Position numbers and translations under genes: made by a program. Source: Gammaproteobacteria bacterium (lineage in GTDB: Bacteria > Pseudomonadota > Gammaproteobacteria > UBA9214). Taken from it: DNA of 35,691 bases. The notes under the pieces were generated by a model. It made no database searches, was not told the DNA's origin, and worked only from the letters and a program-made list of their open reading frames with translations. Of the stretch, positions 1 through 35,691 are shown in pieces (the stretch's first letter is position 1; the number at the start of each line of letters is the position of its first letter). The DNA lies in contig CP070821.1 of assembly GCA_020344335.1 (NCBI GenBank), forward strand, positions 2,006,921 through 2,042,611, given 5' to 3'.

Positions 1-1
1 C

Positions 2-76
2 TTTTGGCTCTGGAGCGGTCTGCAAAGTCTGACGGTAGCATTAGTGACAGTGGGGTTGATCTATCTCATTAGTTGA
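2..76 (+). CDS. C-terminal end of an unidentified membrane protein (partial)
   Basis: An open frame enters from the left edge and stops with TGA at 74-76. The 24 visible residues are mostly hydrophobic (FWLWSGLQ, then TVALVTVGLIYLIS), as expected for a last transmembrane helix ending close to the C-terminus. There is too little to name a family. A second open frame from base 1 stops at 75 but is polar and unremarkable. Confidence is low because only 75 bases are visible. Confidence 0.3.
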   Translation, partial: FWLWSGLQSLTVALVTVGLIYLIS

Positions 77-97
77 AAGGTCGTATATGGGTCGGTG

Positions 98-380
98 TGA
101 AGTTACCCCTGTTTAACGGACACCCGGAAAGGGGTTACGATGCCCCAGGAGGAGTGTTCGATGACAAGACGAGCGTACCGAAGATTTTCCAAGGAATTCA
201 AGCTGGAAGCGATCCGTCTAGCCGATGAATCCGGCAAGCCGAAAGCACAGGTGGCCCGCGAGCTTGGCATCCGGGCCAACCAGATCGGCAAATGGAGAAA
301 GGAGCTGGAAGACAAGCAGGAAGTGGCGTTTTCGGGCCAGCCTGCTCCTGCAAACAACATCCGGAAGAAATACGAGGCAC
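98..380 (+). mobile_element. Left-end remnant of an IS3-type insertion sequence
   Basis: The sequence from about base 98 (TGAAGTTACCCC, then TTTAACGGACACC) resembles the left terminus of IS3-type elements and lies just upstream of an orfA-like frame. The element breaks off near base 380, where a small GCGAGC-TT-GCTCGC hairpin and the end of orn follow. No orfB or right end is seen, so this is a decayed remnant. The exact left boundary is an estimate. Confidence 0.5.
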
Positions 381-439
381 CTGTAAGAGCGAGCTTGCTC
401 GCAAACCGTTCTTATATCTTGAACAGGTGCTCGCGGTAA
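161..439 (+). pseudogene. Truncated IS3-family transposase OrfA
   Basis: The start at 161 has a good ribosome binding site (AGGAGG at about 147-152). The N-terminal part (MTRRAYRRFSKEFK, then a helix-turn-helix around VARELGIRANQIGKWRKEL) is typical of the short DNA-binding OrfA of IS3-family elements. After about residue 65 the frame lacks the expected leucine-zipper and frameshift region and reads through unrelated DNA into the 3' end of the opposing orn gene before stopping at 439. No orfB catalytic (DDE) frame follows, so it cannot encode a working transposase. Confidence 0.6.
389..402. repeat. Small REP-like hairpin downstream of orn
   Basis: Perfect inverted repeat GCGAGC-TT-GCTCGC at the junction between the IS remnant and the 3' end of orn. 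The AGAGCGAGCTTGCTCGC core resembles the short palindromic repeats scattered through many gammaproteobacterial genomes. It lies 10 bases beyond the orn stop codon and could cap the orn transcript, although no T-run follows. Confidence 0.4.
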
Positions 440-957
440 TACTGAAGTTCGCGGATCGAGTCCTTGACGTCATCCATGGCCAGGTGGGTACTGCCCTTCT
501 TGAAATCCTTCACTATGTCCGGCGCCCAGCGGGCCGCCAGTTCCTTCAGGGTGCTGACATCCAGGTTCCGGTAATGAAAGAACCGCTCGAGGTCCGGCAT
601 ACAGCGCGCGAGGAAGCGCCGGTCCTGGCAGATACTGTTGCCGCACATTGGTGAAACGCCTTCGGCGATGTATTGCGAAAGGAAGGCAATGGTCTGGCGT
701 TCGGCTTCCGCTTCGTCAATCGTACTTTTGCGCACCCGCTCGATCAGGCCGGACTTGCCATGCTGGCTGGTGTTCCACTCATCCATGGCATTCAGGACCT
801 CGTCCGGCTGGTGAATGGCGAACACCGGTCCCTCTGCGAGTATTTCCAGCTTGCTGTTGGTGACAATAGTCGCTATTTCGATAATCAGGTCGCTGGTGGT
901 ATCCAGCCCGGTCATCTCCAGGTCGATCCAGATCAGGTTCGTGGCATCTTGCGTCAT
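412..957 (-). CDS. orn: Oligoribonuclease
   Basis: 3'-to-5' exoribonuclease that degrades RNA dinucleotides left by other exonucleases; a cytoplasmic DEDDh-family enzyme. The DEDD motifs are visible: IDLEMTGLD near the N-terminus, [10 protein letters not shown] in the middle and [11 protein letters not shown] near the C-terminus. The chosen ATG at 957 ([14 protein letters not shown]) gives 181 residues, the same length as E. coli Orn. In-frame ATG at 969 and TTG at 978 are possible, but the GAAAGGG that would serve as ribosome binding site abuts or overlaps them. The gene is transcribed divergently from the M48 protease gene. Identification is very secure. Confidence 0.95.
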
Positions 958-1048
958 GGAGCCGTTCATCCCTTTCAATATTATGGTTGTGCGGCATTGT
1001 ACCAGAGGCTAATCTCACAGCATCAACCAATTGGAGAAGCAATCTTAC

Positions 1049-2317
1049 ATGGAAACCTTTACGATCCTGTTTGTCGTAGCACTCGCTGCATCGCTCCTGG
1101 TTCAGCTCTGGCTCGCCCGACGCCAGCAGGTCTATGTCGGTACTCACCGCAAGCAGGTACCGGATGCCTTCAGCGAACGCGTAGATCTGGAAGAACACCG
1201 CAAGGCCGCCGATTACACCGTCGCCAAGACCCGCTTTGGGATGCTTCAGCTCATCTACGCCAGCGCCCTGCTGCTGGCATGGACCCTGGGCGGCGGCCTG
1301 GAGTTACTGGACCAGTTATGGCGCAGTTTCGGCCTTGGACCGCTCTCCAGCGGTGTCGGTCTCATGCTGAGCGCCATGATCATCATGGGGCTGCTGGAAC
1401 TGCCCTTCGACGTATATCACACCTTTGTGATCGAGGAACGCTTCGGCTTCAACCGGATGACACCGGCGATATTTGTTACCGATCTTCTCAAACAGACCTT
1501 ACTCATGGTGGTGATTGGCGCACCGATGCTGGCCATTGCCCTGTGGATCATGGAGGTATCCGGGGGTCTCTGGTGGCTGTATGTCTGGCTGGTATGGATG
1601 GGTTTCACAATCGTCATGTTCTGGGCTTATCCCGCCGTGATTGCACCGCTGTTCAACAAGTTTTCACCTCTCGAGAATGAAACACTAAAAAAACGCATCC
1701 AGGCCCTGCTCGATAAATGCGGTTTCCGCAGCAAGGGAATCTTCGTCATGGACGGCTCGAAGCGCTCCGGGCATGGCAACGCCTATTTCACGGGCTTCGG
1801 GCGCAACAAGCGCATCGTGTTCTTCGATACACTCGTGGACAGTCTTGAGCCCGAGGAGATCGAGGCGGTCCTTGCGCATGAACTGGGGCATTTCAAGCTG
1901 AAGCATGTCCAGAAGCGCCTGCTTTCCACTGCCGCACTCAGCCTTGCAGGCCTGGCGCTGCTTGGCTGGCTGGCAAAACAGGACTGGTTCTACAATGGAC
2001 TGGGCGTTTCCATGCAGTCCAACTACATGGCCCTGATGCTGTTCATGATGATTGCCCCGGTATTCACCTTTTTCCTCCACCCGCTGCTGGCGCGACTGTC
2101 ACGCAAGCATGAATTCGAGGCCGATGACTATGCCGTGACGCAGTCCAGTGGCGACGACCTGGTCACGGCACTGGTGAAGCTGTACCGGGAAAATGCTACG
2201 ACGCTGACACCGGACCCCCTGTATTCCGCCTTCCATGATTCTCACCCGCCGGCTCCGGTGCGAATCTCCCATATATCCGGTAGACGGCAGGAAGCATCCG
2301 CGGGAGCAACCTCATGA
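1049..2317 (+). CDS. M48 family integral-membrane metalloprotease (Ste24/CAAX protease 1-like)
   Basis: Membrane zinc endopeptidase of the Ste24 branch of family M48. The 422-residue product has an N-terminal membrane helix, a cluster of hydrophobic segments in the first half, the zinc motif HELGH at residues 277-281 and the third-ligand region EFEAD starting at residue 355. A further hydrophobic pair lies between the two motifs. This is the usual Ste24 layout. The ATG at 1049 has GGAGAA at 1033-1038; an in-frame TTG at 1031 would overlap that site. The stop overlaps the start of the cytochrome gene by 4 bases (ATGA), so the two are probably translationally coupled. Bacterial substrates are not established; a role in membrane protein quality control is likely. 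Confidence 0.9.
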   Translation: METFTILFVVALAASLLVQLWLARRQQVYVGTHRKQVPDAFSERVDLEEHRKAADYTVAKTRFGMLQLIYASALLLAWTLGGGLELLDQLWRSFGLGPLSSGVGLMLSAMIIMGLLELPFDVYHTFVIEERFGFNRMTPAIFVTDLLKQTLLMVVIGAPMLAIALWIMEVSGGLWWLYVWLVWMGFTIVMFWAYPAVIAPLFNKFSPLENETLKKRIQALLDKCGFRSKGIFVMDGSKRSGHGNAYFTGFGRNKRIVFFDTLVDSLEPEEIEAVLAHELGHFKLKHVQKRLLSTAALSLAGLALLGWLAKQDWFYNGLGVSMQSNYMALMLFMMIAPVFTFFLHPLLARLSRKHEFEADDYAVTQSSGDDLVTALVKLYRENATTLTPDPLYSAFHDSHPPAPVRISHISGRRQEASAGATS

Positions 2318-2595
2318 AAAGAGCTGTTGCGGGGCTGACCGTCCTGTTCGTGGTGACCTTGTCACAGGCAACATCGGCTGCAGATGCAGTGCACGGCGAG
2401 AACCTTGTCATGGAGCATTGCACCGGCTGCCACGATGACAGTGTGTACACGCGCAAGGAGCGCCGGGTCACGACCCTGGGTGGCCTGCAGAAGCAGGTCA
2501 GGCGCTGTGAACTTCAGCTCGGCCTCAAGTGGTTCGATGATGACATCAACGGCGTTGTCACATACCTGAATAATCAGTATTACAAGTTTGAGTGA
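2314..2595 (+). CDS. Small periplasmic monohaem c-type cytochrome
   Basis: 93-residue precursor with a clear signal peptide (positive MKR, hydrophobic stretch to about residue 17, likely cleavage after SATSA-type residues near 22) and one haem motif CTGCH at residues 36-40. There is no methionine after the haem motif, so the usual Met axial ligand is missing; a conserved-looking Cys-Glu-Leu segment and a WFDDDI...YLNNQYYKF C-terminus follow instead. It starts inside the protease stop codon (ATGA overlap) and sits upstream of phhB and rsgA. The redox partner is unknown. It could be an electron-transfer or sensor cytochrome with a non-Met or open sixth position. Confidence 0.8.
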   Translation: MKRAVAGLTVLFVVTLSQATSAADAVHGENLVMEHCTGCHDDSVYTRKERRVTTLGGLQKQVRRCELQLGLKWFDDDINGVVTYLNNQYYKFE

Positions 2596-2601
2596 CAAAA
2601 A

Positions 2602-2952
2602 ATGACAGTATGTGACCTCACGGAAAGGCACTGCAAACCCTGTGAAGGGGGCGTGGAACCGCTCAATGCGGAACAGGCCGGTGAACTGCTCACCAGCCTG
2701 CACCCCGACTGGTCACTCGCGGAAGACGGCAGGGAAATCAACCGCAACTACCGCTTCAAGAATTATTACCAGACCATGGCATTCGTCAATGCACTGGCAT
2801 GGATTGCCCATGGTGAAGACCATCACCCGGACATCGAGGTCGGTTACAACCGCTGTGATGTGAGGTACAGCACCCATGCAATCGGCGGCCTCTCTGAAAA
2901 TGATTTTATCTGTGCTGCCAAGATCGACACCCTGTTACCGGCAACAGAATAA
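2602..2952 (+). CDS. phhB: Pterin-4a-carbinolamine dehydratase
   Basis: 116-residue protein of the PCD/DCoH family, which dehydrates 4a-hydroxytetrahydropterins to quinonoid dihydropterin. The family signature is intact: GEDHHPDIEVGYNRCDVRYSTH, with the paired histidines in EDHHP and a further His in STHAIGGLSENDF. It starts 6 bases after the cytochrome stop and is followed 13 bases later by rsgA, so the four plus-strand genes form one compact unit. No phenylalanine hydroxylase gene is nearby, so general pterin recycling or a pterin-salvage role is as plausible as aromatic hydroxylation. Confidence 0.9.
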   Translation: MTVCDLTERHCKPCEGGVEPLNAEQAGELLTSLHPDWSLAEDGREINRNYRFKNYYQTMAFVNALAWIAHGEDHHPDIEVGYNRCDVRYSTHAIGGLSENDFICAAKIDTLLPATE

Positions 2953-2965
2953 CCGTCGTTTCTGA

Positions 2966-3919
2966 ATGTCAGCCAAAAAGATATCCTCCAGATCACCTGC
3001 CAGAAACAACACCAGCAATACTGTTACAGACAACACCCGGGAGGGACTCGTCATCGTCAACTACGGGAAGTCCCTGCTGATCGAGGACGGCCACGGCGAG
3101 TTGGTCCGCTGCGTGCCGCGCCGCAGTCTCGGTCCCATCGTCTGCGGTGACCGCATCGGCTGGGAACCGGCCGGGGACCGCAGCGGCGTAATTACCGGTA
3201 TTGAACCACGCCACACTCTCCTGACCCGTGCCGATGGTGAAAACCGTGCACGGCCGCTCGCAGCCAATCTTGACCAGATCGTGATTGTCGCTGCCACTGA
3301 ACCGGAACTGGATGAATACCTGGTGGATAAATACACCGTCGCCGCCGAGCTGGTCGGGGTACAGCCGCTGCTGGTAATCAACAAGACCGACCTGCTCGAC
3401 AGCAACACGCGTGCCTCGTTCGAACAGCGGGTCGCCGACTATACAGGGATTGGATACCGGGTCCTGTTTACCAGTACACTGGCAAATACCGGTGTGCCGG
3501 CACTGGAACAGGCATTGACCGGCAGGACCAGTATCCTGGTGGGCCAGTCGGGTGTTGGCAAGTCGTCATTGATCAAGCGCCTGCTGCCGGAACTCGATAT
3601 TGCCATCGGCAAGCTGTCGGAAGCCTCCGGGCTGGGCCGCCACACCACGACCGCAACTACCCTGTACCACCTCCCTGAAGGCGGCAAACTGATCGATTCA
3701 CCGGGGGTTCGCGATTTCCGGCTCGGACCTGTGGATCGCGTCCAGCTGGAGCAGGGTTTTCGGGAGTTCCGCAACAGTCTGGGCCAGTGTAAATTTCATA
3801 ACTGCCGGCACATGAGCGAGCCCGGCTGCGCGGTAGCCAGTGCCGCACAGGAGAACCGCATCAGTCCGCGGCGGCTGGAAAGTTACCGGCAACTGGTTAT
3901 TGCCAGCCAGGGCACCTAG
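2966..3919 (+). CDS. rsgA: Small ribosomal subunit biogenesis GTPase RsgA
   Basis: Circularly permuted GTPase that checks late 30S maturation. The 317-residue product has an N-terminal OB-fold, then the G4 motif NKTDL before the P-loop GQSGVGKSS (from residue 193) and the G3 motif DSPGV, which is the permuted order diagnostic of the family. The C-terminus has the zinc knuckle CKFHNCRHMSEPGC. Clustering with orn and a Ste24-like gene is common in Gammaproteobacteria. It is the last gene of this plus-strand unit and ends convergent with the hinT-like gene, 18 bases away. Confidence 0.95.
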   Translation: MSAKKISSRSPARNNTSNTVTDNTREGLVIVNYGKSLLIEDGHGELVRCVPRRSLGPIVCGDRIGWEPAGDRSGVITGIEPRHTLLTRADGENRARPLAANLDQIVIVAATEPELDEYLVDKYTVAAELVGVQPLLVINKTDLLDSNTRASFEQRVADYTGIGYRVLFTSTLANTGVPALEQALTGRTSILVGQSGVGKSSLIKRLLPELDIAIGKLSEASGLGRHTTTATTLYHLPEGGKLIDSPGVRDFRLGPVDRVQLEQGFREFRNSLGQCKFHNCRHMSEPGCAVASAAQENRISPRRLESYRQLVIASQGT

Positions 3920-3937
3920 GGTATTGCAGTTGTATCA

Positions 3938-4282
3938 CTAGCCTGGTGGCCAGTTCATCGGGCGCCCACCGAGTACGTGCAGGTGGATGTGATACACAGA
4001 CTGCCCGGCCTCGGGATTGCAGTTCATGATCATGCGATAACCCCGCTCGGCAATCCCTTCATCGATCGCAACCTGCCGCGCTGCCAGGCAGCATTTTCCG
4101 ACGAGGTGGGCGCTATCTGCATCCAGGTCGTTGGTGGTCGCGATATGGGTTTTCGGAATTACCAGGACATGTGTCGGTGCCTGTGGATTGACATCCCGGA
4201 ACGCCAGCACGTCCTCGTCCTCGTAAACTATATCCGGCTGGATTTTCCCGGACACCATCTTGCAAAACAGGCAATCAGCCAT
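3938..4282 (-). CDS. HIT-family nucleotide phosphoramidase (HinT-like)
   Basis: 114-residue protein of the histidine-triad superfamily, which hydrolyses adenosine phosphoramidates and acyl-adenylates. It starts MADCLFCKMVSGKI, the typical HinT N-terminus, with CxxC-like CLFC and the catalytic triad HIHLHVLGG near the C-terminus. The EDEDVLAFRDVNPQAPTHVLVIPK segment is also characteristic. The gene stands alone, convergent with rsgA, with a MITE-like repeat just upstream of its start. Confidence 0.92.
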   Translation of the reverse strand: MADCLFCKMVSGKIQPDIVYEDEDVLAFRDVNPQAPTHVLVIPKTHIATTNDLDADSAHLVGKCCLAARQVAIDEGIAERGYRMIMNCNPEAGQSVYHIHLHVLGGRPMNWPPG

Positions 4283-4301
4283 AAGAACCCCCGGTTATGA
4301 G

Positions 4302-4438
4302 TTAGGGAATCTCTGATTAAGTCGTCATTCCGGGCGGAGCGTAGCGAAGACCCGGAATCCAGCCTTTCGTAATCAATGTTTTACTGGATTCCCGCTTCCG
4401 CGGGAATGACAAATGATAAATAAATCAGAGCTTCCTTA
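4302..4438. repeat. MITE-like nested inverted-repeat element
   Basis: An approximately 137-bp element with imperfect 17-bp terminal inverted repeats (14 of 17 matching; GGAATCTCTGATT on the left, AATCAGAGCTTCC on the right). Inside are two further arm pairs: GTCATTCC (4324-4331) with GGAATGAC (4403-4410), and GGAATCCAG (4354-4362) with CTGGATTCC (4384-4392). The whole can fold into one long hairpin. It encodes nothing and lies between the hinT-like gene and recR. The layout fits a non-autonomous miniature element or REP/BIME unit. Confidence 0.7.
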
Positions 4439-4478
4439 GTACTGTGCATGCACTATGAAAACTGACAGAAGTTGTTGC

Positions 4479-5075
4479 CTAGACATCCTGTCTGCCGGCG
4501 AACGCATGCGACAGGGTATTACTGTCGATATATTCAAGCTCTCCCCCCATGGGAACACCGTGGGCAATCCGTGTTGCACGGATACCATGTCCGTGTGCCA
4601 TTTCACTGATGAAATGTGCCGTTGCCTCGCCTTCAACGGTAGGATTGGTTGCCAGGATCAGCTCACCGACCTCACCATTTTGCAAACGACGCTCCAGCAT
4701 ATCCAGACCCAGTGCTTCGGGCCCGATGCCATCCAGCGGCGAGAGATGTCCCATCAACACAAAATACAGGCCCTGATACGCAATCGATTGCTCCAGCGCC
4801 TGTACATCCGCCGGCGTCTCGACAACACATAGCAGACTGCGGTCCCGGCGCTCGCTGGCACACAGCTCGCAAAGCCGTTCCTCGCTCAAGGTCCGGCAAG
4901 ACTCGCAGTTTCCTACCTCTTGCATGGCCTTCCCCAGCGCTTCAGCAAGTGCACGCCCGCCATCGCGGTCATGTTCCAGCAGATGGTAGGCCATGCGCTG
5001 CGCGGATTTGGGACCCACGCCCGGGAGACAACGCAGCGACTCGATCAATTGCCCGATCAGGCGGGAAGTGCTCAT
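4479..5075 (-). CDS. recR: Recombination mediator protein RecR
   Basis: Part of the RecFOR pathway that loads RecA at single-strand gaps. The 198-residue protein has the N-terminal helix-hairpin-helix ([19 protein letters not shown]), a four-cysteine zinc finger (CESC ... CELC, around residues 57-71) and a C-terminal Toprim domain ([12 protein letters not shown], then [18 protein letters not shown]). Length is as expected (E. coli 201). The ATG at 5075 lies 6 bases after the ybaB stop, so recR is the distal gene of dnaX-ybaB-recR. Confidence 0.96.
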
Positions 5076-5081
5076 GCAGGA

Positions 5082-5405
5082 TCAGAATGGCAGCTTCATG
5101 CCCGGTGGCAGGTTGAGTCCACCGGTCAGGCTGGATAAACGCTCCTGTGTCGTCGACTCGACCTTGTGCACGGCATCATTGATGGCCGCAGCCACCAGGT
5201 CTTCGAGCATGTCCTTGTCATCACCCAGCAGACTGTCATCGATGGAAATCCGGCGTACCTCGTGCTTGCCGGTCATCACGACACTCACCAGGCCACCGCC
5301 GGATGCGCCGGTTACTTCCATGCTCGCCAGTTCCTCCTGGGCCTTTTGCATATTGGCCTGCATTTCCTGGGCCTGCTTCATCAGATTGCCGAGTCCGCCT
5401 TTCAT
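5082..5405 (-). CDS. ybaB: YbaB/EbfC family nucleoid-associated protein
   Basis: 107-residue DNA-binding protein of the YbaB/EbfC family, forming tweezer-like dimers on DNA. It has the methionine/glutamine-rich N-terminal helix ([23 protein letters not shown]), the central strand region [13 protein letters not shown] and the C-terminal [14 protein letters not shown] segment. It sits between dnaX and recR as in most Gammaproteobacteria. The 227-bp gap to dnaX is unusually long and holds repeat sequences, so ybaB-recR may have its own promoter or depend on read-through. Confidence 0.95.
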
Positions 5406-5453
5406 AACAATTACCTCAATAAGTTTTTATCCCACCCATTGCAAAGAATCATA

Positions 5454-5506
5454 CTGTAGGAGCGCCGTCCCCGGCGCGAATCGCGGCGAATACGCCGCTC
5501 CTACAG
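5454..5506. repeat. REP-type palindromic repeat
   Basis: 53-bp element with perfect 11-bp terminal inverted arms CTGTAGGAGCG (5454-5464) and CGCTCCTACAG (5496-5506), enclosing GC-rich sub-palindromes (CCCCGGCGCG, GCGGCGAATACGCCGC). This GTAGGAGCG-type palindrome is a known style of extragenic repeat in Gammaproteobacteria. It lies between dnaX and ybaB and could affect message stability between them. Confidence 0.65.
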
Positions 5507-5529
5507 GGCTGAACCAGAACCTCACCTGC

Positions 5530-5602
5530 GGTGAAATCCGGAATCCTGCAGCCAGATAATCAGCATATTAATGTTTTCCGCTTTCGATGGAATGACAACA
5601 AT
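5530..5602. repeat. Possible degenerate copy of the MITE-like element
   Basis: GAAATCCGGAATCCTGCAG followed by TTTTCCGCTTTCGATGGAATGACAA resembles a decayed version of the inner arms of the element at 4302-4438 (CCCGGAATCCAG; TTCCCGCTTCCGCGGGAATGACAAA). The terminal arms are not recognisable, so the call is tentative. It directly follows the REP element in the dnaX-ybaB gap. Confidence 0.3.
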
Positions 5603-5632
5603 AATAAACCAGAACTTGCCAAACCTGTTGTA

Positions 5633-7207
5633 TCAGTCCCGCGGCCGTATCGACTCATAACTGATCGTTGCACCAAACGTATCCTGCATTGCCTTGATGT
5701 TGGAATCCGCTTCGATGGCTTCGACCGCCTGCTGCCTGCGTTCATCCTCCTCACGTGCCTTCTGGCGTGCGGGGCTCTCACAGACGGACTGCACGTCCTT
5801 GAGTATCTTGAGCTTTATTGACCGGCCATAGTATTTGCGCAATGCCGCTTCGACCTGGTCTGTGCGTGACTTGTTCAGCAGGTGTGTATGCATCTTCTCC
5901 ATGGTCAGGACGACAGACGTTTCCGTTACCTCCTGCAGTGCACAGTTCAGGGCCATTTCACGGGCAAGACCGTTGATCCCCAGCTGCTCGATGATATGCT
6001 GCCATTCGCCGGCGGCCTTGCTGACCGGTGCAGGAGCTGTTTTCACTTTGTTATCTGCCTGCCCAACGGGTGGAGCCGATTGATTATTGATGCGAGTCTC
6101 TACTGCCGTGTCCTGCCCCTCGGTTCCGGGCCGGAATGCCAGCATGCGCAGCATCACCATCTCGAAGCCGCCGCGCGCATCCGGCGCCATGGACAAGTCA
6201 CGCCGCCCCAGCAGACCGATCTGGTAATACAGCTGGACGTCTTCAGGTGCCAGTTCCCCTGCCAGCCTGATCACGGCATCGCGATCGCCAAATGTGTCAT
6301 CTATGGCATCCGGCAATGCCTGTGCAATGGCGACACGCTGCAACACGGTAAGCATGTCGGCAAGCAATGCCGCATAGTCTGGCGCAAACTCGTCCACCTT
6401 CCCGACTTCGGTAAGCAACGCAGCGGCATCCGCTGCAGCCAGGTCCTGTAACAGTCGGTAGACGGTATCCCGGTCAATGGTGCCGAGCATGGTACGCACC
6501 TCGGTTTCCCGAAGCTCACCACCCCCGAAACCGATTGCCTGGTCCAGCAGGCTGAGTGCATCGCGCATACTGCCATCGGCTGCGATGGCAAGCTGCCGGA
6601 CCGCTCCTTCCTCGAAACCGATCTGCTCCTTGTCGAGAATCTCGGCAAGCTGCCTGCTGATCTGCGTCACAGACAGGTGCTTCAGGTTGAACTGCAGGCA
6701 ACGTGACAGGATGGTTACCGGCAGTTTCTGCGGGTCGGTAGTCGCCAGCAGAAATTTCACATGCGGTGGTGGTTCCTCGAGGGTTTTCAGCAGCGCATTG
6801 AAACTGTGACCCGAGAGCATGTGCACCTCGTCCACGAGGTAAACCTTGTAGCGTCCCCGGGTCGGGGCATACTGGACATTTTCCAGCAGTTCGCGGGTAT
6901 CCTCGACCTTGGTACGTGATGCTGCATCCACCTCGATAAGATCCACAAAGCGACCTTCATCGATTTCAATACAGCTGTCGCAGCTCCCGCAGGGGGTCGA
7001 GCTGACCCCGGCTTCACAGTTCAGCGATTTGGCTAGAATCCGGGCGATAGTGGTCTTGCCAACGCCCCGGGTACCGGTAAACAGGTAGGCATGATGCAGC
7101 CGGTCATTGTCGAGCGCATTGATCAGCGCGCGCTGGACATGTTCCTGTCCGACCAGCTCACTGAACAGGCGTGGACGCCATTTACGCGCGAGTACTTGAT
7201 AAGTCAT
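5633..7207 (-). CDS. dnaX: DNA polymerase III subunit gamma/tau
   Basis: Clamp-loader ATPase of the replicative polymerase. The 524-residue product has the P-loop GTRGVGKTT at residues 45-53, the zinc module cysteines at 64, 73, 76 and 79, the Walker B region LVDEVHML and the SRC sensor (LSRCLQF), all as in E. coli DnaX. It is shorter than E. coli tau (643), mainly in the linker and C-terminal polymerase-binding part. I saw no A-AAA-AAG slippery run, so an E. coli-type programmed frameshift to gamma is not evident. It is first in dnaX-ybaB-recR, with the 4.5S RNA gene upstream. Confidence 0.95.
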   Translation of the reverse strand: MTYQVLARKWRPRLFSELVGQEHVQRALINALDNDRLHHAYLFTGTRGVGKTTIARILAKSLNCEAGVSSTPCGSCDSCIEIDEGRFVDLIEVDAASRTKVEDTRELLENVQYAPTRGRYKVYLVDEVHMLSGHSFNALLKTLEEPPPHVKFLLATTDPQKLPVTILSRCLQFNLKHLSVTQISRQLAEILDKEQIGFEEGAVRQLAIAADGSMRDALSLLDQAIGFGGGELRETEVRTMLGTIDRDTVYRLLQDLAAADAAALLTEVGKVDEFAPDYAALLADMLTVLQRVAIAQALPDAIDDTFGDRDAVIRLAGELAPEDVQLYYQIGLLGRRDLSMAPDARGGFEMVMLRMLAFRPGTEGQDTAVETRINNQSAPPVGQADNKVKTAPAPVSKAAGEWQHIIEQLGINGLAREMALNCALQEVTETSVVLTMEKMHTHLLNKSRTDQVEAALRKYYGRSIKLKILKDVQSVCESPARQKAREEDERRQQAVEAIEADSNIKAMQDTFGATISYESIRPRD

Positions 7208-7295
7208 TATCTGTTTACTTTTTTGCTAGGCTCGTCGTGCACACCTTGCGGGTATTCCATGCTGTTGCATGGCGCGCAGGTACACCATGAACCGG

Positions 7296-7327
7296 AAAAA
7301 AAATCGCCGCTGGAAAATGGAGGCGAC
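7296..7327 (-). terminator. Rho-independent terminator of the 4.5S RNA gene
   Basis: On the minus strand, GTCGCC pairs with GGCGAT (G-U and Watson-Crick pairs) around a 13-14-base loop and is followed at once by a run of eight T residues. The hairpin uses the last bases of the 4.5S RNA, which fits termination at its 3' end before dnaX begins. Confidence 0.65.
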
Positions 7328-7447
7328 CTGTACCAGCCACACCCCGGCGCTCGAGTCCACTGCTGCCGCTGCTCCCTTCCGGGCCTGACGGGGTTCACAG
7401 CTTATCGTCGCGAGGGGACCGGCACAAGCCACCACAAACTTACCGCC
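7322..7447 (-). ncRNA. ffs: Signal recognition particle 4.5S RNA
   Basis: The minus strand carries the highly conserved SRP RNA apical domain CAGGCCCGGAAGGGAGCAGC, the Ffh-binding tetraloop and asymmetric loop region, followed by GCCGGGGTGTGGCTGG, which matches the 3' arm of bacterial 4.5S RNA. The ends can pair (GGCGGU with GUCGCC). The position just upstream of dnaX is a frequent one. The 5' and 3' ends are estimated from pairing, to within about 5 bases. Confidence 0.88.
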
Positions 7448-7477
7448 GCAGGCGGTACAACAAATCTGTAGTGGCAA

Positions 7478-7483
7478 ATTATA
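7478..7483 (-). promoter_or_regulatory. -10 box of the ffs promoter
   Basis: A perfect TATAAT lies on the minus strand about 31 bases upstream of the estimated mature 5' end of the 4.5S RNA. Transcription would begin near 7471, leaving a roughly 24-base leader, which resembles the RNase P-processed 5' leader of E. coli pre-4.5S RNA. No convincing -35 hexamer is visible at 16-18 bases. Confidence 0.55.
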
Positions 7484-7550
7484 CACGGATTTGATTCACG
7501 AACGGCCACGCAGTTTGACTTGCCCATGCCTGCCACTTCAAGATAAACGC

Positions 7551-8471
7551 ATGACAGCGATACTCGACGAGATCATCGACCGGCTTGGCAGGATAATCCT
7601 GGGGAAACAGCATCAACTGCGCCTGGCGCTGGCCTGCCTGCTGGCGCGGGGACATTTGCTGATCGAAGACCTGCCCGGCGTCGGCAAGACCACACTGGCG
7701 CATTCCCTGGCAACCGTCCTCGACCTGCACTACCAGCGTATCCAGTTTACCAGCGACCTGCTGCCGGCTGACATCCTGGGGGTTTCCATATACGATCGTG
7801 AAACCGGCAGTTTCCATTTTCACAACGGCCCGGTGTTTTCCAACATTGTACTCGCCGATGAAATCAATCGTGCCACTCCCAAGGCACAGAGTGCATTACT
7901 GGAAGCCATGGAAGAACACCAGATCAGTATCGAGGGGGAAACCCGCGCCTTGCCGGAACCGTTTTTTGTAATCGCCACACAAAACCCGGCCCACCAGGTC
8001 GGCACGTTCCCCCTGCCGGAGTCACAGCTGGACCGCTTCCTGATGAGTATCGAACTGGGATACCCGGACGCGGCAGCGGAACGCCTGCTGCTACAGGGGC
8101 AGGACCGGCGCACACTGCTGGCCGAAATCGAACCGGCGTTGTCTGCCGCTGAATTGCGGGAACTGCAGGCACAGGTCGATGACGTGCACGCGGCCGATGC
8201 CCTGCTGGATTACCTGCAGGCACTGCTGGACTACAGCCGGCACTCGCCGCACTACCGGCACGGACTGTCACCACGCGCCGGACTGGCGCTGCTGCGCAGC
8301 GCCAAGGCATGGGCTTTCCTGCATGGACGCCGGATGGTCCTGCCGGAAGACCTGCAGGCTGTTCTGCCAGCCGTGATCTCTCACCGGCTGCAGCCGGCGA
8401 GCGGCCAGCCCGAAATCCTCTCCACCGGGGAGCACATACACCGGATGATTGAAACGGTCCCGGTAACCTGA
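7551..8471 (+). CDS. MoxR-family AAA+ ATPase
   Basis: 306-residue AAA+ ATPase of the MoxR group, chaperone-like proteins encoded next to DUF58 proteins and involved in assembly or activation of partner complexes. The P-loop DLPGVGKTT is at about residues 40-48. Walker B is VLADEINRATPKAQSALLEAMEE and sensor 1 is VIATQNPAHQVGTFPLPESQLDRF, both classic MoxR motifs. ATG at 7551 was chosen over an in-frame TTG at 7491 because the intervening residues are not family-like. It is first in a three-gene operon with a DUF58 protein and a transglutaminase. Confidence 0.93.
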   Translation: MTAILDEIIDRLGRIILGKQHQLRLALACLLARGHLLIEDLPGVGKTTLAHSLATVLDLHYQRIQFTSDLLPADILGVSIYDRETGSFHFHNGPVFSNIVLADEINRATPKAQSALLEAMEEHQISIEGETRALPEPFFVIATQNPAHQVGTFPLPESQLDRFLMSIELGYPDAAAERLLLQGQDRRTLLAEIEPALSAAELRELQAQVDDVHAADALLDYLQALLDYSRHSPHYRHGLSPRAGLALLRSAKAWAFLHGRRMVLPEDLQAVLPAVISHRLQPASGQPEILSTGEHIHRMIETVPVT

Positions 8472-8576
8472 CTGCAACACGCAGGCTTGCCATGCACGCC
8501 ATTCAGACTGAATACACAGACAAGCGCACCCTGTAGCACGCAAGCAGCCAGCGATGGTGATTACCTGACACGAGAC

Positions 8577-9551
8577 ATGCAAACCCTGACGCTGCGCGAC
8601 CGCTTCAGACTCGCACGATTCACGCGGGGCCTTGGCACCGAGCCCGGTCCGGTGACGCTGGAACGTTCCCGGATCTTCATTCTGCCTACCACAACCGGGT
8701 TGATGTTTGCCATGGTACTGCTTGTCATGTTGCTGGGATCGATCAACTACACGAACAACATGGGATACATGTTCTCATTCCTGCTGGGCAGCATGGCACT
8801 GGTTTCCATATTTCATACCTACCGGAACCTGGCGGGTCTGCGTTTTTCCATGGGCAAGGCGACACCGGTATTTGCCGGTGAACGTGCCGGCTTTGATATC
8901 CGGGTAAGCAATCCGTCGCCGTATACCCATTATGCCATTGAGCTGATTGTTGGCGGCGAACCACCGGTCAGTGTTGATCTCGAACCCGGCCATGAAAAGA
9001 CAGTCACTGTATACCGGCCAACGACCAGTCGCGGTCTCCAGCCACTGGGACGCTGGAAAGTCTCATCGACAGTCCCGCTGGGCCTGTTTTGCGCCTGGGC
9101 ACACCTCGACTTGCACGGGAATTGCGTGGTCTACCCGCGTCCCGGCCCGCGGCGCCCGGTGCCGCAAACCGCGGTCTATAAACCGAACCAGTCCGGTGAC
9201 AAGGGCCGTGGTGTGGATGACTTCGCCTGTTTTCGTCCCTACAGGCCCGGGGACTCGCCGCGACACCTGTTCTGGAAGGCCGTAGCGCGCGAGCAGCCAC
9301 TACTGGTAAAGCAGTTCGGCGGCGACCGTGCCGATGAACTCTGGCTTGACTGGCATGACCTGCGCGACCTCGATACCGAGGCACGCCTGAGCCAGTTGTG
9401 CCGTTGGGTGCTCGATGCGGAACAGCAACAGTTGCGCTACGGATTGCACCTGCCCGGCCTGCAGCTGGAGATGGACCGTGGCAGCGAACACCGGCACCAC
9501 TGCCTGCAGGCACTGGCACAATTCCGGCTCCCTCCCCCGGCCGATGACTGA
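8577..9551 (+). CDS. DUF58 domain protein
   Basis: 324-residue membrane-anchored protein. Two hydrophobic segments near the N-terminus (TTTGLMFAMVLLVMLLGSINY and the following GYMFSFLLGSMALVSIF) are followed by the DUF58 domain, with its hallmark FRPYRPGDSPRHLFWKAVAR beginning at about residue 219. DUF58 proteins are the usual partners of MoxR ATPases. ATG at 8577 is preferred; an in-frame TTG at 8487 would add 30 polar residues. The stop overlaps the transglutaminase start. Function in the cell is unproven; cell-envelope assembly is the usual suggestion. Confidence 0.88.
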   Translation: MQTLTLRDRFRLARFTRGLGTEPGPVTLERSRIFILPTTTGLMFAMVLLVMLLGSINYTNNMGYMFSFLLGSMALVSIFHTYRNLAGLRFSMGKATPVFAGERAGFDIRVSNPSPYTHYAIELIVGGEPPVSVDLEPGHEKTVTVYRPTTSRGLQPLGRWKVSSTVPLGLFCAWAHLDLHGNCVVYPRPGPRRPVPQTAVYKPNQSGDKGRGVDDFACFRPYRPGDSPRHLFWKAVAREQPLLVKQFGGDRADELWLDWHDLRDLDTEARLSQLCRWVLDAEQQQLRYGLHLPGLQLEMDRGSEHRHHCLQALAQFRLPPPADD

Positions 9552-11553
9552 CCCATCCCTGACTGTCCGCTCGCGCAGCTGGTTGCTGGTATCAACAGGA
9601 CTGGCGCTCCTGCCGCATGCCTGGCACCTGCCGGTCTGGGTGACAGTGTTCGTAGTCGGCATCGGGCTGCTCTACCGATACACATTGCAGGCGCCGCAAC
9701 ATACCGTGCCACGGTTCCTGGTCCTTGCGCTCACCCTGGCCGGGGCGGCCGGCGTGCTATGGCAGTATGGAACCCTGCTGGGTAGAAACGCCGGCGTCAC
9801 ATTGCTGGTCATCATGCTGTCCCTGAAACTACTCGAAGCGCAGCGGCCGCGAGACGCCCGACTGGTCATTTTTACCAGTTACTTCGTGGTCATCACCAAT
9901 TTTCTGTTTACGGAGACGCCCCTGATCGCGTTGTACATGTTTGCCATCACCATCGTCATCACGGCAACGCTCTCTGTCGTGACCCATGACAGCGACATCC
10001 GCCCGGCGCACAATCACCTGCGCCTGGCCGGCACCCTGCTGCTGCAGGCATTGCCGGTAATGCTGGTGCTGTTCATTTTCTTCCCGCGCATTATCGGACC
10101 GATCTGGGGTTTGCCGAAGGATGCCCATGCCGGGGTCACAGGCCTGAGTGGCAGTATGAGTCCCGGGGCCATCAGTCGGCTGGTCGAGTCGGGAGCCACC
10201 GCGTTTCGCGCCAGCTTCAGCGGCCCCGTCCCGGCACCGGAACAGCGCTACTGGCGCGGTCCCGTACTGTGGAAAACCGACGGCCGGACCTGGACAACCG
10301 GCGCTTTTGTTCTGCTGGCACCGGCCTCCAAGGCCCTGCTGCAACCGCAAGGCGACCCCGTTCAGCAGGAGATCACCCTCGAAAGCCACAACAAACGCTG
10401 GCTGCTCGCACTTGATCGTCCGTATGCCATATCGATACCCGCAACCCGTACCGTCGGGTCCGAATGGCTTGCCCCGAAAGCGGTACGCGAGCGCATACGC
10501 TATGCGGTGACATCCTACACCGATTACCGCACCGGCGACCTGAATCCGGTACTGCGAAAGGCTGCCCTGCAATTACCGGAGAACCTGAGTGAGCGCCTGC
10601 GGGAACTCGCGCAACACTGGCGCCACAATGCAAGTGACCGGGCAGTCATCCGGAAGGCACTGGAATATTTTCACAACGAGCCGTTTATCTACACCCTGAC
10701 GCCACCACCGCTCGATGAAGATCCCATGGATGAGTTCCTGTTCGAGACCCGGCGTGGTTTCTGCGAACATTACACTGCCGCATTTGTGCTGCTGATGCGC
10801 AGCGCCGGTATACCGGCCCGTGTCGTCACCGGTTACCAGGGTGGTGAATACAATCCTGTTGGCGAATACATGCTGGTACGCCAGTCGGATGCCCACGCCT
10901 GGGCTGAGGTCTGGTTGCCCGATACCGGCTGGGAACGTGTCGACCCGACCGCGGCGGTTGCACCCGAACGCATTGAACATGCCCTCGACCTGAGTGCCCA
11001 GGACAGCGGTGCACCGGTACGCTTCCGCTTGATCGAAGGCGGGCTGCTCTCCAGTGGCTTGCGTGGTCTGCGTTATGCGCTGGACACCCTCAACAATAGC
11101 TGGAACCAGTGGGTATTGTCCTACGGCCCGGGACGCCAGCGCGAACTATTGGCCGCACTGGGCATGCAACAGGCCAACTGGAAGGCCATGGTGCTGGTAC
11201 TCGCAGGATTGATCAGCGTATTTTTGCTGGGCATAGCTGCCTGGATGTTCCTAAGGAAACCACACCGGTCAGATCCTGTGGTGCAAGTCTGGAATACCTA
11301 CTGTCGACGACTGGGCCAGCTGGGCATGCAGCGCAAGCCGTGGGAAGGACCGCGGGATTATTCACGCCGGGTGGCGGCATACCGCCCGGAACTCGCCAGT
11401 CAGGTCAACCCGATTACCGATATCTACATCAGACTGCGCTATGACAACCCGGAAAACCCGACAGGACTGCTGACCCAACTGCAACGTCGCGTCAGACAGT
11501 ACACAGGCCGTGCAAAAAGAAAGCGCACACCACCGGACAAGCCGGCAGATTGA
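9544..11553 (+). CDS. TgpA-like membrane transglutaminase (DUF3488 plus transglutaminase domain)
   Basis: 669-residue protein. The N-terminal third has about six hydrophobic membrane segments (DUF3488 region). The periplasmic part carries the transglutaminase triad: Cys407 in RRGFCEHYTAAF, His451 in DAHAWAEVW and Asp467 in RVDPTAA. A late membrane helix (MVLVLAGLISVFLLGIAAWMF) precedes a cytoplasmic C-terminal domain. This matches Pseudomonas TgpA, which also lies downstream of moxR and DUF58 genes. ATG at 9544 overlaps the DUF58 stop by 8 bases, and upstream in-frame sequence is only the DUF58 shadow. It ends the operon. Confidence 0.92.
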   Translation: MTDPSLTVRSRSWLLVSTGLALLPHAWHLPVWVTVFVVGIGLLYRYTLQAPQHTVPRFLVLALTLAGAAGVLWQYGTLLGRNAGVTLLVIMLSLKLLEAQRPRDARLVIFTSYFVVITNFLFTETPLIALYMFAITIVITATLSVVTHDSDIRPAHNHLRLAGTLLLQALPVMLVLFIFFPRIIGPIWGLPKDAHAGVTGLSGSMSPGAISRLVESGATAFRASFSGPVPAPEQRYWRGPVLWKTDGRTWTTGAFVLLAPASKALLQPQGDPVQQEITLESHNKRWLLALDRPYAISIPATRTVGSEWLAPKAVRERIRYAVTSYTDYRTGDLNPVLRKAALQLPENLSERLRELAQHWRHNASDRAVIRKALEYFHNEPFIYTLTPPPLDEDPMDEFLFETRRGFCEHYTAAFVLLMRSAGIPARVVTGYQGGEYNPVGEYMLVRQSDAHAWAEVWLPDTGWERVDPTAAVAPERIEHALDLSAQDSGAPVRFRLIEGGLLSSGLRGLRYALDTLNNSWNQWVLSYGPGRQRELLAALGMQQANWKAMVLVLAGLISVFLLGIAAWMFLRKPHRSDPVVQVWNTYCRRLGQLGMQRKPWEGPRDYSRRVAAYRPELASQVNPITDIYIRLRYDNPENPTGLLTQLQRRVRQYTGRAKRKRTPPDKPAD

Positions 11554-12129
11554 TCCCTTCCGGTGACGCGAACATTCGTGGTACCCGCCATTAATCAGTA
11601 GCCTGCATTCTCGTTACGGTAGACACGGCGCGCCCTGCCGTGGCATGCCAGTAAAATCAGGGTCCCCTGACGAAATTCGCCGGCAACCATGCAAATGGCA
11701 AGCGGACAGCCCACGGGGCAGTTATCGATGCGGACCCCGCAAGACCGAGAAATCTATGAAAACCTTTTGTTCTACAGTTAATTACGTATTTCTGGCTGAT
11801 GTCTGCACCAGTGCATTGATGAAACACCCAAGTTTCAGAACTAGTTGATTTGTAATGCCAAGAGGCGCATATTGTCGCGTATTAGGAGCAGATACCCCCA
11901 ATACTGCAACAGTGATGACTACCCCTGTTGCAGGCATTGTCAGTTGGTACTACCTGCTGGCTGTATGGCAAAACAGCACCGCCGTCCGTCACGGACGCCG
12001 GTTTGCATCGGTATCCTCCACTAGAACAACATCATAGAAGAACGGCACACAGGGTCAGTTGCAGGCAACAAGACCACGGCCGGCAAAACAACAAACCCGG
12101 GGCACCCGGAAAAAGAAGAGGTTCACATT
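11554..12129. other. Intergenic region before the sigma54 activator gene
   Basis: About 576 bp without a convincing gene. Short open frames here lack family features or ribosome binding sites. Visible elements are a hairpin CACGGC-N7-GCCGTG (11624-11642) that may end the moxR operon transcript, a perfect palindrome TGGCATGCCA (11641-11650) and a small hairpin CGTCCG-TCA-CGGACG (11983-11997). AGAGG about 8 bases before ATG 12130 serves as ribosome binding site for the activator. No clear promoter hexamers were found. Confidence 0.5.
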
Positions 12130-14082
12130 ATGCAGATGAGTGAAGCCCATTCGCAGCACCGTGAGCGCGTTTTCTCGGTGATAACAAACAGTAACAGCGG
12201 GAAAACGGTCAGAAGACTGATTTCCAACTCCTGGAAACGCTGTGTCAACGAATACGGGCTGGATCCGGTGGAGTCCCGCGAGCCCACTTTCGTTGAAACC
12301 TCGTTCCTGCAGGAACGCCAGGAATCTCTTGATACCCTCCTGGAGATCGCCCGCGTCGAGATGGCCAACCTCTACCAGCAGATTGCCAACACGGGACACT
12401 CCGTACTGCTGACTGATGACTCCGGCATGATCATCCACTATACCGGTGATCCAAGCTTCGACTCGGCAGCCGCAAAACGGGGCCTGCAGGAGGGTGCAAT
12501 CTGGTCCGAGAAGACTCAGGGCACCAACGGCATGGGTACCTGCCTTGCCGAACAGAAGCCCGTCGTCGTACACCATGAAGAGCATTTCTTTGCCAACAAC
12601 CTGAACATCAGCTGCACCGCATCGCCGATTATCGATCCGAATGGCAAGATCCTCGGTGTCCTGGATGCCTCAAGTGAATCGAGCCGGGCACAGGAACACA
12701 CCATGGCCCTGGTGAACATGTCTGCCAAGACCATCGAAAATCGCATTTTTCTCTGCATGTTCAAAAACCACATCATTATCCGTTTTCACAGCCGCCCCGA
12801 ATTCGTCAACACACTCGGGGAAGGGCTGATCGCATTCCAGAGTAATGGCACCATCCTTGCCGCCAACAGCAATGCCCTCTTCCAGCTGGATTTCAAGTCG
12901 ATTGATGATTTGCGCGCGCACAAGATAGAGGACCTGTTCGACAGTCAACTGTATCAGTTGCTGCATCGCTCGCCCAACACCTCGTTGCGTGCAGTACCTA
13001 TCCATGAAATCAAGCATGCAAGGCGATTTTTTGCCATTGTCCAGGTCCCCGAGTCCGGTCAATACTTCCCCGGCCACTCGGCCTGCAAGGACGTCTGGAC
13101 AGACCCGCTTCCCGCGCCCAGCCTTCTCACCCGGCTGGAATTCGGTGACCATTACATGGCGCAGAATATTCGTATTGCGCAGCGCGTCCTGGACCGGGAT
13201 ATTCCCATTTTGCTCAAGGGTGAGAGCGGTACCGGCAAAGGCGTTTTTGCCAAGGCAATTCACATGTCCAGCCAGCGTGCCGACAAGCCCTTTGTCGCAA
13301 TCAACTGCGCTTCCATCCCCGAGTCCCTGATCGAAAGTGAACTGTTCGGTTACAAGGCCGGCGCCTTCACCGGCGCAAACCGCCAGGGCAGCCAGGGCAA
13401 GATCATGCAGGCAGACGGCGGTACGCTGTTTCTCGACGAGATCGGCGATATGCCACTATCACTGCAGGCCCGCCTCTTGCGGGTTCTCGAGGAAAAGGAG
13501 GTGGTTCCTCTGGGTGGACATACACCGCTGATGGTTGACATCAACATCATCAGTGCCACACACCGTAACCTGCAGGACATGGTGGTGGATGGTGACTTCC
13601 GGGAAGACCTCTATTACCGCCTGCAGGGGGTCAAGATCACCCTGCCACCACTGCGGGAACGATCCGACAGGTACAATCTGGTCAAGCATCTTATCGGGCT
13701 CGAAACCCAGGTCAGCTCGCCGGTACAGATCGAGGAAGAGGTCATCGACCAGCTCTGCAGCTATTACTGGCCCGGCAATATCCGCCAGCTGCGCAACGCC
13801 CTGCGGACCATGCTGGCACTCGCGGAAACCAATCACATCACCGCCGAGGACATGATCGATGACCTGTTCCGGGAAGCCCGCACCACCCCGGACACCACCC
13901 CCGGGGAACCCAGGAGCGAGACAGAAACCCTCGACCCCCTGCGCAATGCCGAGCGCGATGCCTTGCTGCAGGAACTCGAGCGACATCGCTGGAACATAAC
14001 CGCGGCTGCAAAACGACTCGACCTGAGCCGTAATACCCTGTACAGAAAAATGAAACGCTGTGGAATCTCGCTGCCCAGGTGA
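12130..14082 (+). CDS. Sigma54-dependent transcriptional activator, AcoR-like
   Basis: 650-residue bacterial enhancer-binding protein. An N-terminal GAF-type sensory region (about residues 65-200, with TQGTNGMGTCLAEQKPVVVHHEEHF as in AcoR) and a PAS-like segment (about 215-320) precede a sigma54-interacting AAA+ domain: P-loop GESGTGKG at 364-371, GAFTGA at 411-416, Walker B GGTLFLDEIGDM and WPGNIRQLRN. A Fis-type helix-turn-helix (HRWNITAAAKRLDLSRNTLYRKMKR) ends the protein. An intact GAFTGA loop means it should contact sigma54. The P-loop ends GKG rather than the usual GKE. Just downstream are two tandem sigma54 promoters facing the C1 operon, so it is very likely their activator. The inducer is unknown; a C1 compound is an inference. 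Confidence 0.93.
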   Translation: MQMSEAHSQHRERVFSVITNSNSGKTVRRLISNSWKRCVNEYGLDPVESREPTFVETSFLQERQESLDTLLEIARVEMANLYQQIANTGHSVLLTDDSGMIIHYTGDPSFDSAAAKRGLQEGAIWSEKTQGTNGMGTCLAEQKPVVVHHEEHFFANNLNISCTASPIIDPNGKILGVLDASSESSRAQEHTMALVNMSAKTIENRIFLCMFKNHIIIRFHSRPEFVNTLGEGLIAFQSNGTILAANSNALFQLDFKSIDDLRAHKIEDLFDSQLYQLLHRSPNTSLRAVPIHEIKHARRFFAIVQVPESGQYFPGHSACKDVWTDPLPAPSLLTRLEFGDHYMAQNIRIAQRVLDRDIPILLKGESGTGKGVFAKAIHMSSQRADKPFVAINCASIPESLIESELFGYKAGAFTGANRQGSQGKIMQADGGTLFLDEIGDMPLSLQARLLRVLEEKEVVPLGGHTPLMVDINIISATHRNLQDMVVDGDFREDLYYRLQGVKITLPPLRERSDRYNLVKHLIGLETQVSSPVQIEEEVIDQLCSYYWPGNIRQLRNALRTMLALAETNHITAEDMIDDLFREARTTPDTTPGEPRSETETLDPLRNAERDALLQELERHRWNITAAAKRLDLSRNTLYRKMKRCGISLPR

Positions 14083-14179
14083 TGCAGTGTTGCAAGATAC
14101 ACCAAGCACCACTGTGGCCTGTTCCATCCCTGACACACTGGACTGTTTCGCTTTGAGTGCAAGTGCCGGCCCCGCGTAC

Positions 14180-14195
14180 TGGTATGTAACTTGCC
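14180..14195 (+). promoter_or_regulatory. Sigma54 (-24/-12) promoter, first tandem copy
   Basis: TGGTATGTAACTTGCC matches the sigma54 consensus TGGYRYG-N4-TTGC, with the invariant GG (14181-14182) and GC (14193-14194) exactly 10 bases apart. Predicted start is near 14206. It is one half of a perfect 20-bp tandem duplication (14175-14194 and 14195-14214). Confidence 0.75.
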
Positions 14196-14199
14196 GTAC

Positions 14200-14215
14200 T
14201 GGTATGTAACTTGCA
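14200..14215 (+). promoter_or_regulatory. Sigma54 (-24/-12) promoter, second tandem copy
   Basis: TGGTATGTAACTTGCA is the better of the two copies because it ends in TTGCA (TTGCW). GG is at 14201-14202 and GC at 14213-14214. Predicted start is near 14226, giving a leader of about 215 bases before the flavoprotein ATG at 14441. The AcoR-like activator gene ends about 120 bases upstream. A GTGT-N8-ACAC inverted repeat at 14087-14102 and CTGACACACT at 14130-14139 are possible activator sites. Confidence 0.8.
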
Positions 14216-14440
14216 AAGTATCAGAATAATGAAAACAGATCGGGAGGAGCGGTAGAGTGATATCCCCTGCAAACGATTTCGCTGAAAGGGCAGACGATGG
14301 CGTGTTGCTCTCCAGCGCGACTCACTTCATCACCGGAGACAAAAGTTGCGAGAACTCGAACACCCACAACACCACCATGTTTGACATTGCCGTTCAGGAA
14401 GCAGATCAACAACGGGATTTTTCCCGGCAAGTGACAGGCC

Positions 14441-15091
14441 ATGCCAGCTAGACCAAAGACAAGTCGTCTTGCCTGGGCGCTGACCGGCTCGGGACACTAC
14501 CTGCGCGAGTGCCTGGCAATAGCGCAGCAACTCGACAATATCGACCTTTTCCTGAGTGGTGCTGCAGCAGAAGTACTCTATATGTACGGCTACCGGCTCG
14601 AGGAATTGCGGAATGAAATGCGGATCTACCGGGACCAGACAGACTGCGCTGCGCCGGTCGGCCTGTTTTATGAAGGGCACTACCATGCCATGGTCATTGC
14701 ACCCGCTACCTCCAACACGGTCGCGAAATGTGTCTGGGGCATTTCGGACACACTGGTCACCAATATCTTCGCCCAGGCCGGCAAGTGCCAGATACCATCG
14801 GTAGTATTTGCCTGTGATACGGCACCCGAACTGGAGAGTGAAGCACCGAACGGCACTGTAAAGGTTTACCCCCGCCAGGTAGACCTGCTCAATGTAGAGC
14901 GCCTGCGTGAGTTTGAATTCACGCAGGTGGTGAGCGACATCCCGCAGTTACGTCAGGCGATCGAGGGTATGAATCCATGTCTGAGCGCATCCTCTTTCAG
15001 ACCGGCAAGCTGGCGGAAAAGAACCTGCAAAGAGTCCTGCAGGAGATACAGCCGGTCTCGTTCACCACCGAGGTCTGCGAGCTGGGTTTAA
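14441..15091 (+). CDS. Archaeal-type flavoprotein, probable dihydromethanopterin reductase (DmrB-like)
   Basis: FMN-binding flavoprotein-domain protein of the type found in methylotroph H4MPT clusters; homologues reduce dihydromethanopterin to H4MPT in the last step of cofactor synthesis. Features include LAWALTGSGHYLRECL at the N-terminus, then MVIAPATSNTVAKCVWGISDTLVTNIFAQA, the flavin-binding segment. The family-like body ends at about residue 178. The final 38 residues, rich in Arg and Ser, come from reading the next gene in the wrong frame, because no stop occurs before 15091. The tail may be a real extension or the effect of a lost stop or small indel. It is first in the sigma54-driven operon. 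The specific reaction is inferred from context and homology. Confidence 0.8.
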   Translation: MPARPKTSRLAWALTGSGHYLRECLAIAQQLDNIDLFLSGAAAEVLYMYGYRLEELRNEMRIYRDQTDCAAPVGLFYEGHYHAMVIAPATSNTVAKCVWGISDTLVTNIFAQAGKCQIPSVVFACDTAPELESEAPNGTVKVYPRQVDLLNVERLREFEFTQVVSDIPQLRQAIEGMNPCLSASSFRPASWRKRTCKESCRRYSRSRSPPRSASWV

Positions 15092-16374
15092 ATGTCGCCG
15101 GACTGATGACGGCCGACATGATTCAGCGCCGCCTCGAACCGCCCGAAGGGGTCGACCGTATCATCGTGCCCGGTCGCTGCCGTGGAGATCTGGATGCACT
15201 GGGTGACCATCTCGGGATACCGGTCAGACGCGGCCCGGATGAACTCAAGGACCTGCCACAGTACTTCGGGATGGGTGCCGCGGAACCCGATCTCAGCCGC
15301 TATGACATCCGGATATTCGCCGAGATCGTCGATGCGCCCTTTCTGGATATCGATACCATTTTGACCCGTGCCGGGGATTACCAGGCCAGTGGTGCCGACG
15401 TCATTGATATTGGCTGCCTGCCGGACACATCGTTCCCGCACCTGGCCGAGTCGGTACAGGCCCTGCACAGCGCCGGCTTCCGTGTCAGTGTAGATTCGAT
15501 GAACCCGGATGAATTGCTAGCCGGCGGCCTTGCCGGCGCGGATTACCTGCTGAGTCTGCACGAGGACACATTGTGGATTGCCGACGAGGTAGCATCCGTC
15601 CCCGTGCTCATCCCCGGCGAGGCCGGCAATCTGGAATCCGTGCTCCGGGCTATCGACCGGTTGAGTTCAGAAGGACGACCCTGCCTGGCAGACCCCGTCC
15701 TCGATCCGCTGCTGCTCGGGTTCACGGAATCCATTATGCGTTACCGCGAATTGCGTACCCGGCGGCCGGATGTCGAGATCCTCATGGGGGCCGGCAATGT
15801 AACCGAGTTGACCGATGCCGACACCAGTGGCATCAATGCCGTGCTGGCCGGCATCGCCAGCGAACTGGGCATCCGCAACATACTCACTACCCAGGTCAGT
15901 GAACATGCCCGGCGAGTGGTTCACGAGCTGGACATTGCGCGCCGCACCATGTACCTGGCACGCAGGAATAACGAACTGCCGCGCAACCTGGACAGTCGCC
16001 TGCTGACCATTCACGAGCGTGACCCGTTTCCCTACAATCTCGGAGAAATAGAGGAAACCGCGGCTGCGGTTCGCGACCCGAGCTACCGCGTGCAGACCAG
16101 CGCAGATGGTATACACGTTTTCAACCGGGAAGGTCTGCAAACGGCTACCGATCCCTTTTCCCTGTATCCGCAACTGGAGTTCAGGGGCGATGCCGGCCAT
16201 GCCTTCTACATGGGGGCAGAACTGGCGCGTGCCCAGATCGCCTGGCAACTGGGCAAGCGATATGTCCAGGACGAGGAACTGGACTGGGGGTGTGCAGCAG
16301 ACAGGGAGGACGATGACCTTTCCACCCAGACGAGACATGGCTGCACCATGGGCAACACAGGTACCGATTCATGA
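14977..16374 (+). CDS. Dihydropteroate synthase-like protein of H4MPT synthesis (DUF6513-type)
   Basis: 465-residue protein with an N-terminal domain (residues 1 to about 130: VDRIIVPGRCRGDLDALGDHLGIPVRRGPDELKDLP) and a pterin-binding TIM-barrel related to dihydropteroate synthase (GADVIDIGCLPD, RVSVDSMNPDEL, LADPVLDPLLLG, EILMGAGNVTELTDADTSGINAVLAG). DHPS-like proteins of this kind accompany fae, mch and mtdB in methylotrophs and are thought to join the pterin to the ribofuranosyl-aminobenzene unit. It overlaps the flavoprotein frame by 115 bases and the DUF447 gene by 4 (ATGA). Classical folate DHPS is shorter, so the fused N-terminal domain is a useful distinction. Confidence 0.88.
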   Translation: MSERILFQTGKLAEKNLQRVLQEIQPVSFTTEVCELGLNVAGLMTADMIQRRLEPPEGVDRIIVPGRCRGDLDALGDHLGIPVRRGPDELKDLPQYFGMGAAEPDLSRYDIRIFAEIVDAPFLDIDTILTRAGDYQASGADVIDIGCLPDTSFPHLAESVQALHSAGFRVSVDSMNPDELLAGGLAGADYLLSLHEDTLWIADEVASVPVLIPGEAGNLESVLRAIDRLSSEGRPCLADPVLDPLLLGFTESIMRYRELRTRRPDVEILMGAGNVTELTDADTSGINAVLAGIASELGIRNILTTQVSEHARRVVHELDIARRTMYLARRNNELPRNLDSRLLTIHERDPFPYNLGEIEETAAAVRDPSYRVQTSADGIHVFNREGLQTATDPFSLYPQLEFRGDAGHAFYMGAELARAQIAWQLGKRYVQDEELDWGCAADREDDDLSTQTRHGCTMGNTGTDS

Positions 16375-16943
16375 TCAGGGAAACCATTATCACAACCCCG
16401 GCCGCGGACGGGAACACACACATCGCCCCGATGGGAATCAGACAGGAAGGCGAATACCTGCTGCTTGCGCCGTTTCGTCCTTCAGGAACCCTGGACAACC
16501 TGCTGCGGGAACGTATCGCGGTGGTCAATTATACCGTCGACGTGCGGGTGTTTGCAGGCTGCCTGACCGGCCACTGGCACTGGCCGCTTGTCCCCGCAGA
16601 CAAGGTCCGTACCAAGCGACTTCAAGAGGTACTCAGTCACAGCGAACTGGAAGTCCATCATGTGGAGGACGACGAGCTGCGACCCAGACTGCTGTGCAAG
16701 CCGGTTCACGAAGCAACCCATGCGCCTTTTCGGGGCTTCAACCGTGCACAGGCGGCGGTAATCGAGGCCGCGGTGCTGGTAAGCCGGTTGCACATGCGGC
16801 CGCTGGATAAGATCGAGGCGGAGGTGGATTATCTTGCCATTGCTATCGGCAAAACTGCCGGGCCGCAGGAACAGGAGGCATGGGACTGGCTGATGCAGGC
16901 GATTGCACAACATCGCAAGCAGTTGCTGGAGCAGTCTGCATGA
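16371..16943 (+). CDS. DUF447 family protein, H4MPT-linked
   Basis: 190-residue protein of the DUF447 family, shared by methanogens and H4MPT methylotrophs. It starts with MIRETIITTP and IAPMGIRQEGEYLLLAPFRPSGTLDNL, a flavin-reductase-like split barrel, and ends with a helical region (AQAAVIEAAVLVSRLHMRPLDKIEAEVDYLAIAIGKTAG). Its biochemical role is unknown. Its position between the DHPS-like gene and mfnB, with ATGA overlaps on both sides, ties it to C1 cofactor synthesis, possibly as a flavin- or pterin-dependent redox step. Confidence 0.82.
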   Translation: MIRETIITTPAADGNTHIAPMGIRQEGEYLLLAPFRPSGTLDNLLRERIAVVNYTVDVRVFAGCLTGHWHWPLVPADKVRTKRLQEVLSHSELEVHHVEDDELRPRLLCKPVHEATHAPFRGFNRAQAAVIEAAVLVSRLHMRPLDKIEAEVDYLAIAIGKTAGPQEQEAWDWLMQAIAQHRKQLLEQSA

Positions 16944-17656
16944 CGCGTTTACTCGCCAGCGTAACGGATATACACGAAGCGGCACTGGCCATGACCGGTG
17001 GCGCGGACATCATCGATCTCAAGGAGCCGTCCCGGGGCGTATTGGGTGCGGTATCCCACAACGTACAGCGCAAAGTCGTACAGTGGATCAACGGTCGGCG
17101 TCCTGTCAGTGCTACCGTCGGCGACCTGCCGATGATTCCGGAAACCATCGTCACTTCCATCCGGCATACTGCAAGCAGTGGCGTTGACCTGGTCAAGATC
17201 GGCATGCGCGACCTGGAGCGCCACCCCGCTTGCCTGGATGCCCTGGCAGAGGCCAGTGGTCACGGGATTCGCGTCGTTGCCGTGCTGTTTGCCGAGGACC
17301 AACCGGCCCTGCCTCTGCTTGGCGGTCTTCGCGACGCCGGTTGTCACGGCGTCATGCTGGATACTGCAGACAAGGGTTCGGGAAGACTGGTCCGGCACAT
17401 GGACATGTCCTCTCTGGGTGCCTTTGTCGGCAGTGCCCGCCGCCTGGGCCTGCTGACCGGACTGGCCGGATCGCTGCAGCCCGGGGATATCGGTGAACTG
17501 CGCAAGCTGGGTCCTGATTATCTGGGTTTTCGCGGCGCCCTCTGCGAGGAAGGTGCACGTACCGGACGCCTCTCGGCAAGTGCCCTGTCCCGGGTCCGCA
17601 TGCTGTTGAATTCGCCCGAAGATGATTACGTGGATCGCAGCCTGATGGCTAACTAG
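16940..17656 (+). CDS. mfnB: (5-formylfuran-3-yl)methyl phosphate synthase MfnB
   Basis: 238-residue TIM-barrel enzyme that makes the furan ring of methanofuran/methylofuran from two glyceraldehyde 3-phosphate molecules. The N-terminal MTRLLASVTDIHEAALAMTGG and IIDLKEPSRGVLGA are characteristic; Lys28 corresponds to the Schiff-base lysine near residue 27 of the archaeal enzyme. Later motifs are DLVKIGMRD and LLTGLAGSLQPGDI. ATG at 16940 overlaps the DUF447 stop by 4 bases. It is the last gene of the sigma54-driven operon; the other methylofuran genes lie on the opposite strand just beyond. Confidence 0.92.
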   Translation: MTRLLASVTDIHEAALAMTGGADIIDLKEPSRGVLGAVSHNVQRKVVQWINGRRPVSATVGDLPMIPETIVTSIRHTASSGVDLVKIGMRDLERHPACLDALAEASGHGIRVVAVLFAEDQPALPLLGGLRDAGCHGVMLDTADKGSGRLVRHMDMSSLGAFVGSARRLGLLTGLAGSLQPGDIGELRKLGPDYLGFRGALCEEGARTGRLSASALSRVRMLLNSPEDDYVDRSLMAN

Positions 17657-17658
17657 AA

Positions 17659-17696
17659 TCCCGGGAACCGGACCCGGGACAGGGTGCCCTCCCTGT
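17659..17696. terminator. Paired hairpins between convergent mfnB and mfnE
   Basis: Two adjacent perfect stems fill the 42-bp gap: TCCCGGG-N7-CCCGGGA (17659-17679) and ACAGGG-TGCCCT-CCCTGT (17679-17696). They can act in both directions between converging operons. There is no long T-run, so true intrinsic termination is likely but not certain. Confidence 0.55.
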
Positions 17697-17698
17697 CT

Positions 17699-18325
17699 TC
17701 ACCCTGCTTCCTCGAGACCCATTACCTGGGTTCCCACCGGTGCACTCCCGGTTATCAGTCTCGGTATGAATTCATACTGATAGCGGGACATTACGGTGAC
17801 CGTGCAATCCGCCTGTCTTGCATAGCGCGTGAACGCTGCATCCACAACGCCACTGTCTATCAGTTTGCCTATTTGCACCACCCCGTTATCCAGCTGCACG
17901 GACTTGACCAGTAGCAGATGACTCGCAAGCAGTTGCTGCGCAAGCCAGGCCGCCAGGCTGTCAGAGGTTACATCCCAGGAATGTTCGACCCGCTGATCCT
18001 TGCCGAGCAGACGTTCCGGCAACCAGACCGGCACACCGGCACGGTTCAGCACCTTCCGGATATCCTGCAGGGATTCCACCGGCTCCAGATCCGGACGCAT
18101 TCCCGCCATCATCACACCGTACTGCCCCATCGCCATCAGCGCCATGCGGTGTGCGCTGCTGTCGTCGAAATTCCAGAAGCCCTGGGACTTCATGACGAGT
18201 TCGGCAAACGGGCCTCCGCCCGGAACGATGACGACTTCGCCGCCACCATAACAGCTCAGGACATCGAGCCAGTATGGCAATGTTTCGTCAGTGGCAAGAC
18301 TGCCGCCGACCTTGACTACCCACAT
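17699..18325 (-). CDS. mfnE: Amino acid kinase-family protein, probable [5-(aminomethyl)furan-3-yl]methyl phosphate kinase
   Basis: 208-residue kinase of the aspartokinase/uridylate-kinase fold. It begins MWVVKVGGSL and has VVIVPGGGPFAE, the nucleotide and substrate loops of the family, then WDVTSDSLAAWLAQQL and LLLVKSVQLD. In methanogens MfnE adds a second phosphate to the aminomethylfuran phosphate to form the diphosphate used by MfnF. Here it is the last gene of mfnD-mfnF-pabB-mfnE, overlapping pabB by 38 bases, which supports this role over generic amino-acid kinase annotation. Confidence 0.82.
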   Translation of the reverse strand: MWVVKVGGSLATDETLPYWLDVLSCYGGGEVVIVPGGGPFAELVMKSQGFWNFDDSSAHRMALMAMGQYGVMMAGMRPDLEPVESLQDIRKVLNRAGVPVWLPERLLGKDQRVEHSWDVTSDSLAAWLAQQLLASHLLLVKSVQLDNGVVQIGKLIDSGVVDAAFTRYARQADCTVTVMSRYQYEFIPRLITGSAPVGTQVMGLEEAG

Positions 18326-19691
18326 GATTCATCCCCGATTGTTCGAGCAACTCCAGCATTGCCGCAATCTTGTAATAGGTTTCCCGATACTCGGCCTGCA
18401 AGTTTGAATCATCGACAATTCCCCCGCCGGCCCAGATGTGCAGGCTGCCCTGCGAATGAACCATGGTGCGGATGGCGATATTGGTGTCCATTGCACCATC
18501 GAAGCCCAGATACCCGATCGACCCGCAGTACACGCCCCGCCGGTGTGGTTCCAGCTCCTCGATGATCTCCATGGCACGCAGTTTGGGTGCCCCGGTGATG
18601 GAGCCACCTGGAAAACACGCACGCAGGAGGTGCAGCGCATCGTTCCCGGCAGCCAGCATGCCGGTGACGGTACTGACGAGGTGGTGCACGGACGTGAAAC
18701 TCTCGAGTGCGAAAAGCTCCGGCACCTGGATACTGCCGGGCCTGCATACCCTGCCCAGGTCATTACGCATGAGATCGACGATCATCACATTCTCGGCACG
18801 ATCCTTGGCGCTCTGCTGCAGCGCCTGTGCCTGTAGCAGGTCCTCCCTGGGCGAACACCCGCGCGGCCGTGTACCCTTGATCGGCCGGGTTTCCACTTGC
18901 CCCTGCCGCACCTTCAGGAAGCGCTCCGGTGAACTGCTCAGCACCTGGCAATCCGGGGTATTTAAATAGGCAGAGAACGGCGCCGGGTTGTCGCGGCGCA
19001 GGGTGCGGTAGCATGTCCACGGTGAGCCTTCCACAGCCGCCTCAAAACGCTGCGCGAAATTCACCTGATAGCAATCACCTTCGTGAATATAGTGCTTGAT
19101 GCGATGAAAGGCTGCTGCATACTCCGCGAAGTCCATGTTCGAACGCGGAGGTTCCAACACACGAAAAGGTTCGGAACGATGCTTCCTGCCGGCAGCCCGG
19201 AAACAGTCCACCAGCTCAGCCCAGCGATGTGCCGTACGGGGATCGCGTCCGGGCGATGCCAGGAAACTGCGCCGCCTGAGATGGTCAATGACCAGCGCCC
19301 AGTCATACAGCCCGACCGCCATGTCGGGTAAGTTCCCGGTATGGGCGGCGATCCGCGGCAAGGACTCGATACGCCTGCCGAGATCATAGGCAAAGTATCC
19401 CAGCGCGCCACCGGAAAAGGGCAACCCGTGGACCGACTTGCCCGGGGGGCCCAGTGCCTGCCTCAACAAGTCAAAGGGATCCGCCATCGAGACTTCGACA
19501 GCACCTTCCTGGCAGATCTCGGTAACATTACCCCGTGTGACCAGCGTCTGCATCGGGTCGGCGGCGATGATGTCATAGCGCCCCTGTTCCGAGTACGGAT
19601 GGCCACTGTCCAGGAACATAGCCCAGGGTTCGTCCGCGATGACCCCAAACAGGGTGGCGCTGTCTGCCTGGTAGGGAATCTCCGTCAGCAT
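18288..19691 (-). CDS. pabB: Aminodeoxychorismate synthase component I
   Basis: 467-residue chorismate-utilising enzyme that makes 4-amino-4-deoxychorismate, precursor of p-aminobenzoate. The signature PIKGTRPRG, the HLVSTVTGML motif and PGGSITGAPKLRAMEIIEELE are typical of PabB and differ from anthranilate synthase. ATG at 19691 (MLTEIPYQADSATLF) was chosen over an upstream in-frame start because it overlaps the mfnF stop by 7 bases and gives a family-like N-terminus. Its place inside a methylofuran operon suggests p-aminobenzoate supply for H4MPT as well as folate. Confidence 0.92.
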   Translation of the reverse strand: MLTEIPYQADSATLFGVIADEPWAMFLDSGHPYSEQGRYDIIAADPMQTLVTRGNVTEICQEGAVEVSMADPFDLLRQALGPPGKSVHGLPFSGGALGYFAYDLGRRIESLPRIAAHTGNLPDMAVGLYDWALVIDHLRRRSFLASPGRDPRTAHRWAELVDCFRAAGRKHRSEPFRVLEPPRSNMDFAEYAAAFHRIKHYIHEGDCYQVNFAQRFEAAVEGSPWTCYRTLRRDNPAPFSAYLNTPDCQVLSSSPERFLKVRQGQVETRPIKGTRPRGCSPREDLLQAQALQQSAKDRAENVMIVDLMRNDLGRVCRPGSIQVPELFALESFTSVHHLVSTVTGMLAAGNDALHLLRACFPGGSITGAPKLRAMEIIEELEPHRRGVYCGSIGYLGFDGAMDTNIAIRTMVHSQGSLHIWAGGGIVDDSNLQAEYRETYYKIAAMLELLEQSGMNHVGSQGRRQSCH

Positions 19692-20743
19692 GTGGTATCC
19701 CGTACTGCACGCCTGGCGAGATCGGCCACCGCGACCGCCGGTGCGCAATCCGCAGGGTGGCCCGCCAGCAGCAGATCCGTATTGAGCAGTGACTGCAGGT
19801 CAATATAGGGACGCCCGAGGCGTCGTGCCAGGCGTTCCGCGAGAAAGCGGCCAACACCCGCACCCACCAGCGGCGCCTCATCGGAGAGACTGTTCCGTGC
19901 GGTATGCAGGTCGCAGGTCTGTTCAATGGAATTCAGCTGTTGTCGAGAGAAATACGCAGCCAGTCGACGCCATTGTCCGGGGCTGCCGGCATCCAGATCC
20001 AGGCCCAGCATGCGTGCCAGCCTACGTGCGCTTGCCATAATGGTTTTTGGCTCATTGTCAGCACTGGCCAGGATGTCTGCGTGCTCCGGCAATTCAGAAG
20101 TCAGTCTGTAAATATCGGCGGTCACGGCAAAGTTCTCCGCCATCAGCGGCACCCACTCGCCGGCAAAGGGTGCCTCGCGGGCAAGCGCCATCAGGGGTGT
20201 CCGCACTACACCGGTATACAGCAGCTCGCCGCAACGCAATCGTTCATTATCATTTCTGCCGCACGCGGCAACCTGACCCTCGCTTGTCAGTACCACGTCC
20301 GTGGTAGTGCTGCCAATATCGATGAACAGGGCCTGTGGAAGACATTGGGCCACGAAGGTAGCACTGGCCAGCCAGTTGTTGGAGGCGATGGCCTCAGCAT
20401 GGCTGCGTGCATCCTTCGGTTGCAGGAAACCCTGGGCACCGGCAAACAGGCTGATGGTCCCGTGTGCCAGGCGCTCCGCCATGATCCCGGTGAGTGTCCG
20501 GACACCTTCCACGCGACTGCTGAACAAATCCGCCAGTTCCCCGGTCATGGTTATTGCATGGTGGCTTTCGCTGCATTCAAACCGATCGACAACCCTGTCT
20601 ATACCCTCGCGCAAGGGTTCAAGACCCTGCCAAAGGGGGCACGGCAGTTGCAGCACACTCAGTACATGACCCTGCGCATCCATATGCGCCGCCTTGAGGT
20701 GGGCACCACCCAGATCCCAGCCGACAAAATGCTCAGGCAACAT
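19685..20743 (-). CDS. mfnF: H4MPT-linked C1 pathway protein, MfnF-like (hydantoinase/oxoprolinase-type fold)
   Basis: 352-residue protein of the ASKHA fold. It shows the phosphate-1 motif VGWDLGGAHLKAA near the N-terminus and LFIDIGSTTTDVVLTSEGQ in the middle, plus EAPLVGAGVGRFLAERLARRLG. In methanogens MfnF couples the aminomethylfuran diphosphate to the glutamyl-tyramine unit; bacterial homologues are known from methylotroph C1 clusters, where methylofuran carries tyrosine instead of tyramine. It overlaps mfnD by 11 bases and pabB by 7. The exact bacterial substrate is inferred. Confidence 0.85.
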   Translation of the reverse strand: MLPEHFVGWDLGGAHLKAAHMDAQGHVLSVLQLPCPLWQGLEPLREGIDRVVDRFECSESHHAITMTGELADLFSSRVEGVRTLTGIMAERLAHGTISLFAGAQGFLQPKDARSHAEAIASNNWLASATFVAQCLPQALFIDIGSTTTDVVLTSEGQVAACGRNDNERLRCGELLYTGVVRTPLMALAREAPFAGEWVPLMAENFAVTADIYRLTSELPEHADILASADNEPKTIMASARRLARMLGLDLDAGSPGQWRRLAAYFSRQQLNSIEQTCDLHTARNSLSDEAPLVGAGVGRFLAERLARRLGRPYIDLQSLLNTDLLLAGHPADCAPAVAVADLARRAVRDTTC

Positions 20744-21740
20744 CCATGACCTCCGCCCCCGGCACTACAGTTTCGCTGGCAAGCGGCGCGCAGACCGGTA
20801 ACTGCGAACCAGGATCCAGCATGTCCACTATCAGTGCGGCAACATTTGCACCCAGTACCGTGTGTAATCCGGCGTAGGAAACCGTAAGCCTCGGATTGAC
20901 CTCGAGCACCACGGGTCCGGACGGTGTGAGCATGAAATCAACACCGACATAACCCCACAGGCCGTTAATCGACCTGGCAATGGCGCGCGCCAGCTCATCA
21001 TAGCGTGCCTCCGGGTCAGGCAAGCCGTTGACATGGATGCCCTGCAGTTCAAAACCGCTGCCCCTGGAAACCACGTTCTGCAGGTTTGCACTTAACAGGA
21101 CCGCCTCTGCATCCCGGCACAGCATGGACAGGCTCGCCGGTTCGCCCGCGAGCCAGGGCTGTGCGATGTAACCCGCATCCGGACTGCAATCCTGCAGTGC
21201 CTTTTGCATCGAGTCATAGTCATCGCAAATACGAATACCTTCACAACCCACGCCATCATCCGGCTTGACCACCCAGCGGCCTTGCCGGCGGGGAATATTC
21301 GTGCCGGCAGGAAATGTCGGTACCACGTCAATCCCGTTATTCTCCAGGCATACGGAGGTACGGTACTTGCTGGCTGCAATGGCGACAGCCGTGGGCCGGC
21401 TGCCGATGAGGCGGCAACCACGGGCCAGTACCTTTGCGCTGATGCGCTGCAGCAATCCGCCGGTTTCCGGCGCAATCGGCCACACCGCATCACAGTCTTG
21501 CATGCAGTCGTCCCATACATCCCAGATATTGTCGTGCCGGTCCGGAACAACGACTTCACAGGGTGTGGCAAGTGCCGGCAGACGCGGGTCACGACTGACA
21601 CGCAACTGTACGCCCGCAACATCCTCGAGATCATCCAGCAGGGCGGTGAGCATCTTTTCGGCCTCGTGCAGGATACCCTGCGGGAGATCATCGCGGATCA
21701 AGCCACCACCGGTGATATACTCAATGACAAAAATACGCAT
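20733..21740 (-). CDS. mfnD: ATP-grasp ligase, MfnD-like (tyramine/tyrosine-glutamate ligase)
   Basis: 335-residue ATP-grasp protein. It starts MRIFVIEYITGGGL, a hallmark of the MfnD group, and has RWVVKPDDGVGCEGIRICDD, the AQPWLAGEPASLSMLCRD lid region and GYVGVDFMLTPSGPVVLEVNPRLTVSY, the metal-binding Glu/Asn motif. In methanogens MfnD joins glutamate to tyramine; a tyrosine-using variant would suit bacterial methylofuran. It heads mfnD-mfnF-pabB-mfnE. Its ATG is only 18 bases from the start of the divergent hisA-like gene, so its promoter must lie inside that gene. Confidence 0.83.
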   Translation of the reverse strand: MRIFVIEYITGGGLIRDDLPQGILHEAEKMLTALLDDLEDVAGVQLRVSRDPRLPALATPCEVVVPDRHDNIWDVWDDCMQDCDAVWPIAPETGGLLQRISAKVLARGCRLIGSRPTAVAIAASKYRTSVCLENNGIDVVPTFPAGTNIPRRQGRWVVKPDDGVGCEGIRICDDYDSMQKALQDCSPDAGYIAQPWLAGEPASLSMLCRDAEAVLLSANLQNVVSRGSGFELQGIHVNGLPDPEARYDELARAIARSINGLWGYVGVDFMLTPSGPVVLEVNPRLTVSYAGLHTVLGANVAALIVDMLDPGSQLPVCAPLASETVVPGAEVMDVA

Positions 21741-21758
21741 GATTGTAATTGTCTAATT

Positions 21759-22454
21759 GTGATAGTTGTTCCTGTTATTGATATCTCCTGCGGCCAGGTA
21801 GTGCATGCCAGGGGTGGCATCCGCGAATCCTACCCGCTGCTGCAAAGCATCCTGTCCCGTTCCAGTGATCCGTTCGCTGTCATAAGCGGCCTGATGCAAC
21901 TGCACCCTTTCCCCTGCTTGTATATCGCCGACCTCGATGCCATATGCGGCCGACCGGACCAGCTCGCGGTCATCCGGCAGCTGGCCAGGCAGTTTCCAGA
22001 GCTGCAATTCTGGGTTGACCCGGGCATCGATACCCTGGCGTCCCTGCAGCGCTGGCAGCAGCATCGCTCCGGTATCCCCGTCATCGGTACCGAGACCCTG
22101 ACCGATCCGGCAATTCTGGATATCCTGCCGGGATCCGAGTCAGTCATCCTGTCACTCGATTTCAGGAATGACGATTTACTGGGTGAGACGAACGCCATCC
22201 TGTCACCGGATTGCTGGCCAAGACGCGTGATCGTTATGAGCCTTGATCACGTCGGCCGCAATCGGGGACCGGATCTGCCGCAATTGCGGCAATTGCGTGC
22301 GCGGTCACCCGGCGTTGAGCTGTATGCAGCCGGTGGCATTCGCGGCCAGGCGGACCTCCATGTCCTGCAAAAGCTGCATATCGACGGCGCACTGCTGGCA
22401 AGCGCGCTGCATGACGGTCGCATCAGCAGCAGGGATCTGGCTTGTTGTGACTAG
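21759..22454 (+). CDS. HisA/HisF-related TIM-barrel protein of C1 clusters
   Basis: 231-residue (beta/alpha)8 protein related to HisA. It begins at GTG with IVVPVIDISCGQVVHARGG; the Asp in VID matches the first catalytic Asp of HisA, and the Asp in VILSLDFRNDD matches the second. The phosphate-binding C-terminal part is ELYAAGGIRGQADLHVL and GALLASALHDGRI. No ribosome binding site is seen before the GTG, and no in-frame ATG gives a better start. HisA-like proteins of this kind occur beside H4MPT genes in archaea and methylotrophs. The substrate is unknown; a phosphosugar or phosphoribosyl isomerisation in cofactor synthesis is possible. Confidence 0.8.
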   Translation: MIVVPVIDISCGQVVHARGGIRESYPLLQSILSRSSDPFAVISGLMQLHPFPCLYIADLDAICGRPDQLAVIRQLARQFPELQFWVDPGIDTLASLQRWQQHRSGIPVIGTETLTDPAILDILPGSESVILSLDFRNDDLLGETNAILSPDCWPRRVIVMSLDHVGRNRGPDLPQLRQLRARSPGVELYAAGGIRGQADLHVLQKLHIDGALLASALHDGRISSRDLACCD

Positions 22455-22529
22455 GCGGCCACACCTCACCGTCCCGCCCGCTTGCATCCCGCTTCAGGTA
22501 CCGTAATCAGCGCCTTGACTCAGGAGTGC

Positions 22530-22547
22530 GCCCCGGCGTACCGGGGC
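22530..22547. terminator. Hairpin between convergent hisA-like gene and fae
   Basis: A perfect GC-rich stem GCCCCGG-CGTA-CCGGGGC lies in the 109-bp gap between the two convergent stop codons, 17 bases past the fae stop. It lacks a T-run but is well placed to end or stabilise the fae message. Confidence 0.5.
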
Positions 22548-22563
22548 CACGTTCCCCGTTCAA

Positions 22564-23076
22564 TCAGGAATGTGCCTGGAACGGATGATCGGCCGAGCCC
22601 TTGTTCGCCACGACCTCGCCTGCAGTCGGTTCTCCGTTGACGGCGCGCTTGATCGACAACTTGGTCGCTTCGTAATTGTAATCCTGTATCTTGTTGTCGT
22701 CCTCGGCCTCCCAGTGGATGAACACACCGACGCTGACATACAGGTCATCTGCTTCATCCGCCGGTATGGTGCCATCCTCGACACAGTCGGCAACCGCCAT
22801 CGCAACGCCGCGCTGCGCGGGACCGAACATCTGTACCGCCTGCTTCGCACCCTTGATGGTGACCTTGTTGAACATCACGGTAGACGGCTTGACCATCAGA
22901 TTCGGGGCAACCACCGCCAGCAACCCGTTGACACCTTCCTTCTGGTTGGTGAGCGTCTGGCAAAAGCAGTCTTCGGCAGCCGACCCGCGCGGGCCAATGA
23001 TCAGGTCAATATGGGCAACTTCATTGCCGTCGCCAACCAGGGCTTCGCCTACGAGAACTTTATCGATTTTAGCCAT
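22564..23076 (-). CDS. fae: Formaldehyde-activating enzyme
   Basis: Condenses formaldehyde with H4MPT to methylene-H4MPT, the entry step for formaldehyde in H4MPT methylotrophs. The 170-residue product has the standard length and conserved sequence: [20 protein letters not shown] with the catalytic His22, then [33 protein letters not shown] and [11 protein letters not shown] strong ribosome binding site (AAGGAG about 8-9 bases before ATG 23076) fits an abundant enzyme. It is the last gene of the mptG-to-fae unit, 26 bases after the citG-like gene, and may also have a promoter of its own inside that gene. Confidence 0.97.
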
Positions 23077-23102
23077 TGCAACATCTCCTTCTCAGGTTGA
23101 TT

Positions 23103-24047
23103 TCAAAAAAAGACCGGGTCTGCACACTGTGCTGACCCTGGCCCGTTCACGAGCAGTGACCCGGTAACTTCCTGCCGGTTTTGCAGATGCAGCACCATGA
23201 GAGCCGCAACCGTCATATCCGCAGTTGTACCGGGGTTAATGCCCTTCCGTTTGAGCTCCTTGTCGAATTCAGACAAGCGAGAAAACAGCCGGTTTTCCTG
23301 CATCTGGGGGGCAACGTATTCGACATACAGTTGCTTCGCCTTGCGGCAGACCGAGTTCGCTACATGCCTGTCGAACTCCCGCTGTATGTGTGTATCTGGT
23401 ATCGCTCCCAGCAGATACAGATAGGTTGTCATCGTGGCATGTTCACAACTCTGCAATCGCTCGGATTCTGCCTGCAGGTGTGGTACTGCAATTTCAAATA
23501 CATCTTCAAAGTCCGTAACATACTGGCGTGCGATCCGGTCACGCACAGCTGCAGCTGCCATCGCCTGCAGCAGGCCGATCCGGGGTTCCTTCTCCGCAAC
23601 ATCGTATTGCTGCACCACGCCGAGCCCGCCTGGCCTGGCGAGACGGATCGCCTCGAAGCACCGCTGCGTGTCGCGCCGGTCGAGACCCCGCAGGGTTGTC
23701 CGCAAGGACTGGCGCAGGGACTGGCCATGGGCAAGTTGGAGTGCGGCATGCGCGAGCGGCGCACACAGGAGCACGATTCCAAGATTGGTATTGCAGTCCA
23801 CCTCCCGTCGGGTACTGCGTACTGCATTGAGAATCCGCTCACCCACGCTGCTGCCCTGGCGTGACAGCTCCGGCGTTATTGCGCGGGCACTGCGCATGAA
23901 ATCTTCTGCCGTTTTGCCCTGTCCCCCACCATGCACACTGACATTACCGGGCTTCATGACGCCGAGCTCCGTCAGGCAGGCAAATTCCACAGCTTCGGCG
24001 ACCGCCTGCCAGCCGAATACCCCCTGCTCATGTGTGCAGCCGTTCAT
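23103..24047 (-). CDS. CitG/MdcB-like protein (triphosphoribosyl-dephospho-CoA synthase family), C1-linked
   Basis: 314-residue helical protein of the CitG family. Family motifs include LGVMKPGNVSVHGGG near the N-terminus, VDCNTNLGIVLLCAPLAHAA and the C-terminal GINPGTTADMTVAALMV. Classical CitG makes the prosthetic-group precursor of citrate lyase by moving ATP-derived triphosphoribose. No citrate or malonate lyase genes are here; the gene sits between mptN-like and fae, overlapping mptN-like by 4 bases. A ribosyl- or pterin-transfer role in cofactor synthesis is therefore more likely, but untested. Confidence 0.82.
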   Translation of the reverse strand: MNGCTHEQGVFGWQAVAEAVEFACLTELGVMKPGNVSVHGGGQGKTAEDFMRSARAITPELSRQGSSVGERILNAVRSTRREVDCNTNLGIVLLCAPLAHAALQLAHGQSLRQSLRTTLRGLDRRDTQRCFEAIRLARPGGLGVVQQYDVAEKEPRIGLLQAMAAAAVRDRIARQYVTDFEDVFEIAVPHLQAESERLQSCEHATMTTYLYLLGAIPDTHIQREFDRHVANSVCRKAKQLYVEYVAPQMQENRLFSRLSEFDKELKRKGINPGTTADMTVAALMVLHLQNRQEVTGSLLVNGPGSAQCADPVFF

Positions 24048-24952
24048 ACACCCACCACCCTGATCGCGCTGGACATCAAGTAACGGGTATGGAAGTCATC
24101 GACCAGCTGGCCTGCGATGTTGATCTCGGAGGTTGACTGCAGCCCTTTCCAGGCGGGTATGCTGTTCACCTCGATCACCTGCAGCCGGCCCCGGCCGTCA
24201 CGTATCAGGTCAACACCAGCGTAGTCCAGCGAGAGTGCGGCGGCCGAGGCTTCCGCCAGCACATCCAGGCCGTCATCGGCAGGACTTGGTGTACAGCTTG
24301 CACCCTGGGCAACATTGTTGATCCAGTGCCTGCCGTGCCGCTTCATCCTTGCCACCACCTTGTTGTTGATCACGAATACGCGCCAGTCAAAGCCGGCGTT
24401 CTCAACATAGCGCTGCAGGTAATAAACGCCCTGGTAGTCTTCCAGTGCCGGCAGCGCCTGGTGTGAAGACAGGCGCTGCAGCCCCTGCCCCTGCGAACCG
24501 AACAGTGGCTTGACGACCAGGCTGTTACCGGCTGCACGTTCACGCTGCCAGATCGAGTGCCCCTGTTCCGCGGAGGAAACCACCCAGGTGGGCGGCACAG
24601 GGATTCCGGCCTGCTGCAGCAGCAGACTGGTCATGCCCTTGTCGACAGTGCGCTCGATGGTGCGGGCCGTGTTGTAAACCGGGACATTCAGCGCATGCAG
24701 GGCATGCAGCACGTCAAGATAAAGCACGACCTGTTCGAGCGTGCCCCCCGGCACACCACGCACGAACACCCCGTCCGGCATGGCAGTCTCGAAACCCGGG
24801 ATCAACAGGCCGTTCCGGGAGTGGTGGAGATCGATTGCACAGTCCTTCAGGGACACGGTCTGCAACTCGTAACCACGCGCGGTGAATGCCTCGCGCAAGC
24901 GCGCGCCATGCCAGCCCGGGTCATCGGTGATCAGTGCAATCCTGGGGTTCAT
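24044..24952 (-). CDS. mptN: RimK-type ATP-grasp ligase, probable H4MPT:glutamate ligase (MptN-like)
   Basis: 302-residue ATP-grasp enzyme related to RimK and methanogen MptN, which adds alpha-glutamate to H4MPT. Motifs are [20 protein letters not shown] (nucleotide lysine and glycine loop), [29 protein letters not shown] and [28 protein letters not shown]. It lies directly after mch (4-base overlap) and before the citG-like gene. Whether bacterial H4MPT or methylofuran is glutamylated by this ligase is not settled; the bacterial methylofuran chain is polyglutamylated, so it could serve that instead. Confidence 0.8.
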
Positions 24953-25956
24953 TGTGCAGCACCGAAGGATCGATCGAGGATTTCCGGGTCAAAGGCCCCG
25001 GACTCGAAGGTGCGACCGGTATCCAGGCAGGACACCGTCACCCGCGCCGGACTGAAGAGCAGCGGGTCGATTTCGAAGAAGTCATGGTTGTAATCCCTGA
25101 ACACCTCCGCAAAGGGTTTGCCGTAATCCCTGGAGGTTGTGCTGGGAAGCTGCATGGCAAGATCACGCGCCTCGTCATCGGTGCCGCTGACGAACAGGTG
25201 CACATGGCCTCCGTAGAGTATCGCATCGTTGGTCCTCCCCATGCCGCTCACAAAGTCATGCGCGGGCGGTGGCAGGGGCGCACTGCCGGCACCGTCGATA
25301 ATCTGCTCGAGTGGGAAACCGAGGGTATGGGCCTTGTGCAGTGCCACTTCCAGCACCCGGGAGACGACCTGTGTGGTTCCGGCCAGGCTCAGGGTGGGCG
25401 TCAGGATCAGGGTCAGGCTGGCGATGGCCACACCACAGTCAGCGGCGATCTTTTCCGTCAAACCGGCCGGCGGAAACCGGTCTACCTCGAGGACCAGGCA
25501 GGTCGACTCGCCGCTGTCGCGATACCCGAGTTCTGCGAACAACTCCTCCTTGCCCGCCAGGGCGCGCCCGGGCCCGGATCCCAGGGCGTGAAAGGCCTCC
25601 TTGCCCTTGCCGTGCGACAGGCTCCAGCCGGCATACTGGCAGCCAAGACAGGCAATCACCGGATTGGTACTGTGCACACTGAGACTGAGAGGCCAGCGCG
25701 TGTGATTGCCGTCTCCGCCAAGACGGATGCTCCCCATCCCGCCCATGCAGATTTCGGCGATGCGGCGGCCCAGTTCGATTCCCCCGCGGGTGGCTATGCC
25801 TGCATCGATTACCCGGCAGCCATTCGGCATACGCTGCTCAACCAGGCGCAGGCAGTCTGCATCTGCACGCAAGTCTCTCAGCAGCTCCATGGCAGGCCGA
25901 TTGACGCCTGGCAGCGCAGCATCGTTGCCAGTGGAAGCGGGTGTGATGGATGACAT
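24949..25956 (-). CDS. mch: Methenyltetrahydromethanopterin cyclohydrolase
   Basis: 335-residue enzyme that interconverts methenyl-H4MPT and formyl-H4MPT. Recognisable segments are [58 protein letters not shown] and [20 protein letters not shown] at 25956 ([10 protein letters not shown]) was chosen over a GC-rich upstream extension to 26028 because it lies 7 bases past the previous stop and matches the N-terminus of known bacterial Mch. It overlaps mptN-like by 4 bases in a tightly packed operon. Confidence 0.95.
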
Positions 25957-25963
25957 GTCCGGG

Positions 25964-27124
25964 CTATCCTCCTGTGGCAATGCGACGCGTGAGGGACTCC
26001 CGGGCCGTAACGGCCGGCAACATGTCACGGATCATGCGACTCCGGCGGTCCAGTACCCCCCGCACCCGGGGTACGTGGTTGCCGACGGCATGTACCGTGC
26101 AGACAGGCTCGCCGGGCAGGATGGTACTGCCCGCTTCCGGTATGTCGCTGCACCAGCCCGGCCAGTGAGTGTCATTCGGTACGGTTATTTCACAGTCCGC
26201 ATACACCACGGCATGGGCACGCCCTGTGACGGAACTGCCGTGGAAGGACGGCATATCCCCACGACAGCACACAAGGTGCTGCCTGAACAGGTTGTCAGGC
26301 CTGCCAGGATCATAGAGTTCCGTGGTCGCGGTTGGCCGCCCGTTGATCTCAAGGACATAGAACTCGTTTTTGTCTACGACGATATCCACACCGTTCAGTC
26401 CCCGCAGACTGAGCCAATGAACCAGTGTCTGGATTGCATGTTTCACCTCCAGGCACAACGCGGAACCGATGTACTGGCCGGATACCGCACCACCATACCG
26501 GTAACATTCCGGGCTGTCCGTGGTATCGCGCCATTGTTCACTGATACCGATGATGGCCATGCGGCGTCCATTTGCGAGAAACAGCACCGACATGATGCGT
26601 CCCGGCAGCTTGCGCTGGTAGTAGTGGCCGGAGGAACCAGTCACCCGGTTTGCCGGAATGATGTGTGCACCACCGCTGGAACCAGGCCGCTTGGCAAGCC
26701 AGCCAATACTGTCCGCCGGGCGCCGGTAGGTGACCTGCGGGTGTGGAATACCCAGCCGGTCAAGCAATGAAAAAAAATAGCGCGGTGTACTGATATCCCT
26801 GAGCAGGGCGGGATCATTTCCGAACAATTCACGGCCTGCCGCGAGATCAGTCAGGGTCTGCGGGTCGGATTCAAATCCGGCCCCGTAGACAACCCCGGAG
26901 CACCTGCGCGGCGGGCACAGTCGCTCCGCCGCCTCCAGCAGGCGATCCCTGCTTATCTGCAACCGTGCATCCCCGATACGCGCAGAGGATTCGGCAGCCG
27001 CCTGTGTATCTGCATCTCCATAGACATCCAGCACGGTCACCGGTATCGACACCGCCTGTGCAGATTGCGCCAGCGCACGGCCGGACAGGGCCGCGACCAG
27101 ATATGATTCAGGTTTTATCGACAT
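25964..27124 (-). CDS. ATP-grasp protein of unknown function in the H4MPT cluster
   Basis: 386-residue protein of the ATP-grasp superfamily found between mtdB and mch. Visible motifs are [30 protein letters not shown] (a nucleotide-binding Lys/Gly loop), [26 protein letters not shown] and [22 protein letters not shown] with the metal-binding Glu and Asn. Orthologues sit in methylotroph C1 clusters without an assigned reaction. Ligation of an amino acid or acid to a cofactor intermediate is likely. ATG at 27124 overlaps mtdB by 17 bases; a GTG at 27148 is the alternative. Confidence 0.8.
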
Positions 27125-28016
27125 AACTCCGGGCAAGATCAAAGGCACTCTGGAAATCCAGGTACAGTGGCTTTTCTGTCGTCACCATATCCTTGAGCAG
27201 GGCGTGCTGAACCTGATACTTGACGTTGCCGACGGCAAGGGCTCCAATGCCAACCGCACCCTCCAGGCCGGCAATCGGTTTCCCGTCATCCATCAACTCA
27301 ACCCCCTCGATGCCAAGCGGCGGCACGGCATTCAGATCACCGGCCACTTTCAGGCGGCCAGCCGCTTTCAGATTCTCCGTAGTCAACAGCTGGACACCTG
27401 CCTTGGCAGTCCCGAATACGACGTCGGCCTCCGCCAGCAACGCTTCCTTCTTGCTATCGGAACTGCCATCGACACCATCGATGTTGTCAACGGCATAGCG
27501 ATCCATGCACGCCTGCGCCACGGCACGGGCCTGGGCATCCCCCTTGTGGCTGACGATACTCACGCTGGCGCCCGCGCGGGCGGCGAGGACGGAAGCCGCC
27601 TGGCCCACCGGCCCGGTACCCCCGAACACCAGGACTCGCTGGCCGCCAAGGTCCGCGTCATACCCCTTGCGCAGTTGATGCTCTGCACAGGCAACCAGTC
27701 CGGCGGCCGTAGTAAAAGCGCCGCTGGGGTCGGCAATAACAGAAACCTCGAAGGGCGGGACCATCGCTTCACGCGCCAGCTGCAGCATGTCCATTGCCAT
27801 GTCGATGTCCCTGCCACCGATAAAAATCCCGGTACGCCTCACACCTTTCGGACCGCGCGAAAAAATCGCATCCTGCACAAGTCCCGTGATTTCGGCAGCC
27901 TCGACGTCCGTGTAGGGAATCACGGTAGTCCAGCCCGCATCACAGGCCATGTTCACGTCAAACGGACTGGCATTTTTCGCCGGTGTGATCATGTGCATGA
28001 TGTAGGGTTTATCCAT
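27108..28016 (-). CDS. mtdB: NAD(P)-dependent methylenetetrahydromethanopterin dehydrogenase
   Basis: 302-residue dehydrogenase that oxidises methylene-H4MPT to methenyl-H4MPT. The N-terminus MDKPYIMHMITPAKNASPFDVNMACDAGW is typical of MtdA/MtdB, and the Rossmann motif VLVFGGTGPVGQAASVLAA binds the nicotinamide cofactor. Later segments LKVAGDLNAVPPLGIEGVE and GIGALAVGNVKYQVQHALL also fit. MtdA, which can use methylene-THF, is close in sequence; H4MPT use is favoured because of the neighbours fae, mch and mptG. It starts 23 bases after mptG. Confidence 0.93.
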   Translation of the reverse strand: MDKPYIMHMITPAKNASPFDVNMACDAGWTTVIPYTDVEAAEITGLVQDAIFSRGPKGVRRTGIFIGGRDIDMAMDMLQLAREAMVPPFEVSVIADPSGAFTTAAGLVACAEHQLRKGYDADLGGQRVLVFGGTGPVGQAASVLAARAGASVSIVSHKGDAQARAVAQACMDRYAVDNIDGVDGSSDSKKEALLAEADVVFGTAKAGVQLLTTENLKAAGRLKVAGDLNAVPPLGIEGVELMDDGKPIAGLEGAVGIGALAVGNVKYQVQHALLKDMVTTEKPLYLDFQSAFDLARSYVDKT

Positions 28017-28039
28017 ATGCAGGTCCTTTGACAGTGGTG

Positions 28040-29065
28040 TTACATGGCCGCACGCAGCGGGCCTCTGTGGAGGTCGGGCCGGGTATCAATGCGCCCGCCG
28101 TGATTGCGCGCCCGCACCAGCTCGAAGTGCAGCATGGGGCGGTCACTGAAGCGTCGTCTGGCAGACTGCAGCATGCGGGCACCGGCGGCCTCGCTGTCCA
28201 GGATGGCGAAACCGGTCGGTCCCCAGGAGCTTTGTCCGATGCCGTGGATCTCCTGTGCCTCCAGCCAGGCAAGCACCCTGGCCACCTCCGGGCTGGAAAA
28301 ACGGCCCGACTGTGCCGGTGAGAAGTAGTCGCCGACGACCTGCTGAACACGACCGATCGCGCGTCCGAAACACGCATGATCCTGTTCCGCCAGGGCCGGC
28401 AGGGCCTGCATCAGGAGCAGCCGGCAGAGCTCGGCGGCCTGCGAGGCAGGAAATTCCGGCAATGCGGCAAAGGCCGATACTTCCTCCTTGCCGTGGATCC
28501 CGGGTCCACGCCGGTCAAAAATGAGCAGCACGCGCCAGTCATCCGGAAAGTTTTCCTGCATGATCACCGGCGGCGGCCGGTCGTTGCCGCCGTTGCCCCC
28601 ATCAACCAGGAAACCACCGGACTCGAAGGCCCCGATACCGATGCCGGAGCGCATGCCGCGCATCATCAGGCCGGCAAGCTTGCGCAAATCCATATCGATC
28701 CCGTAGAGCACCAGCAGGCCGGTAGCAACGGCAAGGGCCAGCTGGGTACCCGAGCCGAGACCGATGTGATCGGGGATCGCACGCTTGATCCGGATGGCCA
28801 CACCCGGTGGCAGTTCGAGTGTCTCGAGCAGGGAAGCGGCAAAATCGTGTGCACGCACCCGGGCCGTGTCCGGCCCCTCCACCAGGAGTGACCGGGCCTG
28901 GGTGATTTCCAGTTCGGTGGCGATGCCTTCGAGCGTCAGGCCCAGACCGCCGAAACGGCGCCCCAGGTTGCCATTGAGGTCCAGAAAGCCGAGATGCAGG
29001 CGTGCCGGTGCCTCCACCTGTACCAACTGAAATTTCGGTGTCTTGTTATGGTTTTGCATCAGCAT
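28040..29065 (-). CDS. mptG: Beta-ribofuranosylaminobenzene 5'-phosphate synthase
   Basis: 341-residue GHMP-kinase-superfamily enzyme that condenses p-hydroxy/aminobenzoate with PRPP, the first committed step of H4MPT synthesis. Typical segments: VEAPARLHLGFLDLNG, RAIPDHIGLGSGTQLALAVATG (GHMP motif 2), MRGMRSGIGIGAFESGGFLVDGG and QSSWGPTGFAILDSE. Candidate starts are ATG 29065, ATG 29059 and TTG 29077. The sigma54 promoter directly upstream predicts transcription from about 29062, which would make 29059 a near-leaderless start, or would require a later GTG. The annotated start is therefore uncertain. It leads the mptG-to-fae operon. Confidence 0.9.
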   Translation of the reverse strand: MLMQNHNKTPKFQLVQVEAPARLHLGFLDLNGNLGRRFGGLGLTLEGIATELEITQARSLLVEGPDTARVRAHDFAASLLETLELPPGVAIRIKRAIPDHIGLGSGTQLALAVATGLLVLYGIDMDLRKLAGLMMRGMRSGIGIGAFESGGFLVDGGNGGNDRPPPVIMQENFPDDWRVLLIFDRRGPGIHGKEEVSAFAALPEFPASQAAELCRLLLMQALPALAEQDHACFGRAIGRVQQVVGDYFSPAQSGRFSSPEVARVLAWLEAQEIHGIGQSSWGPTGFAILDSEAAGARMLQSARRRFSDRPMLHFELVRARNHGGRIDTRPDLHRGPLRAAM

Positions 29066-29072
29066 ATACCAG

Positions 29073-29088
29073 AGCAACTGGCATGCCA
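29073..29088 (-). promoter_or_regulatory. Sigma54 (-24/-12) promoter of the mptG-mtdB-mch-fae operon
   Basis: On the minus strand TGGCATGCCAGTTGCT matches the consensus TGGCACG-N4-TTGCW at all positions but one (T for C), with GG and GC 10 bases apart. Predicted start is near 29062, almost on the mptG ATGs. It has the same layout as the tandem promoters at 14180-14215, so one activator could drive both operons. Confidence 0.72.
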
Positions 29089-29160
29089 GTTTTCCATTTC
29101 TTATTCTTTCCGGTATGTTACGGCATTGTCAGCGGTTTACTGCGACAGGCATGGGGCAGT

Positions 29161-29192
29161 CTGTTACACCTGCCTGCCCGCACTGTCACACC
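29161..29192. promoter_or_regulatory. Spaced direct repeats upstream of the mptG promoter (candidate activator sites)
   Basis: CTGTTACACC (29161-29170) and CTGTCACACC (29183-29192) match in 9 of 10 positions and start 22 bases apart, about two helix turns. They lie roughly 75-105 bases upstream of the -24 element, a common distance for enhancer-binding proteins. A related CTGACACACT (8 of 10) occurs upstream of the other sigma54 promoters at 14130-14139. Purely a pattern-based proposal. Confidence 0.35.
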
Positions 29193-29233
29193 GCTGCATC
29201 AAGGGGATACAGCATTACTCCGGCGGCAGGGAT

Positions 29234-29263
29234 CCTCCCGCTACGTTGCCGCCATGCGGGAGG
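29234..29263. terminator. Stem-loop downstream of sgaA
   Basis: CCTCCCGC (29234-29241) and GCGGGAGG (29256-29263) form a perfect 8-bp stem with a 14-base loop, 52 bases past the sgaA stop on the minus strand. No T-run follows. It may end or stabilise the sgaA message and separates it from the mptG promoter. Confidence 0.4.
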
Positions 29264-29314
29264 CAGGGGTACCAGCAGCCATATTGGCGGTTCGCGTTTG
29301 TACCGCTTCCAGAT

Positions 29315-30541
29315 CTAGCCGGCTTGATAATACTCCGCCAGGCCCTTCATGATGGCCTGTTTGTCGAATTCCGCTCCCATCTTCAGCATGGCATCGGCGA
29401 AACGCCCCACGATATCGGTAATCGCCTCAACCGTGAGCTGGTTGAGAATGCCGATTCGAATCTGCACCGGTTCCGACAGCGTTGGCCAGATACCGAAATT
29501 CTCCGCCCGGCAGGCCCCCACCAGGTCTTTTTCCTGTCCGGCCAGTTTGCCAGGCAGGTTCAGCACCACCAGACTGGGCATATTCGAGGTGACATCACAA
29601 CCCATTGCCGAGACCGCCTGTTTCAGCGCGGCCTCGTGAAAGAGATAGTCCCTGGCTTTTTGTGCACGTCCATAGGTCAGCAGGATGCGCAGTGCTTCAT
29701 GAAATGCAGCGACGGCATAGCAGGAATGGGTTCGATGATAGGTTCCGGCCTGCACATCCTCGTCGTTGATGATGCCCCAGTGCCTTGCTTCAAGTATCGG
29801 ATGATGAACAAAGGAGTAGCAGCCGCGTCGCTTCATTACATCAATCACCTTGTCAGAGAAACTGACCGGTGCATAGGTCAATGGCAGGCTCAACACTCCT
29901 TTTTGCGGGCAGGAAGCCCAGGCCACGATGCCCGGATAGTCGTCAATATCAAAATCGCCGACACCGAGACTCGACACCGCGTCCACCAAACCCATCACGT
30001 CATGTTTTTCGCAAGCCGCGTTGAAACCCTCGATGTCATTGACCCGGCCGCTGCCGGTTTCCCAGTGCGCCATAAACGCCCACATCGGCTTGTGTTCGGC
30101 CAGCGCCGCTTCAACAATTTCCCCGGTGACGGATTCACCGTGCGGAACGTCAATCACGACGACATTGTCTGGCTGTGGATTCAATGAATCGGCGGCGAGG
30201 TCTTCAAGACTCGAGGCCTTCATGCGGATACTCAGGCTGTCGATACTGCTGAATGTTCCATTGACGAAAACAACAACCTTGTCCCCCGGCAGAATTGCGC
30301 CGTGGATGCTGTCAATGCCACTCCAGCCGGTGCCGGCGACACCAAAGGTATACAGGTTTTTGGTACCCCAGAGTTCGCGTAGCATGATCTTTGCCTCGAT
30401 CATGCCGCGCAGCACGTCTGCTTGCATATGATCCGCAACTCCCGTTTTACACAAACGATCGAGCACGCGCGGATCGGTATTGCCCGGACCCGGACCGGCG
30501 GCCAGGGTTTCTGGAATCTCTAGGACGGGGAAAATTTTCAC
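29315..30541 (-). CDS. sgaA: Serine-glyoxylate aminotransferase
   Basis: 408-residue class V PLP aminotransferase that moves the amino group of serine to glyoxylate, giving hydroxypyruvate and glycine, a central serine-cycle step. The N-terminal TLAAGPGPGNTDPRVLDRL, YTFGVAGTGWSGIDSIHGAI, the cofactor Asp/Ser region GLVDAVSSLGVGDFDIDD and Lys214 in CPQKGVLSLP (likely Schiff-base lysine) support this. The start is GTG at 30541 behind AGGAGG with a short 4-base spacer. Alanine-glyoxylate aminotransferase is a close relative, but hprA upstream supports serine-glyoxylate activity. Confidence 0.9.
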   Translation of the reverse strand: MKIFPVLEIPETLAAGPGPGNTDPRVLDRLCKTGVADHMQADVLRGMIEAKIMLRELWGTKNLYTFGVAGTGWSGIDSIHGAILPGDKVVVFVNGTFSSIDSLSIRMKASSLEDLAADSLNPQPDNVVVIDVPHGESVTGEIVEAALAEHKPMWAFMAHWETGSGRVNDIEGFNAACEKHDVMGLVDAVSSLGVGDFDIDDYPGIVAWASCPQKGVLSLPLTYAPVSFSDKVIDVMKRRGCYSFVHHPILEARHWGIINDEDVQAGTYHRTHSCYAVAAFHEALRILLTYGRAQKARDYLFHEAALKQAVSAMGCDVTSNMPSLVVLNLPGKLAGQEKDLVGACRAENFGIWPTLSEPVQIRIGILNQLTVEAITDIVGRFADAMLKMGAEFDKQAIMKGLAEYYQAG

Positions 30542-30555
30542 AATGCCTCCTGGAT

Positions 30556-30572
30556 CGTAACCTGACGTTACG
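30556..30572. promoter_or_regulatory. Palindrome in the sgaA leader
   Basis: Perfect inverted repeat CGTAAC-CTGAC-GTTACG, starting 15 bases upstream of the sgaA GTG and next to its AGGAGG ribosome binding site. It could be a repressor operator or an RNA hairpin that affects initiation. The rest of the 154-bp hprA-sgaA gap is AT-rich and may hold a sgaA promoter. Confidence 0.4.
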
Positions 30573-30695
30573 TTGTAATATGTTTTTTTAAGAAAATACC
30601 CTACGTGTTGCTAGAGTATACAAAATGGGTCCTCTGTAAACACCCGCCGGACACGAATTCTGTCGAGTGAGCGAGGGAACGATCCTGAAACAGGC

Positions 30696-31667
30696 CTAAA
30701 CCACCTTGTCGCGCGGGGTTTCGCCGGCAAAAAAGGCATCGATATTTTCTACGACTCGCATACCCATCGCAATGCGGGTTTCAAGCGTCGCGCTGCCGAG
30801 ATGCGGCAGTGTAACGACATTTTCCATCCCGAGTAACGGCTCGGATACTGTTGGTTCAGACTCGTAAACGTCGAGACCCGCACCGGCGATTTCACCTTTT
30901 TGCAAGGCATTTACCATGGCCTGCTCGTCAATCACATCGCCGCGGGCGGTATTGATCAAAAAGGCGCCGGGTTTCATCGCTGCAAAGGCATTGGCATCTA
31001 TCAAATGATGGGTCTCCTTGCCTCCGGGACAGTGCAGGGAAATGAAATCCGCTTGCTCAAAAACCTCTTGCGGCGAGTTGCACTGGCGTGCATTCAATCC
31101 GGCAATGTCTTCCTCGCGCGGTGGAAAGGGATCGTGAAATATGATCTTCATGGAAAAACCGTGCGCTGCCCGTTCCGCCACAGCGCGCGCGATGCGGCCC
31201 ATGCCAATCAATCCAAGAGTCTTGTGATGCACACTCGTCCCCATCATGTGTGTCGGACGCCAGCCGGTCCATTCCCCATTGCGCACGTGACGCTCGCCTT
31301 CGCCCCCCCGCCTGGCAACCATCAGCATCAGGGTTATGGCAAGATCTGCAGTACATTCGGTCAACACTTCCGGCGTATTTGAAACGGTGAGACCGGCCGA
31401 CTTCGCTGCCTCGAGATCGATATGATTGAATCCGACTCCGAAATTACCGATCATCCTGGCCTTCATCGGTGTGGCGCCCAGGACCTCGGCATCGATTCGG
31501 TCAGAGACTGTGGGTAACACCGCATCGGCGGTTCGAAAGGCGTCCTGCAATTCAGCCGTCGTCATCGGCACGTCATCGACATTCAGCTGCGCATCGTATT
31601 TTTCTGCCAGGATTTTTTCGACCTCTTCAGGCCAGCGGCGGGTAACGATGATTTTTGGTTTGCTCAT
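30696..31667 (-). CDS. hprA: NAD(P)H-dependent hydroxypyruvate/glyoxylate reductase
   Basis: 323-residue D-2-hydroxyacid dehydrogenase that reduces hydroxypyruvate to D-glycerate in the serine cycle. It has the Rossmann motif LGLIGMGRIARAVAERA, and the catalytic triad is Arg242 (NTARGD), Glu271 (YESEP) and His289 (LPHLGSAT). Upstream residues IGNFGVGFNHIDLEAA are typical. Glyoxylate reductase is an alternative activity of the same family; sgaA directly downstream favours hydroxypyruvate. ATG at 31667 has GGGGA about 8 bases upstream, supplied by the last unit of a 17-bp tandem repeat. Confidence 0.9.
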   Translation of the reverse strand: MSKPKIIVTRRWPEEVEKILAEKYDAQLNVDDVPMTTAELQDAFRTADAVLPTVSDRIDAEVLGATPMKARMIGNFGVGFNHIDLEAAKSAGLTVSNTPEVLTECTADLAITLMLMVARRGGEGERHVRNGEWTGWRPTHMMGTSVHHKTLGLIGMGRIARAVAERAAHGFSMKIIFHDPFPPREEDIAGLNARQCNSPQEVFEQADFISLHCPGGKETHHLIDANAFAAMKPGAFLINTARGDVIDEQAMVNALQKGEIAGAGLDVYESEPTVSEPLLGMENVVTLPHLGSATLETRIAMGMRVVENIDAFFAGETPRDKVV

Positions 31668-31668
31668 T

Positions 31669-31736
31669 ATGATTCCCCTGTTTCGATGATTCCTCTGTTT
31701 CGATGATTCCTTTGTTTCGATGATTCCTCTGTTTTG
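31669..31736. repeat. Four 17-bp tandem repeats in the hprA leader
   Basis: Unit ATGATTCCTCTGTTTCG occurs at 31669-31685, 31686-31702, 31703-31719 and 31720-31736 with one or no mismatches per copy. Read on the minus strand each unit holds AGAGGAATCAT or a variant, a Shine-Dalgarno-like core; the unit next to the hprA ATG has AGGGGAATCAT and acts as its ribosome binding site. Such repeats gain or lose copies easily. Confidence 0.85.
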
Positions 31737-32600
31737 ATCAAGTCCGACCGGCGGTTAGTCGAAAGGCACGTGAGTGTTACCGATTTTCCGCCAGTGTTCA
31801 ACTCGGTAATGTCCGATGTGCCCGGCCTGCTTCACCGTATGATGTAGGCTGGACTGACAGACAAGGTAATCAGGGGTGACCCCTGAAGGCATCGGCCAGC
31901 AGGCCGCAATTCATCCAGTTTTACCAATAATCGAAACGATCTGCTGGTCAATGTCTGACTGTTCCCGCCTTGCGCCTTCCCTCGTCCCGGAACAATTCCC
32001 CGTAGTCTGCCCCGGGGCAATGCGCACATTCATTCCAGGCAGTTGTCAGGCGATTCCCGGATCTTGCCAGCTCACAGAACCCGTATTCCCGGGTGACACA
32101 TTCCACGCCGGGAATGTGATTTTAGAGGTTTGACTACCGCCGCCGTGGTCACATTTCCGGTTATTTATCCCTCTGTTTTATATATATTTTCACATATACA
32201 AAGGGTCCAGGACCGTGTACGTACTGAATACCAGCGGCTCGAAGACCGCGATGGCGCCCTCCCGGTGTGGATCTTTCGGGTATCCATCCCCTGCTCCGGA
32301 GAACCCGGGCCCCGGCATGCCGCGCACAAGCCACCAGCGCGCCGGTGGCTTGACGCGGCAGAAGCGAGCCGGGAGCTTGTCCGGCGACAGGGGAACAGGA
32401 CCCATTAACAGCATGGAGAGGGCTTGCCCGATCCCGGCGCACCGACAAAAAAAGCACCGGATACAAAAAACCGGCGTGTGGTACCAGCCAGCTATGTGAA
32501 TTGGTGAAATCTGCACCGGATCGTGGCGTCACCACTCACCGAAATCACCTTCCTGCTCGCAAAATCGCTACCTCGGGCAGGCAAATGCATTGGCAGCCCG
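31737..32600. other. Long intergenic region between divergent hprA and the cyclo-ligase gene
   Basis: About 860 bp without a convincing gene; short frames on both strands have no family features. It holds several perfect stems: CAGGGG-TGA-CCCCTG (31871-31885), CACATTCC-ACGCCG-GGAATGTG (32097-32118) and the long stem at 32319-32359. A very AT-rich stretch (32160-32205, TTTTATATATATTTTCACATATAC) could hold a promoter. The segment 32200-32530 is GC-rich and structured, unlike the AT-rich part before it. Confidence 0.5.
32319..32359. ncRNA. Strong 41-bp stem-loop, possible structured RNA
   Basis: GCCGCG-ca-CAAGCCACC (left arm, 32319-32335) pairs with GGTGGCTTG-a-CGCGGC (right arm, 32344-32359) around an 8-base loop, with one internal bulge. 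It follows an AT-rich promoter-like stretch and precedes A-rich runs. It might be part of a small RNA or a terminator-like element. No known RNA family was recognised. Confidence 0.3.
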
Positions 32601-32607
32601 CAACGAA

Positions 32608-32650
32608 TGGTTTACGATTTAGCCCCATTTTCTCACCTGTTCGTAAACCA
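32608..32650. promoter_or_regulatory. 10-bp inverted repeat in the leader of the cyclo-ligase gene
   Basis: Perfect arms TGGTTTACGA (32608-32617) and TCGTAAACCA (32641-32650), 23 bases apart, end 18 bases before ATG 32669. The loop contains GCCCC, which could pair with the GCGGGG ribosome binding site that follows. It may be a two-site operator or a leader hairpin that controls translation of the fau-fhcD-folD genes. Confidence 0.45.
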
Positions 32651-32668
32651 ACCATGCGGGGTAGCTGA

Positions 32669-33301
32669 ATGTCACTGACACCAGAAGAACTGGAAGCAAT
32701 CATGGAACGCAAAGGTAAAATGCGTCGCGAGGCTTATGACAGACGTAATGCCCAGGAAAACAAGGACGAGATCAGTGCGAAAGCAGTCGCACGCTTCATG
32801 GCATTACCAGAGTATAAAAAAGCCAAAACGGCAATGTGGTACATCGACTGCCGCTCTGAAACCCGCACCAAACCCGAGTTGCTTGAAGAAGTAGCCAAGG
32901 GGGAAAAGAAAATCATCGTTCCCTACTGCACCGTAGACGAAAACGGTGAAAACAAACTCGGGTTGTGGTGGATGGAAAGCCTGGATGAGATGGTGGTAGG
33001 CAAATGGAACATCCTCGAGCCACCCAAAGAGATGTGGGGCAATTCTGCAAAAGAAGTAGAGCCGGAAGAACTTGACATTATCCTGGTCCCCGGTGTTGGC
33101 TTTGACCGTAATGGCGGACGCATGGGCAACGGTCAGGGTTATTATGATCGGCTGCTGGAAAGAGCGCGCCCGGACTGCCCGCTTGTTGCACTTTGCTACG
33201 AGTCCCAGCTGTTTGACGAAATCCTGGTTGCGCCTCACGATGTCTACATGGACAAAGTCATTACCGAAGACGCCGTATACGAAGGCAAAGGAAGAGACTG
33301 A
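32669..33301 (+). CDS. 5-formyltetrahydrofolate cyclo-ligase-like protein
   Basis: 210-residue protein of the MTHFS family, which converts 5-formyl-THF to methenyl-THF with ATP. The family signature LVPGVGFDRNGGRMGNGQGYYDRLLERA is present and the N-terminal MRREAYDRRN matches the ATP/substrate region. GCGGGG about 10 bases upstream serves as ribosome binding site. The stop overlaps the fhcD start (TGATG), so the two are coupled. Joining with fhcD and folD suggests a dedicated role at the folate/H4MPT junction rather than general repair of 5-formyl-THF. Confidence 0.85.
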   Translation: MSLTPEELEAIMERKGKMRREAYDRRNAQENKDEISAKAVARFMALPEYKKAKTAMWYIDCRSETRTKPELLEEVAKGEKKIIVPYCTVDENGENKLGLWWMESLDEMVVGKWNILEPPKEMWGNSAKEVEPEELDIILVPGVGFDRNGGRMGNGQGYYDRLLERARPDCPLVALCYESQLFDEILVAPHDVYMDKVITEDAVYEGKGRD

Positions 33302-34227
33302 TGGCCGCTACAATTGATGATACCTATGCAGAGGCCTTTAAAAGTATCTATGTAGAATTTTTAATCACGGCAAAGAATCGCAAATGGGTGGAACATGCGG
33401 TCAATGCCGCCACAGGCAATGGCTCCAGTTCAATTCTCTGTGACTGCGAAGCCGGCCTGGACCGCTATGTTGGACCGGGCGGTGATGAAAGCTTCGTTAC
33501 CCCGGACGGAAGACCCGGTGCGATTGTTCAACTGCATGTTCCACGCTTCTGGAAAGACCGCAAGGAACGCCTGGAAAAGTCCGCGCTGGTACGCATCAGC
33601 CAGAATGTGCTGACCTGCCCCACAGCCTCCTGCTTCAACCTCATCGATTCCGACGAGTACTATCATATGGGCCGCAAGGTGGCCTACTTTGGTAATGGCT
33701 ACCAGAAGCGGATCGAAAGGTACGGTCGCAAAATGTGGTGGATTCCGATTCTCGGTGGAGAATTTGTACTCGATCGCAGGCTGGGCCATGCCGATGGGTT
33801 GATGGGCGGCAATCTCTGGTTCTTTGCTGAAGACATCGACTCCGCCCTGGAAGCCGCTGAAAAAGGCTGCGAGGCCATTCAGCCGGTCGATGGCGTGATT
33901 ACCACCTTCCCCGGCGGTATCGCGGGCAGTGGTTCAAAAGCCGGCAGTGATTATGACTTTACGATTGCCAGTACCTACGAAAAATACTGCCCCATGCTGC
34001 AAAACGATCCCACCGTCGAAGGCGCTTTACCGGATGGAGTCAACTCCGTGATGGAAATCATCATGAACGGCCGTGACATGGCATGCATCATAGAGGCAAC
34101 CCAGGCCGCTATTAATGCCAGCAGGGATACAGAAGGCCTGATGATGATTTCTGCAGGCAACTATGGCGGTCGCCTGGGGAAAAGCTTTATCTACCTGCAC
34201 CCGGACAAGCAGCCACCATTGAGCTGA
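33301..34227 (+). CDS. fhcD: Formylmethanofuran:H4MPT formyltransferase, FhcD (Ftr)
   Basis: 308-residue formyltransferase subunit of the formyltransferase/hydrolase complex; it moves the formyl group of formyl-H4MPT to methylofuran. Conserved segments include DDTYAEAFKSIYVEFLITA, CDCEAGLDRYV, PDGRPGAIVQLHVPRFWKD, LVRISQNVLTCPTASCFNL and FPGGIAGSGSKAGSDYDFT. Length matches known Ftr proteins. In many methylotrophs it is encoded with fhcC, fhcA and fhcB; here it is placed between cyclo-ligase and folD-like genes, with fhcB following about 1.4 kb later. Confidence 0.95.
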   Translation: MAATIDDTYAEAFKSIYVEFLITAKNRKWVEHAVNAATGNGSSSILCDCEAGLDRYVGPGGDESFVTPDGRPGAIVQLHVPRFWKDRKERLEKSALVRISQNVLTCPTASCFNLIDSDEYYHMGRKVAYFGNGYQKRIERYGRKMWWIPILGGEFVLDRRLGHADGLMGGNLWFFAEDIDSALEAAEKGCEAIQPVDGVITTFPGGIAGSGSKAGSDYDFTIASTYEKYCPMLQNDPTVEGALPDGVNSVMEIIMNGRDMACIIEATQAAINASRDTEGLMMISAGNYGGRLGKSFIYLHPDKQPPLS

Positions 34228-34362
34228 ACGCTGTAGAATCGTCTATTGTCGCCCGGCGAGGCAAAACTGGCCGGGCGACGGAATTACCCGATTCAAGATG
34301 CAGATAGAACCACAAACCTGGCAAAGACAGCGGCCAGAACCGGCCCGAGGATGCGTGCGATA

Positions 34363-35211
34363 ATGATCATCGACGGTAAAAAAGTATCACAGGAAATTCG
34401 CGAAAAAATCAAGGCACGACTTGCTCAGCATCCCGATATCAACATCAGGCTGGTTACCATAAGTGTTGGTGATGATCCAGCCAGCAGGGTATATGTCGGC
34501 ATGCAGCATCGCACCGCAGGAGCGGCGGGGCTGCATCCGGAACACATTGAGCTGGCCGGTGACATCAGCCAGCAACAGCTGGAAGAGAAAATAGAACAGT
34601 TGGCGCAGGATGACAAAACACACGGCATGATCCTGCAACTTCCCTTGCCCGACCATCTGGACAAGGATGCCGCATTGGCGAAGATACCCCCGATAAAAGA
34701 TATCGATGGCCAGACCGATGTGAATATGGGGCGACTTTTGCAGGGACGCAAGCAACTGGTGCCCTGCACCCCGCTGGGGGTGATGCGACTTATCGAGGCC
34801 TACAATGTAGAAACCAGCGGAAAAACAGCGGTCGTTGTCGGACGCTCGGCAGTTGTGGGCTTGCCACAGTTCCTGCTGCTGGCTGAAAAAGGCGTTGATG
34901 CAACAGTAACCGTTGCGCACTCACGCACCAGAGATCTGGCCGGACTATGCAGAAGCGCGGATATACTGGTCAGCGCAATAGGTTCACCCGCAATGATTAC
35001 AGAAGAATACATCAAGCCGGGTGCCATGGTATTTGACGTAGGCGTCAGCGAAACACCGAGCGGTATCCAGGGTGACGTGGATTTTGATGCGGTATCCAAA
35101 ATTGCGGGCGGTGTCACGCCCATGCCCGGTGGAACCGGCCCGGTGACGGTAGCTTGTCTGCTGGAAAACACCCTGCTCGCCGCTCAATTGCAGAACGCCC
35201 TGCCAGCCTGA
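34363..35211 (+). CDS. folD: FolD-like methylene-THF dehydrogenase/cyclohydrolase with catalytic Lys replaced
   Basis: 282-residue FolD-family protein that handles methylene- and methenyl-THF. Family motifs are clear: VGDDPASRVYVG, ILQLPLP, KDIDGQTDVNMGRL, PCTPLGVMRLIE, VVVGRSAVVGLP and GGVTPMPGGTGPVTVACLLENT. In the Y-V-x-x-K motif Tyr44 is kept but the Lys is Gln48 (YVGMQ), with no gap against E. coli FolD. The usual DGFHP-type motif reads DGQTD. ATG 34363 (MIIDGKK) fits the family best; ATG 34351 is possible. It follows fhcD by 135 bases. Loss of the lysine suggests little cyclohydrolase activity, so dehydrogenase-only function is likely. Confidence 0.88.
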   Translation: MIIDGKKVSQEIREKIKARLAQHPDINIRLVTISVGDDPASRVYVGMQHRTAGAAGLHPEHIELAGDISQQQLEEKIEQLAQDDKTHGMILQLPLPDHLDKDAALAKIPPIKDIDGQTDVNMGRLLQGRKQLVPCTPLGVMRLIEAYNVETSGKTAVVVGRSAVVGLPQFLLLAEKGVDATVTVAHSRTRDLAGLCRSADILVSAIGSPAMITEEYIKPGAMVFDVGVSETPSGIQGDVDFDAVSKIAGGVTPMPGGTGPVTVACLLENTLLAAQLQNALPA

Positions 35212-35405
35212 CATTTATCAAACCCCGGAGCTTGCAGGGATGGTCTATCCTTGTGGCAAGATGCCGGTTCACGACACAGGCCATATATGCTGCCAAACAT
35301 GAATGCCGCAGTACGGTCCCAGACATGAATCAATGACAATGACGGGGAAAATTCCAGCCAAGCCTGTGCTGCAGGCCGGTTCCAGCATGACCAGATCGGC
35401 AAAAC

Positions 35406-35421
35406 TGGCACGAATCAAGCG
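35406..35421 (+). promoter_or_regulatory. Weak sigma54-like element upstream of fhcB
   Basis: TGGCACGAATCAAGCG has a perfect -24 half (TGGCACG) and GG-to-GC spacing of 10, but the -12 half is AAGC instead of TTGC. It lies about 195 bases before the fhcB start. Given the two stronger sigma54 promoters at other C1 operons it is worth noting, but it could be chance. Confidence 0.25.
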
Positions 35422-35573
35422 TACAAGATACTAACAGCCTGCTGTTTACTTCAGGTTCCGGTAAGGCTGGATGCCTGCATGAAGCAAACTGGGGCACAGG
35501 GAGCTCAATCAATCAGGGCGAGACGGATTTTCTTAATTTCCCTGTTGATGCAAAAATACAGTGATGCGGCATT

Positions 35574-35596
35574 AGTTAACCAAATAGTAATTAACT
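35574..35596. promoter_or_regulatory. Palindrome before fhcB (possible operator)
   Basis: AGTTAA (35574-35579) and TTAACT (35591-35596) form a perfect inverted repeat with an 11-base spacer, 18 bases before the fhcB TTG. The spacing and AT-rich setting suit a dimeric regulator site overlapping a promoter or the 5' leader. Confidence 0.3.
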
Positions 35597-35614
35597 GAAA
35601 TACTGGAAATATCA

Positions 35615-35691
35615 TTGGACAAAACATCTAAACCCGCTGCCACAACTACCCGCGATGTGGCCTGCCCTTTTTGCGGGATTCTGTGCGATGA
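35615..35691 (+). CDS. fhcB: Formyltransferase/hydrolase complex subunit FhcB (start only)
   Basis: A TTG start opens a frame that runs off the right edge. The 25 visible residues end DVACPFCGILCDD, the N-terminal Cys-x2-Cys-x3-Cys motif of FhcB, which is related to the molybdopterin/iron-sulfur subunit of formylmethanofuran dehydrogenase. In bacteria the Fhc complex hydrolyses formylmethylofuran to formate. Next to fhcD and folD-like genes the assignment is strong despite the short sequence. The start codon is the least certain point, since no good ribosome binding site precedes it. Confidence 0.75.
   Translation, partial: MDKTSKPAATTTRDVACPFCGILCD

Follow-up and report, generated by a model that had tools for sequence, protein, structure and literature searches.

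The H4MPT route is one of the major pathways by which bacteria oxidise formaldehyde. Regulators of formaldehyde metabolism comprise, among others, FlhRS, EfgA/TtmR, FrmR, HxlR and AdhR, and the parts of the review that deal with them (PMC8879981) name no sigma54-dependent activator of H4MPT operons among them. Nor did we find, in the open literature (subscription papers being outside the scope), a description of sigma54 control of H4MPT genes or of a dedicated sigma54 regulator. The nearest precedent is the promoter of mmoX (soluble methane monooxygenase) with its activator MmoR, which carries a GAF domain in some methanotrophs (PMC5874634).

The locus that we compare with these systems is the mptG operon, which lies on the minus strand of the window, i.e., of the whole analysed stretch of 35,691 nucleotides. 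The gene order mptG-mtdB-ATP-grasp-mch-rimK-citG-fae is conserved in relatives.

28040..29059, minus strand: mptG (beta-RFAP synthase), with an in-frame ATG at the predicted +4 (29059) and another at -3 (29065)
27108..28016, minus strand: mtdB, methylene-H4MPT dehydrogenase (Pfam Mpt_N)
25964..27148, minus strand: ATP-grasp protein, a member of the mptG operon by synteny
24949..26028, minus strand: mch, methenyl-H4MPT cyclohydrolase
24044..24952, minus strand: RimK-like ligase
23103..24047, minus strand: CitG-like protein
22564..23076, minus strand: fae, formaldehyde-activating enzyme

The mptG promoter is conserved across gamma- and betaproteobacteria

The initial annotation placed a near-consensus sigma54 promoter at the head of the mptG-mtdB-mch-fae operon. 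The proposed site was confirmed in the sequence, where it differs at one base from the consensus TGGCACG-N4-TTGCW.

29073..29088, minus strand: sigma54 (-24/-12) promoter of mptG, TGGCATG-CCAG-TTGCT (TGGCATGCCAGTTGCT), assigned by the consensus match and the conserved position in relatives
29062, minus strand: predicted transcription start of the mptG operon, 12 nt past the C of the GC element, as derived from the -24/-12 geometry

The -24 GG, the -12 GC and the correct spacing between them, as expected of a sigma54 promoter, are all present, and the genome encodes rpoN. Apart from the mptG site, the window contains no exact match to TGGCAYGNNNNTTGCW; when one mismatch was allowed, 5 matches were counted vs. 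1.24 expected from shuffles. Genome-wide, 113 near-consensus sigma54 matches were found vs. 68 in the reversed control (1.7x), among the matches listed, which include the minus-strand ones only in part. A single exact site per window is weak evidence, and it is the comparative evidence that is decisive.

To compare the mptG loci, we scanned 80 of them from named genomes, 76 of which were testable, for a site with at most one mismatch lying 25-110 bp upstream of the point where the homologous coding sequence begins. Such a sigma54 site was clearly present in 11 of the 76 loci, whereas the site density in the remaining parts of these loci predicts 0.13 (Poisson P about 5e-18, relatedness ignored). 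The site-bearing loci include betaproteobacteria, Thiotrichales, Chromatiales, Thiorhodococcus and Thiodictyon, while none of the sampled Methylococcales and alphaproteobacterial mptG loci had a sigma54 site in the -110 to -25 interval. Within the same order, mptG orthologs occur in just two other genomes, G012 and G015, and both bear a sigma54 site at the same place before mptG (TGGCACACCAGTTGCT and TGGCATAGGCGTTGCT, respectively). A survey of the class added the mptG promoters of G392, G300 and G306; the more distant mptG genomes of this sample (G024, G030, G033, G050) had no sigma54 site at mptG. The place of the promoter is conserved across gamma- and betaproteobacteria, and its assignment to the head of the operon is thus borne out.

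The promoter adjoins the start codon

Of 15 promoters, 10 have an in-frame ATG at the predicted +1 to +4, those of the window's own, the G392 and the G306 type among them, and this leaves essentially no space for a ribosome-binding site (P about 4e-14 against a naive 2% per promoter, relatedness ignored). In the other five, the first in-frame ATG is located at +19 to +50; ordinary leaders are predicted for the two Thiorhodococcus strains (T. drewsii AZ1 and T. minor DSM 11518). In many mptG promoters, a downstream GTG near +46 provides an alternative start. Because the in-frame ATG coincides with the predicted +1 to +4, the sequence suggests that the mptG mRNA is leaderless. At L139:1251 and L161:5912, the ATG at the predicted +4 and +2, respectively, is out of frame with mptG and opens a short upstream ORF.

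Three conserved boxes upstream of the promoter

Two CTGTYACACC repeats 22 bp apart, which had been noticed upstream of the promoter at a typical enhancer distance, are indeed present on the plus strand (CTGTTACACC at 29161-29170 and CTGTCACACC at 29183-29192). Their conserved core, however, is TGTNACA, and there are three boxes rather than two, the third having been overlooked. By count, the CTGTYACACC 10-mer is unenriched in the window (3 matches with at most one mismatch, 4.28 expected).

29184..29190, minus strand: candidate activator box 1, TGTGACA, at -128 (same position in L110, L111, L112, L117 and G392; -127 in G300)
29162..29168, minus strand: candidate activator box 2, TGTAACA, at -106, conserved more widely than the other two (present in G392 and G300 as well)
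29141..29147, minus strand: candidate activator box 3, TGTCGCA, at -85 (TGT[CG]GCA at this position in the window and in two relatives of the family; -84 in G392)

All three lie within the range of about 80-150 bp upstream that is expected for the sites of sigma54 activators. In the window, G012 and G015, TGTNRCA boxes (at most one mismatch) start exactly at -128, -106 and -85, with spacings of 22 and 21 bp, although the remaining spacer sequence has diverged among the three. TGTNACA with at most one mismatch was found within 2 bp of -106 in 10 of 12 promoters, the mean over all scanned positions being 0.5, and it ranks first of all 4096 NNNxNNN patterns at -106 in these 12 promoters. In some relatives the boxes are weaker or shifted (-119 in L115 and G306; none in L139). 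The box positions kept in relatives support the proposed enhancer role. A perfect TGTNRCA pair with the 22-bp spacing is unique to the mptG promoter in the 2.62-Mb genome: the search for the boxes elsewhere gave no second perfect pair (24 matches vs. 31 in the reversed control), and no other target was recognised, so that further regulon members are not predictable from the boxes.

A candidate activator co-occurs with the promoter

12130..14082, plus strand: candidate dedicated activator with GAF, sigma54 AAA+ (GAFTGA present) and HTH_8 domains, 15 kb from the mptG promoter

The protein combines an AAA+ domain bearing Walker motifs and the GAFTGA loop with a DNA-binding HTH, as is expected of a bacterial enhancer-binding protein. 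It is encoded by one of the eight strong sigma54-activator genes in the genome, the only one inside the window. Since seven others exist and the binding of the GAF activator to the boxes is a prediction, the promoter might be sigma54-dependent with its boxes bound by another activator (e.g., an NtrC-type nitrogen regulator), and the GAF activator might serve something else. The distribution of this gene speaks against such a division of roles. Activator orthologs occur in 3 of 3 mptG-bearing genomes of the order vs. 0 of 20 others, the full-length ones (64-69%) only in G012 and G015, the mptG-bearing relatives. Among 38 mptG genomes compared, 27 of which we picked from loci without the site, orthologs scoring above 370 bits were found in 10 of 11 genomes with the sigma54 site vs. 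0 of 27 without it (Fisher 2e-8, relatedness uncorrected), and the best match of the activator query in the 27 site-less genomes reached 230 bits. The exception is HyVt-581 (L111), a draft MAG, which has the promoter without an activator ortholog.

Moreover, the activator gene lies directly upstream of cofactor genes in nearly all genomes with a readable neighbourhood; the adjoining genes are 6-pyruvoyl-tetrahydropterin-synthase-like or afpA, then DHPS-like, DUF447 and 4-HFC-P synthase. There are no H4MPT genes near the weaker activator matches in G416, G361 and G342. Both lines of evidence, co-occurrence and linkage in the genome, point specifically to the GAF activator, and we consider it very improbable that another activator occupies the boxes. 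The gene 15 kb away likely encodes a dedicated activator for the mptG operon.

In a tree, the H4MPT-linked activators cluster strongly, though they do not strictly form one clade (G060 is not in the tree): G062 is placed without resolution beside other GAF activators, and a second G181 copy falls inside the H4MPT-linked cluster. The activator missed the NCBIfam cut-offs of its best-scoring models, PrdR (324 of 795 bits) and DhaR (313 of 551), and the AcoR model was absent from the matches listed for it.

Two further sites were observed near activator genes. A 12-mer shared with the mptG promoter occurs in TGGCATGCCAGT at 11640-11655 of the window, some 480 bp ahead of the activator gene; it lacks the -12 GC. 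In G067, a perfect-consensus sigma54 site, TGGCATGGCGCTTGCT (L221:4726-4741, minus strand), lies about 450 bp upstream of the fae that adjoins the activator gene.

Cofactor genes, fhc genes and the extent of the regulon

14180..14195, plus strand: sigma54-like site TGGTATGTAACTTGCC, the first copy of a tandemly duplicated element
14200..14215, plus strand: sigma54 site TGGTATGTAACTTGCA, after the activator gene and before the cofactor genes (TGGTATGAGACTTGCA in the same place in G015)
14441..17656, plus strand: cofactor genes, namely flavoprotein (afpA-like), DHPS-like, DUF447 and 4-HFC-P synthase

Sigma54 sites with at most one mismatch separate the activator from the cofactor genes in the window's own genome, G015, G300, G144, G115 and G306. 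Many other relatives have no such site after the activator gene, and their cofactor operons may rely on read-through. In the window the site is tandemly duplicated at 14178-14215, GTACTGGTATGTAACTTGC occurring twice, 20 bp apart. Between the 14.2-kb sites and the flavoprotein gene (14257-14451, plus strand), there is a 64-codon remnant of a 6-pyruvoyl-tetrahydropterin-synthase-like gene. In G015 (L087 from 7909) the gene is longer and has an open reading frame; in G012 it has decayed as well, and with it the sigma54 site has gone.

Nine relatives carry an fhc gene (fhcB; fhcD in L115) that diverges from mptG and is served by its own outward-facing sigma54-like site (at most two mismatches) at a distance of 156-267 bp, so that the boxes sit between two promoters. 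For fhcA and fhcB, there was no match above the cut-off in the window's genome. At L233:7880-9133 (G000:C1 about 1002880-1004133), glnK is followed by a run of N and then by the last fhcD residues and fhcC. Loss of fhcA/fhcB from the genome was our first reading, dropped for a probable assembly gap on account of the run of N before the surviving fhcC; the single-contig genome may thus be a gapped scaffold. An ftr gene at 33301-34224 of the window (plus strand), just 40% identical to the fhcD of a relative and situated between 5-formyl-THF cyclo-ligase and folD, is possibly a second formyltransferase with another role.

The initial annotation united formaldehyde oxidation and cofactor synthesis in one sigma54 regulon, partly because of a related 10-mer near 14.18 kb. 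That 10-mer proved weak, CCTGACACACTGG at 14129 ranking just ninth when the window was scanned with a matrix, and the window's own 14.2-kb promoters show no clear copies of the mptG-type boxes. A shared 10-mer is by itself unconvincing as a ground for the one-regulon idea, which is nevertheless well supported by the conserved promoter and boxes in relatives, the co-occurring activator and the position of the activator gene next to the cofactor genes.

Other explanations of the mptG upstream region

A sigma70 promoter, or read-through from hprA-sgaA, might instead account for most of the operon's transcription, with the sigma54 site being minor or a chance match. A weak sigma70-like match, CTGACA-N18-AAGAAT, is located at 29132-29103, and sgaA and hprA lie upstream of mptG on the same strand in the window. 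However, neither hexamer is recognisable in the aligned relatives, where the upstream neighbour of mptG is the divergent fhcB and not sgaA, and the element conserved at mptG is the sigma54 site, which leaves this explanation very improbable. Finally, the perfect 16-bp palindrome AACTGGCATGCCAGTT is real, overlaps the sigma54 site and could form a plus-strand hairpin with a T-rich tail at 29076-29091, but that it should act as an operator for a repressor or other regulator, or as a hairpin, and resemble a sigma54 site by mere coincidence is hardly credible, because the relatives keep the sigma54 element and break the palindrome (TGGCACACCAGTTGCT, TGGCATAGGCGTTGCT, TGGCATGCACGTTGCT).

Just before hprA, at 31680-31735 of the window, there are also short tandem repeats (about 17 bp, cctctgtttcgatgatt).

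Proposed mechanism

Taken together, the results allow us to propose, with a probability of roughly 0.87, that the H4MPT C1 operon is controlled from 29062-29192, by sigma54 and a linked GAF activator acting on TGTNACA boxes and giving a near-leaderless mRNA. The promoter, the boxes, their conservation and the co-occurrence and linkage of the activator come from the sequence and its comparison, and the conserved sigma54 promoter with three upstream activator boxes switching on the formaldehyde-oxidation operon is very probably real.

From these data we infer binding, signal, exact start and leaderless translation as follows. Sigma54-RNA polymerase would bind the -24/-12 element at 29088-29073 and be held there in a closed complex. 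The GAF-AAA+-HTH activator (12130-14082) would bind the TGTNACA boxes, centred at about -125, -103 and -82 and predicted by their 22- and 21-bp spacing to lie on one face of the helix. A signal reaching the GAF domain, presumably a C1 intermediate, would trigger ATP hydrolysis and thereby promoter opening. Transcription would then start from about 29062, at or a few nucleotides before the mptG ATG, yielding a leaderless or nearly leaderless mptG-mtdB-...-mch-...-fae mRNA. The same activator probably drives the adjoining cofactor genes (14.4-17.7 kb) and, in relatives, also the divergent fhc operon.

A broader proposal, to which we give even odds, is that in non-methanotrophic proteobacteria a hitherto undescribed dedicated sigma54 activator uses its GAF domain to sense a C1 intermediate and controls the H4MPT pathway as a whole (fhc, mptG-fae and cofactor synthesis), and that the fusion of its main promoter to the start codon, leading to a leaderless mptG mRNA, has been kept across families.

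Comparison with known systems

On this proposal, the H4MPT pathway gains a specific, testable control circuit with a named gene, a predicted binding motif and promoters, which can be tested in cultured relatives, e.g., Thiorhodococcus drewsii and T. minor, and which might serve as a formaldehyde or C1 biosensor.

The AcoR/DhaR-type activators share the GAF-AAA+-HTH domain order with the window activator. Its orthologs, however, constitute a largely separate group linked to H4MPT genes, whereas the AcoR/DhaR-type activators are linked to acetoin, dihydroxyacetone or proline genes. The mmoX/MmoR system likewise combines a C1 operon, transcribed from a -24/-12 promoter, with a clustered gene for a sigma54 activator, but it serves methane oxidation in methanotrophs. 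Here the predicted targets are the H4MPT pathway of formaldehyde oxidation and its cofactor, and the genomes lie outside the methanotrophs sampled. A sigma54 regulon with its own activator is known as a kind, and what is unusual here is a promoter that sits at the start codon and has kept this place in relatives.
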